Origin: Ignavibacteria bacterium | GTDB taxonomy: Bacteria; Bacteroidota; Ignavibacteria; Kapaibacteriales; UBA2268 | Assembly: GCA_026417135.1 (NCBI GenBank) | Contig: JAOADV010000003.1 | Location: 52,255 to 116,254, forward strand | Length of the DNA stretch: 64,000 nucleotides | Reading direction: 5' to 3' | Shown here: positions 1-64,000 of the stretch, one piece after another | Position numbering within the stretch: the first letter of the stretch is position 1 | How the letters are laid out: each line of letters begins with the position of its first letter | Translations under genes and position numbers: made by a program | The notes under the pieces: model-generated | What the model saw: only the letters and a program-made list of their open reading frames with translations | Told to the model about the DNA's origin: nothing | The model's database searches: none

Positions 1-69
1 CCCTTCCCAGAAATTTTAGAAAAATACAAAGAGATTTTATATTCAACGCAAAAAGTTGTAACTTTGTAG
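1..69 (+). CDS. possible C-terminal end of an upstream CDS truncated by the window edge (PFPEILEKYKEILYSTQKVVTL*)
   Basis: Frame 1 is open from base 1 to TAG at 67-69 and the peptide looks protein-like; the next gene starts 3 nt later. Confidence 0.35.
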   Translation, partial: PFPEILEKYKEILYSTQKVVTL

Positions 70-72
70 TTT

Positions 73-468
73 ATGTTGTTTAATCCCCAAAAAAATAAGT
101 CGAAACCAAACTATTTAGAAATGCATCCTTTTAAAACTGCTGAATTTGAAATTGTAGAATGTGAATTAGTTAACATTCTCGTTCCTCGATTTTCAAGCAA
201 ATTTGCAAGAAGATATATTCTCCCTCGTATGCGGAATCCTTATTTTCGTGCAAACTTGGATGAATTGGGTAGCTACCTTTGGCTTAATATCGATGGAACG
301 AAAAGTGTTGCTGAATTAGTCGACCTAATGCGTGAAAAGTTTGCCGAAAAAGTCGAACCCGCAGTCGAGCGAGTTCTAACTTTCCTTACTCAACTTTACA
401 ATGCTGGTTTTATTAATTTTTTTGAATTAACAAGGAGAAACGATGGGAAACATACTTGGCAACCTTAA
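73..468 (+). CDS. PqqD-family peptide-chaperone-like protein
   Basis: 131 aa; RxNLDELGSYLWLNIDGTKSVAELVDLMREKF resembles the PqqD fold signature. Confidence 0.7.
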   Translation: MLFNPQKNKSKPNYLEMHPFKTAEFEIVECELVNILVPRFSSKFARRYILPRMRNPYFRANLDELGSYLWLNIDGTKSVAELVDLMREKFAEKVEPAVERVLTFLTQLYNAGFINFFELTRRNDGKHTWQP

Positions 469-1906
469 CCCAAAAATTGTTTGGGACATTTTCGAAGAAA
501 TTACCCAAATACCGCGCCCTTCGAAACACGAGGAAAAGATTCTTGCTTATGCTATCGATTTCGCAACAAAACACAATTTGACTTATCAACAAGATAAGCT
601 TGGCAATCTTGTTATCCGAAAACCTGCCACCCCCGGTATGGAAAATCGTAAAACTGTCGTTATCCAAGGGCATCTCGATATGGTTTGCGAAAAAAATGCT
701 GATGTCGAACACGACTTTTACAACGACCCAATCAAACCTTACATCGATGGCGATTGGGTAAAAGCCCAAGGAACAACATTAGGTGCAGACAATGGAATTG
801 GTGTCGCAATGGGTTTAGCTGTTTTAGCTTCGAACGACATTTCTCACCCAAACATCGAGGTTCTTTTAACTTTGGACGAAGAAACTGGACTAACTGGTGC
901 TCAACAATTAGGAACAAATCTACTCGAAGGACAAATTCTCATTAACCTTGATTCAGAAGAACAAGGCGTTTTCATTATAGGATGTGCTGGAGGAATGAAT
1001 ACTTCGGGAACCTTTTATTATAAATCCGAACCTGTTCCCGCAAACAGCATCGCATATAAAATTTCCTTGAAAGGCTTAACTGGCGGTCACTCTGGATTGG
1101 AAATAAGCGATGGTCGCGCAAATGCAATAAAACTACTCAATAGATATCTCTGGAATTTAAGTAACCAAATAGAATTTCGTTTGGCAAGTTTCGATGGTGG
1201 AAGTGCTCATAATGCTATTCCCCGAGAATCTTTCGCCACAATAACTTTCCAAACCCCAGATGAAGTCAAATTTCACACTTTTACCGACAACTTTAAGCAA
1301 ATTTTACTAAAAGAATGGAAATCCAAAGAACCAAACATTGATTTTATTTTCGAAAAGGTTGAAATACCACAAAGAGTATTGAGCAAAGAAATCGCTACCA
1401 AAATTTTATCAGCTCTATACATTCTTCCCCACGGTGTTGTCCGTTTTAGCCCTGATGTCAAGGATTTAGTTCAAACTTCGACAAATTTGGCAATTATTAA
1501 TACAAGTCAATACGAAATATTCATACAAACAAGCCAACGTAGTTCTATTGAAACCGAGAAATTCGACGTTGCCAATCAAATTCGTACAGTATTCGAACTT
1601 ACTGGAGCCAATGTGAAACAAAGCTCTGGTTATCCCAGTTGGCAACCAAACTTTAATTCCCAAATACTCGAAATAGCAAAATCCACATATCATAAGATGT
1701 TTGGGGTCGAACCTAAAATCGAAGTAATTCACGCTGGTTTGGAATGCGGACTAATTGGAGAAAAATATCCTGGGATGGATATGATATCTTTTGGACCAAC
1801 TTTGAAAGATGTTCATTCGCCAGCAGAAAGAGTTCAAATTTCAACTGTTGAAAATTGTTGGAACTTCCTGCTCGAAGTTCTAAAAAATACACCCACGAAA
1901 AGCTAA
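443..1906 (+). CDS. pepD: aminoacyl-histidine dipeptidase (M20 family, PepD-like)
   Basis: 487 aa; VIQGHLDMVCEKN, TLGADNGIGVAMGLA, LTLDEETGLTGA, IHAGLECGLI motifs; AAGGAG SD before ATG 443. Confidence 0.92.
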   Translation: MGNILGNLNPKIVWDIFEEITQIPRPSKHEEKILAYAIDFATKHNLTYQQDKLGNLVIRKPATPGMENRKTVVIQGHLDMVCEKNADVEHDFYNDPIKPYIDGDWVKAQGTTLGADNGIGVAMGLAVLASNDISHPNIEVLLTLDEETGLTGAQQLGTNLLEGQILINLDSEEQGVFIIGCAGGMNTSGTFYYKSEPVPANSIAYKISLKGLTGGHSGLEISDGRANAIKLLNRYLWNLSNQIEFRLASFDGGSAHNAIPRESFATITFQTPDEVKFHTFTDNFKQILLKEWKSKEPNIDFIFEKVEIPQRVLSKEIATKILSALYILPHGVVRFSPDVKDLVQTSTNLAIINTSQYEIFIQTSQRSSIETEKFDVANQIRTVFELTGANVKQSSGYPSWQPNFNSQILEIAKSTYHKMFGVEPKIEVIHAGLECGLIGEKYPGMDMISFGPTLKDVHSPAERVQISTVENCWNFLLEVLKNTPTKS

Positions 1907-1920
1907 CTCTACTTCTAAAT

Positions 1921-1960
1921 AAAAAGGGCTACCTGCAACGAATGCAAGTAGCCCTTTTTT
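1921..1960. terminator. bidirectional intrinsic terminator hairpin between convergent genes
   Basis: AAAAAGGGCTACcTGCA-acgaa-TGCAaGTAGCCCTTTTT inverted repeat with flanking A/T tracts. Confidence 0.9.
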
Positions 1961-1975
1961 ATAAAACCAAAATTA

Positions 1976-2515
1976 TTAGATTTTCAGATATTCGTAGCCT
2001 TTCATAAAAGCTTCTTGATTCAAAGGTATCAAATTATGATATCGTTCGGGAAGTATTTCCTTAAGACCCTTCCAAATTGAATCTATTTGGACAATACCGG
2101 TAACTCTCAAAAATGCACCAAGCATAATCATATTTAACACCTTTGGGTTCTTCAAATCGACAGCAAGTTGCCCTCCCGGAAGAGAATATATTTTAATATC
2201 GGTCCGAGTTGGTGGATTAATTGCAACAGAAGAATCATAAATTAGATTTCCACCAGATTTTACAGCTTTTTCAAACTTATCGATGGATGGTTGATTAAGA
2301 GCAACGACGGTATCGAAACGAGAAATGATTGGAGAACTTATCATCTCGTCGGAAACAATAGTAATGCAATTTGCAGTTCCACCGCGCATTTCCGGACCAT
2401 ACGATGGCATCCAAGTTACTTCCTTTCCTTCGATAATTGCAGCGTTGCCCAATACCATACCCATAGTTAAAACACCTTGACCACCAAATCCAGAAAATAT
2501 TGCTTCGTGTGTCAT
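1976..2515 (-). CDS. 2-oxoacid:ferredoxin oxidoreductase gamma subunit
   Basis: 179 aa; FSGFGGQGVLTMGMVLG, EVTWMPSYGPEMRGGTANC motifs. Confidence 0.9.
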   Translation of the reverse strand: MTHEAIFSGFGGQGVLTMGMVLGNAAIIEGKEVTWMPSYGPEMRGGTANCITIVSDEMISSPIISRFDTVVALNQPSIDKFEKAVKSGGNLIYDSSVAINPPTRTDIKIYSLPGGQLAVDLKNPKVLNMIMLGAFLRVTGIVQIDSIWKGLKEILPERYHNLIPLNQEAFMKGYEYLKI

Positions 2516-3306
2516 ACTCTCACCTCCGGTACCTTTATGTCGCCTAAAGGATAAAATTGCAATAATGTATTTTGAACAAACTTATTGGATTCGACAGGAT
2601 TCATCTTCCAATTCGATGGACAATTAGTAACTATTTCGACGAGGCAAAAGCCTAACTTCAATCTTTGATACTCCAAAGCTCTTTGCAAAGCTTTTTTAGT
2701 CTTTCGAACGTTAGGAACGGTATGCACCGATTGACGAGTTACGTAAGCAACTCCAGGCAACGGAGCAATTAACTCGGCAAACTTTAATGGATATCCCATA
2801 CTTTTAACATCACGACCATAAGGAGAGGTTGTAGTAATCATTCCTTCGATTGTTGTAGGAGCCATTTGCCCAGAAGTCATTCCATAAACAGCGTTGTTGA
2901 TAAAAATTGTCAAGATATTCTCACCTCGATTGGCAGCATGCAAGGACTCGTTTGTACCAATTGCTGCAAGGTCGCCGTCTCCTTGGTATGTAAAAACATA
3001 TTTGTCTGGCAATACCCTTTTTATCCCAGTAGCAACAGCACAGGCTCGTCCGTGAGGCGCTTGATGCATATCCACATCCATATAACTATAAGCAAAAACA
3101 GAACATCCAACTGGTGCAACCCCAATAATATCGTGTTGAATACCCATTTCTTCGACGACTTCCATAAAAATTTTATGTACAGTGCTATGTCCACATCCGG
3201 GACAATAATGCATATCAACATCAATTAATGTCGATGGTCGCCTATAGACTAAATTTTCTGGTTTTACAATATCTTCAACTATAACATCCAAATTTTCGTG
3301 TGCCAT
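2512..3306 (-). CDS. 2-oxoacid:ferredoxin oxidoreductase beta (TPP-binding) subunit
   Basis: HYCPGCGHSTVHK, TYQGDGDLAAIGTNE (TPP motif), NNAVYGMTSGQMAPTT; start MAHENLD with AGGAG upstream chosen over the longer ORF start at 3345. Confidence 0.9.
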   Translation of the reverse strand: MAHENLDVIVEDIVKPENLVYRRPSTLIDVDMHYCPGCGHSTVHKIFMEVVEEMGIQHDIIGVAPVGCSVFAYSYMDVDMHQAPHGRACAVATGIKRVLPDKYVFTYQGDGDLAAIGTNESLHAANRGENILTIFINNAVYGMTSGQMAPTTIEGMITTTSPYGRDVKSMGYPLKFAELIAPLPGVAYVTRQSVHTVPNVRKTKKALQRALEYQRLKLGFCLVEIVTNCPSNWKMNPVESNKFVQNTLLQFYPLGDIKVPEVRV

Positions 3307-3310
3307 AATT

Positions 3311-4378
3311 TCAATCTCCTTTAATGAATAATCTTTCAAAAGCATCTAAAATTTCGTCGGGGGTAGGCACAACACCACCCATTCGACCATAAAATTCGAC
3401 CCTTGTTTTTCCTTCAATTGCTAAACGAACATCCTCAACCATCTGGCCAGCATTCATCTCTACATCCAAAATTCCTTTAACACGTGTTGAAATTTCTTGG
3501 AATACTTTCTTTGGAAAGGGAAACAAAGTTATTGGCCTAATCCAACCAATCTTATACCCCCTCTGTCGCCCTAAATCCATTGCTTTTAAAGCAATTCTGG
3601 AAACTAAGCCATAAGCTGTAAAAACATACTCTGCATCATCGAGGTTCAATGTTTGGAAACGAACCTCTTCCTCTTCCATCTTTTTATACTTCTGCTGTAA
3701 ATGAATATTAATTTCTTCCATTTTTTCGGGTTCCAAATGCAAAGAGGTAATAACTCTTCTCGGTCCGTTCTTTGGTTTCCCAGTGGTAGCCCAAGGATAC
3801 TCAATATGGACACGAGGCTCTTGAGGGAAAAGTTCTACCTTTTCCATCATCTGACCAAGAGCACCATCAGCAAGTATCATAACGGGGGTTCTGTACTTAA
3901 ACGCAAGCTCAAAACCAAGTTTAACAAAGTCCGCCATTTCCTGAACATTGTAAGGAGCAAGAACAAGAAGATGGTAGTCGCCGTGCCCACCTCCTTTTGT
4001 TGATTGAAAGTAGTCACCTTGTGCAGGCTGAATAGTTCCCAATCCAGGTCCTCCACGATTGATATTTGCAAGCACACAAGGGAGTTCAGCACTTGCCATA
4101 TACGAAAGACCTTCTTGCATCAAACTTATACCCGGACTGGAAGAGGTCGTCATAGCTTTTTTTCCACACCCAGCTGCTCCATATATCATATTAATAGCGC
4201 CAATCTCGCTTTCAGCTTGAAGAACAACCATTCCAGTTCGTTTTGTAGCCTCGCGAGAAAGATATTCTATAACCTCGGATTGCGGGGTTATAGGATAACC
4301 GAAATATGCATCACAACCACAACGAATGGCAGCTTCAGCCAATGCATCATTACCTTTCATTAACTTAACTTCGCCCAT
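3311..4378 (-). CDS. vorB: 2-oxoacid:ferredoxin oxidoreductase alpha subunit, VorB-like
   Basis: 355 aa; LMKGNDALAEAAIRCGCDAYFGYPITPQSEV, TTSSSPGISLMQEGLSYMA, NRGGPGLGTIQPAQGDYFQSTKGGGHGDY. Confidence 0.85.
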   Translation of the reverse strand: MGEVKLMKGNDALAEAAIRCGCDAYFGYPITPQSEVIEYLSREATKRTGMVVLQAESEIGAINMIYGAAGCGKKAMTTSSSPGISLMQEGLSYMASAELPCVLANINRGGPGLGTIQPAQGDYFQSTKGGGHGDYHLLVLAPYNVQEMADFVKLGFELAFKYRTPVMILADGALGQMMEKVELFPQEPRVHIEYPWATTGKPKNGPRRVITSLHLEPEKMEEINIHLQQKYKKMEEEEVRFQTLNLDDAEYVFTAYGLVSRIALKAMDLGRQRGYKIGWIRPITLFPFPKKVFQEISTRVKGILDVEMNAGQMVEDVRLAIEGKTRVEFYGRMGGVVPTPDEILDAFERLFIKGD

Positions 4379-4386
4379 AATTCCTC

Positions 4387-4638
4387 CTAAGAATTGCTCA
4401 TCTCGGGTTTTGGAACTTTCAAGATTTTTCTATAAACGGTTATAACCGCGTCGGGACAAATAATTGCACAATTTCCACAGCCAGTGCAATTGTCATTTAC
4501 CTTCACAACATATTGATAGCCCTTGTGATTTATCGTTTTAGAAAGAGCTAGCGTTGATTCTGGACAAGCAAGAATACACAATTCACAACCCTTGCACCGC
4601 TCAATATTAATTAAAATTTCTCCTATTGCTTTTGCCAT
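4387..4638 (-). CDS. 4Fe-4S dicluster ferredoxin subunit of the oxidoreductase
   Basis: CKGCELCILACP and CTGCGNCAIICP; start MAKAIGEIL with GGGAG SD, shorter than the ORF track call. Confidence 0.9.
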   Translation of the reverse strand: MAKAIGEILINIERCKGCELCILACPESTLALSKTINHKGYQYVVKVNDNCTGCGNCAIICPDAVITVYRKILKVPKPEMSNS

Positions 4639-4745
4639 TACTCCCTCGTTTAGAAGTTTGAAAAATACAAAAAAACAAATTAAAAATAAATAGGGAATTA
4701 GCAAAATTAGTGGTAGTCCAATATGTATCGAATATGTTGCTGATG

Positions 4746-6416
4746 TTAATTGTAGATTAATGCTTCTATCTTTGAATTCAACATCGAAAGCACAATATCA
4801 CGGAATATCGGAACAACAGTTTCACTTGCATAAATACTAATTTTAGGTTCGTCCAACATTATAACGATTAAAATCTTTGGCTTTTCGGCTGGAAGATATC
4901 CAACAAAAGTATTGATGTATCGAGTTTTCGAGTATTCTCCATTTACGAATTTTTGTGAAGTACCAGTCTTTCCAGCGATTTTTATTCCTTCAATTTTCGT
5001 TGAAGAAGCTGTTCCAAATTCAACTACATCAATTAGCATTTCAGTGATTTTTTGGGCAACACTACTATCCAGAACCCGACGGCTCGTCCGAGCTAAATTT
5101 TTATCAGTAGGAATTGTTTCGAATACCAACTTTGGTTTAAGTAATAATCCACCATTAGCAAGTGCCGAATAAGCAATCGCTAATTGAATTGGAGTTACAG
5201 AAAGACCATAACCAAAGCCTAAGAACTTTTGTAGGGTTGGAGTTAATTCCTCGAGTGATTTCAATTTGCCTCGGGATTCTCCCGGCAGAGTTATCTGGGT
5301 TTTCTCCCCAAAACCAAAATTCCTAAGACTTTGTATTAAATGACCAGAATTAAAACGAGTAGCGACCTGAGCAAAAACGATATTGCTTGAATAAACGATG
5401 GCTTCGCTTAAAGTTGCCTTCGGTAATGGATGGTCGTCTTTGATAACAAAATCACCAATATCCAAAGCACCTTTAAAACCAGCAAAAATCTCCGTAGTCG
5501 ATATCAATTTTTTTTGTAAAGCCAGAGCGGCAATTATCGGCTTAATCGTTGAACCCGGCTCAAAAGCATAACTTACTGCATAGTTTTGGAAAAAAGTATT
5601 ATCGGTGAATCGTATACTATTTGGGTCGAAATTTGGATAGTTTGCTAATGCCAATATTTCCCCATTATTGGGGTTTAAAACTACTGCACAACCAAAATTA
5701 GAACGAGTCTCTTTAACCCCCTTCTCCAAAAAATATTCGACAACTTGTTGCAAATTAATGTCGATGGTTATCCTGATAGAACTGCCATCTACAACTTTAA
5801 CAGAATATTGGGATTCTAATGGAATAACATTTCCCCAAGCATCTTGTAAAATATACTGTTTTTCGTCTTTCCCCCTTAAAACCGAATCGAAATAATATTC
5901 CAAACCCGAAAGTCCTTTATTATCGATGTTAGCATATCCTAATACATTCGACGCAATCTTGCCGAAAGGATAAAGCCTACGCGGTTCGGACAACTTAATT
6001 AATCCAGCGAAATCGAAAGTGTCAGCAATTTTAGGGTAATCGTATAAACCTCGCACTAACCAAACAAAGCTTTTCCCAGCGAAATTTCCAATTTTTTTTG
6101 AATCCCAAGATGTATTCAAAACTTTCTCAAATTGATAATATCTTAACCGACTAAGACTATCTTTTATTAAAATCTTTGGGTTTACAGCAAATGAACGCGA
6201 AAAGATGTTTGTTGCTAACACTTCACCATTTCTATCGAAAATTGTTCCACGACGTGCTTTTTTGGTTACAACTTTATATTGTTGCTGTAAAGCAATTTGC
6301 TTGTAATTGGAAGGTTGTAAAACTTGAATGTAAAAGGCTCTACCTAAAATTATTAAAATTACAGACAAAATTGTCAGAAATACTAATTTTAACCTATTAA
6401 CACTCTTTTGTTCCAA
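4746..6416 (-). CDS. ftsI: class B penicillin-binding protein (FtsI/PBP2-type transpeptidase)
   Basis: 556 aa; N-terminal TM, RRGTIFDRNGEVLA, FEPGSTIKP (SxxK), YSSN (SxN), AGKTGTSQK (KTG); no PASTA domain seen. Confidence 0.88.
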   Translation of the reverse strand: MEQKSVNRLKLVFLTILSVILIILGRAFYIQVLQPSNYKQIALQQQYKVVTKKARRGTIFDRNGEVLATNIFSRSFAVNPKILIKDSLSRLRYYQFEKVLNTSWDSKKIGNFAGKSFVWLVRGLYDYPKIADTFDFAGLIKLSEPRRLYPFGKIASNVLGYANIDNKGLSGLEYYFDSVLRGKDEKQYILQDAWGNVIPLESQYSVKVVDGSSIRITIDINLQQVVEYFLEKGVKETRSNFGCAVVLNPNNGEILALANYPNFDPNSIRFTDNTFFQNYAVSYAFEPGSTIKPIIAALALQKKLISTTEIFAGFKGALDIGDFVIKDDHPLPKATLSEAIVYSSNIVFAQVATRFNSGHLIQSLRNFGFGEKTQITLPGESRGKLKSLEELTPTLQKFLGFGYGLSVTPIQLAIAYSALANGGLLLKPKLVFETIPTDKNLARTSRRVLDSSVAQKITEMLIDVVEFGTASSTKIEGIKIAGKTGTSQKFVNGEYSKTRYINTFVGYLPAEKPKILIVIMLDEPKISIYASETVVPIFRDIVLSMLNSKIEALIYN

Positions 6417-6499
6417 GACTAATTGAAATTTAAGAATAACATTTATAAAATTTCTTCCTTTAACTATCTCATACCATTTAATGTAGAGTTCAACTAAAC

Positions 6500-7369
6500 T
6501 TAAATTAACCTTTTGACTTTAAAACCTTTATTTTTTAATAAGCTTACAATGCCTTTTTTCCCAAGCAGATGTCCCGCACCTAATGCCACAAAGTAACAAC
6601 CCCCATTTCGAATAAAAGATTCTATCTTGTTCGCCATTTTTTCATTTCGTTTATCCAAAAGCAGATAATAAAATCTTTCAACAAATGGAGACCTCGTAAA
6701 CCGAGACTCAATCAGTTCCAGTAACTTACTTTCGTTCCCTTCTAACCAAGTCTCGTAAATAATTACATCTTGCGCACTATCTTCTATAAAATAAGAAAGG
6801 AAAAATTCGAAAAAAGTTTCTGAATCATAATGATAAATTTCTTCGAAGATTTTAAGCTGTTCCTCATAAGATTCCAATTCCAGAATATTTTTGGTGGTAT
6901 CCATCTTTTTATACAAATACATTTCTACCCCTTCCCCAAATTCTGGCTTCCCTTTCAACATCTCGGAAGCTAACAACACAATAACAGCAAACCAAGGTTT
7001 AAACTTGTTATAGATAAATTTAGGGAAAGAATTTGCTTTAAATAAACTATCGATGATTCTATAATACTTTCTCGGAACAACATTCTCCAACAAAGTCGTA
7101 TCTTGATAGGATGCAAGAACGAAGAGATTCCCAAAATCAACATTAGCCAAATTTATTTCAAAAACTATATTCGAACAAGTAGCGAAGGCGTTTTCAACAA
7201 TAGTATCGAGTGGAAACGCATCTGGTTTAGCAAGATGTATTGTTCCATACAAATAAATGACACTTTTGTCTTCGGTAATCTCGTACAAAAAGCCTTTGCA
7301 AGAAATTGATTGATTTAAAATAATAAAGATAAAAAAACTAGTCAGACATAACTTCGAAAGTCGAATCAC
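6500..7369 (-). CDS. TraB/GumN family protein
   Basis: 289 aa; signal peptide, YLYGTIHLAKPDAFPL and FVALGAGHLLGKKGIVSLLKNKGFKV; GTG start. Confidence 0.82.
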   Translation of the reverse strand: MIRLSKLCLTSFFIFIILNQSISCKGFLYEITEDKSVIYLYGTIHLAKPDAFPLDTIVENAFATCSNIVFEINLANVDFGNLFVLASYQDTTLLENVVPRKYYRIIDSLFKANSFPKFIYNKFKPWFAVIVLLASEMLKGKPEFGEGVEMYLYKKMDTTKNILELESYEEQLKIFEEIYHYDSETFFEFFLSYFIEDSAQDVIIYETWLEGNESKLLELIESRFTRSPFVERFYYLLLDKRNEKMANKIESFIRNGGCYFVALGAGHLLGKKGIVSLLKNKGFKVKRLI

Positions 7370-7387
7370 AGCAAAACAAAACTTATC

Positions 7388-7414
7388 TTTAATTTTACAA
7401 TTTGTAAAATTAAA
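7388..7414. promoter_or_regulatory. 27-bp perfect palindrome (13-bp arms, 1-nt centre) between divergent genes; candidate operator
   Basis: TTTAATTTTACAA T TTGTAAAATTAAA read directly. Confidence 0.5.
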
Positions 7415-7421
7415 TATTTAT

Positions 7422-8642
7422 ATGAAAACAATTTCGAGTCTTTTTTTTCTATCGATTATATTGGTTTTTCTTGCATCTTGCAGTAAGGAAGAGAAAAAAA
7501 TAAGTTTTTGGCATTTTTGGAGTGAGCCAGCTCAGTCTAAAGTTATCCGAGAACTTGTCCAAAAATTCGAAAAAGAAAAAAATTGTAAAGTTGAAATTAC
7601 TGAATTAAGCTGGGGCGAAGGAAAAACAAAACTAATCGCAGCATTCAATTCGAAGACTGCGCCCGATGTCCTTGAACTTGGTAGCGATTGGATAGCTCAG
7701 TTTTCTTATGCAAACGTTCTCGAAAAATTGGACCCAGAAGAATTTAACTTCAAAAAATTTTTCGAATATGTAAATAACCAAGCAAAAATCGACACGAATT
7801 ATTTTGCCGTACCTTGGATTTTGGGGACAAGGGTTTTGTTTTGCAATATGGACTTAATAAACAAAGCTGGATTCCAACAGCCACCAGAAAATATCGAAGA
7901 ATTAATTGAAATTTCCAGAAAAATAAACGATTTGAACATTGGTTACGGTTTTGGAGCAAATGGCTCGGACCCACACCGCCTTTATAAAAAAATTTTACCA
8001 CTGATTTGGTCATACGGAGGCGAATTAGTAGACTCGAACAGGAAAATAATTCTCCATTCCGGGCCAGCTGCTCAAGCATTCGATACATATTTTAGACTTT
8101 CAAGGTTTGGAATAATCGAAACTCAAAAACAAATTGATTTGCTTTTTGTGCGAGGGAAAATTGGCTTCTGTTTCTCCGGAGAATGGCTTATAGAAATGAT
8201 TGCAAAAACTAATCCAAATTTAAATTACAAAGTATCACTCGTACCAAAAACAAATCAAAATCGTGGGATATCCTTTGCTGGGGCAGAATATTTGGCAATC
8301 AATGCGGATTCAAAAGAAAAAGAAATTGCAAAAGAATTAATAAAATTTTTCCTACGCAAGGAAACTTTGTTAGAGTTATGCAAAAAAATTCCAACAGCTG
8401 GGTTCCCTGCCGATACAACTTTACTAAGCGACACAAGAATAATCAACACTGAGGCAAAAAAAGTATTTTCCGAACAATTGAAATATTCGAAAATGACGCC
8501 TGTTCACCCCAGATGGTTAGAAATTGAGTCTATTATCGAAAATGCAGTTGTCGAAGTAATTTTCCAAAAAAAAGGCGTACAGCAAGCCTTACAGGATGCC
8601 CAGAAAGAAATCGATAAATTTAACTTTAACATCACCTTTTAA
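7422..8642 (+). CDS. extracellular solute-binding lipoprotein (sugar ABC transporter type)
   Basis: 406 aa; lipobox LASC, FWHFWSEPAQSKVIRELVQKFEKE, APDVLELGSDWIAQF. Confidence 0.85.
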   Translation: MKTISSLFFLSIILVFLASCSKEEKKISFWHFWSEPAQSKVIRELVQKFEKEKNCKVEITELSWGEGKTKLIAAFNSKTAPDVLELGSDWIAQFSYANVLEKLDPEEFNFKKFFEYVNNQAKIDTNYFAVPWILGTRVLFCNMDLINKAGFQQPPENIEELIEISRKINDLNIGYGFGANGSDPHRLYKKILPLIWSYGGELVDSNRKIILHSGPAAQAFDTYFRLSRFGIIETQKQIDLLFVRGKIGFCFSGEWLIEMIAKTNPNLNYKVSLVPKTNQNRGISFAGAEYLAINADSKEKEIAKELIKFFLRKETLLELCKKIPTAGFPADTTLLSDTRIINTEAKKVFSEQLKYSKMTPVHPRWLEIESIIENAVVEVIFQKKGVQQALQDAQKEIDKFNFNITF

Positions 8643-8708
8643 CAACACAATCTTTACAAATTCGTTTAAATAACTTTTAATTAGGTTAGTTTTCTTTATT
8701 TTAATTTT

Positions 8709-8716
8709 TAGTTTTG
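8709..8716 (+). promoter_or_regulatory. Bacteroidota-type -7 promoter element TAGTTTTG upstream of feoA
   Basis: Exact TAnnTTTG match 24 nt before the ATG; -33 element weak. Confidence 0.35.
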
Positions 8717-8739
8717 ACTAAAGTTGGAATTTCATTAAT

Positions 8740-8973
8740 ATGTTGCTATCGGAAGTCGATAATAATGTGATTGTTAGAGTTGTCGAAATTAATACAAACG
8801 AGAAAGCAAAGCAAAGGCTACTTGCTTTGGGCTTACACATAAACGATGTAATACAAATTATTTCAAATTCTAATTTTTCACCTATTTTAATAAAAAACAT
8901 TACGAAAAACGATGCAAGAATTGCTATTGGGCGTGGAATTGCCCAAAAAATTGAAGTCGAGCAAGTTGTATAA
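8740..8973 (+). CDS. feoA: FeoA-family protein
   Basis: 77 aa SH3-like FeoA: AKQRLLALGLHINDVIQIISN, overlapping feoB. Confidence 0.85.
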   Translation: MLLSEVDNNVIVRVVEINTNEKAKQRLLALGLHINDVIQIISNSNFSPILIKNITKNDARIAIGRGIAQKIEVEQVV

Positions 8974-10888
8974 AACAGTAGCACTTGTTGGCCAACCAAA
9001 TAGTGGGAAAAGCACTCTTTTTAATGTGCTTTCTGACATAAAGGTATCTACAGCAAATTTCGCAGGTACAACCGTTGAGTATAAAGAAACGAATATAAAT
9101 CTTTTTGGGAATACTGTTCATTTAATTGACTTACCTGGGCTATACTCCTTAAATCCGGTCGAAATGGGTGAATTCCTAACTTTGAAATTTTTAATAGAAA
9201 ACGAAGTCGATCTAATTATCAATGTAATCGATTCCACTCTTATCACTCGTAGTTTAGAATTAACAATAGAACTACTTGAGCTTGGAATCCCAATAGTTAC
9301 TGCACTAAATATGAACGATGAAGCCCAGAAAAAAGGGATTCATATAAACGAAAAAAAACTTTCAGAATTTCTTGGAGTAGAAGTTGTAAAGATTTCTGCT
9401 TTATATGGAAAAGGAATCAACAATTTACTTGAAATCGTTCATTCATCATTGATTTATGGTAGCGTAAAACCCAATCCTATAAAATTTACCCACCATATTG
9501 ATGAATGGATAAATAAAATACAAAATGAATTATACATCGAAATAAATTCAAACATCAATCCCAGATTTTGGGCAATAAAACTTTTAGAAAATCCAGAAAT
9601 TGTACCAAAATTTGTAAAAATTTCTGCAAACGAAATTCTTGAAAAATCCAAAATCGACATTATAGACAAACACAAAACCGAACTGTTTGAAGCTTTTGCA
9701 TACGAACGACACCACCATAGTATGGAAATTTCGCATAAAACTACAAAATATATTTCACATTTTAAGATGCCTTTCATCGAGCGGTTAGACCTACTATTAT
9801 TAAAACCTCCAACTTCTTTCATATTTGGTATTTTCTTCTTACTTGCCTACTTTTTTCTCATATTTTATATTGGAGGATGGATAGCCTCCGCACTCGAAGA
9901 CCCTTTACAATCGCTCACCCCAATCTACGAAGGCATAAAAAACTTTTCGCCTCTGCTTTGGATAATTACAGATGGAATATATCAAGGAATTTCTGGTGCA
10001 ATTGGAATTGTTTTGCCATATTTCTTGCCTTTGCTTATCTTAACCGCAATCCTCGAAGAAACAGGCTATTTGGCTCGTGTAGCATTCATTTTGGATAACA
10101 TTTTTCACAAAATTGGATTACATGGCAAAAGCGTTGCCCCATTCATAATGGGCTTCGGTTGTACCGTTCCCGCCGTCTATGCAACAAGAATTATAGAAAG
10201 CCGAAGAGATAGATTGCTTGCTTCTGTTCTATTGAATTTTATTCCTTGTTCAGCTCGGCTTACTGTAATTTTTGCATTGACTACTGCATTAACTGGACCT
10301 ATTTGGGCAATAGTTATTTTGGCATACGTACTCGTCGCAATTGGATTTACTGGGAAATTGCTTTCATTATTTCTTCCAAAACCACTGGGAATGATAATGG
10401 AAATTCCACAACTGAGATTCCCAACCTTTGGAGTTATCATAAAGAAAACATTATATAAAGTCAAGGACTTTTTCAAAGTTGCTTTCCCTTTTCTCATTCT
10501 TGGAAGTATTATTTTATCAATATTAGACTATTATAAAGTTACAAATTTCATTAATTCACTTTTGCAACCCTTTATTAGTGGCCTCCTGGACTTACCCAAA
10601 GAACTTGGCTCCACACTTATCTTTGGATTCCTTCGGAAGGAACTAGCTGTTCTTATGACATCACAAGCATTCGGAATTACAAATCTCTCTGAACTTCCAT
10701 TAACAATCACACAAGTTGTAGTTTACATAGTGTTTATAATTTTTTACTTGCCTTGCATTTCAACAAGTGCTGTTTTTTGGAAAGAATTCGGATGGCGACA
10801 TCTCCTTCTTACAGTTGTTGTGGGTCTTGCTCTTTCGACATTTTCTGCTGTACTTTTTAAAGTTATTTTAACAACATTTTTTATATAA
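8912..10888 (+). CDS. feoB: ferrous iron transport protein B (GTPase + membrane permease)
   Basis: 658 aa; GQPNSGKST G1, FAGTTVEYKE, DLPGLYSL, MGFGCTVPAVYATR; a TTG at 8951 is an alternative start. Confidence 0.95.
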   Translation: MQELLLGVELPKKLKSSKLYKTVALVGQPNSGKSTLFNVLSDIKVSTANFAGTTVEYKETNINLFGNTVHLIDLPGLYSLNPVEMGEFLTLKFLIENEVDLIINVIDSTLITRSLELTIELLELGIPIVTALNMNDEAQKKGIHINEKKLSEFLGVEVVKISALYGKGINNLLEIVHSSLIYGSVKPNPIKFTHHIDEWINKIQNELYIEINSNINPRFWAIKLLENPEIVPKFVKISANEILEKSKIDIIDKHKTELFEAFAYERHHHSMEISHKTTKYISHFKMPFIERLDLLLLKPPTSFIFGIFFLLAYFFLIFYIGGWIASALEDPLQSLTPIYEGIKNFSPLLWIITDGIYQGISGAIGIVLPYFLPLLILTAILEETGYLARVAFILDNIFHKIGLHGKSVAPFIMGFGCTVPAVYATRIIESRRDRLLASVLLNFIPCSARLTVIFALTTALTGPIWAIVILAYVLVAIGFTGKLLSLFLPKPLGMIMEIPQLRFPTFGVIIKKTLYKVKDFFKVAFPFLILGSIILSILDYYKVTNFINSLLQPFISGLLDLPKELGSTLIFGFLRKELAVLMTSQAFGITNLSELPLTITQVVVYIVFIIFYLPCISTSAVFWKEFGWRHLLLTVVVGLALSTFSAVLFKVILTTFFI

Positions 10889-10975
10889 ATAAAAAAATAA
10901 TTTATATTTAGATTTTCTTTTTTTAAATTTGAGTTGATTTGAATAAAACATTTGTTAAATTTTAATTTTTGAGTT

Positions 10976-11626
10976 ATGTTAAGTCAAGCTATTCAAGACT
11001 ATTTAAAAGCAATTTACAAATTGCAAGGGAACGAGCCAGTTTCGACTACCGATTTAGCAAAGGAATTATCCGTCTCTGGCGCATCGGTTACAGGAATGCT
11101 AAAGAGATTATCTTCGATGGGATTGGTCGATTACAACTCATATCACGGTGCGAAACTTACTCCAGCAGGCGAAAAAGTAGCTCTCGAAACTATTAGATTT
11201 CATCGATTGCTTGAGTTATATTTGAAAGAAAAACTTGGTTATCCTTTGGATAAAGTTCACGAAGAAGCTTGTCGATTGGAGCATTTTATTTCTCGTGAAT
11301 TTGTCGAAAGAATAAGTGAAATTTTAGGCGACCCCAAGTTTGACCCCCACGGTCATCCTATTCCATCGGTCGATGGAAGTTTGGTTAAAATCGACGAGTT
11401 CCCCTTAAGCGAAGCTGAACCAGGAAAAGCCTATACAATAACACATTTGGAGGACGATAATCAAGAATTACTTAGTTATCTCGAGAAAATTGAATTACTA
11501 CCCGGCACAAAAATTTCACTTTTACAAAAAGACCCTTTTTATGGTCCATTTACCCTTGAAGTAAATCGGAAACGTCAGGCAATCGGATTTGAAGTTGCAA
11601 AGAGAATATACGTTAAAAAGAATTAG
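10976..11626 (+). CDS. DtxR/MntR-family metal-dependent transcriptional regulator
   Basis: 216 aa; STTDLAKELSVSGASVTGMLKRLSSMGLV HTH, EEACRLEHFIS, DPHGHPIPS, C-terminal FeoA/SH3-like domain. Confidence 0.92.
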   Translation: MLSQAIQDYLKAIYKLQGNEPVSTTDLAKELSVSGASVTGMLKRLSSMGLVDYNSYHGAKLTPAGEKVALETIRFHRLLELYLKEKLGYPLDKVHEEACRLEHFISREFVERISEILGDPKFDPHGHPIPSVDGSLVKIDEFPLSEAEPGKAYTITHLEDDNQELLSYLEKIELLPGTKISLLQKDPFYGPFTLEVNRKRQAIGFEVAKRIYVKKN

Positions 11627-11641
11627 CCAACGAAATCTGTA

Positions 11642-13984
11642 ATGCAACTCCGCAATCCAGAAGTTTCGGTTTGCATAATCACAAAAAACGAAGAAAAAAA
11701 TATTGAAAATTGTATTCGTTCAGTCGAGCCAATAGCTTCGGAAATCATTATTGTCGATACTGGCTCGGTCGATAGAACTATTGAAATTGCAAAAAAATTT
11801 ACCGAGCTTATTTTTCAAATTCCTTGGGAAGATGATTTTTCGAAAGCAAGAAACTATGCAATAGCCAAAGCAAAATATCCATTCATTATCTCGATAGATG
11901 CCGACGAAGTGATTCAAAACCCCGAATCAATAACAAATGCTCTGCGAAATGCCGATTCAAACACAGGGGGTTGGCTTATTAACAGCATTTCGTTTGCAAA
12001 GAGAAAAACTGGGAATGTGTTCGATACTTTCGCCACAAAGTTGATAAGAATATTTAGGAATCATCCTAAAATTCGATTTCGTGGAATTATTCACGAACAA
12101 ATACACGAATCAATCTTAGAACAAGGTTTCGAAATAAAAGATTCTGGGGCAATCTTTCTACATTTTGGTTACTCTCTTTCTCCCGAAGAAATGAAAACAA
12201 AGCAATTGCGAAATTTAAACTTACTTTTGTCGGCACTAAAAAACGAACCAACAAATGCATATTTGCTTTTTCAAACTGCAAAAACTTACCTTGCTTTAAA
12301 CCTTCTCGAAGAGGCGGAACGATACATTAACGAAGCTTTACGCCACTCGCTTCCCGATAGTGCTGTTAGACACCAATCATTAAACTATGGTGGAATAATT
12401 GCATTTCAACTCGGAAATTTCGAAAAGGCCATTCAACTAGCATTAGAATCTCTTTCCATTGTTCCCAAACAATCTTTTGCCAATTTTATTTTGGGCGAAA
12501 CTTACTCTGCATTGACTGAATACAATAAAGCACTACAACATTATTATAATATGGAAGAAGCTTTGCAAAACCCTTCTTCGCCCGCACTCATTGGTGGCGA
12601 CTATTTTCTCCCCTTCGTGCAATTGTACTTCCGTATTGGCCGCTGTTATATTGGATTAGGCAATCCCAAAAAAGCGGAGTTTTATTTCCGAAAGGCTTTG
12701 GACAATAACAATACGGATATAAATTCCCTTCGAGGTTTAGTTCATTCCTTACTTCTACAAAACGAATTTTCCAAAGCTAAAACTGAAGTTAGAAATTTCT
12801 CGCAAATATCACCTGAACTTAATGAAGAAATTACCCAATTACTAAAACAAATTGACCAATATGAACTTGAACAAAAAAGAATTACCCAAACTTCGATAAA
12901 GAAAGAAGAATTTCACCCAAATATTTCGGGAAAATATGAAATTAAGTCCCCAACAAAAAGACCTTTCGTCAGCTTAAGTATGATTGTGAAGAACGAAGAA
13001 AAATTTCTACCTGGTTGCTTGGAAAGTGTCAAAGAAATTGTTGAAGAGATAGTTATCGTCGATACTGGGTCGACCGACAAAACAATAGATATTGCCAAAG
13101 GATATGGTGCAAAGGTTTACTTTTTCGAATGGCGAGACGATTTTTCTGCTGCAAGAAATGAATCTTTAAAACATTGCACTGGTGAATGGATTATTTATTT
13201 AGATGCAGATGAAAGAATCAAATCACCAGCTCCAAATGAATTGCTCGAATTGCTTCGAAATTCTGAGTCCAAACTTGGAGCATACTATTGTTTAATCGAA
13301 AGCGAACATTATCAAATGGATGGCTCCACTGAAGTGCATCGCGGCGGTTATCCAAGAATCTTTCGCAATCTTGGATATCCAAAAATAAAGTTTATTGGTA
13401 GGGTTCACGAACAAATTGCTCCTTCAATATTCGAGAATGGAATGAATATGTCCTTTTCGAACATAATAATCCAACATCTGGGCTATAACCAAAGTCGAGA
13501 AATTATGGAAGAAAAAATACGAAGAAACTACCGAATGCTTATTCAACACGTTAAAGAAGAACCGCTGAATGGATATGCTTGGTTCCAACTCGGACAAACC
13601 TTAGCCCAAATGTCTCTTTTTAATGAAGCTGAAAAATCAATTAGAATGGCAATCGAGACGAAAACTCTCGCCAAATCCGTCCTCGCAAGTGCTTGTTCAA
13701 CCCTTGCTAAAATGGTAGGAAATAAAGGTAAATACGATGAAGCTTTATTTTGGGCTGAGAAATCGCTCGAAAATGCACCAAATCAAATTTATGCTATGCA
13801 CATTAAAGCCTATGCACTTCTATATTTGGGACGCTTTGAAGAAGCGATAGAGGCTTTTCATATTGTTTTGAGAAGATTAAAAGAACAAAGTGGAATCCCA
13901 TTAACTGGATTCGATATCCTTATACCTGAACATATAGTTCTAAATGGTTTACAAATGGCAGAAAACAAAATAATACCAAAATAA
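11642..13984 (+). CDS. duplicated glycosyltransferase family 2 / TPR protein
   Basis: 780 aa; two GT2 modules (VSVCIITKNEEKNIENCIRSVEP..IVDTGSVDRT and VSLSMIVKNEEKFLPGCLESVKE..IVDTGSTDKT), each followed by TPR-like repeats. Confidence 0.85.
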   Translation: MQLRNPEVSVCIITKNEEKNIENCIRSVEPIASEIIIVDTGSVDRTIEIAKKFTELIFQIPWEDDFSKARNYAIAKAKYPFIISIDADEVIQNPESITNALRNADSNTGGWLINSISFAKRKTGNVFDTFATKLIRIFRNHPKIRFRGIIHEQIHESILEQGFEIKDSGAIFLHFGYSLSPEEMKTKQLRNLNLLLSALKNEPTNAYLLFQTAKTYLALNLLEEAERYINEALRHSLPDSAVRHQSLNYGGIIAFQLGNFEKAIQLALESLSIVPKQSFANFILGETYSALTEYNKALQHYYNMEEALQNPSSPALIGGDYFLPFVQLYFRIGRCYIGLGNPKKAEFYFRKALDNNNTDINSLRGLVHSLLLQNEFSKAKTEVRNFSQISPELNEEITQLLKQIDQYELEQKRITQTSIKKEEFHPNISGKYEIKSPTKRPFVSLSMIVKNEEKFLPGCLESVKEIVEEIVIVDTGSTDKTIDIAKGYGAKVYFFEWRDDFSAARNESLKHCTGEWIIYLDADERIKSPAPNELLELLRNSESKLGAYYCLIESEHYQMDGSTEVHRGGYPRIFRNLGYPKIKFIGRVHEQIAPSIFENGMNMSFSNIIIQHLGYNQSREIMEEKIRRNYRMLIQHVKEEPLNGYAWFQLGQTLAQMSLFNEAEKSIRMAIETKTLAKSVLASACSTLAKMVGNKGKYDEALFWAEKSLENAPNQIYAMHIKAYALLYLGRFEEAIEAFHIVLRRLKEQSGIPLTGFDILIPEHIVLNGLQMAENKIIPK

Positions 13985-14254
13985 TATGTAAAATTCTACT
14001 CGAAACCCACTATATTTAAAGGGGAAGTTGGTAAATGAATTTTGGTTAGTGAAATCAAAAAAAATACCACTCAGCGGGCTTCAAAATTTTCAGTATTTAA
14101 AACACCTTATCAATATTTCAAAGAATTCATTTAATCAAATATTCTATGAAACTATTGCAGGTACTAATCCCTACAAAACATTTTACAATATTGATACTTA
14201 CCGAAAGTAAACAGTAAAATGTTAAATTCATTTTTGAATTAATCTTTGTTTTTT

Positions 14255-14262
14255 TATATTTG
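14255..14262 (+). promoter_or_regulatory. Bacteroidota-type -7 element TATATTTG upstream of first ssb
   Basis: TTG (14234-14236) N18 TATATTTG. Confidence 0.45.
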
Positions 14263-14344
14263 TAATTGATTACGGAAAAATTTGAAATAATTTTATTTTG
14301 GTTTAAGATATTTTTGTTTAGAAGTTAATTCTATGAGGTAAGAA

Positions 14345-14770
14345 ATGGCGGGCAGAAGTTTAAACAAAGCTCAACTAATCGGAAATGTGGGAAAGGACCC
14401 AGAACTTCGTAAAACTCCACAAGGCAACAGCGTTTGTACACTTCGAGTAGCAACAACGGAATTTTATCGGGGACGCAACGGTGAAAGAAGAGAAATTACC
14501 GACTGGCACAGCGTTGTTCTATGGGACAGATTGGCTGAAATTGCTGTTCAAAAAATAAGAAAAAGCGATAGGATTTATGTCGAGGGGAAATTGCGAACTC
14601 GTTCTTTTGAAAAGGATGGAATAACTAAATTCGTTACCGAAATTATCGCTCAAAACATTATCATTCTAAGCCGAAAACCAACTCGGGACGACCCGTCGCA
14701 AGAACAATCTGGAGATTCTTTCAATATCGACTATCCAACTGATTACCCGGGCGAACATTTAAAAACATAA
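14345..14770 (+). CDS. single-stranded DNA-binding protein, paralog 1 (no acidic C-terminal tip)
   Basis: 141 aa; NKAQLIGNVGKDPELRKTPQGNSVCTLRVATTE, ITDWHSVVLWDRLAEIA; ends YPTDYPGEHLKT. Confidence 0.92.
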   Translation: MAGRSLNKAQLIGNVGKDPELRKTPQGNSVCTLRVATTEFYRGRNGERREITDWHSVVLWDRLAEIAVQKIRKSDRIYVEGKLRTRSFEKDGITKFVTEIIAQNIIILSRKPTRDDPSQEQSGDSFNIDYPTDYPGEHLKT

Positions 14771-14879
14771 AGATAACTTTAAAAAAAGTATGATTAACTC
14801 AAATTTTATCAATTTGCAAAAAAATATTCTGAAGATTTAATCTACTTTTGAGAAATATAATTTTTTTAAAGGCTCCGAT

Positions 14880-15347
14880 ATGCCATTTTCACTTAACAAA
14901 GTAATAATAATCGGACGAGTAGGAACGGATATTGAACCAAGGCGTACACCACAAGGGAAAACTATTCTTCGTTTTAATGTTGCAACCACAGAGCGTTATC
15001 GAGACAAAAGTGGCACTTGGCAAGACATCACAGAATGGCATAAAGTGGTTGCCTTCGACCAAATCGCTGAAACAGCCAGCAAACTTCTCAAAAAAGGCTC
15101 TCGTGTGTGTGTCGAAGGTCGAAACAGCACTCGACAATATGAAAAGAACGGTGTTACTCACTATATTACAGAAATAATCGCTCGTTCAATCGTTTACCTC
15201 GACCCGAAACCCGAATCACAACCATTCGAAACCACTTTATCCGACAATTTTTCTGATGCTACTTCCTATTACATAAGCGATATACAAAACGATTCCTTAG
15301 CCGAGAGCTACCCCGAAACCTCCGATGATGACGACATCCCATTTTAA
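14880..15347 (+). CDS. ssb: single-stranded DNA-binding protein, paralog 2 (canonical tip DDDDIPF)
   Basis: 155 aa; NKVIIIGRVGTDIEPRRTPQGKTILRFNVATTE; C-terminus SDDDDIPF. Confidence 0.95.
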   Translation: MPFSLNKVIIIGRVGTDIEPRRTPQGKTILRFNVATTERYRDKSGTWQDITEWHKVVAFDQIAETASKLLKKGSRVCVEGRNSTRQYEKNGVTHYITEIIARSIVYLDPKPESQPFETTLSDNFSDATSYYISDIQNDSLAESYPETSDDDDIPF

Positions 15348-15350
15348 CTT

Positions 15351-16052
15351 ATGCAAAAAATCCTTTTATTATTTGATATTGACGGAACACTTTTGAAAGT
15401 TGATGGAGGTGTATCTAAGAAAGCTTTTGCAACCGTATTCGAGAAAGTTTTCAAAGTAAAGATAGATTCGCAAATTAGTTTCGACTTCACTGGGTTAACA
15501 GACCTTTACATTTTAACTAAGTATGCCAATATTCTCAACATTGAAAACTCGATACTACAAGAAAATCTTGATTTAATTTGGTATGAGCTCTTTCAGCAAT
15601 TCCAAGAAAATTGCAAACCTGAAAATATTCACTTAATAGAAGGTGTGAAAGAATTCATCGAAGAAATATATCCATTACCCTACTTTACTTTAGGCTTGCT
15701 TACAGGAAACTTTAAAGAAAACGCATATTATAAGCTTTCGTTGGTAGGGCTGGACAAATTTTTCCCTTTTGGTGCGTTTGGGAACGAAGACATCAAGCGG
15801 AGTAATCTACATTCCATTGCCTTAGAACGAGCAAATAAATTTTTCGGCGGCAACTTTTTCACCAGGCAAAACACATTCGTCGTTGGAGATTCAATCTTAG
15901 ATGTTAACTCTGCAAAAGCTAATTCTATGCGTACTATCGCAGTTTCGACTGGCACAACTTCGTACGAAAATTTAAAAAGTTGCGAACCCGACTTACTCGT
16001 CCATACCTTGAAAGAAAAAAATAGAATTTTAAATTATCTATTAAATGGATAA
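15351..16052 (+). CDS. HAD-superfamily hydrolase
   Basis: 233 aa; LLFDIDGTLLKVDGG, LLTGNFKENAYYKL, FVVGDSILDVNSAKA. Confidence 0.88.
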   Translation: MQKILLLFDIDGTLLKVDGGVSKKAFATVFEKVFKVKIDSQISFDFTGLTDLYILTKYANILNIENSILQENLDLIWYELFQQFQENCKPENIHLIEGVKEFIEEIYPLPYFTLGLLTGNFKENAYYKLSLVGLDKFFPFGAFGNEDIKRSNLHSIALERANKFFGGNFFTRQNTFVVGDSILDVNSAKANSMRTIAVSTGTTSYENLKSCEPDLLVHTLKEKNRILNYLLNG

Positions 16053-16728
16053 AAAAATTGTTATAGCAATCGACGGTCCTGCAGGCTCCGGGAAAAGCAC
16101 TACTGCTAAGCTCTTAGCACAAAGACTAAACTACACTTATATCGATACGGGAGCGATGTATCGGGCAATAACTTTATACTGGTTGCGAAAAGGCTTACCT
16201 TTATCCGAAGAACTTATCGAACAAATGTTACAAGAAATTAAGATTGATTTAATTCAAACCACAGATGGTTTGCAAATTCTTCTCAATGATGAAAATGTAA
16301 CCGAAGAAATTAGAAAACGAAAAGTTTCCGATTGGGTTAGCCCAATAAGTGCAATCCCATCAGTCCGTGAATTTTTAGTTGCTCAACAAAGAAAAATGGG
16401 GGTCAATGGTGGCATTGTTATGGATGGAAGAGATATTGGTACCGTCGTTTTCCCACACGCCGAACTAAAAATATTTCTGAATGCAAGTGTGAACGAAAGG
16501 ACAAACCGACGCTTCAAAGAATATCTCTCTAAAGGAATGGACATTACAAAAGAAGAAGTTAAAAATCAAATACTCGAAAGGGACAGAATTGACTCGTCTC
16601 GTTCGCATAGTCCGCTTCGCAAAGCCGAAGACGCAATTGAAATTGATACAACTAACTTAACAATCGCTCAACAAGTTGAACTTGTTTACAACTTAGCATT
16701 AGAAGTTTTACAAAAATTAAATAAATAA
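16045..16728 (+). CDS. cmk: cytidylate kinase
   Basis: 227 aa; IAIDGPAGSGKSTTAK, YIDTGAMYRAIT, VMDGRDIGTVVFPHAELKIFL. Confidence 0.96.
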   Translation: MDKKIVIAIDGPAGSGKSTTAKLLAQRLNYTYIDTGAMYRAITLYWLRKGLPLSEELIEQMLQEIKIDLIQTTDGLQILLNDENVTEEIRKRKVSDWVSPISAIPSVREFLVAQQRKMGVNGGIVMDGRDIGTVVFPHAELKIFLNASVNERTNRRFKEYLSKGMDITKEEVKNQILERDRIDSSRSHSPLRKAEDAIEIDTTNLTIAQQVELVYNLALEVLQKLNK

Positions 16729-16773
16729 ATTTTTTTATCGTTTCTAAATTTTTATTTTATTTAATTAATAAAA

Positions 16774-17658
16774 ATGAAAATTGTGATAGATGAAAATTCT
16801 GGCTTTTGCTGGGGAGTTGTTCGAACAATAGAAATAGCTGAAAAAACTTTGCAAGAGAGCCAGGAACCAGTTCATATACTTGGCCAAATAATTCATAACC
16901 CAAAAGAGGTCCAAAGACTCGAAAATAAAGGCTTGCGAACTATTACCCACCAACAACTCCTTGAACTTCAAGATAAAAATGCAAAAGTACTTATCCGCGC
17001 CCACGGCGAACCACCTTCGACTTATCAAAGGGCAAAGGAACTCAATATTGAAATAATCGACGCTACTTGTCCTTTGGTTACTGCTTTACAGATGAGAGTT
17101 AGAAAATTTTATGAAGATGGATACCAAATTGTTATCTTTGGGAAACCTGAACATCCAGAAATTATAGGACTTCGTGGAGTTTCGGACGATAAATGTATAG
17201 TAGTAGAGAACGAAAATGATATTTTAAACAAGGTCGACTTTTCCAAAAAAACATTATTTCTTTCCCAAACTACAATGGATAAACACAAATTCAAATTATT
17301 ACGAGAATTGCTCGAAGCAAAGATGAAAGAAGAACATTCCTCAAATGATTATAAAGATTATTTAATCGTCAAAGATACACTTTGTCGTGCTGTTACTGGG
17401 AGGGAAGAAAAACTAATTGAATTTGCTCGGTCCAACGACGTAATAATCTTTGTAGCAGGAAAAAATTCTTCGAATGGAAAAAGTCTTTTTAAAATTTGCC
17501 AGCAAACAAATCCAAAATCATATTTCATAGAAGAAGTAGATGAATTAAAGAAAGAATGGTTTGCCGATGCTAATTCCGTAGGGATTACGGGAGCAACAAG
17601 TACACCTCTTTGGTATATGGAGGAAGTCAAAGAATATATCTCCAAACTTTGCAATTAA
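16774..17658 (+). CDS. ispH: 4-hydroxy-3-methylbut-2-enyl diphosphate reductase
   Basis: 294 aa; SGFCWGVVRTIEIA, RAHGEPPSTY, IDATCPLVT, VAGKNSSNGKSL, GITGATSTPLW. Confidence 0.95.
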   Translation: MKIVIDENSGFCWGVVRTIEIAEKTLQESQEPVHILGQIIHNPKEVQRLENKGLRTITHQQLLELQDKNAKVLIRAHGEPPSTYQRAKELNIEIIDATCPLVTALQMRVRKFYEDGYQIVIFGKPEHPEIIGLRGVSDDKCIVVENENDILNKVDFSKKTLFLSQTTMDKHKFKLLRELLEAKMKEEHSSNDYKDYLIVKDTLCRAVTGREEKLIEFARSNDVIIFVAGKNSSNGKSLFKICQQTNPKSYFIEEVDELKKEWFADANSVGITGATSTPLWYMEEVKEYISKLCN

Positions 17659-17726
17659 TCCTTTTCAGTAACAAAGTTCCTTTTGTTTTAAAGTCATTTA
17701 AATTGTTCAGTAAGAAATATTTTTCT

Positions 17727-17734
17727 TAATTTTG
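17727..17734 (+). promoter_or_regulatory. Bacteroidota-type promoter (-33 TTG at 17703-17705, -7 TAATTTTG)
   Basis: TTG-N21-TAATTTTG upstream of the DUF3098-like gene. Confidence 0.45.
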
Positions 17735-17763
17735 AATGTATTTTAAATTTGTGAGTGCATAAG

Positions 17764-18051
17764 ATGGCTAAGCCAGCTCCACGAAAATCAAAGTTTAAAA
17801 AGAAACCGGAAACTTGGTCCTTTTCCTTAGGTAAAGATAACCTCCGATGGTTTTTAATTGGTGTTGCCACCATTGTAGTCGGTTATATTCTATTAGCTAC
17901 TGGAATAACAGAAGAACCAGCAGTTCCCCAAGGTAGATGGAACAACCCATTGGCAATTTATGTTGCTCCTGCTCTTCTTGTAATTGGTTATTGTATAATT
18001 ATTCCATATTCTTTGCTTAAAACTTTTAAGAACACTACCGACAAAGAATGA
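17764..18051 (+). CDS. DUF3098-like two-TM membrane protein
   Basis: WSFSLGKDNLRWFLIGVATIVVGYILLATG; ORF track starts at GTG 17755, ATG 17764 preferred. Confidence 0.75.
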   Translation: MAKPAPRKSKFKKKPETWSFSLGKDNLRWFLIGVATIVVGYILLATGITEEPAVPQGRWNNPLAIYVAPALLVIGYCIIIPYSLLKTFKNTTDKE

Positions 18052-18941
18052 AAAAAAAATGTGGCTACATTGCTATTGTCGGAGTTCCAAATGTTGGAAA
18101 ATCAACTTTACTTAATGTTTTGATTGGAACAAAATTATCAATTGTAACCTCCAAGCCTCAAACAACAAGGAAAAACGTTGTCGGAATAAGAACCGACAAC
18201 GAGTCGCAAATGATTTTCCTCGATACACCGGGCATCGTCAAGCCAAAATACGAACTTCACCGAGTTATGATGGATTACATCGACTATGCGTTATTAGAAG
18301 CAGATATCATTGGTTTCACGATAGATTCCACTTTGCACAACAATCCCGCAACTTTGCTCCAAAATGAAATACAAGAACGATTGCAAAATAAAAATAGACC
18401 TTTGATTTTAATTTTAAATAAAATCGACTTATTACCCGATAGCAAATTAGTTCTCCCGATAATTGAAAAATATAATGCTTTAAACTTATTCGATGAATTT
18501 GTCCCAACTTCGGCAACGAAGAATGCTGGAATAGACGAGTTAATAAAAGTTTTCAAACAGTATTTACCAGAATCTGAATTTCTTTACGATACTGAAATTT
18601 TAAGTACACAATCCGAAAGGTTTTTCGTTGCTGAACTTATTCGTGAGACACTTTTCAAGCTTTATCGCGACGAAATACCATATTCAACTGAAGTTCAAAT
18701 TGTACAATTTAAGGAAAGAGAAAAAGGCAAATGGTTCATATCTGCGGAAATTATCGTCGATAAAGAAACTCAAAAGCCAATTATAATTGGTTCGGGAGGG
18801 CAAAGTTTAAGAAGGCTCGGAGAAATTACCCGAAAAGAGATTGAGGCACATCTCGGTTTACCAATATATCTCGAGCTATTTGTGAAGGTAAGACGCAATT
18901 GGCGCAACAAAAAAGAAATGTTAAAATCTTTTGGTTATTAA
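18048..18941 (+). CDS. era: GTPase Era
   Basis: 297 aa; GVPNVGKSTLLN, PQTTRKN, DTPGI, NKID, C-terminal KH region (IIGSGGQSLRRLGEITRKEIEAHLG); ATGA overlap with upstream gene. Confidence 0.96.
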   Translation: MKKKCGYIAIVGVPNVGKSTLLNVLIGTKLSIVTSKPQTTRKNVVGIRTDNESQMIFLDTPGIVKPKYELHRVMMDYIDYALLEADIIGFTIDSTLHNNPATLLQNEIQERLQNKNRPLILILNKIDLLPDSKLVLPIIEKYNALNLFDEFVPTSATKNAGIDELIKVFKQYLPESEFLYDTEILSTQSERFFVAELIRETLFKLYRDEIPYSTEVQIVQFKEREKGKWFISAEIIVDKETQKPIIIGSGGQSLRRLGEITRKEIEAHLGLPIYLELFVKVRRNWRNKKEMLKSFGY

Positions 18942-18954
18942 ATTTGTTGTAAAA

Positions 18955-19443
18955 ATGGAAAATTTGGTCTATTCAAGTAGTTTGTTAACTCAAGAATTAG
19001 AAAAAGCAGAAACAGTCCAACTTGTAACCTTTGAAATTGCAAATGAAACTTTTGGAATTGACATTCTCAACGTCCAAGAAATAATCCAACTAACCAAACC
19101 AACTCGTGTCCCCAAAACCCCTGAGTATGTCTTAGGTGTAATCAATTTACGTGGGAAAATTGTTCCAATCGTTGACCTTAGGAAAAAACTTGGCCTTGGT
19201 TTGACCGAATACGATAACTCTGCCCGTATCATTGTTTTGCTTATTCAAGGGATGAATATAGGTATAATAGTCGATAAGATGTATGAAATCCTTTATGTAG
19301 AAAAAGATAAAATAGAAAAGAATCCAACACAAGTCTTTTCAAAAATTGGAGAAAACTATATTAGTGGTGTAGTTAATTTAGAACAGAAATTATTAATACT
19401 TCTTGATTTAATAAAAGTATTCGATTTGGATAAAAAACAATAA
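18955..19443 (+). CDS. cheW: CheW-like chemotaxis coupling protein
   Basis: VTFEIANETFGIDILNVQEIIQLTKPTRVPKTPEYVLGVINLRGKIVPIVDLRKKLGL; start MENLVYS chosen over 18931. Confidence 0.9.
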   Translation: MENLVYSSSLLTQELEKAETVQLVTFEIANETFGIDILNVQEIIQLTKPTRVPKTPEYVLGVINLRGKIVPIVDLRKKLGLGLTEYDNSARIIVLLIQGMNIGIIVDKMYEILYVEKDKIEKNPTQVFSKIGENYISGVVNLEQKLLILLDLIKVFDLDKKQ

Positions 19444-19529
19444 CTTAATAATATTTTGCAAAATCGAAACTTTTTTCAAACTAAATTGTCTTTAAATTTG
19501 GAGATATAATTTACAATTTGAAATAAGCT

Positions 19530-20612
19530 TTGAAAATTGAAGCAAAAAAACTGCAAATTTACTTCTTTTTGGTTTTATTGACTTTTAGTATAATAAGTTG
19601 CGACACATGCCGTTACAACGAAGTTTTTCCTATACCCGAAGGAGATATATTTTTTACAGCAGTCCCAGTAAACTCCAATGAACCCAGTATTTTTCAAATC
19701 GATTTAAATCAAAAAAATACATACGAAATAATTCGTAATGGAATACTTTATTCTCCACCTTCTTCCAATAAAAAGATAGTATTTATACGAAACAATCCCG
19801 GAGGAACCCAAGAAGTAGTTATTGCAAATATCGACGGAACTCAGCAAAAGGTTGTAGCTGGCTCTTACCGCTGGTATTCGAGAGATTTTGCAATTCTATC
19901 GAGTAATGGAAATTCAATTGCTATAGGAGCAAATGGTAACGAACTTTGGCTTGTCCGAAACGAAAATATGTTTACAAAATTGAGCAATAACTTCTGCCGA
20001 GGCACAATACCAGCCTTTTCGCCCGACGGTAGCAAAATAGCTTTAATCGAAGCCAAAGATATTTACACCCCTCCCCACAACTTGGTAGTTTACTACATCG
20101 AAAGCAACCAAATCGTGAAACTAAAGAATGTTACTTTACCCGGAACTATCGTAGAACTTTTCGGCGAACCGAACATATATTGGAGTTACGATGGCACGTA
20201 TATCTTTGCAATCATTTCGAATGATTCAAGAGAAGTTTCTATCTACACTACCAGTTACGAAGGTAGCTACGAACAAATCAGAAAGGTTGAATTAGTCGGT
20301 TGTGCTTATTTAGAACCTACAGAAGATATTGATAAATTTTTCATTACTGGTCTGGATGGTTCCATTTGGTATATCAATTTCCGAGAGGAGGTAAAACGCT
20401 ATAAATATATTTCCCCAGGATTTGGTTTCTCCTATAATCTTTTTCCTAAGTACAACAAAAAACTGAATCACTTACTTTACACAAGATATTATCGCGACGA
20501 CCTTCAACTTCAAAGTGGAACACTCGAACTTCTAAACCTCAACGAAGAAAATGCTAAACCAAAAATCATAAGTAGTAATGTTTATCGTGCATTTTGGAAT
20601 CCTAAAAAATGA
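19530..20612 (+). CDS. lipoprotein with TolB/WD40-like beta-propeller repeats
   Basis: 360 aa; lipobox SIISC, IVIANIDGTQQKVVAGSYRWYSRD, PAFSPDGSKIALIEA; TTG start. Confidence 0.65.
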   Translation: MKIEAKKLQIYFFLVLLTFSIISCDTCRYNEVFPIPEGDIFFTAVPVNSNEPSIFQIDLNQKNTYEIIRNGILYSPPSSNKKIVFIRNNPGGTQEVVIANIDGTQQKVVAGSYRWYSRDFAILSSNGNSIAIGANGNELWLVRNENMFTKLSNNFCRGTIPAFSPDGSKIALIEAKDIYTPPHNLVVYYIESNQIVKLKNVTLPGTIVELFGEPNIYWSYDGTYIFAIISNDSREVSIYTTSYEGSYEQIRKVELVGCAYLEPTEDIDKFFITGLDGSIWYINFREEVKRYKYISPGFGFSYNLFPKYNKKLNHLLYTRYYRDDLQLQSGTLELLNLNEENAKPKIISSNVYRAFWNPKK

Positions 20613-21175
20613 ATGAGTTAGACGATTTAACGAACTGGACCGATATCGAACTTTGCTTGGCAATGACCAGAAGCCATAAAGAAGCAGAACGTGCATTTAC
20701 AGAAATTTACAACCGTTATAGCAGAAATCTTTATGCATATATACTTCGAACGCAAAACGATAGAACTAACGCCAAAGATATTTACCAAGAAGTTTTCTTA
20801 CGCTTTTGCGACTCTGTCAAAAAAGGCACAAGAGTCCATAATATACTATTTTTCCTTATTAAAATTGCCCGAAATATATGCATCAACAATACTCGTGCAA
20901 ACAAACAATTTATCCAATTCGATGAAAACGAATATCCCTTCCTCTCAATGCCGAGTGTCGAAAAAGACGAGTTGGTAAGCATCGTAACCAATGCTTTAAA
21001 TTTGCTTGAATACACAAGTAGAGAAATATTCATACTACGACACTATCAAGAATTTACATTTCAAGAGATTGCAGAAATAATGGGCGAAACGCTTGCAACT
21101 ATTAAATCGCGCTACTACCGCGCACGCGAAAAACTAAAGGAACACCTTCTTCCATTTTTCAAAAATGAATATTAA
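20609..21175 (+). CDS. ECF-type RNA polymerase sigma factor
   Basis: 188 aa; FTEIYNRYSRNLYAYILRTQNDRTNAKDIYQEVFLRF (region 2), REIFILRHYQEFTFQEIAEIMGETLATIKSRYYRAREKLKEHL (region 4). Confidence 0.93.
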   Translation: MNELDDLTNWTDIELCLAMTRSHKEAERAFTEIYNRYSRNLYAYILRTQNDRTNAKDIYQEVFLRFCDSVKKGTRVHNILFFLIKIARNICINNTRANKQFIQFDENEYPFLSMPSVEKDELVSIVTNALNLLEYTSREIFILRHYQEFTFQEIAEIMGETLATIKSRYYRAREKLKEHLLPFFKNEY

Positions 21176-21195
21176 CAAAAGGTGGAATAAATAAT

Positions 21196-22452
21196 ATGAA
21201 TTTTTCAAATTTAATCGACTTATATTTGGAAGGAGAATTAAGCGATGTCGAAAAAAACTTGTTATTTAACGAGCTTGCTCGTAACCCAGCTCTTCGCGAG
21301 GAATTCGAACAACAATTAAAATTTAATTTTGCATACAAAAAAGACCTCGCTCAAATTCAAGTTCCTACGGACAGCACAAATTATATTTTTTCTGCATTGA
21401 ACTTCAAAATTCCAAATTCTATTAGTGTAAAAACCACTCCAATTTCGTTCTTCGCCGAAAAATTCAAATATTTTACTGTTCGCTTTGCTCCTTTATTATT
21501 CTCAAGTGTTATTGGGAGCTTACTCACTTTTTTGCTCTTATGGTGGCTTTTCCCAGCAAAGATTGTCGAAACAAGTTCAAGTTCAATTTCTTATCCTACC
21601 ACAGAAATTGGCGTTCCATTGGGAACCGCATATCCTACCCTACCAGAACAAAGTCGAAATCAAAACGATAATTCAAACCTAAACAACATTAAGAATTGGG
21701 ATGTATTGTTTGAAAAGGCATTGGAAAATGTCCTCAAGAAAAACCAACAAGAAAGCAACAATTTAACTGAAAGTGAGTTGAAACCCAAAGAAGAATTTAT
21801 TATCGAAACCACTCAAAGTAAATTTACTACAAATCTATCTCCATCGTTAAACAACAATACAGGAAACATCATTAATCCAAACGAAAGCATAACCACTTTC
21901 TCTGACCCTTTTACTCAAAACTTTATGAAACAATTGAATACCTCGACAAACTTAAAGGACTATTTGAAAAATATTACTTTAAGTTTCAGAGGACATAACT
22001 TAAAATCCGACCCCGAAGTAAAGTTAAACCTTGAGGAAAAGAGTTTACTGAACAATACTTCGGTAGCAATTGGTTACAATCTCTCCCAAAACAGTAACTT
22101 GGCCTTTGAATTCGGGCAGGAAAAGTTCCCACAAAAATTTAAACTTAATGTTTACGGGGACAATCTGTATTACAAGCAAAATCCTTTGCTTTGGTGGTAC
22201 GGTATTGCATATCAACTAAGTATCTTGAAAATATTTAGGTGGGAAAACTTTCAACCTTATGCCAGAATATTCGCTGGAGCAACCACCGTTGGACCTCTAT
22301 TCCGTGGCTCTATCGGTTTCAAATATTCTCCGGACAATAGAATAAACCTTTTCATAGGTTGGGAAGGCTCGTACTTGCTCTATAAGGTTCAAAATGTTCA
22401 TTATAACACTCGAAAAAGTGGATTGATGTATGGAGTAACAATTCAGTATTAG
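21196..22452 (+). CDS. putative dual-membrane-spanning anti-sigma factor (cytoplasmic anti-sigma-like N-terminus, TM helix, periplasmic linker, C-terminal OM beta-barrel-like domain)
   Basis: 418 aa; IDLYLEGELSDVEKNLLFNELARNPALREEFEQ N-terminus; TM about aa 97-119; Ser/Asn-rich linker; about 8 amphipathic strand-like segments aa 287-418 ending VTIQY; directly downstream of the ECF sigma. Confidence 0.6.
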   Translation: MNFSNLIDLYLEGELSDVEKNLLFNELARNPALREEFEQQLKFNFAYKKDLAQIQVPTDSTNYIFSALNFKIPNSISVKTTPISFFAEKFKYFTVRFAPLLFSSVIGSLLTFLLLWWLFPAKIVETSSSSISYPTTEIGVPLGTAYPTLPEQSRNQNDNSNLNNIKNWDVLFEKALENVLKKNQQESNNLTESELKPKEEFIIETTQSKFTTNLSPSLNNNTGNIINPNESITTFSDPFTQNFMKQLNTSTNLKDYLKNITLSFRGHNLKSDPEVKLNLEEKSLLNNTSVAIGYNLSQNSNLAFEFGQEKFPQKFKLNVYGDNLYYKQNPLLWWYGIAYQLSILKIFRWENFQPYARIFAGATTVGPLFRGSIGFKYSPDNRINLFIGWEGSYLLYKVQNVHYNTRKSGLMYGVTIQY

Positions 22453-22456
22453 AACG

Positions 22457-23188
22457 GTGAATGTTTTTTTTTCGACATTAGTCTTTTTGCTTGCAATAGT
22501 TTTCTGCGGTTGTCAATGCATACCCAATCTTGAGACCGACAGAGAAATTTCCCCATCTCAATACGCAAAGGTAATGTGTGTTAATGCATTACCCAACGTA
22601 GAGAAAATAAAAATTACCGTCGGTAATATCCTTTTGCATTCAGCATTGACTTATGAAATGGAAGAAGGTTTCCGCTACTTTAACGTCCCTTATGGGGTAA
22701 TCAATTTCAATATCGCAATTAAAAATGATTCGATAATCTATAAAGGTATGGCAAATTTACAAAAAGGGAAAGCATACACTTTTTTTGTCTATCAGATGCA
22801 AAGAAGAGCTCAAGGCTTGCTCCTCGAAGACGATGTGAGTACTTACTCACTCACAAATTCTTATTTCCGATTTGTCAATCTACTTATAAATTCTCCACAT
22901 TCTCTTCTGTTTAGCATAGAACACCAATATCCAATCGTTATTAACCTTGTTTTTAAAACTTATACCAAATTTTATACAACATACCCAGACAAGTACGTTA
23001 TTACTATAAAAGATGCCGAAAAAGATAGCATAATTGCACAATCTAAAAATTTCCAATTACTGCCCGGAAAAGGTTACACTATTGTTTTGCGTGGCGATTA
23101 CCTTGACAAAACAAAGCGATTAGGTCCAAACTTATTAGTCATCCAACACGACTTTGAACAGGTTTTCGAAATAAACGAAAAAAAATAA
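22457..23188 (+). CDS. lipoprotein, DUF4397-like
   Basis: 243 aa; signal peptide with FCGC/CQC, YAKVMCVNALPNVEKIKITVGN..FNVPYGVINFNI. Confidence 0.5.
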   Translation: MNVFFSTLVFLLAIVFCGCQCIPNLETDREISPSQYAKVMCVNALPNVEKIKITVGNILLHSALTYEMEEGFRYFNVPYGVINFNIAIKNDSIIYKGMANLQKGKAYTFFVYQMQRRAQGLLLEDDVSTYSLTNSYFRFVNLLINSPHSLLFSIEHQYPIVINLVFKTYTKFYTTYPDKYVITIKDAEKDSIIAQSKNFQLLPGKGYTIVLRGDYLDKTKRLGPNLLVIQHDFEQVFEINEKK

Positions 23189-23265
23189 TAAATTTTAAAA
23201 TATTCTTATAATTTATTCGATAAACTTTTGGTTACGTTACCAAATTATGTTGGACAAAGATAGAG

Positions 23266-23511
23266 TTGCCTATGTTTTGGACACCAGAGCTTGCATCGTA
23301 CCTCGAAGATGCTCCTTTTCCAGCAACAAAAGAAGAACTGCTCGATTATGCCAATCGAACTGGGTGCCCACAACAAGTTATCGATAATCTTATGGAAATA
23401 GAAGACGAAGAAATGGTTTTCGAAGGAATAGAAGACCTTTGGCCCGAGTACGAGGAATTATCTTCGGAGGACTATTTTTACAACGATGATGAGGAGGAAC
23501 AATATACCTAA
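23266..23511 (+). CDS. DUF2795 family protein
   Basis: 81 aa; FPATKEELLDYANRTGCPQQVIDNLMEIEDEE..YEGIEDLWPEY-type pattern. Confidence 0.8.
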   Translation: MPMFWTPELASYLEDAPFPATKEELLDYANRTGCPQQVIDNLMEIEDEEMVFEGIEDLWPEYEELSSEDYFYNDDEEEQYT

Positions 23512-23516
23512 ATGGT

Positions 23517-23560
23517 GAAAGGACTACTCCTTCCCACTTAGAAAATGGGGTAGTCTTTTC
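23517..23560 (+). terminator. intrinsic-terminator-like hairpin after the DUF2795 gene
   Basis: GAAAGGACTACTCC ... GGGGTAGTCTTTTC inverted repeat followed by T-rich sequence. Confidence 0.75.
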
Positions 23561-23590
23561 AATTTTCTTGTAATGTGAAAATTAATTTGA

Positions 23591-25846
23591 ATGGTAAAAG
23601 CAAGATTATATAAAGCCACAATTACCCTTTTTTGTTTTTTTATTCAACAACTAAGTCTTTCTTTGATAGCAAAAAATTCAAATTACTTACAAACAGAAGG
23701 GAGCTATTCATTACTCGAAATTGGTGAAGTAACTTTCGAAGGCAACAAATCGTTTCCAGCACATAGACTACAAAGCATCATTTCATCTAAACCCACGACT
23801 AAAAGTATCCCCCACAAAATAGTTTCCTTCTACTATACCAACATAAAAAAAAATCCCGCAGCACCAAAATCACTAATCAAGCTGTTGCAGACAACAGTTA
23901 ATCAGTTTTCGGATGAAATCTCTTTGTATAAGGAAAATCGTGTAGAATCGGATAAAAGGACTTTAGAGCTCTTCTACTATCAACAAGGATTTCACGAAGT
24001 TAAAGTAAACTACACAATCTCATTTAATAAAGAAAACAAATCTTATGTTTTAAAATTTATCATTGACGAAGGACCGCAATATCTAATAGATTTCATTGAA
24101 ATTAGTGGTTTGGAAAATATCTCGCAATCGTTACTACAAGAAATTGAATCGCTTAGAAATCTACGGAAAGGTATCCCTTTCAACGAGCCACAACTTGCCG
24201 AAGATTTGACTAAAACTAGAATACTTTTAAGAGAAAATGGGTTTTATTACGCAGATTTCAAAACCCCGAAAGTTGTTATCGACACATCTAAAAAAATAGA
24301 TAGTGTATTTGTCGAATTCTTAACTGGCAAACCAGTAAGGATAAATAAAATTACTTTTATCGATAGTACCAATGGACAAAACCGAGTAGGTTACAATGTT
24401 AAACTCAATCATCTCGATTTCAGAGAAGGCGACTTATACAACCAACGAAAAGTTGTGAGTTCTGAAATAAATTTAAGTTCTCTTGGAACTTTTGAACTTG
24501 TTAGAATCGACACTTCTTCTGCTTTTGCTCCAATTACCGATACAAGCATAAGTATGGCTATTCTCTTGCGTTATCGTAAGTTAAGGGATTTTGGTTTGGG
24601 ACTTTTTACAAATAGAACCTCAGCCGAAAAAGCAATCAATCTTGGAGTTGAATTATCTATAAACGATAGAAACATTTTTGGTGGTGGACAATCTGCAAAT
24701 CTCTTTTTTCGAACCTTTGCTATTGATGTAAGCAGAGCTTTGCTCGAAAAAAAGCCACTTGAATACGAACTACAAACTGGCTTCTATTTGGTTCAACCTT
24801 TGCTTTGGACAATACGCTCCTCTCGCGTTGGACTTTCGAGTTCAATGCTTTATTCTCAAAGGAAAGTCTTCAGAGCATTGCAACTAAATACCTTTACTTT
24901 TTCGGTAAAGTTTCCAACGAGACTACCCTTTTGGACTTATTTTAACTTCTTAGATATAGATTTCAATTTCGAAAGACAAGTACCCAAAAATTTCGAAAGT
25001 GCATCCTCAGAATTTTATAAGTCAGCAACCTCTTTTCAAGATTCACTTCGAATACAACAAGCAATTTCAATCTTTGGAAATCTAAATAAATATATTCGCG
25101 AAGAAAATCCTTTCTTGACATCTGCTATTTTTGCAATTAACATAGTTGGTGATAATCGAGACAATCCATTGATGCCACAGTCTGGAAGATTAACAAACCT
25201 TGGAATAGATGGTTACTTTTTGTTCGGAATGGCTAAGTTTTATCGTATTAGTTTAACTTTTCAATGGTTTTGGAACTTGAACAATCGATTGGTTTTGGCT
25301 TCTAAAATTCGTGGGGGGCACATTTTTTGGCTCGACAAGGAGAATAGTTTCGTACCATTCGACCGACATTTCTTTGCAGGCGGAGCAAATAGCATTCGTG
25401 GATGGGCATCGCGCCAGCTCCGATACCACAAAGGTATCCGTGTCGATACAAGCAGTTCCGAACTTGTTAACATTTTCTTACGCGATTTCGTTGGAAATGC
25501 TTCTATTTTTGAATCCTCGGTTGAACTTCGATTTCGATTTGGAAGACCCGCCTACATCGATAAAACTCTTGCAAGCATCCTTGAACTTTTGACTATAACT
25601 CTATTCCTCGATGCTGGTAATTCGTATCAATGGCTAGTAAAAGGTCAATCCAATAAATATGCAGTTGAATATACCTTAAAAGATTATATTTTTGGAATTG
25701 CACTTGCCGGAGGGTTTGGTATCGGATTTATTACTCCCGCTGGTCCATTATTTATTGATGTTGGTTTTCCTTTCTTCGACCCTAATAAAGAAAGGAAGTT
25801 TCTCGATAAACCTCTCTTTCATATAAGATTAGGTTATTCTTTCTAA
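23591..25846 (+). CDS. BamA/TamA-like outer membrane protein (POTRA + Omp85 barrel)
   Basis: 751 aa; POTRA-like VTFEGNKSFPAHRLQSII and YYQQGFHEVKVNY; barrel RHFFAGGANSIRGWASRQL, GGFGIGFITPAGPLFIDVGFPF. Confidence 0.88.
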   Translation: MVKARLYKATITLFCFFIQQLSLSLIAKNSNYLQTEGSYSLLEIGEVTFEGNKSFPAHRLQSIISSKPTTKSIPHKIVSFYYTNIKKNPAAPKSLIKLLQTTVNQFSDEISLYKENRVESDKRTLELFYYQQGFHEVKVNYTISFNKENKSYVLKFIIDEGPQYLIDFIEISGLENISQSLLQEIESLRNLRKGIPFNEPQLAEDLTKTRILLRENGFYYADFKTPKVVIDTSKKIDSVFVEFLTGKPVRINKITFIDSTNGQNRVGYNVKLNHLDFREGDLYNQRKVVSSEINLSSLGTFELVRIDTSSAFAPITDTSISMAILLRYRKLRDFGLGLFTNRTSAEKAINLGVELSINDRNIFGGGQSANLFFRTFAIDVSRALLEKKPLEYELQTGFYLVQPLLWTIRSSRVGLSSSMLYSQRKVFRALQLNTFTFSVKFPTRLPFWTYFNFLDIDFNFERQVPKNFESASSEFYKSATSFQDSLRIQQAISIFGNLNKYIREENPFLTSAIFAINIVGDNRDNPLMPQSGRLTNLGIDGYFLFGMAKFYRISLTFQWFWNLNNRLVLASKIRGGHIFWLDKENSFVPFDRHFFAGGANSIRGWASRQLRYHKGIRVDTSSSELVNIFLRDFVGNASIFESSVELRFRFGRPAYIDKTLASILELLTITLFLDAGNSYQWLVKGQSNKYAVEYTLKDYIFGIALAGGFGIGFITPAGPLFIDVGFPFFDPNKERKFLDKPLFHIRLGYSF

Positions 25847-26149
25847 CTAATTAGTTAGTGTATCCCCATCTCAATCGGTACTTTTAGTTTAGAGTGAAGC
25901 AACTATCAAATGGAATCGATATAAAATTCAAGGAAACTTCCGGTCAAAGTTTTGTTATCACGGATTGTAAATTAGTTGAAACAAATTTAAATCAATTACT
26001 TTCATTCAGTTGGATTTATCTATCTAACTTTGAAAATCAAAAATATATTTAGTACCAATAAAATAACTAACGCAATTTTCATACCAAACTTTTAAGTTTT
26101 TTGTAAAAGTTTACTATTTTTGTAATTACTCTTAGCTTTGGGGTTGTTA

Positions 26150-26743
26150 ATGTCTTTTCTGGAAAACGTCTTCTTTAATACTTGCGATTTAAACTCACCC
26201 TTTTTATGTGACGTTAACGTTTGCAAAGGAATTTGCTGTTATATCGAAGGAGAGTTGGGGGCCCCATTAAAAGAATATGAAATACCAATAATAAACAAAC
26301 TTTTACCTATTCTTTTAGATTATCTACCTCAAAAGTCCAAAAATATTATTGAAAAGGAAGGTTGTGTTAAGAAAAACTCAAATAAATATTTCACAAACGT
26401 TGTCGATAAGCGCGAATGTGTATTTGCTCTTTTCGAAAATGGAATTGCACGATGCTCCTTCGAGAAAGCATATTTCGAAAAAAGAACAAACTTTCGGAAA
26501 CCAATATCTTGCCACCTCTTTCCTTTGCGTGAATACAGTTTTGGCTTCACCGATTTGATTTACTTAAAGTTGCCCGAATGCCAAGCGGCTATACGCAAAG
26601 GAACAGAAGAAAAAGTCTCTTTATTAGAATCTTCTCGCGAGTCTTTGATTCGTAGATTTGGAAACGACTGGTATACAAAATTGACCCTGATTTGCCAAAA
26701 ATCAAAAAACACGGATAAATTTAACATAAATTGTGGAGGTTAA
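26150..26743 (+). CDS. DUF3109 family Cys-rich protein
   Basis: CDLNSPFLCDVNVCKGICCYIEGELGAPLKEYE ... RKPISCHLFPLR; ATG at 26150 preferred over TTG 26138. Confidence 0.82.
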   Translation: MSFLENVFFNTCDLNSPFLCDVNVCKGICCYIEGELGAPLKEYEIPIINKLLPILLDYLPQKSKNIIEKEGCVKKNSNKYFTNVVDKRECVFALFENGIARCSFEKAYFEKRTNFRKPISCHLFPLREYSFGFTDLIYLKLPECQAAIRKGTEEKVSLLESSRESLIRRFGNDWYTKLTLICQKSKNTDKFNINCGG

Positions 26744-26745
26744 AG

Positions 26746-28404
26746 TTGAAACCAACTATTACAACCACTGTAACAGTAACCCAAACTTTAACTCCGCAAC
26801 AGATACAATATCTGAAACTTCTTCAAATGCCTCTTCAGCAACTTGAACAACAAGTTTCCGAAGAGATAGAAGAAAACCCATTTTTAGAAATCTCTGATTC
26901 TGCTGATGATTCAGAATTAGAAGGAATTGATATAGAATTACCCCCAACAACATCCTCCGTTGATAATATTGCAATCGACTCAATAGAAAATTTATCTACC
27001 GAGACTATTCATCAAAATATTCCTGAAAGTCGAGATCCATTCGAATTTTACAGAAGAATATGGGAAGAGGATGAAATTGCTTCTCGAAAATTTACTCAAG
27101 AAATCCTAACTGACGACGAAGAATCTGAACCATATCCAATCAAACAAACTAGCTCATTTATTCAAGAAATGTTACAGCAATTTAGATTATTGCACCTAAA
27201 GTTCGAAGAACAAATCTTAGGCGAACAAATATTAGGAAATGTCGATAGCGATGGATATCTTCGCGTACCACTGGAAGAAATTGTCGACGATACTAATGCA
27301 ATTATTTCTGAATTAATCAATGAAAGCAAAACCCCAAAAAACAGCACACTAAACAATAAAAACCCCGCAGTAAACTACACAATTTCCGAGGAAATCAAAA
27401 GGAGGGTCGATGAGATACTCAATCAAAATAGCACTACAAACGATAACAATAAACTTTCTTATGTAACCATAGATGATGCCGAAAGAATATTAAAGATTAT
27501 TCAACAATTGGACCCACCCGGAGTTGCTTCGCGCAATCTGCAGGAGTGCCTTCTTGCACAAACTCTTGCATACTCAAATGACTCACCGGGTCGCGAGCAA
27601 GCTTTGAAAATACTAACCGAAGCTTACGAACCATTTACTAAAAAACATTTTCAAATTCTACAAAAACAATTCGGAATGACCCCAGAGGAAATTAAGAAAG
27701 GAATTGATTTCATTAAAAAATTAAATCCAAAACCGGGAGTTGACGATACTCAATCGGAACAAATAAGTGTAATTCCAGATTTCACAATCGAAAGAGATTT
27801 TGAAACTAATGAACTTTTAATCTCATTAAATGAATCGACTATCCCCCCACTCCGTATTAACAAAACTTACGAAAAGATGCGCAAAGATGTCGAACTAACC
27901 AAAAGAGATAAAGAAGCACGCGAATGGCTACGCACCAAATACGACCAAGCAAAATTTCTTATTCAAGCTCTTTCTCAAAGGAAAGCAACAATGTTAAAAG
28001 TAATGACTGCTATCGCAGGGAGGCAAAAAGATTTCTTTGAAAAAGGACCATCTGCCTTAAAACCAATGATTTACAAGGATATTTCAGACGACACGGGTCT
28101 CGATGTTGCAACAGTTTGCAGAATCGTCAACAACAAATATGTACAAACTGAATATGGAACATTCGAGTTGAAATATTTTTTTAGTGAAGCCTTGCCAACT
28201 GACAACGGCGAAGAAGTTTCGACAAAAGTTATTAAACAAATTATCAAAGAAATGATTGATTCTGAACCAAAAGATGAGCCTTTCAGCGACGAAAAAATTT
28301 CCCTCGAGCTTAAAAAGCGAGGTTATAACGTAGCACGAAGAACAGTAGCAAAGTATCGTGAGCAAATGAAAATTCCAGTTGCCCGTCTACGCAAGGAACT
28401 ATGA
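26746..28404 (+). CDS. rpoN: RNA polymerase sigma-54 factor
   Basis: LTPQQIQYLKLLQMPLQQLEQQVSEEIEENPFLE region I; ARRTVAKYREQMKIP RpoN box; GTGGAGGT SD before TTG 26746. Confidence 0.95.
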   Translation: MKPTITTTVTVTQTLTPQQIQYLKLLQMPLQQLEQQVSEEIEENPFLEISDSADDSELEGIDIELPPTTSSVDNIAIDSIENLSTETIHQNIPESRDPFEFYRRIWEEDEIASRKFTQEILTDDEESEPYPIKQTSSFIQEMLQQFRLLHLKFEEQILGEQILGNVDSDGYLRVPLEEIVDDTNAIISELINESKTPKNSTLNNKNPAVNYTISEEIKRRVDEILNQNSTTNDNNKLSYVTIDDAERILKIIQQLDPPGVASRNLQECLLAQTLAYSNDSPGREQALKILTEAYEPFTKKHFQILQKQFGMTPEEIKKGIDFIKKLNPKPGVDDTQSEQISVIPDFTIERDFETNELLISLNESTIPPLRINKTYEKMRKDVELTKRDKEAREWLRTKYDQAKFLIQALSQRKATMLKVMTAIAGRQKDFFEKGPSALKPMIYKDISDDTGLDVATVCRIVNNKYVQTEYGTFELKYFFSEALPTDNGEEVSTKVIKQIIKEMIDSEPKDEPFSDEKISLELKKRGYNVARRTVAKYREQMKIPVARLRKEL

Positions 28405-28494
28405 ATTCGCATTACAATTTTTCGACCATTTGTCTCTTTTTCCAAGTTTTACTGCTGAAACCATAACTGTGCATTAGTTTTAAAATACTATTTT

Positions 28495-29526
28495 ATGCAA
28501 GCAAAGACAATTGAGCTCCCAAAGGAAAAAAGAAAATCGATATTCGACCCAAACACCCCCACTTTCGCTGCACGCATATCTTTAATTGTTTCTTTTCTTA
28601 TTGCATTAATCACTTTTTCTTTGGGATGGGTAGAAGGTTCTCTTTTCTATAAAACAAATGGATTAGTTGCTCTAACGGACGTCATTAATTCAGCTATTTT
28701 GCTAACAGCCGTTGCACATAGTGAACGAACCCCCGATAACCTTTTCAATTATGGTTACGGCAAATACGAAAGCCTTGGAATTTTTGTTAGCTCAACACTC
28801 ATCACACTTATTACAATTTATACCGTTTACGAAGCTATTCAATCCTTTGGGGAATTTAAGCCTATTGGAAATTTTAGCTACCTTATTCTATTTTCTCTTT
28901 TCTCATCTTTTGTTATGTTTAGAATACACAAGTTATTAATGAAATTTTACAAAAGATTCCAACTTTCTATTCTTCGATATGATGCTGAACTTTGGAAAAT
29001 CGATTCATTCATAGAATTAGGGGTATTAGTAAATTTAACTTTATGTTTCATTCTGAATTCCTTAGGTTACACTTTCGAGGCAAGAATATTCGATTTAACT
29101 GGAGCTATCCTTTTCGTTGTTTTTGCGATGAGAATTCCAATCAAATTTGGTAAGAAATCTATTGAACAACTCTTAGATAGAACTTTGCCCGAGGAATTCC
29201 ACTACAATATACTTTCTGTTATAGCCGAAAATTTTCGCTCCATATGCGAATTCAAAAATGTTTACGCAAGACAATCTGGAAAGGACATATTTGTCGAAAT
29301 CGACATTGTCTTACCTTATGATATGACTCTCGAACAAGCCTACGAAATAGAAAAAAATATCGTCAGCAAGATAAAATCTCTTTACCCTTCTTCTCTACCG
29401 CGAATTTATGTTACTCCTTGCAAAAAAGATTGTATCCACGAAAATACAAATACTTGCCCAGCTTGGAGATGGTCTGTTCAACTTAAAAAAAGTACCGAGA
29501 ATGCAAAAGGAACGAGCATCGAATAA
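28495..29526 (+). CDS. cation diffusion facilitator (CDF) transporter
   Basis: 343 aa; [40 protein letters not shown], multiple TM. Confidence 0.85.
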
Positions 29527-30538
29527 TGTTTTGTCGCCAACACACAAGGAAGTCGAATTTGAAGCTACTCTCCGCCCAAAGTACTTCGTAGAATTCATTG
29601 GTCAGAAGAAAATCGTCGAAAATCTGAAAATTTTTATTCAAGCAGCAAAAGAGCGCGGAGAACCACTGGACCACATTTTGTTTACAGGACCTCCGGGATT
29701 AGGTAAAACCACTCTTGCATTATTAGTTTCCAACGAATTAGGGACAAAAATCAGAGTTACATCTGGCCCTATAATCGAAAAACCAGGCGATTTAGCTGGA
29801 ATATTAACAAATATGAACGACTGCGAAATACTTTTCATCGACGAAATTCATCGACTAAGTCCATTAGTCGAAGAATATTTGTATTCAGCAATGGAAGAAT
29901 TTCGCTTAGATATAGTTTTGGATACAGGTCCTTCGGCAAGAACAATACAAATAAATCTGCCTAAATTTACTTTAATCGGAGCAACAACGCGTGCAGGCTT
30001 GTTAACTGCTCCTTTGCGTTCACGCTTTGGAATATTCAATAGACTCGATTATTACCCACCAGAAGATTTGCAGCTAATCGTAAAGAGGTCCGCACAAATC
30101 TTAAATGTGAAAATCGACGACGAATCATCCTTCGAAATTGCTCGGCGTTCTCGCGGAACACCTCGTATTGCAAATCGTCTTTTGAAAAGAACAAGAGATT
30201 TTGCCCAAGTCTTGTCGGATGGAACAATTACTTTACCAATAGTGCTTAATGCACTCGAAGCATTGGAAGTAGACGAATTTGGGCTTGACGAGATGGATAA
30301 AAGAATTCTACTCACAATTTTGGAAAAATTCGACGGTGGTCCCGTTGGTATTAATACAATTTCCATTTCTGTAAGCGAAGACCCCGGCACAATAGAAGAA
30401 GTTTACGAGCCATTTCTCATTCAAAGTGGCTTTATACAACGTACCCCTCGTGGTCGTGTTGCAACTCAATTCTGCTATAAGTATTTCAAAATGACGCCAC
30501 CAAAATCAAATCTTGAACTATTCAGAGATGAAAACTAA
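29501..30538 (+). CDS. ruvB: Holliday junction branch migration ATPase RuvB
   Basis: [94 protein letters not shown]. Confidence 0.97.
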
Positions 30539-30668
30539 ACCAATTTATAAGCAATAACTGAAATAAAAAGGAATTTTCACAAGCCAACTGAATATGTATT
30601 GAACAATGGATTATCCTCTAAAATTATATTAAATTTTGTTCTAAATATGTTAACAACAAAACAAGAAT

Positions 30669-31676
30669 ATGACCAAGAATTTTTCACATAAAGCGATAAA
30701 TTTTGTTTGGATTTCATTACTTGTTGCGATAGTTACTTTTCCACGTTTCAATCGACAAGATTTATTCATCGAACAGTACACTTCTGGGGAAATCGGAGGC
30801 GACCAAGTCCATTATTACAAACTGGTCGAAGTGTTCAAAGAAAAAAAATCACTCGACCAAGTAAAACCACCTTATAATTCCCGAATTTTGCCAAGCTTGC
30901 TTGCTTCATTTTTGCCTTTCTCACCCGGAATTTCCTTGAACTTAATCAACCTATTGTGCTTGTTAGTTGGCTTTTGTTTTTCATACAAAACTTTAATCGA
31001 TTTAAACCTTGTAAACTTTAATCCTATTTTGATATCGGCTGTCCATATTGTTTCTTTTCCGGTTTTCTATTATGGAACCATTGGCTTCATCGACTCCATA
31101 CTTATTGCTTTCTATATGGTTGGAATTTATTTCCTTATCAACAAAAAAATATCGAGCTTGGCAATATTAATTTTCTTTGGAGTTTTCGTCAAGGAAACGA
31201 TTTTTATTTTGGTAATTGTATCTGTCTTATATCTCTTCATTTCTGAAAAGTCTTACAAAAAAATTCTTTTTATAATAGCATCATATTTAATTGGTTTCGT
31301 TTTATTGAAAATAATATTATTCTACAACACAAAATCGAGTTATCTCTGGTTGCCAAGTTTGGAGGTTCTTTATCAAAACATATTTCGAATCCGAACATAC
31401 TTGACTTTTCTGCTGAGTTCTATTCCTATCTTTATTTTGCTTTTCATAGCAAAGAAATTCATTGCACAACTCAAAACCAGCAAACTATCAAATTTAGATA
31501 CCAACGACAAAGCAATTATTTTTTCAATGACAGCAGGAATAATAATTTCTTACTCAATTTTTATATACTCTTTATTTTCCGCATATACAGATGGGCGATT
31601 TATTTGGCTATCATATCCCTTTTCAACAATTCTTATGGGTTTAATTGCAAACAAATTAACTTTAGCAAAGACTTAA
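30669..31676 (+). CDS. multi-pass membrane protein, hypothetical (glycosyltransferase/EpsG-like topology)
   Basis: 335 aa with about 9 hydrophobic segments; no specific motif recognised. Confidence 0.55.
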   Translation: MTKNFSHKAINFVWISLLVAIVTFPRFNRQDLFIEQYTSGEIGGDQVHYYKLVEVFKEKKSLDQVKPPYNSRILPSLLASFLPFSPGISLNLINLLCLLVGFCFSYKTLIDLNLVNFNPILISAVHIVSFPVFYYGTIGFIDSILIAFYMVGIYFLINKKISSLAILIFFGVFVKETIFILVIVSVLYLFISEKSYKKILFIIASYLIGFVLLKIILFYNTKSSYLWLPSLEVLYQNIFRIRTYLTFLLSSIPIFILLFIAKKFIAQLKTSKLSNLDTNDKAIIFSMTAGIIISYSIFIYSLFSAYTDGRFIWLSYPFSTILMGLIANKLTLAKT

Positions 31677-31828
31677 TAAGAAACAGCACTTCAGAAAAGT
31701 TAGACTAAAAGTTTGAAAAAGGAAAAGAAAAAAAATAAAAAATATTTTAATCCTCGGGACTGAAAAATCAGAAATATGGAAATATATAAATTAATATAAT
31801 AAAATCTTAATGGTCTTTGGTAAAAAAA

Positions 31829-32605
31829 TTAGAACAATTCCATTTTCCTATTGGTACCACCATCGGGGTTCGTTTTTCTGCTTATTCCAAGATAGTCCAT
31901 AACTTTAAAAGCATTTGTTATTGAATGCCCATATACGCCATTATTAAAAATAATAAACGCAATACGAATTCTGTTTTCAATTGACTTGATAAAATCGACT
32001 ATTTCGCTCAATTCATTATCAGAATAAGCAGATTTATGAAGAGAAAGTCTACCGTGTAGTCGGTAATACAGTACATCATTAGTTGCAAAGTGCGGAAGTT
32101 TAAATCGGGGTGAATCGGGGTTAACGTAACAACATTTGTGTTCAATCAATAAATTTATTACTTCATTTGCATATGCAAAATTGTTGCGAAATTCAACGGC
32201 GACTTCTACTTTCTCCCGGAGAAAATCAAGAGTTTCTTCAAAAACTTTTAGACTTGAATCGAATGAAGGAGGAAGTTGGAGCAAAACAATGCCCAGCTTA
32301 CTTTTCAATGGCATAATGTTATAAAGAAATTCCTCTATTTCTTTCTTTACATTAATAAGTTTCTTTATATGAGTAATTTCTTTTGGTACTTTGACAATAA
32401 ATAGAAACTCGTCGGGAACAGATTTAACCCAGTTTTTATATGTACTTTCTTTAAACAATCGATAAAAGGTAGAATTCACCTCCACACAATTAAGGAACTG
32501 GCTATAATAATTAAGCCATTTATTTTGAGGAAGACCATTAGGATATAATTTACCAACCCAATTGTGAAAAGACCAACCCGATGTTCCAACATAAAATTTC
32601 GCCAT
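31829..32605 (-). CDS. DUF72 family protein
   Basis: KFYVGTSGWSFHNWVGKLYPNGLPQNKWLNYYSQFLNCVEVNSTFYRL; start at 32605, shorter than the ORF track call. Confidence 0.9.
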   Translation of the reverse strand: MAKFYVGTSGWSFHNWVGKLYPNGLPQNKWLNYYSQFLNCVEVNSTFYRLFKESTYKNWVKSVPDEFLFIVKVPKEITHIKKLINVKKEIEEFLYNIMPLKSKLGIVLLQLPPSFDSSLKVFEETLDFLREKVEVAVEFRNNFAYANEVINLLIEHKCCYVNPDSPRFKLPHFATNDVLYYRLHGRLSLHKSAYSDNELSEIVDFIKSIENRIRIAFIIFNNGVYGHSITNAFKVMDYLGISRKTNPDGGTNRKMELF

Positions 32606-32609
32606 AACA

Positions 32610-35600
32610 TCAAAAGAGTGGGATAAATACAATCCTTCGACTATACATATTTGAAAAAATGAGTAGGACTTCGCTCCTTTTTTTATTGAAAATTCTCTCT
32701 GGATAAATATAGTTATCCCCTTCGTATGCTTGATACTCAAACCTTTCAACAAAGTTACCTAATAAATCATACTGCTCGATTAATATTGTTTGATTTGAAT
32801 TGGAATTCAAAACTATTTCAACCCCGGTTTCTTTATACAGCAACGAGACAATTTTAAATGTTGGAAGGAATTCCAATTTTAAACTCCCCAAAGGGGGACA
32901 AATTGGAAATACTTTCAAAAGACCATTAATCAAATTACAATTTATCTCTTTTGGTGGATACCAATTAGGTTCAGTAATATTTAAAATAGTTGAGTCGGGA
33001 TAAGAATAAAGAACTTTACCAAAGATGGAAATAAACTTGCCATTTTGGATAAATTTTTCGATTTCGGTTCCAGCAAGTTCAAAATGAATTTTCCCAAAAT
33101 CCTTTTTAAATGAAATTTTCTTGCCATCGAGCCTACATTCATAAGGACTAAAAAGCCATTTATCGAATTCTACTGAAATCACAAAACTATCTAAATTCAA
33201 TCTGGGCGAAGGTGTTATATTTTCTAATTTAACTTCTATCTCATCATTTGGTTTGGCAAAATAACGCCCTATCTTAAAGGTTAAATTGTATTCTTCCTTC
33301 GGTATAGAATATTGAATCACAATACATCTCGAATACTCACATTCGGTTAAAATTTTAAAGCAAATAGTATCGGAAAATTCGCCAGTTTGCTTTGCTTGCA
33401 CAAGGAAGTCAAATGTCTTGCTTTGCCCTACTTTAACATCTTCATCAAAATTTGCGTTGAAAGCAATATTCACTGATACATTTTGACGAAAGAGGATTAC
33501 CCTAAAATCTTTTGTCCATTTATTTATTATTGTAACTTGTCCAGATTTACTTTCATTTTTCCACAAAGTCCCCAAATTAATAATCGAGGGATTCACAACG
33601 AAATCTGGGGCAACAACTATACCCGACACGACGATTGTATCGAACTGCAAGCAATTTCGAAAACCAACAATCAAGGTATCGATGTAAATTCCTTCATACA
33701 ATGGGGGTGTAAAGGAAATATAAAATTCGACGCTGTCGTTCGGTCCAATACTAAACCTTGTTAAATGAAGTTTAAAAAAAGTGTTACTAAAAGGTTTGCG
33801 AAGGAAAATACTATCTGAATAATTGCCCAAGTTAAAGATTTTATTTTGAAAATTATTTGGGTTTACGCAATATTCAAATTCCCCGAAAGAGTATCTATTA
33901 ACCTCGGTTTTTAAACGAGAGAAACCATAGAACCCAAAAACTTTACATATTACATTTCGAGTTGTATCCTCGAATTCAAAAACAACAAGTGCAGTATCTT
34001 CTCCTATTTGGTTGGGAAAATAAGAAACATCAATAATCAATGAATCGTAACTATTGATAATAAAAGGAAAGTTGGGCAAACCTTTCAAAAGAAAATTATT
34101 TGAGCTTTGAATTAGTTTTACATTTTTTATTGTATCTTGAAACTCTGTTCTATTACTTAATACCACAGTCCTTGCTTTTTTAGTAGGTGTGCAAAATATT
34201 TTGCCAAAATCAATTACTAAGGGCTCGACGACGATATCTTTATCAACAATTTCAATGAAAATCGGAATTCTGATTAAAGTATCGCAAGTTCCAGATAGAG
34301 AAATTGTTATCGAACCTTTAAATTTGCCCTTGAATTTTCCCTGAAATTGGATGCTGACAATCGTAGAATCTCCGAAAATTACATATTTCTTATCATAAGC
34401 TACACGACTCACAACATCTTGAATACCACTATCGAGCTCGATTTTGATTATTTCCAAAGAATCATCATTCAAATTAAGTAAGTTAATTATTTTGTCAGTC
34501 GTTTGACCCTGGAAGAAACGAAGATTTAAAAAATTCGGATTTACAACAACGGTTTGAACAATTGCTTCACCTATACAAACAACTTTAAATGTATCGTTGC
34601 AATTCAAGGTACTAAAAATTAGGGTATCTACGAATTTCCCAGTTTTTTTTGGGGCAAAACATAAATCAATTCGCAGACTATCGTTTTCCATAATCGAAAA
34701 AGGAAATACTTTCTTAATCGATACAAACCCTTTACTAAAAACTTTTGTAACAACTTCGGAAAGATTTCCAATATTTTTAATTAAGACATTTTTACAAATG
34801 GTATCGCCAAGACAAATTTTTCCAAAATCAATGAAAATTGGTTCGAAAGAAACATTGGAACGAAACTGCCGAATATTAATTCGAATTTGAATAACATTTT
34901 TTTGACCTCTTGCAGAAGTCAAGTCGTTATTTTCAACAAAAAGAATAGTATTTATTTGTCCTGTAAAATTAGAATCAATTTCAATAATCAAGGTATCGGT
35001 TTGGAATGGCAGAATAAAATTTCCTAACAAGCTTCTGCCAGAAGACCATCCAATTAAGTTAATTCTATTTTGTTGTGAACTAAAAGAAAGCTTTCTAAAG
35101 AAAAGAGTATCGTTGCCAAAATTTCGAAAAGGGATTTTAATTTTACCAGTCTTGCAGTAAAAATCAAGATTAATTGCCGAATCAGTTGAAATGATTGGCG
35201 AACGTGAATAAACGCGAATACGAAGCAACTTATCGTGCTCGCAAGGTTCGAATCTCATTCGATAAACAGCCTCGAACCAACCTGTGTCCCTCGGAGTAAC
35301 TTCAAAAGTCAAAAAATTACCACCTGAAGCGTATAAAGTTTTGGGCAGTGGGGTTACTAAACGAAAACCTAACCCACCTCTTTCTAAAGTAACTCGTGAA
35401 ATAACCTCTCCGTTGTTGTCCACCAAAATTTCGCTATTCAGCTGATATGTCAATCCAGCTTTACAATTATCCAACACGATAATACTATCTTTCAGCCTTG
35501 AACTCGAAGATACTCCCTCGCCAAAAAGGTTTATAGAAACTTGGTCTTGAAAAGAAAAGGTAATATTTAAATTTCCCGTTTTAGAACCAGAAGATTGAGG

Positions 35601-36815
35601 AGCAAAAGAAACCACTATGAATATCGAATCGCAAGATTGAATATAAGCAGAAGTCCCAGGAGTAACGATTTGAAAATCGGAAGAACCGCTTAAATTCAAT
35701 CTTATATGAGTATCGTTGAAGTTTATGTTACCAACCCAGATAGTGTCGAACTTTTTTTGCCCTAAACAAACACGACCAAAGTCAACTACCCTTTTACTTA
35801 TTTTCGACATTGGCTTTGCAAGCCTGTAGATTCCTTGCCCTACTACCCACCCACGATTTTCATCAATAAACCACAAGTCGTCGAGATGAGAATTTTCTAT
35901 TCCACAATTAAACTTCGCCCAAGTTTGTCCACCATTAGACGTGTAGTAAACCTCCCGAGAATAACCACAAGCCCAGCCAGTTTGGTTTCCAAGAAGGAAA
36001 GTGCCAAACATAGGAACCCCAGTACGATAGCTACTCCAAGTTGTACCATTATTTGTCGAAAACCGCATACCTCCATCATTTCCACCACCCGTGCAAGAAA
36101 CCCCAGAGTAAGGTACCAGAAAAGAAGAATTAAAATTTGTTATTTCTTCTTGCCAAAGATTAGGACCAACATTCGAAAAAACCTGCCAAGTTCTACCACT
36201 ATCGGAGGTTATCCAAATTTTCCCGCTACTGCTTGCGAACCCCGAGCCATTTGGATAAAGCATAGCATCTGTCAACCCCGAATTATCTTCGTTGCCCAAG
36301 AAAACACTCCAAGAATTGCCCCCATCAGTCGTCAACCAAAAATGCTGACGGCGGTCAGCGCCACAACCATCCCCAACTAAAACTCCATAGCGTTCGTTAA
36401 GAAAATAGCAACCCCAAAAAAAAGTTGTATCCCGGGCACCTACGGGAGTTATATCGAACCAAGTCGCTCCTCCATCTGTTGATTTAAATATTCCATCAAC
36501 ACCAGAGCAATAACCAACACGAAGACTTGGAAAGTGTATACTTTCGAGGTGATATGCATTAGCAATTGTTGAACCTCGCCAAGAGTTTCCTCCATCGGTC
36601 GTATAAGCAACCATACCATTGAAACCGCAAACCCATCCGTAATTTGAATTCGAAGGATGAAAAAAAACATCAAGCCAGTAATTATTTGCATACGGGCTTG
36701 GAATGTTTTGAATTTTTTCCCAACGCTGGGCAAAAGATAGATTTAAGAAAGTTAGAAAGAAAAAAAATATGGTTAAAACTCTATTTAAAGTTTTCATAAT
36801 CGACCATTTTAACAT
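32610..36815 (-). CDS. very large secreted protein: N-terminal BNR/YCF48-like propeller, multiple HYDIN/choice-of-anchor-D Ig-like repeats, T9SS-like C-terminus
   Basis: 1401 aa; signal peptide; repeated TTDGGNSW / STDGGATW / TSDSGRTW / TSNGGQTW; recurrent VDFGRVCLGQKKFDTIWVGN-type Ig starts; C-terminal YDLLGNFVERFEYQ..RRIVFIP. Confidence 0.75.
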   Translation of the reverse strand: MLKWSIMKTLNRVLTIFFFFLTFLNLSFAQRWEKIQNIPSPYANNYWLDVFFHPSNSNYGWVCGFNGMVAYTTDGGNSWRGSTIANAYHLESIHFPSLRVGYCSGVDGIFKSTDGGATWFDITPVGARDTTFFWGCYFLNERYGVLVGDGCGADRRQHFWLTTDGGNSWSVFLGNEDNSGLTDAMLYPNGSGFASSSGKIWITSDSGRTWQVFSNVGPNLWQEEITNFNSSFLVPYSGVSCTGGGNDGGMRFSTNNGTTWSSYRTGVPMFGTFLLGNQTGWACGYSREVYYTSNGGQTWAKFNCGIENSHLDDLWFIDENRGWVVGQGIYRLAKPMSKISKRVVDFGRVCLGQKKFDTIWVGNINFNDTHIRLNLSGSSDFQIVTPGTSAYIQSCDSIFIVVSFAPQSSGSKTGNLNITFSFQDQVSINLFGEGVSSSSRLKDSIIVLDNCKAGLTYQLNSEILVDNNGEVISRVTLERGGLGFRLVTPLPKTLYASGGNFLTFEVTPRDTGWFEAVYRMRFEPCEHDKLLRIRVYSRSPIISTDSAINLDFYCKTGKIKIPFRNFGNDTLFFRKLSFSSQQNRINLIGWSSGRSLLGNFILPFQTDTLIIEIDSNFTGQINTILFVENNDLTSARGQKNVIQIRINIRQFRSNVSFEPIFIDFGKICLGDTICKNVLIKNIGNLSEVVTKVFSKGFVSIKKVFPFSIMENDSLRIDLCFAPKKTGKFVDTLIFSTLNCNDTFKVVCIGEAIVQTVVVNPNFLNLRFFQGQTTDKIINLLNLNDDSLEIIKIELDSGIQDVVSRVAYDKKYVIFGDSTIVSIQFQGKFKGKFKGSITISLSGTCDTLIRIPIFIEIVDKDIVVEPLVIDFGKIFCTPTKKARTVVLSNRTEFQDTIKNVKLIQSSNNFLLKGLPNFPFIINSYDSLIIDVSYFPNQIGEDTALVVFEFEDTTRNVICKVFGFYGFSRLKTEVNRYSFGEFEYCVNPNNFQNKIFNLGNYSDSIFLRKPFSNTFFKLHLTRFSIGPNDSVEFYISFTPPLYEGIYIDTLIVGFRNCLQFDTIVVSGIVVAPDFVVNPSIINLGTLWKNESKSGQVTIINKWTKDFRVILFRQNVSVNIAFNANFDEDVKVGQSKTFDFLVQAKQTGEFSDTICFKILTECEYSRCIVIQYSIPKEEYNLTFKIGRYFAKPNDEIEVKLENITPSPRLNLDSFVISVEFDKWLFSPYECRLDGKKISFKKDFGKIHFELAGTEIEKFIQNGKFISIFGKVLYSYPDSTILNITEPNWYPPKEINCNLINGLLKVFPICPPLGSLKLEFLPTFKIVSLLYKETGVEIVLNSNSNQTILIEQYDLLGNFVERFEYQAYEGDNYIYPERIFNKKRSEVLLIFSNMYSRRIVFIPLF

Positions 36816-36833
36816 TAGAAATTTAAGAAAAAA

Positions 36834-37856
36834 CTAAAAGTTTTGCAATATTGAAAGATAGGAAAAATACCTCCGTTGTGATATTTTCCCTCTTTCGACT
36901 GCCCTTTTAACAGCACATCTTGGTTCGTGTGTGTGAGTGCAAGGTTGGTATTTACATTTTTGAAAGTATTTCTCAAATTCTCTAAAATAGAACTGCAAGT
37001 CATCTTTTCCAATTCCAATTAAATTGAACTCCCTAAATCCGGGCGAATCAATGATTTTTGTATTTTCCTCTAAAAACAACATTCGAGATGAAGTTGTTGT
37101 ATGCCTCCCAAGGAGATTTTTTCTCAGTGTTCCGACCTTTTGCACATTAGTTCCAAACAATGCATTAACAAGAGTAGATTTACCGACCCCAGAAACTCCC
37201 ACAAAAAGTGTTGTTTGGTTCTTCAACTTCTCCGATATCTGGTCTAACCCAATCTTTTCTCTTGCAGAAATAAAGAAAACGTCGTAACCAAGCTGGCGGT
37301 AAACTTCAAAATCCTTGGAAATTACACTAAAATCGGCAATGTCAATTTTATTAACACAAATAAAAGGCTCTGCCCCGCCAAATTCTACAGCAACAAGAAC
37401 TTTATCTATTGTTAAGAAATTATAACTCGGTTCACTTGCCGAAACAAGAACCATCACTTGGTTCATATTAACTCCAAGAACGTCCTCGAAATTACCAACA
37501 ATAGAACGTCGAAGTAAAAAAGTTTCCCTCTCGGCTACATTAATAATTCTTCCAAGAGATTTATTCCCTTCGCTTGAAGAAGGGGGAATATAACCAACTC
37601 TATCTCCAACTGCAACAAGTGTTCTTTGAGAATGCTCCACATTTAAGCTACCGGAAACAACACACTTAACTAAGTCTTTCGAAAAGCCATCGTTAGGATA
37701 TACGAAACAAAATCTACCCTTAATGGTTATCACATAACCTTCCTTCTCATTTTCCGATTTAGACCTTTTTTGCTTTAACAAAACTCTTTTTTTTGTTTTA
37801 GAGCTCCTTGGATTTCTTTCCTTAAAGTTTTCGCTATCGGGAAAAAATTCATTCAT
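36834..37856 (-). CDS. rsgA: ribosome small subunit-dependent GTPase A
   Basis: 340 aa; circularly permuted GTPase: NKIDIAD, FVGVSGVGKSTLVNAL, GRHTTTSS, IDSPGFREF, Zn-binding CKYQPCTHTHEPRCAV. Confidence 0.93.
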   Translation of the reverse strand: MNEFFPDSENFKERNPRSSKTKKRVLLKQKRSKSENEKEGYVITIKGRFCFVYPNDGFSKDLVKCVVSGSLNVEHSQRTLVAVGDRVGYIPPSSSEGNKSLGRIINVAERETFLLRRSIVGNFEDVLGVNMNQVMVLVSASEPSYNFLTIDKVLVAVEFGGAEPFICVNKIDIADFSVISKDFEVYRQLGYDVFFISAREKIGLDQISEKLKNQTTLFVGVSGVGKSTLVNALFGTNVQKVGTLRKNLLGRHTTTSSRMLFLEENTKIIDSPGFREFNLIGIGKDDLQFYFREFEKYFQKCKYQPCTHTHEPRCAVKRAVERGKISQRRYFSYLSILQNF

Positions 37857-37928
37857 AATACAGAACTACTTTTAAAAATTACAAAAGTGTGTAAAAAAAT
37901 TGACAGTGTCAAAAAAATTTAACAAAAA

Positions 37929-37960
37929 TTTGGTTTTTATGAATAAACAATATAATTTTG
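37929..37960 (+). promoter_or_regulatory. Bacteroidota-type promoter upstream of recJ (TTTG-N20-TAATTTTG)
   Basis: Exact -33 and -7 elements 28 nt before the recJ ATG. Confidence 0.6.
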
Positions 37961-37988
37961 TAATAACTATGAATAAACGAGGAAAAAT

Positions 37989-39716
37989 ATGTCGGATTTT
38001 ATTTGGAGATTTCGTGGCGAACCAGACGATTCGTCCATAAACTATCTTGTCTCCTCTCATAAAATTCCAAGAGGAATTGCACGAGTATTAATCGCTCGTG
38101 GTATCAACAATAGCAAGTTGATAGAATCTTTTTTTAATCCTTCGCTAACTGACCTCTACAACCCATTCCTAATAAAGGATATGGACAAGGCAGTTGATAG
38201 AATTTTGAAGGCAATACGAGATAATGAGTTAATTTGTATTCACGGAGACTACGACGTCGATGGTACCACAAGTACTGCTATGCTTGTCCAATTCCTTCGT
38301 TCCATCGGAGGCAATGTCGTCTATCACATACCCGATAGATTTCAAGAAGGGTATGGAATCATTGTCCCAACAATTGAAAAAATGAAGGAAAATAGAGTCA
38401 ATCTAATAATTACAGTCGACGTTGGTATAACAAGTATCGACGCAATAAACTATGCCCAAAAAATAGGAATAGACATAATAATTTGCGACCACCACGAACC
38501 TGGCGAAGAATTGCCTAACGCTTATGCAATCCTGGACCCACTATTACCCGATTGTGAATATCCATTCAAAAGCCTTGCTGCTTGCGGAGTTGCCTTTAAA
38601 CTTGTCCAAGCAATTTCACAACGACTTAATATCGAAGAGAAAGCATTCGAGTATTTGGATTACGTTGCATTAGCTTCGGCTGCCGATATGGTTCCTCTGG
38701 TTGATGAAAATCGAACTTTATCATTTTTCGGACTAAAAAAATTAAACGAAAATCCACGCCCTGGTATAAAAGGTTTAATTTATTGCACAAATTCAAAACT
38801 TGGCAATTTGACTTCTACAAACATAATTTATTCAATTGCCCCACTAATCAATGCTGCTGGCAGATTGGGCGATGCTATGCGTTCAGTCGATATGATGATA
38901 CAAAGCGACGAAATTGCAGCATTCCAAATGGCTCAACAATTAGAACAAGATAATCGTATGCGACGATATTACGACGAAAAGACTTTCGAGGAAGCAATTC
39001 CACTTGCCGAAGATTTCCTCGCCAAACAACCGCGAAGATGTATTATTTTGCATAAGGAAAATTGGCACTCTGGCGTAATTGGTATCGTAGCATCTCGACT
39101 TGTCGATAAATACCATCTCCCAACAATACTTCTTACTTCGATGTATAACTTTGTCAAAGGTTCTGCTCGCAGTATAATTAATTTCGATATACATTCAGCT
39201 TTGAAAAAATGCTCCCACCTACTCGAAGAGTTTGGAGGTCATAAGCACGCAGCGGGTCTTTCTTTAAAACCCGAAAACTTAGATGCCTTCGTAGAATGTT
39301 TCGACAAAGTCTCACACCAATACATTACTCCTGAAATGCTCCAACCAGAGCTACTTATCGATGCCGAAATTAACCTTTCGGAGCTTTCACCCCGATTTTT
39401 TCAACTTCTCCAAAAGTTCGCTCCATTTGGGTTCGAAAATAACCGACCTTTGTTCCTTGCCCGCAATATTCTCCCTAAAAACGGAGTCAAATTCCTTAGC
39501 GGAAATAATATAAAGTTTCGCGCAATCCAGCCTGTTAATATTAATGGAGCAAATATGTTTTTTGAAATTGATGCTATTGGTCAAAATCTTGGCGACAAGG
39601 TGAAAATCATTAGCTCGGGGAAACCTTTTTCGATGGTCTTTAATTTGGAAGAACTTAGCTCTGGGAATCAAACCGTTTTTCAACTTCGTTTAAAAGACAT
39701 AAAAACCAACTTTTAA
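37989..39716 (+). CDS. recJ: single-stranded-DNA-specific exonuclease RecJ
   Basis: 575 aa; HGDYDVDGTTSTAML, TVDVGITS, CDHHEPGEELPNA, ASAADMVPL, GGHKHAAGLSL. Confidence 0.95.
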   Translation: MSDFIWRFRGEPDDSSINYLVSSHKIPRGIARVLIARGINNSKLIESFFNPSLTDLYNPFLIKDMDKAVDRILKAIRDNELICIHGDYDVDGTTSTAMLVQFLRSIGGNVVYHIPDRFQEGYGIIVPTIEKMKENRVNLIITVDVGITSIDAINYAQKIGIDIIICDHHEPGEELPNAYAILDPLLPDCEYPFKSLAACGVAFKLVQAISQRLNIEEKAFEYLDYVALASAADMVPLVDENRTLSFFGLKKLNENPRPGIKGLIYCTNSKLGNLTSTNIIYSIAPLINAAGRLGDAMRSVDMMIQSDEIAAFQMAQQLEQDNRMRRYYDEKTFEEAIPLAEDFLAKQPRRCIILHKENWHSGVIGIVASRLVDKYHLPTILLTSMYNFVKGSARSIINFDIHSALKKCSHLLEEFGGHKHAAGLSLKPENLDAFVECFDKVSHQYITPEMLQPELLIDAEINLSELSPRFFQLLQKFAPFGFENNRPLFLARNILPKNGVKFLSGNNIKFRAIQPVNINGANMFFEIDAIGQNLGDKVKIISSGKPFSMVFNLEELSSGNQTVFQLRLKDIKTNF

Positions 39717-42700
39717 ATGTCCGAACCTTCGTTTCTTATAGATGAATTTCTCGAAATAAAAAATTTAATTATCAATACAGAGGAAAACGAAAGTAATTCT
39801 TCCAAATTACTTAAAAGGTTAAAAGAAATTTTCATTCAGTTTCTTTCAATTCAAACTGACAATTTTTCCCAATTTTTTCCGAACAACTATTCAAGAATTT
39901 ATTCCATTATTAACAACAATGCATTGCCAAACAATATAAAAGCAAACTTTCTTTTCCTTCAAAAAATCTTTTCAAGAAAAGGCTCTACTCTTACAAAACA
40001 AGAAATTTCTTTCATATTTGATAAACTGGGAGAAATTCTATCCTTTTTCTATAAAATACATATTGTACAATTAAGTAGCGAAACAAATGATGAATATCTG
40101 AGAATCGAGAATTACTACAATTATTTCGTTGAAGACGAAAATCTATTCTTTTTCCCAAATATTGTCATAGACAAAACATTTCCAGAAGAGAATATTATTG
40201 TCTGTTATAATTTCGACAAGGAAGTTAAAATTGATTGCTCGTACAACTGGACCGAAATTCCAAAGCTCCTTAAAACTGGGACTGAAATAACTTGCATCAA
40301 TCTTAGACATTTAGGCGAAAATCTTTATTCAACAATACATAGCTCGATAATCGTGGTTGAACCAAATTATTTATACGACATTACAGACATCGCATCTTGC
40401 TTCGAATCAAAATCGGCGAATGTATATTCATATTTCATAAGAAAATTCTTCCCCCAGCCTTTATCATTTTCTATGCTACTCGGAGTTGTAGTAAACAGTA
40501 TTTTCGATGAACTCATTGTCGACCCCGAAATTCCATTAGGAAAAATAATTGAAAAAACTATAAGAAGTAAAATACTCCCCTTTTTGGCACTAAAAAAAAA
40601 TTATCCCAATTTGAAAGAAGAACTACAAAAACAAACACAACAACACTATGATAATCTAAAAAAAATAACCAAAAATTTAGCCCGATACAAAATCCAAATA
40701 GAGCCCACCATTTTTTCAGCAGTCTATGGGTTACTGGGCCGTATGGATATACTCTTGGAAAATGAATTAGACAAAAACTACAAAACCATAATCGAATTAA
40801 AGTCGGGTAAAGCTCCAAATTCAAACTTACATTTTGTATTAAGCGATAAAACTTCTTTCTATCTGCCAATGTGGCAATCGCACTATGCACAGGCTACTGG
40901 ATACAACCTTTTGTTAGATTCCGCTTTCCCAGGTCGAAAAGGCTCGTCGATGATTTTATATTCTTCTGATATCGAAAAACCTTTAAGGGAAGCAAGTAAC
41001 GATATAAATTTAAAAAAAGAATTTATCAAAGTGAGAAATTGGATTCACCTTCTTGAAAGTCAAATTGCTAAAAGAAATTACTCGATTTTCAAAACAATAG
41101 AAAAAATTTTGAAGGAAAAAGTTAATAACTCCACATTCAGCAACATTTCAAACTCGAACTTATTGAATTTATCCCATGAGGTTAGCCCATTTCTTTTCAG
41201 TTATGTTTCCTTCATATTAAATGAAATTAGACTTGCTAAAACTGGGGAAAACTTTTCGAACTCTAACCATACGCAATCAGATTTATGGGCAAAATCCATA
41301 GAAGAAAAAGTAGAACAACAAAATTTGCTCAATGATTTAATTCTCATCCAAGAACTTTCCAGTTACGAAAAGCTCCACCTTTGTTTCAAAAAAACAGAAA
41401 CAACCAACAAGTTATGCTCATTGAGAAAAGGAGACCCAGTTGTTATATACACACATTCAATGTTTTTAAATCCATTGTCCGCACTAATGATAAAAGGAAC
41501 GATTAAATCTATCGATAAAGAATATGTCGTAGTATCTTTAAGAAACAAATTAAAAACGAAAGAATTCGAAAATGACAAAAACAAATGGTTTCTGGAAGGG
41601 GACTACCTTGAGTCCACTTCGAGAAATCTTTTCCAATCAATTTTTAAATTTCTCTTAGTTTCCGAAGAAAAGAAAAGAAACATATTAGGAGAATTTCCTC
41701 CAACGAAGAAAAATACACCTCTGCCAGAAAAGTACATTGCAGATGGATACAAGGAGACACTTACAAACGCAATTTCGTCCTTTCCATACTATCTTATTCA
41801 AGGACCACCGGGAACTGGTAAAACTCGCATCATCATCAGAAACTTGCTTCGATATTATGTATTCGAGACAAATTACAAAGTTCTCGTTACCGCATACACT
41901 AATCGTGCTATCGACGAAATCGTAGAGCTTTTACGCGAAGACAAGTTCGACGACTATTTTATTAGGCTCGGAAACAAGGAGTCTTCGGATTTCAAAGAGA
42001 ATATGATTTCTTATCTTGCCGAAGAACAAGATTTAGACTACATCGAAAACAAAATCAAAGAAGCAAGGATTGTTTTAGGAACATCTGCATTTTACTTAAC
42101 AAATCCAGAAATTTTCGACTTAATAAAGTTCGATATCGCAATCATCGACGAAGCGTCGCAATTGATTTTTCCATATATTTCGAGTATTTTATGTGAAGTA
42201 GAAAAATTCATTTTAATCGGCGACGAAAAACAACTTCCAGCAGTTATCCTTCAAGAAGGAAATTCAAGAAAAGTTAAAATAAAAGAGCTAGCTACCTTCG
42301 ATATCGAAGACCTTTCGGTATCATATTTTGAATTTCTTTTAAAGAAAATGCAAAAATATGGATGGAACGACGGCTATGGCCTTTTGAATTTTCAAACAAG
42401 AATGCATCCAGAAATAGCTGAATTGGTAAGTAAACTTATATATAATGACAAATTAAAAACGGTAACCCAAAAAATTTCTAAGCCCAAAATTGACGAAATC
42501 ATACTTGCAATTTCAGAATTTTTCAACATTCAAATGCCCCGAAGGGTTCTTTTTATCAACACACCAGTTGATAAACAGAGCAAAATCAATTTTTACCATT
42601 CAAAAATAATTGGAAACTTATTTCAATACATTTGCAATAGATTTACAGAGATTTTCGACTGGAACATTTTTGGAATTATCTCGCCTTTTCGCCTTCAAAA

Positions 42701-43028
42701 CCATAACATTTACGAGAGCCTACCCGATAACTTACGCAGCGATATCACAATCGATACTGTTGAAAGGTTTCAAGGCTCCGAACGAGAAATAATAATAATT
42801 TCATTACCATATAATACAACTCGATTACTCCGACAAACAGCAAGTTTTTCAAAAAATGAAAATGGGAAAATATTCGACAGAAAACTAAATGTTGCATTGT
42901 CTCGTGCAAAAGAATTTCTTTTGATATTTGGCAACGAACAAATTCTTTCGCAAGTTCCTTGTTACTCGGATTTACTTAATCTACTAAAAGAAAAAAAATC
43001 TATTTTAGAATACAAAGAATTTCTTTAA
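39717..43028 (+). CDS. Dna2-like nuclease-helicase (PD-(D/E)XK nuclease + SF1 helicase)
   Basis: 1103 aa; GRMDILLE..KTIIELKSGK..QATGYNLLL nuclease; GPPGTGKTRII, AIIDEASQL, TVERFQGSEREIIIISL, LNVALSRAKEFLLIFGN helicase; abuts recJ stop. Confidence 0.85.
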   Translation: MSEPSFLIDEFLEIKNLIINTEENESNSSKLLKRLKEIFIQFLSIQTDNFSQFFPNNYSRIYSIINNNALPNNIKANFLFLQKIFSRKGSTLTKQEISFIFDKLGEILSFFYKIHIVQLSSETNDEYLRIENYYNYFVEDENLFFFPNIVIDKTFPEENIIVCYNFDKEVKIDCSYNWTEIPKLLKTGTEITCINLRHLGENLYSTIHSSIIVVEPNYLYDITDIASCFESKSANVYSYFIRKFFPQPLSFSMLLGVVVNSIFDELIVDPEIPLGKIIEKTIRSKILPFLALKKNYPNLKEELQKQTQQHYDNLKKITKNLARYKIQIEPTIFSAVYGLLGRMDILLENELDKNYKTIIELKSGKAPNSNLHFVLSDKTSFYLPMWQSHYAQATGYNLLLDSAFPGRKGSSMILYSSDIEKPLREASNDINLKKEFIKVRNWIHLLESQIAKRNYSIFKTIEKILKEKVNNSTFSNISNSNLLNLSHEVSPFLFSYVSFILNEIRLAKTGENFSNSNHTQSDLWAKSIEEKVEQQNLLNDLILIQELSSYEKLHLCFKKTETTNKLCSLRKGDPVVIYTHSMFLNPLSALMIKGTIKSIDKEYVVVSLRNKLKTKEFENDKNKWFLEGDYLESTSRNLFQSIFKFLLVSEEKKRNILGEFPPTKKNTPLPEKYIADGYKETLTNAISSFPYYLIQGPPGTGKTRIIIRNLLRYYVFETNYKVLVTAYTNRAIDEIVELLREDKFDDYFIRLGNKESSDFKENMISYLAEEQDLDYIENKIKEARIVLGTSAFYLTNPEIFDLIKFDIAIIDEASQLIFPYISSILCEVEKFILIGDEKQLPAVILQEGNSRKVKIKELATFDIEDLSVSYFEFLLKKMQKYGWNDGYGLLNFQTRMHPEIAELVSKLIYNDKLKTVTQKISKPKIDEIILAISEFFNIQMPRRVLFINTPVDKQSKINFYHSKIIGNLFQYICNRFTEIFDWNIFGIISPFRLQNHNIYESLPDNLRSDITIDTVERFQGSEREIIIISLPYNTTRLLRQTASFSKNENGKIFDRKLNVALSRAKEFLLIFGNEQILSQVPCYSDLLNLLKEKKSILEYKEFL

Positions 43029-43057
43029 TTTGCTTTTTTATATTCTTTAAGTTAAAA

Positions 43058-43780
43058 TTGAAAAAACTTATCCTATTAATATCCGTATTTTTAATTGCTT
43101 GCGAAGAAAACTTTCTTAATGATGGTAATCTTAAAATCCACACAATAACTAAATACCTACTTGACGCGAAGGAACAGAACCAAAAGATAATCTATTACAA
43201 AGAATACGACATTAATGGGTTTTTAACAAACTTTATTTATTATCACGACGATGGATTAATTGAACATCATCAACTTACCTACCACAATCCGTTTTATTCT
43301 GTTGAAATCGTAAAATATTTCAATACAAAAAATAATGTCGATTCTGTCGTCATTCTACAAAATTTCTACAACAAAAGCCGAAATATTATCAAATCGCTTC
43401 AAATTTCAGCAAATGGAGATACTTCGAAAATAATTGAATTTGATTACGATTCCTTAGGTAATATATTAATCCAACGAGAAATTTTACCAACTTTCGACAC
43501 AAGCTATATTGTTTCCTTTCAATATATTTATGGTGCAGGTGGGAAATTACGAAAAATACTTAAAACTGTGAACAATTTAGAAAAACCACATACTATCGAA
43601 GAATTTTCTTATAACTTTTCCAATAAGGTAATCAATAAAATAATTATCTATCCTTTGCAAAACAGAGAAATCAAAATCGCATATTACTATAATAATAATG
43701 GATTAATTACAAAAGAAGTACACGAAATTCCAGATTTTAGCGAAAAAATTACCTACCGTTACTTTTACACATTTTATTAA
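43058..43780 (+). CDS. hypothetical lipoprotein
   Basis: 240 aa; MKKLILLISVFLIACEEN lipobox; repeated EFDYDSLGNIL / FSYNFSNKV-like segments; TTG start. Confidence 0.6.
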   Translation: MKKLILLISVFLIACEENFLNDGNLKIHTITKYLLDAKEQNQKIIYYKEYDINGFLTNFIYYHDDGLIEHHQLTYHNPFYSVEIVKYFNTKNNVDSVVILQNFYNKSRNIIKSLQISANGDTSKIIEFDYDSLGNILIQREILPTFDTSYIVSFQYIYGAGGKLRKILKTVNNLEKPHTIEEFSYNFSNKVINKIIIYPLQNREIKIAYYYNNNGLITKEVHEIPDFSEKITYRYFYTFY

Positions 43781-46092
43781 ACTCGTGAAGAATAAGCTTC
43801 ATATCTTTTTGCATTTAGTCCAAGTTCAGCTATCAAAAAATTCAAGAGTTCATCGACTTCCTCTTTATGTCTCACCGAAACAGTAACAAAAACAGAAAAA
43901 TCTTCGTTTGAACTTGTTTGGTTTCGTATTCCAACAAAATAAATTTTGGAGGAAGATATTTTATTAAAATACTTCTCAAAAGCTTCGTATAACTTTGCCC
44001 TATCATTTGCAGAGACAATTATTCTTGTTTCGAACCTTCCCGTTTCAATCAACTCCCATTTAAAATTGAAATAGACAATGTCCTCTTTTAGAAACTTATC
44101 CAAAAAAACGGGGCAATTCTTTCTGTGAACAATTCCAGTGTTATTATGAATGTAAAATATTGCTTCATCTCCGGGTACTGGTAAACAGCAATTTGCCATA
44201 ACAAGGTTATCTTTGTATAACTGCAAAATTTTATCTACCGTTTTATTTTTTAAAAGGAGCTCCTTTTCCAAACCCAATTCTTTTATCAAATCTTTCTTTT
44301 TTGGGAGTTCAGAGACTTTTTTTAAACGCGAAAAAAGACGGGTTAAAATTTCCTGCCAGTCCTTATCTCGTGTTAGTGCAATATAAAAATCCTTTAAGTT
44401 GGCGAAACCCAAGAAACTGCTTGTAAGTTCAATTAGCTTGTCCTTCGAGAAATGAAGATTGCTCGACCTGATTAAAGAATTAACAATATCTTTCCCACTT
44501 AAAACCAACTTTTTTTCTTTAAGTTTTAAGTATTTTTCTATTGCATTTCTTGCTTTGCTCGTCTGAACAATATTTAAATGTGAATAATCTGGTTCAGTAT
44601 TTTCGGAAGTAATTATTTCGACAACATCTCCATTTTGTAATTGGTAGCTTAAAGGTTTTATCCTTCCGTTTACTTTTCCAGCCAAACAATGCAAGCCCAA
44701 GTCTGTATGGATAAGATAAGCAAAATCGAGCAAACTCGACCCCTTTGGCAATATCTTCACTTCGTTTCGGGGAGTAACAACGTAAATTTCTTCGGTAAAC
44801 ACTCCATATTTGAAGGATTCGAAAAGCTTTTCGGTTGGAACTTCATTTGCTTGCTCTAAAATTTTTCTAACTTCATTCATCCAATTTTCAATTTCTGCAC
44901 TTTCAAGTACAGAATCCGCTGGAACAAACCCAGACTTATACTTATAGTGAGCAGTTAATCCTTTTTCCGAGAGAATATGCATATCTCGGGTTCGTATCTG
45001 TACTTCGAATTTTTGCTTATTTTCCCAAAGAAAGGCACAATGTAAAGATTGATAGCCATTCGGCTTCGGATTTTTTATGTAATCCTTATAAGTTCCTTCG
45101 ATTCGGGGGAAAAGATAAGAAATGCTATTCATCACTTCATAACATATCATAGGATTGTCAGTATCAATAATAATTCTCAACCCGAACAAATCATAAAGTT
45201 CACTAATTGGCTTTTGACGAAGCAAGGATTTGTGATAAATTGAATAAATATGCTTAACTCGACCGTGAACCTCAAAACTAATGTTATTATCGTTTAAAAC
45301 TTGCATTCTTTTTAAAACATCCACAATCGAATTCGAAATCTCTTTCAAGTAGTTTTCTCTTAACCCTTTGCTCATTTTCAATTCTTTGACAACGTATTCG
45401 TAATTCTTTCTGTCGAGAACTCTGAAAGAAATATCTTCGAGTTCACTCTTGATTGGGGCAAGACCAAATCTATCGGCTAGTGGTGCATAAATTTGCAAGG
45501 TGTCTTCTGCCAGCTTACTTTGTGTTTCGGGCATTTCATAAAAAATATTCCTCATTTCATATAACCTATCTGAAATCTTTATAAAAATAATCCTTACATC
45601 GGTAAATAAAGAAAGCAAAAGTCGTCGGTAATATTCAATTTCACCAATTTCATTATTTTCAAAGTATGTTATTCTATCGATGTTTTGAACAATTTCGGCA
45701 ATTGTATCTCCAAATTCAGACCTTATGTCTTCGATTGAAAATAAATTATTCTTCCCTAAAACATCGTGCAGTAATGCCGAAGCAACCATAATATTGTCGT
45801 AACCTATGTTCTTAACTACAATTGTTGCGACTTCAAGGGGATGGATGTAGTATGGGTCGCCCGACTTTCTCAAAAGATTATGATTGGCTCGTACATTGAA
45901 ATCGTAGGCTCTTTTCAAAAGGCTGATATCGGGAGTTTCGGCAAAATGTGAACAAAATTGAATAAACGAGTCGAAGTCCTTATCAATCGACTTCCCATAC
46001 TTTGGTAGAACTATAGATTTTTCCTTTTTATCTACTGGATAAAGCAACATAGACTTATAAAATTTCCAAAAAAATAAAGACGAAAAGTACAA
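43777..46092 (-). CDS. RelA/SpoT-family (p)ppGpp synthetase with degenerate hydrolase ED motif
   Basis: 771 aa; HD domain YYIHP..ALLHDVLGKN, synthetase YDLFGLRIIID..KDYIKNPKPNGYQSLH..FEVQIRT, TGS and C-terminal ACT; start possibly at MLLYPVDKK (46050). Confidence 0.92.
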   Translation of the reverse strand: MYFSSLFFWKFYKSMLLYPVDKKEKSIVLPKYGKSIDKDFDSFIQFCSHFAETPDISLLKRAYDFNVRANHNLLRKSGDPYYIHPLEVATIVVKNIGYDNIMVASALLHDVLGKNNLFSIEDIRSEFGDTIAEIVQNIDRITYFENNEIGEIEYYRRLLLSLFTDVRIIFIKISDRLYEMRNIFYEMPETQSKLAEDTLQIYAPLADRFGLAPIKSELEDISFRVLDRKNYEYVVKELKMSKGLRENYLKEISNSIVDVLKRMQVLNDNNISFEVHGRVKHIYSIYHKSLLRQKPISELYDLFGLRIIIDTDNPMICYEVMNSISYLFPRIEGTYKDYIKNPKPNGYQSLHCAFLWENKQKFEVQIRTRDMHILSEKGLTAHYKYKSGFVPADSVLESAEIENWMNEVRKILEQANEVPTEKLFESFKYGVFTEEIYVVTPRNEVKILPKGSSLLDFAYLIHTDLGLHCLAGKVNGRIKPLSYQLQNGDVVEIITSENTEPDYSHLNIVQTSKARNAIEKYLKLKEKKLVLSGKDIVNSLIRSSNLHFSKDKLIELTSSFLGFANLKDFYIALTRDKDWQEILTRLFSRLKKVSELPKKKDLIKELGLEKELLLKNKTVDKILQLYKDNLVMANCCLPVPGDEAIFYIHNNTGIVHRKNCPVFLDKFLKEDIVYFNFKWELIETGRFETRIIVSANDRAKLYEAFEKYFNKISSSKIYFVGIRNQTSSNEDFSVFVTVSVRHKEEVDELLNFLIAELGLNAKRYEAYSSRV

Positions 46093-46145
46093 AAAAATGT
46101 AGAAATTTGATTAATTCAAAAAAAATTGGCAATTTTGTAATTCGA

Positions 46146-46222
46146 CGGGGCGTAGCGCAGGTGGCTAGCGCGTCTGTTTTGGGAGCAGAAGGTCGCAGGT
46201 TCAAGTCCTGCCGCCCCGACCA
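46146..46222 (+). tRNA. tRNA-Pro (anticodon TGG), CCA encoded
   Basis: 77 nt cloverleaf: acceptor CGGGGCG/CGCCCCG, anticodon arm TCTGT-TTTGGGA-GCAGA, T arm GCAGGTTCAAGTCCTGC, discriminator A + CCA. Confidence 0.95.
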
Positions 46223-46246
46223 TTTAAGTTTAATTGCGAAAATTCA

Positions 46247-46495
46247 CTAAGTTTTTCGTCCACCATTCTTCTTCGATTTTAAGTATTTTTCATACTCTAA
46301 ACTATACCGCAATCGACTATCCAACTTGCTAAGAGTTTGATAAGCTTCGTTAATATCATAAAACATCTCAGAATTAAATTGGCTACAATTTGCTTTATCG
46401 GGGTGATAAAGCTTGGCAAGTCGGTAAAAGGCTTGCTTAATTTCCTCTTGAGTTGCAGTTCTTTTAATTCCAAGAATTTTATAATAATCTTTCAT
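46247..46495 (-). CDS. small stand-alone J-domain protein
   Basis: 82 aa; DYYKILGIKRTATQEEIKQAFYRLAKLYHPDKA with HPD motif. Confidence 0.9.
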   Translation of the reverse strand: MKDYYKILGIKRTATQEEIKQAFYRLAKLYHPDKANCSQFNSEMFYDINEAYQTLSKLDSRLRYSLEYEKYLKSKKNGGRKT

Positions 46496-46556
46496 AAACG
46501 GTTAATATTTCACTTTCACAAAGTTCGGATATTCAATCATTCAAAAAAATAAGTAG

Positions 46557-48674
46557 TTATACTGATACTGTTGCAACTAAATCAATTTCAGTATCGGGCG
46601 GTAACTCGGTGTAACTTATGACACTAACATTTGGAAATTGCGAGCGTATCATCCTATAAAAATACGGTCTTATTTGTGCCGAACAAATAACAATAGGTGC
46701 ATAACCCATAAGACTCAATTCTTCAATAGCATTCGACAATGAATCTTGAATGGATTTAATAGTTTCTGCCGACAAACCAAGAGTGTCGATGGTTCCAGCT
46801 TGAGTGCTCGATTGCAAGACATTCGAAATCATCTGTTCAAGGTCGGGACTGAGAGAAACAGCGTGAATAACACCGCTTTGGTCTTGGTACAATTTCCTTA
46901 TAGTTTCAGATAAATTATGTCGAACATATTCAGTCAAAACATCTACATTCTTAGTAACTTTATAATATTCCAACAAAGATTCTAAAATAACTGGCAAATC
47001 TTTTATTGGAATTCCTTCTCTTAACAAATTTTGTAGGACTCTTTGTATAATTGAAAGTGGAAGAGTTTCTGGGGTAATTTCTTCTACTAATGCTGGATAG
47101 TCTTGTTGCAAATTTTCAATCAATCTTTTAACATCCTGGCGTGTCAATAACTTATGAGCATTTCTTTTAAGAACTTCCGTTAAGTGTGTAATCAAAACTG
47201 TGGTAGCTTCGACAACTGGGAAACCACGCAATTCAGCATTTTCACGTTCAGCATAAGAAATCCAGGTAGCTGGCAAACCAAAAACTGGCTCTATAACTTT
47301 AATACCAGGCAATTCTCCTTCTCCCGTACCTGGATTTAAAGCCAAAAGCATACCAGGTTGCAAAGAATTTCTTGCAACCTCTATCCCACGAATTCTTATT
47401 AAATATTCTTCTGGTTCGAGTTGTAAATTATCTCTTACCCGAACTGGTGGAAGGATTATCCCTAATTCCAAAGCAAGCTGTTTTCTTACATTTGTTATTC
47501 TTTTAAAAACATCGCCACCTTGGGTTTCATCTACTAAAGGTATCAAATTATAACCTAATTCCAGCTCAACGGGGTCAACTTTCAGTAATTCTTCAACTGG
47601 GGCTTCTTCTGGCTTTGGAACGACTTCTACTTGAACCATTTCCTTGCGAATTCTTTCTTCTTCTTGCAATCTAAATTGCCGAAATCTTAAATATGCCAAA
47701 ACCCCAGTAATAATACTCAAAACCATAAATGGCAAAGTCGGGAATCCAGGTATCAAAGCTAAAATCAGCATTGCAAAAGAAGCAAGATACATTGCCGTAG
47801 GTTTACCAGTAATTTGCGATTCGAGTTCTATGTCTAATTTATCGGAAGAAGCAGAGCGAGTTACAACAAATCCAGCAGCTACGGAAATCAGAAGCGATGG
47901 AATTTGAGTTACTAATCCATCCCCAATTGTCAAAATTGTATAAGTCGAAAGGGCATCGCCTATCGACATACCCCTTTGTGCAATTCCAATAGCAAACCCA
48001 CCTATGATATTTACAAGTGTTATGACAATCCCAGCAATTGCATCTCCGCGAATAAATTTCGCCGCACCATCCATAGCACCGTAGAAATCTGCCTCTTTCG
48101 ATAAATTTTGCCTTCGGATTCTTGCTTCTGCTTCGTCAATATACCCTGCATTCAAGTCAGCATCTATACTCATTTGTTTACCTGGCAAAGCATCCAACGT
48201 AAAACGTGCAGCTACTTCAGCAATTCGAGACGAACCTTTTATGATGACTATGAAGTTTATGACCATCAAAATTATAAAGATTATCAACCCAACCACATAA
48301 TTCCCACGAATTACAAAAGTTCCAAATGACAATATAATCTCGCCAGCATAGGCCTCCGTTAGTATCAGCCTTGTTGTAGCGACATTTAAGCCTAATCGGA
48401 ACATTGTCGTAACTAACAATACGGTAGGAAATGCTGAAAATTCCAATGGGTTTCGCAGATATAAAGAGACTAAAAGTATCAAAACGGCAAGTGATAAATT
48501 CATCGCCAAAAGTAAATCAATTAGAAGTGGAGGAATAGGAATAACAAGCAAACCTATGATAAGCAAAATTCCTAATGCTAACAGGATGTCCTTATTATGA
48601 AGTAAATATAACAGTCCCTTCCCAAGGAAATTTCTACCTAAATTTCTTTGAATGTATTCTTCTATTTTTCCCAT
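46557..48674 (-). CDS. flhA: flagellar biosynthesis protein FlhA
   Basis: 705 aa; PTVLLVTTMFRLGLNVATTRLIL, FVIRGNYVVGLIIFIILMVINFIVI, EVAARFTLDALPGKQMSIDADLNAG. Confidence 0.97.
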   Translation of the reverse strand: MGKIEEYIQRNLGRNFLGKGLLYLLHNKDILLALGILLIIGLLVIPIPPLLIDLLLAMNLSLAVLILLVSLYLRNPLEFSAFPTVLLVTTMFRLGLNVATTRLILTEAYAGEIILSFGTFVIRGNYVVGLIIFIILMVINFIVIIKGSSRIAEVAARFTLDALPGKQMSIDADLNAGYIDEAEARIRRQNLSKEADFYGAMDGAAKFIRGDAIAGIVITLVNIIGGFAIGIAQRGMSIGDALSTYTILTIGDGLVTQIPSLLISVAAGFVVTRSASSDKLDIELESQITGKPTAMYLASFAMLILALIPGFPTLPFMVLSIITGVLAYLRFRQFRLQEEERIRKEMVQVEVVPKPEEAPVEELLKVDPVELELGYNLIPLVDETQGGDVFKRITNVRKQLALELGIILPPVRVRDNLQLEPEEYLIRIRGIEVARNSLQPGMLLALNPGTGEGELPGIKVIEPVFGLPATWISYAERENAELRGFPVVEATTVLITHLTEVLKRNAHKLLTRQDVKRLIENLQQDYPALVEEITPETLPLSIIQRVLQNLLREGIPIKDLPVILESLLEYYKVTKNVDVLTEYVRHNLSETIRKLYQDQSGVIHAVSLSPDLEQMISNVLQSSTQAGTIDTLGLSAETIKSIQDSLSNAIEELSLMGYAPIVICSAQIRPYFYRMIRSQFPNVSVISYTELPPDTEIDLVATVSV

Positions 48675-48686
48675 ATTTATGCCTCG

Positions 48687-49772
48687 TTAATTTCTTTTCT
48701 GTTTTACATAATAAATGTAAGCAAGAACTTGTGCTACCGCTTTAAAAAGGAACTCTGGAATTTGTTCTTCGATTTCGACAGAATAATATAAAGCTTGTGC
48801 AAGCGGTGGTTCTTCTACAACTGGAACATTATATTCTTCTGCAAGTTCCCTTATCTTGAGAGCCATAAAGTCGACCCCTTTTGCTACTACAACCGGAGCA
48901 TTCATTTTATATGGTTTATATTCAAGAGCTACTGCAAAGTGTGTCGGATTGGTGATAACAACATCCGCCCTTTTTTGAATGTTTTTTTGAATTATTTTTC
49001 TTAATCTCTGTCGCATCAAACCTCGAATTCTGGACCGAACCATAGGGTCGCCTTCAGACTGACGACCTTCTTCCTTTACTTCTTCCTTGGTCATCTTTAA
49101 GTCTTCTTTGTATCGGTACTTTTGATAAATTCTATCTATTACGGCAATTATAACATAAATGGCTCCTACCTTTAGAATTAATTCCAAAGTTGCTTTAAAC
49201 ATCAGCGATGGAATTTCCCAGACTGGTTTTTGAACAAGAGAAATATCCGAAACTATATACTTTTCCAAAACTGAATATACAACCCATCCGAGCACAGCCA
49301 ATTTCAAAAAACTTTTTAGAAGCTCAAAATATGCCCGACCAGAAAACAAAATTCTCTTTAACCCAGATAGGGGATTAAATACCGTTTTTAAATTTAACCC
49401 TTTAGTGAACTTTTTTGTAGCAAGGTGGAATCCAACCTGGCTAATTTCGGATATTAGAATTAAAATGTAAATCAAACCAGCAATAGGAAGAACAACTTGT
49501 GCAAGGAAAAGCGAAAGGTTCAGAAAAAGGCGAGAAACTTCCTGTGAGGTAATGGTGATATTAAACGAGTCAACTAAGCTTAAATGAAAAAAATCCCGTA
49601 TCTGTTTGGTAAGGATATCAACGTAAAGTAAGGTTGCAAGACCACCCAAAATTATCATTACTGCTGTGGTTAAATCTATACTTTTTGCAACTTGTCCTCT
49701 TTGTCGAGCTTCTGAAATTCGACGCGCTGATGCTGGTTCGGTTTTCTCTCTTCCTTCTGGTGTTTCAGCCAT
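48687..49772 (-). CDS. flhB: flagellar biosynthesis protein FlhB
   Basis: 361 aa; EKTEPASARRISEARQRGQVAKS, autocleavage NPTHFAVALEY. Confidence 0.96.
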   Translation of the reverse strand: MAETPEGREKTEPASARRISEARQRGQVAKSIDLTTAVMIILGGLATLLYVDILTKQIRDFFHLSLVDSFNITITSQEVSRLFLNLSLFLAQVVLPIAGLIYILILISEISQVGFHLATKKFTKGLNLKTVFNPLSGLKRILFSGRAYFELLKSFLKLAVLGWVVYSVLEKYIVSDISLVQKPVWEIPSLMFKATLELILKVGAIYVIIAVIDRIYQKYRYKEDLKMTKEEVKEEGRQSEGDPMVRSRIRGLMRQRLRKIIQKNIQKRADVVITNPTHFAVALEYKPYKMNAPVVVAKGVDFMALKIRELAEEYNVPVVEEPPLAQALYYSVEIEEQIPEFLFKAVAQVLAYIYYVKQKRN

Positions 49773-49775
49773 TTG

Positions 49776-50564
49776 TCAACTCGAAATTGTCTGCAATAGA
49801 AGTAAAGTTTCGCGTTGGAAAATGAGCAAAAATTCTTTACTTGCAAAGACAAAAAAAGAAACGGCAACGAAAAAAATTATCAACGAAAGTAGTATTTTTA
49901 ACGGAAAACTTATGATAAAAATATTCGTTTGCGGGGCCATACGCGCAAGCATTGCAAGACTGATATTGATAAGAAACACAGCAACCACAATTGGGGCAGA
50001 AATTTTTAAGGCAATTATCGTTACAGAAGTAATAAATTTTCCAATGCCAGTCATTGTTAACTCGGTTAAAAAGCCTCCACCAATAGGAACAAATACATAG
50101 CTATAGTACAAAGCTTCGAAAATATGGTGATGTCCATTTAAAAAGAGAAATAACATCAAAATCATTAACTCCAAAAGTTGTCCGAACAACGAAGGCGAGC
50201 CTTCTTGCAAACCAAGTAACATTGCCGCTTGGAAACCAAGTTCAAAATCAATTATTCCGCCGGCGTATCGTGCTCCCCAGAAAACAAGATTGAATATAAA
50301 TCCAATAAATAAGCCAACGATAAGCTCCCTGTTGATTAAAAAAATTAAAGATAATGGCTCGAACTCGAAATCTGCGGACAAATTCAATGTAGAAGCAAGC
50401 ATAAAAGAAATAACCAAAGCAAAAAAAATCTTCACTTGAATGGGTATTACTTGCATCCTAAACATAGGTGCAAGCAAAAAAATTCCAGAAATTCTAATAA
50501 ACACAATTAATGTGATTATAAGCTTTTCAATATATTTTTCGAGTACCGACTCGATTAGAATCAT
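49776..50564 (-). CDS. fliR: flagellar biosynthesis protein FliR
   Basis: 262 aa; RISGIFLLAPMFRMQVIPIQVKIFFAL, ELIVGLFIGFIFNLVFWGARYAGGIIDFELGF. Confidence 0.94.
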   Translation of the reverse strand: MILIESVLEKYIEKLIITLIVFIRISGIFLLAPMFRMQVIPIQVKIFFALVISFMLASTLNLSADFEFEPLSLIFLINRELIVGLFIGFIFNLVFWGARYAGGIIDFELGFQAAMLLGLQEGSPSLFGQLLELMILMLFLFLNGHHHIFEALYYSYVFVPIGGGFLTELTMTGIGKFITSVTIIALKISAPIVVAVFLINISLAMLARMAPQTNIFIISFPLKILLSLIIFFVAVSFFVFASKEFLLIFQRETLLLLQTISS

Positions 50565-50567
50565 TTC

Positions 50568-50834
50568 TTACTTAATTAATGTAATCATATTAAAAATTTG
50601 AATAGTAAAAGTTTTAATTCTTTCAATTATAAAAGGAACTAAAAGCACAATAGTTACAAAGACAGCAATAATTTTGGGCACAAAGGTTAAGGTTTGTTCT
50701 GTAATAGTTGTTGCTGCTTGAAATATTGAAATTAAAAGCCCGACGACAAGAGAAACCAAAAGTATTGGTCCACTAATAAGCAAAACATAATAAAATGAAT
50801 CCCGAACAATATCGAGAACCATTTGGTCTGTCAT
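50568..50834 (-). CDS. fliQ: flagellar biosynthesis protein FliQ
   Basis: 88 aa; GPILLVSLVVGLLISIFQAATTITEQTLTFVPKI. Confidence 0.94.
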   Translation of the reverse strand: MTDQMVLDIVRDSFYYVLLISGPILLVSLVVGLLISIFQAATTITEQTLTFVPKIIAVFVTIVLLVPFIIERIKTFTIQIFNMITLIK

Positions 50835-50843
50835 ATATTACCT

Positions 50844-51611
50844 TTATTGAACAATTAATCCCTTTAAAAGCGAATCAATAACTAAATACCAACCATCAAC
50901 CAAAACAAATAACAAAATTTTAAGAGGCAAAGAAACAAGTTGGGGTGGCAACAAGAACATACCAAGCGACATTAAGATGCTGGCTATAATCATATCCAAA
51001 ACCAAAAAAGGTATAAAAAGCAGAAAACCAATTTGAAATGCAATTCGCAGTTCACTCAAAGCATAAGCTGGAATAATAGTCCAAAGCGAAAGGTCTTCGG
51101 GACGATTGGGTTTTTCTTGACCAGAAAGTTTAACAAAGAGAGCAAGGTCTTCCTCTCTTGTAAACTTTAACATAAATTCGCGAAACGGTTGAACCAAGTT
51201 TTCCAATGCTTGTGCTTGAGTTATTTCATCACGAAGATATGGCTGCAAACCTTCGTTATTTGCTCTATTAATAACTGGTTGCATTACAAAAAATGTCAAG
51301 AAAAGGGATAAACTTATTAACAATTGGTTTGGTGGCTGCATTTGGGTTCCAAGTGCTTGCCGTAAAAAGTGCAGAACAACAATAATCCTTGTGAAACAAG
51401 TCATCATTATAAAAAGGGAAGGTGCAAGAGTTAGCACAGTTAACACAAGGAGAATTTGTAACCCAACGGACAAGTCTCCTTTATCCCCCTTATTTCCTAT
51501 TGTAATAGTTATTGGAGGCGTCTGCGGTGGATTCGGAGCTGGCGGCTGTCCAAAAAGATTTACATAACAACACAACAGCAACAAAGCAACGACTTTGTAC
51601 TTCTTTAGCAT
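50844..51611 (-). CDS. fliP: flagellar biosynthesis protein FliP
   Basis: 255 aa; TLAPSLFIMMTCFTRIIVVLHFLRQALGTQMQPPNQLLISLSLFLTFFVM, PAYALSELRIAFQIGFLLFIPFLVLDMIIASILMSLGM. Confidence 0.97.
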   Translation of the reverse strand: MLKKYKVVALLLLCCYVNLFGQPPAPNPPQTPPITITIGNKGDKGDLSVGLQILLVLTVLTLAPSLFIMMTCFTRIIVVLHFLRQALGTQMQPPNQLLISLSLFLTFFVMQPVINRANNEGLQPYLRDEITQAQALENLVQPFREFMLKFTREEDLALFVKLSGQEKPNRPEDLSLWTIIPAYALSELRIAFQIGFLLFIPFLVLDMIIASILMSLGMFLLPPQLVSLPLKILLFVLVDGWYLVIDSLLKGLIVQ

Positions 51612-51777
51612 AATTTATTGATAAATAAAAGAGAAGAATTCAAACTTTATACCAACGAATTGAGTGAATTTAATACATTGAAAATCAATTACTTATCTAA
51701 ATTGAAAAAGGTCGGCAGTCCCAATAGGTCAAAAGTCAACAAAAGTAATGTTCAACTTAAATCAAATGGTTAAAAAT

Positions 51778-52482
51778 TTACATTTGAAGGTAATGATTGA
51801 TTAAATACAACAAACAAACTGCGGCTGTTTCGGAGCGTAGTTTATAGTTGCCAAGTTTAACTATTTCAACATTTTTCTTCTTTTTGAACTTAGCCAGTTC
51901 CTTTTCAGTAAATCCACCTTCTGGACCAACAACCAAAAGTATCTTTTTTATCTCGGAATTAAAAGGTTCGAACCTTTTACCAGTAAAGTCGGAAACAAGA
52001 ACTAAATCGTAATCCTTTAGTAAATCGTATAGGGCATCAAAACTCAAAGGGTCTAAGATTTCTGGAATACGGCTCCTACCAGTTTGCTTTATTGCCGAAA
52101 TTCCTTTCTTAAAAAGCCTACTTTTATCAAAAGAATTTCTGAGTGTATATTTTGTAATTAACGGTAAAAAATTAGAAATTCGCAACTCGACACTCTTTTC
52201 GAAAGCATATTCCAATCGCTCTTTACTATCCAAAATTCCTAATGCTAAGTCGACGACCCAATCACTTTCTCCAAGGTTCTCAACATAGTGATTTATTTCT
52301 ATTAAAGCTTCCTTTCCAGATATTTCTTTTACAAAGCCAATACCAGCAAGACCGTTCCCATCGACAATTGCAACAAGTTCGGACTTTCCAACTCTAAGTG
52401 CTCGAAAATGTTTAAATTCCTCACCAGAAATGCGAATAATAAAAGAGCTTCTATTTAAGCTTTCACAATAGAAAAAATGCAT
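51778..52482 (-). CDS. rsmE: 16S rRNA (uracil-1498-N3)-methyltransferase RsmE
   Basis: 234 aa; EEFKHFRALRVGKSELVAIVDG, LLVVGPEGGFTEKEL, LRSETAAVCLLYLI. Confidence 0.9.
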   Translation of the reverse strand: MHFFYCESLNRSSFIIRISGEEFKHFRALRVGKSELVAIVDGNGLAGIGFVKEISGKEALIEINHYVENLGESDWVVDLALGILDSKERLEYAFEKSVELRISNFLPLITKYTLRNSFDKSRLFKKGISAIKQTGRSRIPEILDPLSFDALYDLLKDYDLVLVSDFTGKRFEPFNSEIKKILLVVGPEGGFTEKELAKFKKKKNVEIVKLGNYKLRSETAAVCLLYLINHYLQM

Positions 52483-53825
52483 TACAAATCGACAATCTTA
52501 TCCAAAATGTATTTCGACTCCCGAAAAACGAAAATGAACTTTTGTTTTAAACGATAATAAACCCAAACCTCTTCGATTCTTCCATCTTTTTCAACTTTTC
52601 TATCCACGAAAGAAGGCTTTCCATAAAGTATATATATTTTGCCCCGTGAGGTTTTTGCACCGTCTTTCTCGTCGATTGTTTTAAAATTAAAATAAGCAAA
52701 ATCCGCACGACTATAAAATTCTTCCATTGCTTCGTTAAAAATCGTCGTTGTGTCCACATCAAATTTCTTCCAAACATCGAAAAAAGCACTCCACAAATCC
52801 TCTTCTTTTTTGTCCAAAAGGTCATTGAAAACATCATCTGTTACGATGTAATGCATTAAATCTATTGCATAACGTACGTTTCGCAGTGTTAAGGGTAGAT
52901 TTTCCCAAAAAATTCTGAAATTATATTTGGCAACTTCCACTTTCGGACTTTCAACGAAGAGCTCCATTTGATAGTTTTGTAAATAAGCTATGTTTTCGGG
53001 GATTTCAATAATGTATGTGTTAACTTTAGAAGAGCCTGCGGAAAAATCTTCTTCGGTGAAATTTAACATAACTTGGTCAGAAACAACATTTAAAGTAAAA
53101 TATCTACTCGAAACAAATTTTGCAGTTCCTTCGTACGAGACATTCTTTTTCCAAGTCATATTTCTTGTTTTTTCGTCGACTGATTTAATTTTAAAATGCA
53201 GTTTTCCCAAAGGATTTTCCGCACGAATGGGTATCAAAATTGTTTTATTTTTCTTTGTAAAATCTAATTGATTAGTCGATAGCGAAAGACTAAACTTTAA
53301 ATCTTCGTCCAACTTCGATGAATAAATTGGAGACCCAATCACAATACCATCAAAAATAGTAGGATTAACTTCTACTTTACGAGAAACTATTTTCACTCTC
53401 CCTTTGTCGAAAAGATTCAACTCGAGACTTAACTTTTTCGAAGGCATACGAAAAAAGAAAAAATTTGCAGCAAATTCGATAGACTTGAAATCTTGGTCTA
53501 TCAAATTAGTTTTGAAAGTGTCAAGTCGAGTAATTGTTTTCCTAATTAAGCCAAAAGTATCTCGAACAATTAATTCAACCATAGCAACAGCGGTTAAAGC
53601 ATCGACAAAATCGCCTCTATTTTTTTCGAAAGTTAAGTGATTTAACGAGAATCTATAAGTAAGGAAGATATCGAGAGAATCACTACCTTCGGTAGGTATA
53701 TATATGGGCTGTAGAGTAAATAACTTCCGATAATCATTATAGTAATGTTGCTCAAAATTGTCTTGACAAATTGAAGCGAATTTAAAAACAACTAATAAAG
53801 CCACAAAAACAACAAAGACTTTCAT
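52482..53825 (-). CDS. GWxTD-domain-like secreted protein
   Basis: 447 aa; signal peptide; C-terminal EFYSRADFAYFNF..GAKTSRGKIYILYGKPSFVDRK..VWVYYRL. Confidence 0.75.
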   Translation of the reverse strand: MKVFVVFVALLVVFKFASICQDNFEQHYYNDYRKLFTLQPIYIPTEGSDSLDIFLTYRFSLNHLTFEKNRGDFVDALTAVAMVELIVRDTFGLIRKTITRLDTFKTNLIDQDFKSIEFAANFFFFRMPSKKLSLELNLFDKGRVKIVSRKVEVNPTIFDGIVIGSPIYSSKLDEDLKFSLSLSTNQLDFTKKNKTILIPIRAENPLGKLHFKIKSVDEKTRNMTWKKNVSYEGTAKFVSSRYFTLNVVSDQVMLNFTEEDFSAGSSKVNTYIIEIPENIAYLQNYQMELFVESPKVEVAKYNFRIFWENLPLTLRNVRYAIDLMHYIVTDDVFNDLLDKKEEDLWSAFFDVWKKFDVDTTTIFNEAMEEFYSRADFAYFNFKTIDEKDGAKTSRGKIYILYGKPSFVDRKVEKDGRIEEVWVYYRLKQKFIFVFRESKYILDKIVDL

Positions 53826-53831
53826 AAATAC

Positions 53832-54275
53832 CTACAATCCATTGTCTTTAATGAAATCATTTAAAATTATACAAGCCGAAATTAAATCTTTGCTTTCCTT
53901 TTTCATCCTTTCCAACTTACTTTTACCCAAATCTATCATAAGTTTTGTCGCACGCTTAGTAGAAAACGATTCATCCATTTGAAAAATTGGAAGATTAACC
54001 CGACAACTTAACTCAGCGATAAAAGAATTAATTGCAACCAAAACATCTGTAACTTTGTCGTCATCTCTAACTGGTAAACCAACAACCAGAGCAGAAATTC
54101 GCTCCTTTTTTAAAAATGAAACAAATTCATCCCAAAAATCTGGGTCATCGTAATAAAAAACCTTTTTGGGATTTATTGAAATATGTAATTCATCGCAAAC
54201 AGCAACCCCAATTCTTTTCAAGCCAAAATCGATACCAGCAATTCTTTTACCACTAAGCAGTTCTTTTAAATTCAT
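53832..54275 (-). CDS. ruvX: YqgF/RuvX family putative Holliday junction resolvase
   Basis: 147 aa; RIAGIDFGLKRIGVAVCDE, ALVVGLPVRDD, DESFSTKRA. Confidence 0.9.
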   Translation of the reverse strand: MNLKELLSGKRIAGIDFGLKRIGVAVCDELHISINPKKVFYYDDPDFWDEFVSFLKKERISALVVGLPVRDDDKVTDVLVAINSFIAELSCRVNLPIFQMDESFSTKRATKLMIDLGKSKLERMKKESKDLISACIILNDFIKDNGL

Positions 54276-54278
54276 AAA

Positions 54279-56576
54279 CTAATTTGTCTTTCTGGTTTCA
54301 ACAATATCTTTTCCCATCTTTTTTCCACCAATAAGAAAAGGAATTATAAAAATCAACTCAGTTCCTTTCCCTTTCTCCGAAATCACTTTTAAAGAGCCCC
54401 CGTGCAATTCTATAACGTGCTGGATTATCATTGTCCCAATTCCAGTTCCCCCCGTAGTGAAATATGGTTTCATAAATTTGGCCAGAACAGCTTCGTCCAT
54501 ACCTGGCCCATTGTCCTTAATCGAAATAAAAGCGTTTCGATTGTCTTTCCAACATTTGAGGGTAATTATCCCACTTTTTCCTTGAAAAGCCTTAATTGCA
54601 TTTTCTATTGCATTCCGAACGGCACGGACCATTTTCTGTTTATCGCAATTAATTTCAAAATGTTGTAAGTCGAGTTCAAATTCAACATTTGGAAACATCG
54701 AAACATCAAACTCACTTCGAGCATCCATACAAATATCAAAAACATCAACATTTTGACGCACAAGTTCGCCGCGTCCCACTGTAACAATGTCCCGCACTCT
54801 TTGAATGAGCAAACCTACTTGATGAATAATTTTCCTTTTCCGTTCTTCATTACGCAAAGCGTCATTTGTTTCTAACTGCTCTGCATTTAATCTTATCGTC
54901 GAAAGATTTGTTTGCATATCGTGTGCAAGTTGAGCTAAATTGCTCAATTTCTGTCGCCCTAAAACTTCCGTAATATCAATTCCAGTGATTATTGCACCTT
55001 TGAAATTACCCGTCAAAGATTTCAAAGTTTGCAAAGTAAACAACCATTCGTAATCTGTTTTATTCTGAACAAAGGTAATTTTTTGAACAAAAGATTCTCT
55101 TGTTTGTATGATTTTTTCTACAAGCTCGTTCAATCCCTTTAAATGTTCGCTTATGCAATAATAACTAAACAATCTCCGCAAAGGAACACTTTCGGTTATC
55201 CCCAACATTTCTTTTCCACTATTGTTAGCAGTCAAAAGCCGCCCAAACTTATCGACAACAAAAACGACACCAGTGGTAGGTACTTCTATTAGTGATTTAA
55301 GAAGAAGCCTCTGTTTATAGAACTTTCTGACAACAAAGGTTAACATTAGCAATAACACAAGAGGGATTAAAATTTTGCCAAAATTATCGAAAAAACGAGA
55401 AAAGACCCAAAATGGATTCTTTTGTTCGCTTAGTACGAGTGAATATGATTTCGACGAGAGAATCAGATAATTATCTAAATAAGTCAAATCAACTTTGTCG
55501 GGAAAGGACTCTCCGAAAGTAATTAAATCCTTAGCAATAATCTCATCGTCAAGCGAGACAACGGTTAAGCCATTTCTAAAAATGCAAAAAATCTGGTTTC
55601 GATGCAGATATAAACCATAAGGTTCGGATAATTCGGGGGACAAAAAGATAAAATTTTCGGTAACTCTTGTAAAGTTTGTATCGAATTTAACCTTTTCAAC
55701 AATATATTGGGTCCCTAAATTTTTTAGGTAATATAAAAAAATATTAGGATATTCGCTATTTATAGTAATCCTTTCAGCTTTTGATTCTATCCAGAACTTA
55801 TTGACAATCCCATACTCAAAACTTGCTACTTGAATTAATGAACTGTTGTAAAATTTAGAAGAAGAAATAGCTATCAAACGGTTGCCAACTTGGGAAAGCT
55901 TAAGCTCATCACTAATATCCACCCTACAAAGCAGTTGAGAAAGACCCAAAGAATCTATCAGGTAAAGGTAACCATTACCAAATTCAAAATTTACAGTGGC
56001 AATCTTATACTTTGGATGTTTTAGAAAACAAGCTGTTACAACATTCCGAGAAATTAATCGGCAAACAATAGAAGTATCAAGAATTTTCAACAAGTAAAGC
56101 TTATTATCCACCTGAACTAAAACTTCACCATTATCGCTCTGCCCCAAAAAAAATACTTTTTCGAACGAATAAAATCCTTGTTCATCTGGGAATTCTCCAG
56201 AAGATACAATTTCGGAAGAGGTGTTCAATAACGAGGCAAACAAACGATTATCTTCGGTAGAAATAAACAATAGTGAATTGCCATATTGATTCGCGGCCAC
56301 AATCGAAGGTGGAACAGTTGGAACCCCAATTACAGAATCTCTGCGAACACCATTCCAAAAAAACACCGACTCGGCAAATTCCCCAAAGGTTGGTTTAACA
56401 AAAAAGGAGCGATAGCTGCCATTTAATTTATAAACGAAAAGTCTACCTCCAGGTAAACTTTGGAAAATAGTATAAGAATATGGGAATGTATGATCTGCTC
56501 GGACAAACGAGTAAGAAAACAAAGACAAAACGATAACAGAAATATTAATCAATTTGGCATATACAATATGCTTCAA
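54279..56576 (-). CDS. orphan sensor histidine kinase (periplasmic propeller-like sensor, TM, PAS, HisKA, HATPase)
   Basis: LAQLAHDMQTNLSTIRLNAEQL H-box, RNAIENAIKAF N-box, DNGPGMD, TTGGTGIGTMII; TTG start with GGGAGAGGTG SD preferred over ATG 56630. Confidence 0.85.
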   Translation of the reverse strand: MKHIVYAKLINISVIVLSLFSYSFVRADHTFPYSYTIFQSLPGGRLFVYKLNGSYRSFFVKPTFGEFAESVFFWNGVRRDSVIGVPTVPPSIVAANQYGNSLLFISTEDNRLFASLLNTSSEIVSSGEFPDEQGFYSFEKVFFLGQSDNGEVLVQVDNKLYLLKILDTSIVCRLISRNVVTACFLKHPKYKIATVNFEFGNGYLYLIDSLGLSQLLCRVDISDELKLSQVGNRLIAISSSKFYNSSLIQVASFEYGIVNKFWIESKAERITINSEYPNIFLYYLKNLGTQYIVEKVKFDTNFTRVTENFIFLSPELSEPYGLYLHRNQIFCIFRNGLTVVSLDDEIIAKDLITFGESFPDKVDLTYLDNYLILSSKSYSLVLSEQKNPFWVFSRFFDNFGKILIPLVLLLMLTFVVRKFYKQRLLLKSLIEVPTTGVVFVVDKFGRLLTANNSGKEMLGITESVPLRRLFSYYCISEHLKGLNELVEKIIQTRESFVQKITFVQNKTDYEWLFTLQTLKSLTGNFKGAIITGIDITEVLGRQKLSNLAQLAHDMQTNLSTIRLNAEQLETNDALRNEERKRKIIHQVGLLIQRVRDIVTVGRGELVRQNVDVFDICMDARSEFDVSMFPNVEFELDLQHFEINCDKQKMVRAVRNAIENAIKAFQGKSGIITLKCWKDNRNAFISIKDNGPGMDEAVLAKFMKPYFTTGGTGIGTMIIQHVIELHGGSLKVISEKGKGTELIFIIPFLIGGKKMGKDIVETRKTN

Positions 56577-57009
56577 TACCTTCACCTCTCCCAATATATC
56601 CCATTTTTTCGTTAGTTTTTGCTTTGACATTTATACATTTAACATCAATCCCACAAATTTTAGCAATATTTTCTCGAATTTGTTGCTTATATGGAGCTAA
56701 CTTTTTGAGCTCAAAAACTATCGTAATATCGATATTAACAATTTTTCTGTTCTCTTGTTCCAAAAACTTCAAAACTTTAGCAAGAAGTATTGAACTCCGA
56801 ATATTACGAAAGCTTTCATCGGTATCGGGAAAATGTTCTCCTATGTCGCCTTTGCCGAGAGCCCCCAAAATGGCATCGATTAAGGAGTGTAAAACGACAT
56901 CACCATCGCTGTGGGCTATAGTCCCATATTCTTCATCTATAAGAACGCCCCCCAAATAAAGTTTCCGTCCTAATCCTATCCTATGAGAATCGAAACCAAA
57001 ACCAACCAA
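56545..57009 (-). CDS. ispF: 2-C-methyl-D-erythritol 2,4-cyclodiphosphate synthase
   Basis: 154 aa; GFGFDSHRIGLGRKLYLGGVLI, AHSDGDVVLHSLIDAILGALGKGDIGEHFPDTD, KAKTNEKMGYIGRGEGIEA. Confidence 0.96.
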   Translation of the reverse strand: MVGFGFDSHRIGLGRKLYLGGVLIDEEYGTIAHSDGDVVLHSLIDAILGALGKGDIGEHFPDTDESFRNIRSSILLAKVLKFLEQENRKIVNIDITIVFELKKLAPYKQQIRENIAKICGIDVKCINVKAKTNEKMGYIGRGEGIEAYCICQID

Positions 57010-57010
57010 A

Positions 57011-59518
57011 TCAATACTCCTCTCTCATCCAACCTTGAACTAATGAAAAATATTTTTTTGCCAAGGCTACTGCTTTGTCCATTTCGTCACTTTCTCCGAT
57101 AACTAAAATTTCGGGCTTTTCCAAATCGGGATAAATCAGAACCGAATCCCCATCTTTGAAAATTTTCACTCCTTCAACTAACAATCGTTGTTGACCTTCA
57201 GTATATGCCATTGCATTACGTATTACTTTCCCTTTATCTTCCCAAGGGCATTCAAGCTTAATTTGATGTTGAAACCTACGAGGTAAAACCGCATCGAGTT
57301 CGGGAATACTATAACCAGTTTTTGCTAACATTTCCAAGATTTTTCCAATTGAAAACATTCCATCGCTGGCGAAAAGGAATTCAGTAAAGATAAAACCACC
57401 CCAAACTCCTCCGACGAATCTTACATCGGGCTCACGCGTTGCTTCCATCATCGAAGAGTGTGAATTTTTAATTCTTAAAACCTCAACATCATATTCAGAT
57501 GCAATCTTTTCAATTTCATTCGATGCCACGATAGAGACAGCAATTTTGTATTTACCGCTATTTTTGTTCGTTTCCAAAAATAATTTTGTAACAATAGATA
57601 AAAGCCTTTGCGGTGGATACAAATAACCACGGTTATCTATTAACAAGATTTTTTCTGCTCCGGGCTCGATGATAAATCCCAACTCGTAACCCAACGCCTT
57701 CATAATATGACAAGCTTCTGAACTTAACAAAACTGCACCGTCTTCAATCGGCTGATGCTTCATAGCATCGACGTAGTCGTGAAGAGAAATTGTTTCTGCA
57801 TCCAACGAGCCCAATATAATTGGAAAAATTGTAGAAGCAAGTCCGTAGGAATAGTCTACGAGAATTTTAAACTTTTTTTTCTTTATACTTTCAACATCTA
57901 AGGAATCCAAAAATCTATTAATGTAAATTTCATTTGTTCTTTCGGGGTAAAAAAGTTGTCCCACTTCTTCGGAACGCACCCGTTTTATGTCCTCGCCAAA
58001 GAAAAATCTTTCGATGGTTTTAGCCTTCGCTAAGTCAATATCACGCCCATCTTTGCTAAATATAATAATATCCGTTTTTTCTGGATTTCTTGGAGAACGT
58101 CGAACGTGAAATCCCCCGGAATATTTGCCAGTTCGTAACTCTTGACGAGTTTGAGGTATCGAAGTTGTTTGCAAGTCGTTAACATTGACCCCGACAGAGG
58201 CAAGCCCAGCGGTAATTGCTCGTTTTATCACGCGAGAAACTCTATCGGAATCTCGGCTTGCAATTACTTTCGAGTTTTTACCGAAAGTCAAACCCAAAGC
58301 CATACCTAATTTGGCGGAAAATTCTGGATGAATCTCGATATTCGAAATACCACTAATTCGCGCACCAGTAAACAGTTCTCTAACCCACCTTTCTTCTTGG
58401 ACTAAGGAACGAGAAAGAACTGAGCCATTTTCTATATATTTCATTGGCCAAAGTTTTATGTTGGGATTCAAAACAACATTATTCCCGATTGTACAACCTA
58501 CCGAAATGAAAACATTTTCGGAAATAGTAACAGATTCGCCGATTGTACAATCGTTACAAACAACATCATCTGTTAACTCAGAAAAATTGCCAATCTTTAC
58601 ATTATTCCAAACTATCGTCCCTTTCATCTTTACCCCTTTTCCGATATAAACACCATCGCCAACAACACAATCAACAAGTTGAGCAAAATCATCCACTTTT
58701 ACATTATTTCCAAGAATCACAGTCCCCTTGAAACTTGCAGTCGGGGAAATGATACAATCGCGACCTAAATACATTCCGTTGCGTTTCGTTCCTTTTGTCT
58801 TGATATTCACTTTCCCTCTTAAAACATCGAACTGAGCAGATTGATACTCGTCTAAGTTTCCAATATCTCTCCAATATCCATTTGCAACAGTTCCAAATAG
58901 TTTTAGATTGTTTCTCAGCATAATTGGGAAAAGGTCTTTACTAAAATCGAACTCACTTTGGTAAGGAATCAAATCTAAAACTTCGGGTTCCAAAATATAA
59001 ATTCCAGTATTGATTGTGTCGGAAAAAACTTCGCCCCAAGATGGCTTTTCTAAAAATCTGACAATTTTCCCATCCTTATCAGTAATAACAATACCATATT
59101 GCAAAGGGGTCGAGACTTTTGTAAGAAGTATTGTAGCAAGCGCATTTCTGGATAAATGAAAATCCAAAGCTTTGTCTAATTGGAAATCTGTTAGAACATC
59201 GCCGCTTATTACAATAAACCTTTCATTTAAATATTGATAAGCATTTTTTACTGCTCCAGCAGTACCATAATCTGCAGTTGCCAGAACATACTTAATATCG
59301 ACATCGAAAGAGGAACCGTCTTTGAAATAATCCATTATAACTTCAGGTTGAAAATAAAGAAGAACTACTATCTCATTGATATTATAAGATTTTAACAAAT
59401 TAATTACGTGTTCCATAATTGGAATATTTGCAATTGGAACCATAGGTTTGGGGATTGTCATTGTAAGCGGTCGAAGTCTCGTTCCGAAACCTCCCGCCAT
59501 AATAACAGCCTTTTTCAT
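57011..59518 (-). CDS. Mpg1-like nucleotidyltransferase / left-handed beta-helix / degenerate phosphoglucomutase-like fusion
   Basis: 835 aa; KKAVIMAGGFGTRLRPLTMTIPKPMVPIANIPIMEH, hexapeptide repeats, PGM-like C-terminus with VRRSPRNP in place of TASHNP. Confidence 0.88.
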   Translation of the reverse strand: MKKAVIMAGGFGTRLRPLTMTIPKPMVPIANIPIMEHVINLLKSYNINEIVVLLYFQPEVIMDYFKDGSSFDVDIKYVLATADYGTAGAVKNAYQYLNERFIVISGDVLTDFQLDKALDFHLSRNALATILLTKVSTPLQYGIVITDKDGKIVRFLEKPSWGEVFSDTINTGIYILEPEVLDLIPYQSEFDFSKDLFPIMLRNNLKLFGTVANGYWRDIGNLDEYQSAQFDVLRGKVNIKTKGTKRNGMYLGRDCIISPTASFKGTVILGNNVKVDDFAQLVDCVVGDGVYIGKGVKMKGTIVWNNVKIGNFSELTDDVVCNDCTIGESVTISENVFISVGCTIGNNVVLNPNIKLWPMKYIENGSVLSRSLVQEERWVRELFTGARISGISNIEIHPEFSAKLGMALGLTFGKNSKVIASRDSDRVSRVIKRAITAGLASVGVNVNDLQTTSIPQTRQELRTGKYSGGFHVRRSPRNPEKTDIIIFSKDGRDIDLAKAKTIERFFFGEDIKRVRSEEVGQLFYPERTNEIYINRFLDSLDVESIKKKKFKILVDYSYGLASTIFPIILGSLDAETISLHDYVDAMKHQPIEDGAVLLSSEACHIMKALGYELGFIIEPGAEKILLIDNRGYLYPPQRLLSIVTKLFLETNKNSGKYKIAVSIVASNEIEKIASEYDVEVLRIKNSHSSMMEATREPDVRFVGGVWGGFIFTEFLFASDGMFSIGKILEMLAKTGYSIPELDAVLPRRFQHQIKLECPWEDKGKVIRNAMAYTEGQQRLLVEGVKIFKDGDSVLIYPDLEKPEILVIGESDEMDKAVALAKKYFSLVQGWMREEY

Positions 59519-59620
59519 CTTAATTTCACTTTGTTATACAGAAAATTGAAAAATAAGAAATGTTTGGGAATTATTAGACGAATTAATAATTTTGAAGTTT
59601 TAAATATTCATGGGGGCAGT

Positions 59621-61003
59621 ATGAAACTTCTACTTCTAACTTTATTAATTATCATTTCAAGTTTATCTGTATTTGGGCAAGGAACCGCACCAACACAAAT
59701 AACAGTCGGAAAAACTCCGACTTTTGTAACTGGGTTTTACGACTTTCAAAAGCACGATTATTTCATCTATGTCATTTCGTTGGGTTACGACCAAGATTTC
59801 AATCGTAAAGAAGACCCAGGAGACGAAAAACCAGCAATATACTACACTTCCTATACACAAGTCTTGGCTGGCAAATTTACAGCAAATAAATTAATTGACC
59901 TTCCATTTGGAACTCTACCTTTTCCAACAAGAATAGCCTTCGATAATGTTCAAAAGACAATTTTCACCCCAGGCCCTAACAACACTATCGAAAAATATTC
60001 TCTCCAATCGGGAGAAAAACTCAAAACCTACGAACCTTTTAAAAATTTAACTTTACCAGCAGATATATATATTTCGAGTATCTATTATAAGAATAATAAA
60101 CTTTTTATCTCAGTTGTTTCGGAAACTTCCGAAGATATGCATCAACTTTTCATTTACGATGAAAATTCTGAAAGTTTAATTTTCGACACAAAAACGGAAC
60201 CGTATCCTATCCAATCTTTAGTAATAGGTAATCATTTATTTATATTATGTAGTGGCTTATCCAACAGCAATAATTCTAAGCTTTGGATTTATTCTATCAA
60301 TTTCAACCCATTCGAAATGCTATTTTTAAAAGAACTCGACTTGGGCGACACTGGGAACCATTTGTCGAGCTTCAACGATAGTTTACTTGTCATAACTATG
60401 AATGGCACACACCAAGTCCATCTTGTCGATTTAGCTAATCTTAACATTGTAAGAACAATTCAATTTCCTACTACTGATTGGAATGGACCTCGAGAATCCG
60501 TTGAGTTTAGAAAATCTGCAATTGTTACAACTGCATACGATGGAAACCTCTACATACACTCGTTGGATGGAAATCTTTTAAGCAAAGTTAATTTGGGTAA
60601 CAAACTCGAAGGCATTTTCGCATATAGTTTCGAAAGTCAAATGATTAACTTTAATTTTGCTATCGTAACAAGCCCATTTCTTGCTAATTACCAACCTAAT
60701 GACAAAGTTATCGCTTTTCTTAACTTTTCGAACGTGGACAACTCAGTTGCTAATAAAATTTCTTATGCCTTCCCCAATCCTTCGATAGACTATATTAAAA
60801 TCAAAATACAGGATGAGCAAGCCGACATTAATTCAATCGAGATTGTCGATATGATGGGGAATATCGTTGCAAAATATACTTTCACAATCTTTGGTAGCGA
60901 AATAATGCTTCCAACAAACGAATTACCAAATGGAACCCACTTCGCAAGAATAATCTCGAACAGCAAGATTATCGATGTTGTTCCTTTCGTTGTCAATAGA
61001 TAA
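59621..61003 (+). CDS. T9SS type A sorting-domain protein with beta-propeller-like repeats
   Basis: Signal peptide MKLLLLTLLIIISSLSVFGQ; propeller-like repeats; C-terminal YAFPNPSIDYIKIKI..IEIVDMMGNIVAKY..LPNGTHFARI; true start at 59621. Confidence 0.8.
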   Translation: MKLLLLTLLIIISSLSVFGQGTAPTQITVGKTPTFVTGFYDFQKHDYFIYVISLGYDQDFNRKEDPGDEKPAIYYTSYTQVLAGKFTANKLIDLPFGTLPFPTRIAFDNVQKTIFTPGPNNTIEKYSLQSGEKLKTYEPFKNLTLPADIYISSIYYKNNKLFISVVSETSEDMHQLFIYDENSESLIFDTKTEPYPIQSLVIGNHLFILCSGLSNSNNSKLWIYSINFNPFEMLFLKELDLGDTGNHLSSFNDSLLVITMNGTHQVHLVDLANLNIVRTIQFPTTDWNGPRESVEFRKSAIVTTAYDGNLYIHSLDGNLLSKVNLGNKLEGIFAYSFESQMINFNFAIVTSPFLANYQPNDKVIAFLNFSNVDNSVANKISYAFPNPSIDYIKIKIQDEQADINSIEIVDMMGNIVAKYTFTIFGSEIMLPTNELPNGTHFARIISNSKIIDVVPFVVNR

Positions 61004-61011
61004 TTAATTAG

Positions 61012-62928
61012 ATGTTCTTTGCTTATTGTTTTATCCTTTTTTCGTTTGTAACAATTAAAATTTTTTCAAAAGATACAACAGAAGCTCGAACTAATGAAGT
61101 TTTAGTTGAATCAATTTACAACCAAGAGTTCGTTGGCAAGATTCTTCTTGTAAAAGACAGATTTAACAAAAATGACTTAAAGGATTTTAACCTTCGACAA
61201 TTATCGGAAGCAATATCTTTATTGCCGGGCGTTTATGTCCGCGACTATGGTGGTTTGGGAGGGATTAAAACAATTTCATTACGAGGCTTTAGTGCAGTAA
61301 ATACAGCGATTCTACTCGATGGAGAAAAAATTAATAACCAACAAAATGGGATTTTCGATTTAAACTTACTCCCTTTGCCATTCGTCGATGAAATTGAAAT
61401 AATTCGTGGAGGTATAAGCTCCATTATCGGGAATAATTCCGATGCTGGAGTAATTAACATATCGTTTCGTAAAGCTACTAACCACAAAATGGCACTTGGC
61501 TTTGGTTCATTTGGCACCTTAAATTTAAAAACAGTAATACCTTTACAGTTTTCAAACAACTCGAACACAACAATTGGCATAAGTTATCAAAAATCGAATG
61601 GGGATTATCCTATAAAAGCTAACCTTTTTGGCGATGATATTATTTACAGAAGACAAAATAGCCGTTATAAAAACTTTTCGCTTTTTCTCAATAATGAAAA
61701 TAAAGTGATTTTCGGTCTTTTTTCTATTAAATTTCTTTACTCAAATTCAAAACGCGGCGTCCCCGGACCTATCTTGACCAATTACTTCGAGAACTTAAAT
61801 GCCAGTTTGGAAGACCAGTTTTTGTGGGGTAACTTTCTTTTCAAACCCTATATTTTAAAGGATTCAAACTTGAAGATTTCCTTATCACTTACAAATCTTA
61901 AAAACCTATTCAACGACCCAGATGGCATCGGAGTAATTTTAAAAAAGGAAAAAGCTCAGTTCGTCAACAGAGAAGCTCGAATTACAGTTTCTTACAATAA
62001 CTATTTTTTAAATACCAACTATGAAGTCGGCAAAGAATTTACATTTTCGGATTTACAAGGCGATTTTCTCCAGCCTTCAATCGGTAGCTACGTTAAAAGG
62101 TTATCTTTTTCGCCATTTTTAAGGGCTCAGAGCTTATTTTCAATTGGCTCAACAACGCTTATCCTCTTTACCGCTACGAGGTTTGATATAACAAACACCT
62201 TCCCAAATTTTTTCTCATATTCACTTGGGCTTGCAGTAAACTTTAACAAAAATCTTCCAAATATAAGATTAAATTTCTCCGACAATTTTCGCTTCCCGAC
62301 CTTTAACGAGATGTATTATTTAAATTATGGGAACGAAGATTTAAAGCCAGAAGCTACAAAATCCTTTAATCTCTCACTTGAACATAATTCTTTCGATTTT
62401 CTTCATACCTCAATTTCATTATTTCATTATTACACTCAAAACAAAATTATCTCTGTACCAAAAAACCCCGTTCAATGGACAGCTAAAAATCTTGGTTTAG
62501 TAAATTCTACGGGGGCCGAAATCCATCTTCGCCTCGAGTCCAAATGGTTTTCTTTAATGTCCTCTTTCACTTATCAAAAGGTTATGAACAAATCAAGCAA
62601 TTCGCTAAACTATGGGAAAACTGTTGTTTACACACCAGAAGTAATAAGCGAGTCGGCGGTAAATGTCAAATTACCGTTCGAAAGCTACCTAATCCTTAAA
62701 GGAAGTTATATTAGTAGTAGATTTTCCTTGCCCGACAATTCCAGTACTTCTAAATTAAATCCTTACTTTATTTTTAACATTGGGCTTTCAAAGGACTTAA
62801 AATTAGCTGGCTTCAAACTCAATTTTAATTTCGAGATTTCAAACCTATTCGACGAAAGCTACCAAATCATTTTAAATTATCCTATGCCGGGACGAATGAT
62901 TTTATTCAATACTTCTGTTGAATATTAA
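61012..62928 (+). CDS. TonB-dependent outer membrane receptor (BtuB-like)
   Basis: 638 aa; plug LSEAISLLPGVYVRDYGGLGGIKTISLRGFSAVNTAILLDGEKINNQQNG..VDEIEIIRGGISSIIGNNSDAGVINI; barrel FRFPTFNEMYYLNYGNEDLKPE. Confidence 0.92.
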   Translation: MFFAYCFILFSFVTIKIFSKDTTEARTNEVLVESIYNQEFVGKILLVKDRFNKNDLKDFNLRQLSEAISLLPGVYVRDYGGLGGIKTISLRGFSAVNTAILLDGEKINNQQNGIFDLNLLPLPFVDEIEIIRGGISSIIGNNSDAGVINISFRKATNHKMALGFGSFGTLNLKTVIPLQFSNNSNTTIGISYQKSNGDYPIKANLFGDDIIYRRQNSRYKNFSLFLNNENKVIFGLFSIKFLYSNSKRGVPGPILTNYFENLNASLEDQFLWGNFLFKPYILKDSNLKISLSLTNLKNLFNDPDGIGVILKKEKAQFVNREARITVSYNNYFLNTNYEVGKEFTFSDLQGDFLQPSIGSYVKRLSFSPFLRAQSLFSIGSTTLILFTATRFDITNTFPNFFSYSLGLAVNFNKNLPNIRLNFSDNFRFPTFNEMYYLNYGNEDLKPEATKSFNLSLEHNSFDFLHTSISLFHYYTQNKIISVPKNPVQWTAKNLGLVNSTGAEIHLRLESKWFSLMSSFTYQKVMNKSSNSLNYGKTVVYTPEVISESAVNVKLPFESYLILKGSYISSRFSLPDNSSTSKLNPYFIFNIGLSKDLKLAGFKLNFNFEISNLFDESYQIILNYPMPGRMILFNTSVEY

Positions 62929-63038
62929 AACACTAACGCAAGCAATCTAAAGAAAGTCGAGAAGCTAATAAAACTTTGCGAAATTAAAATATTTCAAGTA
63001 AGTTTCGTCTTTTTAAATTATTTTTTAAGGAGTATCTT

Positions 63039-63803
63039 ATGAACAAAATTCACAAACCTGCAGTTTTAACCTTAATTCTTTTTCTGACTTTTTTCTTCTT
63101 TTCTTGTGAAAAGGATTCGCCATCCCAACCAAGCGGACCAAAAACCTATTTCCCCACGACTCTTGGCAGTTACTGGATCTATCTTAACTATGACCTTGAT
63201 TCACTTGGAATCAAAATTCCCAACACTGAAAATTATGACACATCAAAAATTATTGGGTCCAAGAATATCAACGGTAAAATGGCAACAGTTATTGAAACTC
63301 GGAATAGCGAAGGAAACATCGACACTTCATACTTTGCATACGAAAACAACAAAATTTATACTCTTCTTTCATTTTTCCAAAACGAGTTCATACCCGTTGG
63401 TAATTCTAATCAGTGGGTTATTGTTGCTGATTTTAATTCTACAAGTTGGTCCATCTTATCAGATACAACACTTCCTTCTTTCGATGTTCCCGGTATCGGA
63501 ACTATGACCCCGACAATTTCTATCCAAGGTAAAAAAGGAAACTCAACCAACATTGTTGTTAAAGGGAAAGCTATACCCTCGCAAGAATTCCTAAACACAT
63601 TTGTGATGAAAATCAAACTGCAAATCCCAAATGTTCCTTTACCTATCAATTTAAGTTTTAATGTCGTGCTCCATTTATGGTTTGGTGAAAATGTAGGTCT
63701 TGTTCAAAGACAACTTGACCCATTTAAAATAGAAATACCACTCATTGGTGGCGAACAAATGGATGGTAACAAATCCGAACTTATTGATTATTCGATTAAG
63801 TAA
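63039..63803 (+). CDS. hypothetical lipoprotein
   Basis: 254 aa; lipobox FFFSC, TYFPTTLGSYWIYLNYDLDSLG; GGAG SD. Confidence 0.7.
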   Translation: MNKIHKPAVLTLILFLTFFFFSCEKDSPSQPSGPKTYFPTTLGSYWIYLNYDLDSLGIKIPNTENYDTSKIIGSKNINGKMATVIETRNSEGNIDTSYFAYENNKIYTLLSFFQNEFIPVGNSNQWVIVADFNSTSWSILSDTTLPSFDVPGIGTMTPTISIQGKKGNSTNIVVKGKAIPSQEFLNTFVMKIKLQIPNVPLPINLSFNVVLHLWFGENVGLVQRQLDPFKIEIPLIGGEQMDGNKSELIDYSIK

Positions 63804-64000
63804 GACCATTAATTACTCGCAAATTTCTTTGTTCTTTAAATTGCTTTTTTAATTAATTCATCATCTTTCGAAAGCTTTAATACTATTCAATCCCATTCTA
63901 CATTAAGTGGAAAGCTTAATAAATTTTGCATCTAAAAATTTTTTAAGTAATTAAATAGCAATAGAATGAAATAATAAAATATTAGAATAATACTACATAC

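Follow-up and report, generated by a model that had tools for sequence, protein, structure and literature searches.

The 418-aa protein encoded from position 21196 of the window (the whole 64,000-nt stretch of contig JAOADV010000003.1 analysed here, from an Ignavibacteria bacterium) is likely to act as the anti-sigma factor of the ECF sigma encoded immediately upstream and, by its predicted structure, to bridge both membranes [Table 1]. That the outer membrane can report its condition to transcription by way of a single covalent polypeptide has been described only recently, in Bacteroidales. The presence of such a protein throughout Kapabacteria (NCBI taxonomy places Kapaibacterium in the Bacteroidota, class Eximiradiia), with a different sigma-binding end, is suggestive of an older or repeatedly arisen solution.

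Table 1. Features of the sigma/anti-sigma locus (coordinates in the window)
Feature	Coordinates	Strand	Basis
Putative ECF-type promoter, AACTTTTTT-N10-TGTCT	19468..19491	+	Conservation in the genus; exact-match genome scan
Beta-propeller lipoprotein, lipobox IISC	19530..20612	+	ORF; weak PD40/TolB-like matches
ECF sigma factor, 188 aa	20609..21175	+	Pfam sigma70 regions 2 and 4; NCBIfam ECF models
Anti-sigma factor gene (probable), 418 aa	21196..22452	+	ORF; homologues; sigma synteny; AlphaFold2; Foldseek; profile matches
Predicted four-helix anti-sigma domain at the N-terminus, residues 1-67	21196..21396	+	AlphaFold2; RsiW/DdvA/RseA profile matches; PRK13920
Predicted inner-membrane TM helix, residues 86-118	21451..21549	+	AlphaFold2; charge bias
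Predicted disordered periplasmic tether, residues 119-259	21550..21972	+	pLDDT; composition
Predicted C-terminal 8-stranded outer-membrane beta-barrel, residues 260-418	21973..22449	+	AlphaFold2; Foldseek against the PDB
DUF4397 lipoprotein, GTG start	22457..23188	+	Pfam PF14344, 9.1e-16

The sigma factor carries sigma-70 regions 2 (3e-10) and 4 (3.8e-14) by Pfam, and a gap of 20 nt separates its gene from the next, which is preceded by the ribosome-binding site AAAGGTGG. The 418-aa protein has no Pfam match of its own, and its residues 5-68 weakly match the NCBIfam anti-sigma model PRK13920 (6.6e-4). Homologues occur in all 30 relatives searched, which belong to the same taxonomic order (Candidatus Kapabacteria), and a same-strand ECF sigma gene lies directly upstream of 81 of the 82 homologous ORFs, mostly 50 nt away or less; the pairing is therefore not due to chance. 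The sole exception is a barrel-type homologue of 265 aa with no sigma gene nearby (L095:3667-4464), likely a fragment. Evolutionary distances between the sigma factors correlate with those between the anti-sigma domains (r 0.60; partial r 0.50, 0/1000 permutations) and with those between the barrels (r 0.48); sigma evolution is linked more closely to the anti-sigma domain than to the barrel. Barrel-carrying genes of this family number about three to ten in each of seven genomes searched (raw matches, which include split gene pieces and matches to the N-terminus only, range from 3 to 18 per genome), beside 7 to about 40 sigma-70-family genes per genome.

In the AlphaFold2 model of the protein, built on an alignment of 76 homologues, the N-terminal helices (residues 3-67) have pLDDT values mostly above 90, dropping to about 84 at the end. 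The three best matches of the N-terminal profile in the PDB were RsiW, DdvA and RseA, all of them anti-sigma factors, although the E-values (0.016-0.22) would by themselves be weak evidence of anti-sigma identity. NCBIfam anti-sigma models further matched 14 of the 76 homologues, the best at 3.9e-9. The domain type is thus that of RsiW (partner of SigW) and RseA (partner of SigE), proteins which, unlike the Kapabacteria protein, have no outer-membrane barrel. RsiW also binds zinc, whereas a zinc anti-sigma factor could be ruled out here: the HxxxCxxC motif is present in none of 80 homologues and the N-terminal domain is devoid of Cys. That the domain is of RsiW type makes the cytoplasmic half of the protein interpretable from solved complexes.

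Contact between the two partners was modelled on in-frame sigma/anti-sigma pairs of relatives, with the intervening stop codon read as Gly so as to yield one chain. In the chain from one of these relatives (L065; pTM 0.75), the sigma part matched SigW of the SigW-RsiW complex with a TM-score of 0.83-0.85, but RNAP-bound ECFs with only about 0.33-0.45 and the sigma factors of the SigE-RseA and AlgU-MucA complexes poorly (0.42-0.46). The anti-sigma domain of this relative is accordingly predicted to hold its sigma in a compact, inhibited arrangement like that of SigW-RsiW, with the reservation that a single read-through chain may force the proximity of the two parts and that the model is that of a relative, not of the window's own pair.

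The TM helix was modelled with a pLDDT of about 88 and is preceded by a positive charge bias in 65 of 80 homologues, which by the positive-inside rule predicts an N-in orientation for the family. The tether that follows is Asn/Ser/Thr-rich (42% S/N/Q/T) and, one predicted helix excepted (168-187), mostly disordered, with pLDDT values mostly below 55 over residues 119-250. About 20 residues past the TM helix lies a GVPLGTA island (139-145; 21607-21630); within the genus, 27% of tether positions 136-150 are invariant as opposed to 0-2% in the remaining tether. Our guess is that the island serves as a protease or partner site.

The C-terminal strands (260-417) reach pLDDT values mostly between 88 and 98, and the ten pieces listed were taken to be eight strands, of which two are interrupted. 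In the PDB, the best Foldseek match was NspA (1p4t; TM-score 0.63 on the target), other top matches being OmpA, OmpX, Ail and OprF, all outer-membrane barrels, and a soluble C-terminal domain was rejected on these grounds. Hydrophobic alternation in the strands is only modestly above that of shuffled sequences (105 of 5000), so that the assignment rests on structure prediction and conservation in the family. While the fold is common to OmpA, OmpX and NspA, the barrel described here is part of one covalent chain with a helix of the inner membrane and a predicted sigma-binding domain. An earlier note on this DNA, made from its letters, had proposed a sigma gene followed 20 nt downstream by a protein with an anti-sigma-like N-terminus contacting that sigma, one TM helix, a Ser/Asn/Gln-rich linker and an eight-stranded barrel. 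The coordinates, spacing and length that it gave are exact, the synteny on which it had staked the pairing is conserved, and each of the proposed parts, as well as the contact in a relative, was recovered in the predictions above.

The closest precedent in architecture is Dma2 of Bacteroides thetaiotaomicron, which acts with Das2 and consists of an anti-sigma domain, a TM helix, a disordered tether and a C-terminal barrel (PMC13088901); we know of the Dma1/Das1 pair of the same species through its citation in that paper. Using the published neighbours of dma2 (DUF4943, DUF4858 and a nitronate-monooxygenase-like gene; PMC13088901) to find the locus, we gathered a comparison set of 29 Bacteroidales Dma proteins; two of the loci (L148 and L149) show the published gene order. 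Domain order, the adjacent sigma gene, a gene for a small protein downstream and a Bacteroidota host are common to both groups, and we are highly confident, as far as architecture is concerned, that the Kapabacteria protein works like a Dma. Another Bacteroidales system, the M0N98_03760-61 pair of P. vulgatus, similarly combines a sigma with a large anti-sigma factor with a predicted outer-membrane barrel and responds to envelope stress, its sigma gene being induced 33-fold in a response observed when cells met an antibacterial toxin (PMC9308784).

The earlier note had further seen in the protein a possibly divergent Dma with different neighbours. The likeness in architecture stands and the neighbours do differ, propeller and DUF4397 lipoproteins taking the place of DUF4943/NigD, but the protein is not simply a diverged Bacteroides Dma, since the anti-sigma domains of the two groups have no detectable similarity (2% probability in profile-profile comparison). 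The profile comparison that the note had called for was weakly positive for the barrel, at about 70% with full-length profiles and 25% with the barrels cut out, and negative for the N-terminus; nor did the Kapabacteria profile find Bacteroides Dma2 in profile searches. The Kapabacteria anti-sigma domain is a fuller RsiW/RseA type than that of Bacteroides, its cytoplasmic part is about twice as long, the TM helix starting at about residue 98 rather than about 51, and its tether is shorter (about 138 aa versus about 198 aa in Bacteroidales). We therefore regard the protein as a variant with Dma architecture and not as a proven member of the family, since the sequence of its anti-sigma domain is unmatched there.

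How the two groups came by the same design may be read in two ways. A barrel-less RsiW-type anti-sigma factor of Ignavibacteria-like kind may have gained a tether and a barrel in the Kapabacteria branch, a scenario to which we give about an even chance, or both groups may have inherited one ancestral Bacteroidota dual-membrane anti-sigma factor, which would make the present protein a true diverged Dma and which we hold to be somewhat short of even. The identical domain order, the adjacent ECF sigma, the small secreted-protein genes downstream in both groups and the barrel score argue for inheritance, although the last, given its fall once barrels are cut out, may equal that expected of unrelated small barrels. 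Some Bacteroidales N-termini do match the same anti-sigma models weakly, but only from about position 47 (last helix and TM), so that a shortened common domain is conceivable. The dissimilar anti-sigma domains and the displaced TM helix speak against inheritance, as do the sigma partners: in a tree with few outgroups and a bootstrap not settled, a supported branch (95/99) splits those of Kapabacteria from the Bacteroidales Das clade, and the Kapabacteria side also holds Ignavibacteria-like sigmas together with further ECFs from the window's genome.

That separation is in keeping with a separate invention, as is the finding that the Kapabacteria profile, which has no match to Bacteroidales Dma N-termini, matches Ignavibacteria-like anti-sigma factors of 153-155 aa (2e-23 and 2e-18). 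These short genes, found in other families of the class (L143:798-2503 and L144:774-2557), encode no barrel and sit between an ECF sigma gene and a lipoprotein-like TonB_C gene. The same pattern would, however, result if the short forms had lost a barrel, other families of the class also have the long form (L140, L141), and the few outgroups of the sigma tree weaken its testimony on this side too. On balance we lean slightly towards an independent origin.

Gene order suggests that the functional unit is larger than the pair and runs from the propeller lipoprotein through sigma and anti-sigma to the DUF4397 lipoprotein. The end of the propeller gene overlaps the start of the sigma gene by 4 nt and the DUF4397 gene starts 4 nt after the anti-sigma gene; the propeller gene adjoins sigma in 4/4 genus relatives (53-60% identity), the DUF4397 lipoprotein is present in the same proportion (52-60% identity), and several other members of the family also have both genes, at greater divergence. 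Across the family, a lipoprotein-like gene lies within 120 nt downstream of 58 of 77 homologues, compared with 56 of 384 other ORFs (Fisher P 1.4e-25), these lipoproteins belonging to several different families. The operon supplies two lipoproteins and a promoter as candidates for what is sensed and what is controlled. Our broader conjecture, which we hold to be less likely than not, is that Kapabacteria built the dual-membrane anti-sigma factor independently and use it as a standard means of surface sensing, in cassettes in which every barrel has a surface lipoprotein of its own that serves as its ligand or gate. Signalling of the FecR/TonB-dependent transducer type was considered and rejected: no Pfam match to a FecR-type domain or an adjacent TonB-dependent receptor was found in the protein or its neighbours, which are lipoproteins, CheW and Omp85.

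As we picture it, the RsiW/RseA-type cytoplasmic domain would clamp the sigma between its regions 2 and 4, one helix would span the inner membrane and about 140 disordered residues the periplasm, and the barrel would reside in the outer membrane. A barrel properly inserted, or bound to a partner (for instance either co-encoded lipoprotein), would keep the sigma off. If the outer membrane or the barrel were disturbed, a periplasmic protease would gain access to the tether, cleavage would be completed by an M50 site-2 protease, and the freed sigma would switch on its own operon along with other genes. An M50 protease is encoded in the window's genome, but such proteases are near universal and its presence is not specific. 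The inhibited-type arrangement in a relative, the pairing, the folds and the conserved operon and promoter are computed results, whereas we infer the proteolytic release of sigma, which taken alone could equally well hold or fail, and likewise the localisation, signal and regulon. The barrel might instead never insert, or be cut off, in which case the protein would in effect behave like any inner-membrane anti-sigma factor that has a periplasmic domain. The long and almost unconserved tether would allow this and the localisation of the protein is a prediction; a high-confidence barrel conserved throughout the family, and the prediction that the Bacteroidales precedents extend as far as the outer membrane (PMC13088901, PMC9308784), make it improbable.

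A putative promoter lies 38 nt upstream of the start codon assigned to the propeller gene. Five genus members share the block, with some differences, within an intergenic region that has otherwise diverged, and its pattern occurs once within the window. Since a one-mismatch pattern was at chance level, only exact matches were used: there are seven in five genus genomes, six of which lie upstream of ECF sigma operons; two of the seven are, by construction, the propeller/sigma operon itself, and four of the remaining five precede other ECF sigma genes. Together, the conserved block and these matches suggest an ECF-type promoter that is probably autoregulated. In the genus, the block is also found ahead of ECF sigma genes of two other kinds, exactly in L193-L195 and L197 and with one mismatch in L203 and L206, so that one type of promoter may be shared, or used crosswise, by several ECFs. 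The other exact match in the window's genome (G000:C11:307263-307286; L196) lies 52 nt before a gene for a NUDIX-like hydrolase (family read by eye), a candidate member of the regulon. A scan for sigma-70-type promoters gave no excess over shuffles (15 vs 16.3), and one for terminators a weak excess only. Past the operon, positions 23266-23511 encode a small acidic DUF2795 protein that is 87-90% identical across the genus and has a conserved block upstream, and positions 23591-25846 an Omp85 protein of BamA/TamA type that has POTRA repeats and is likewise conserved in the genus.
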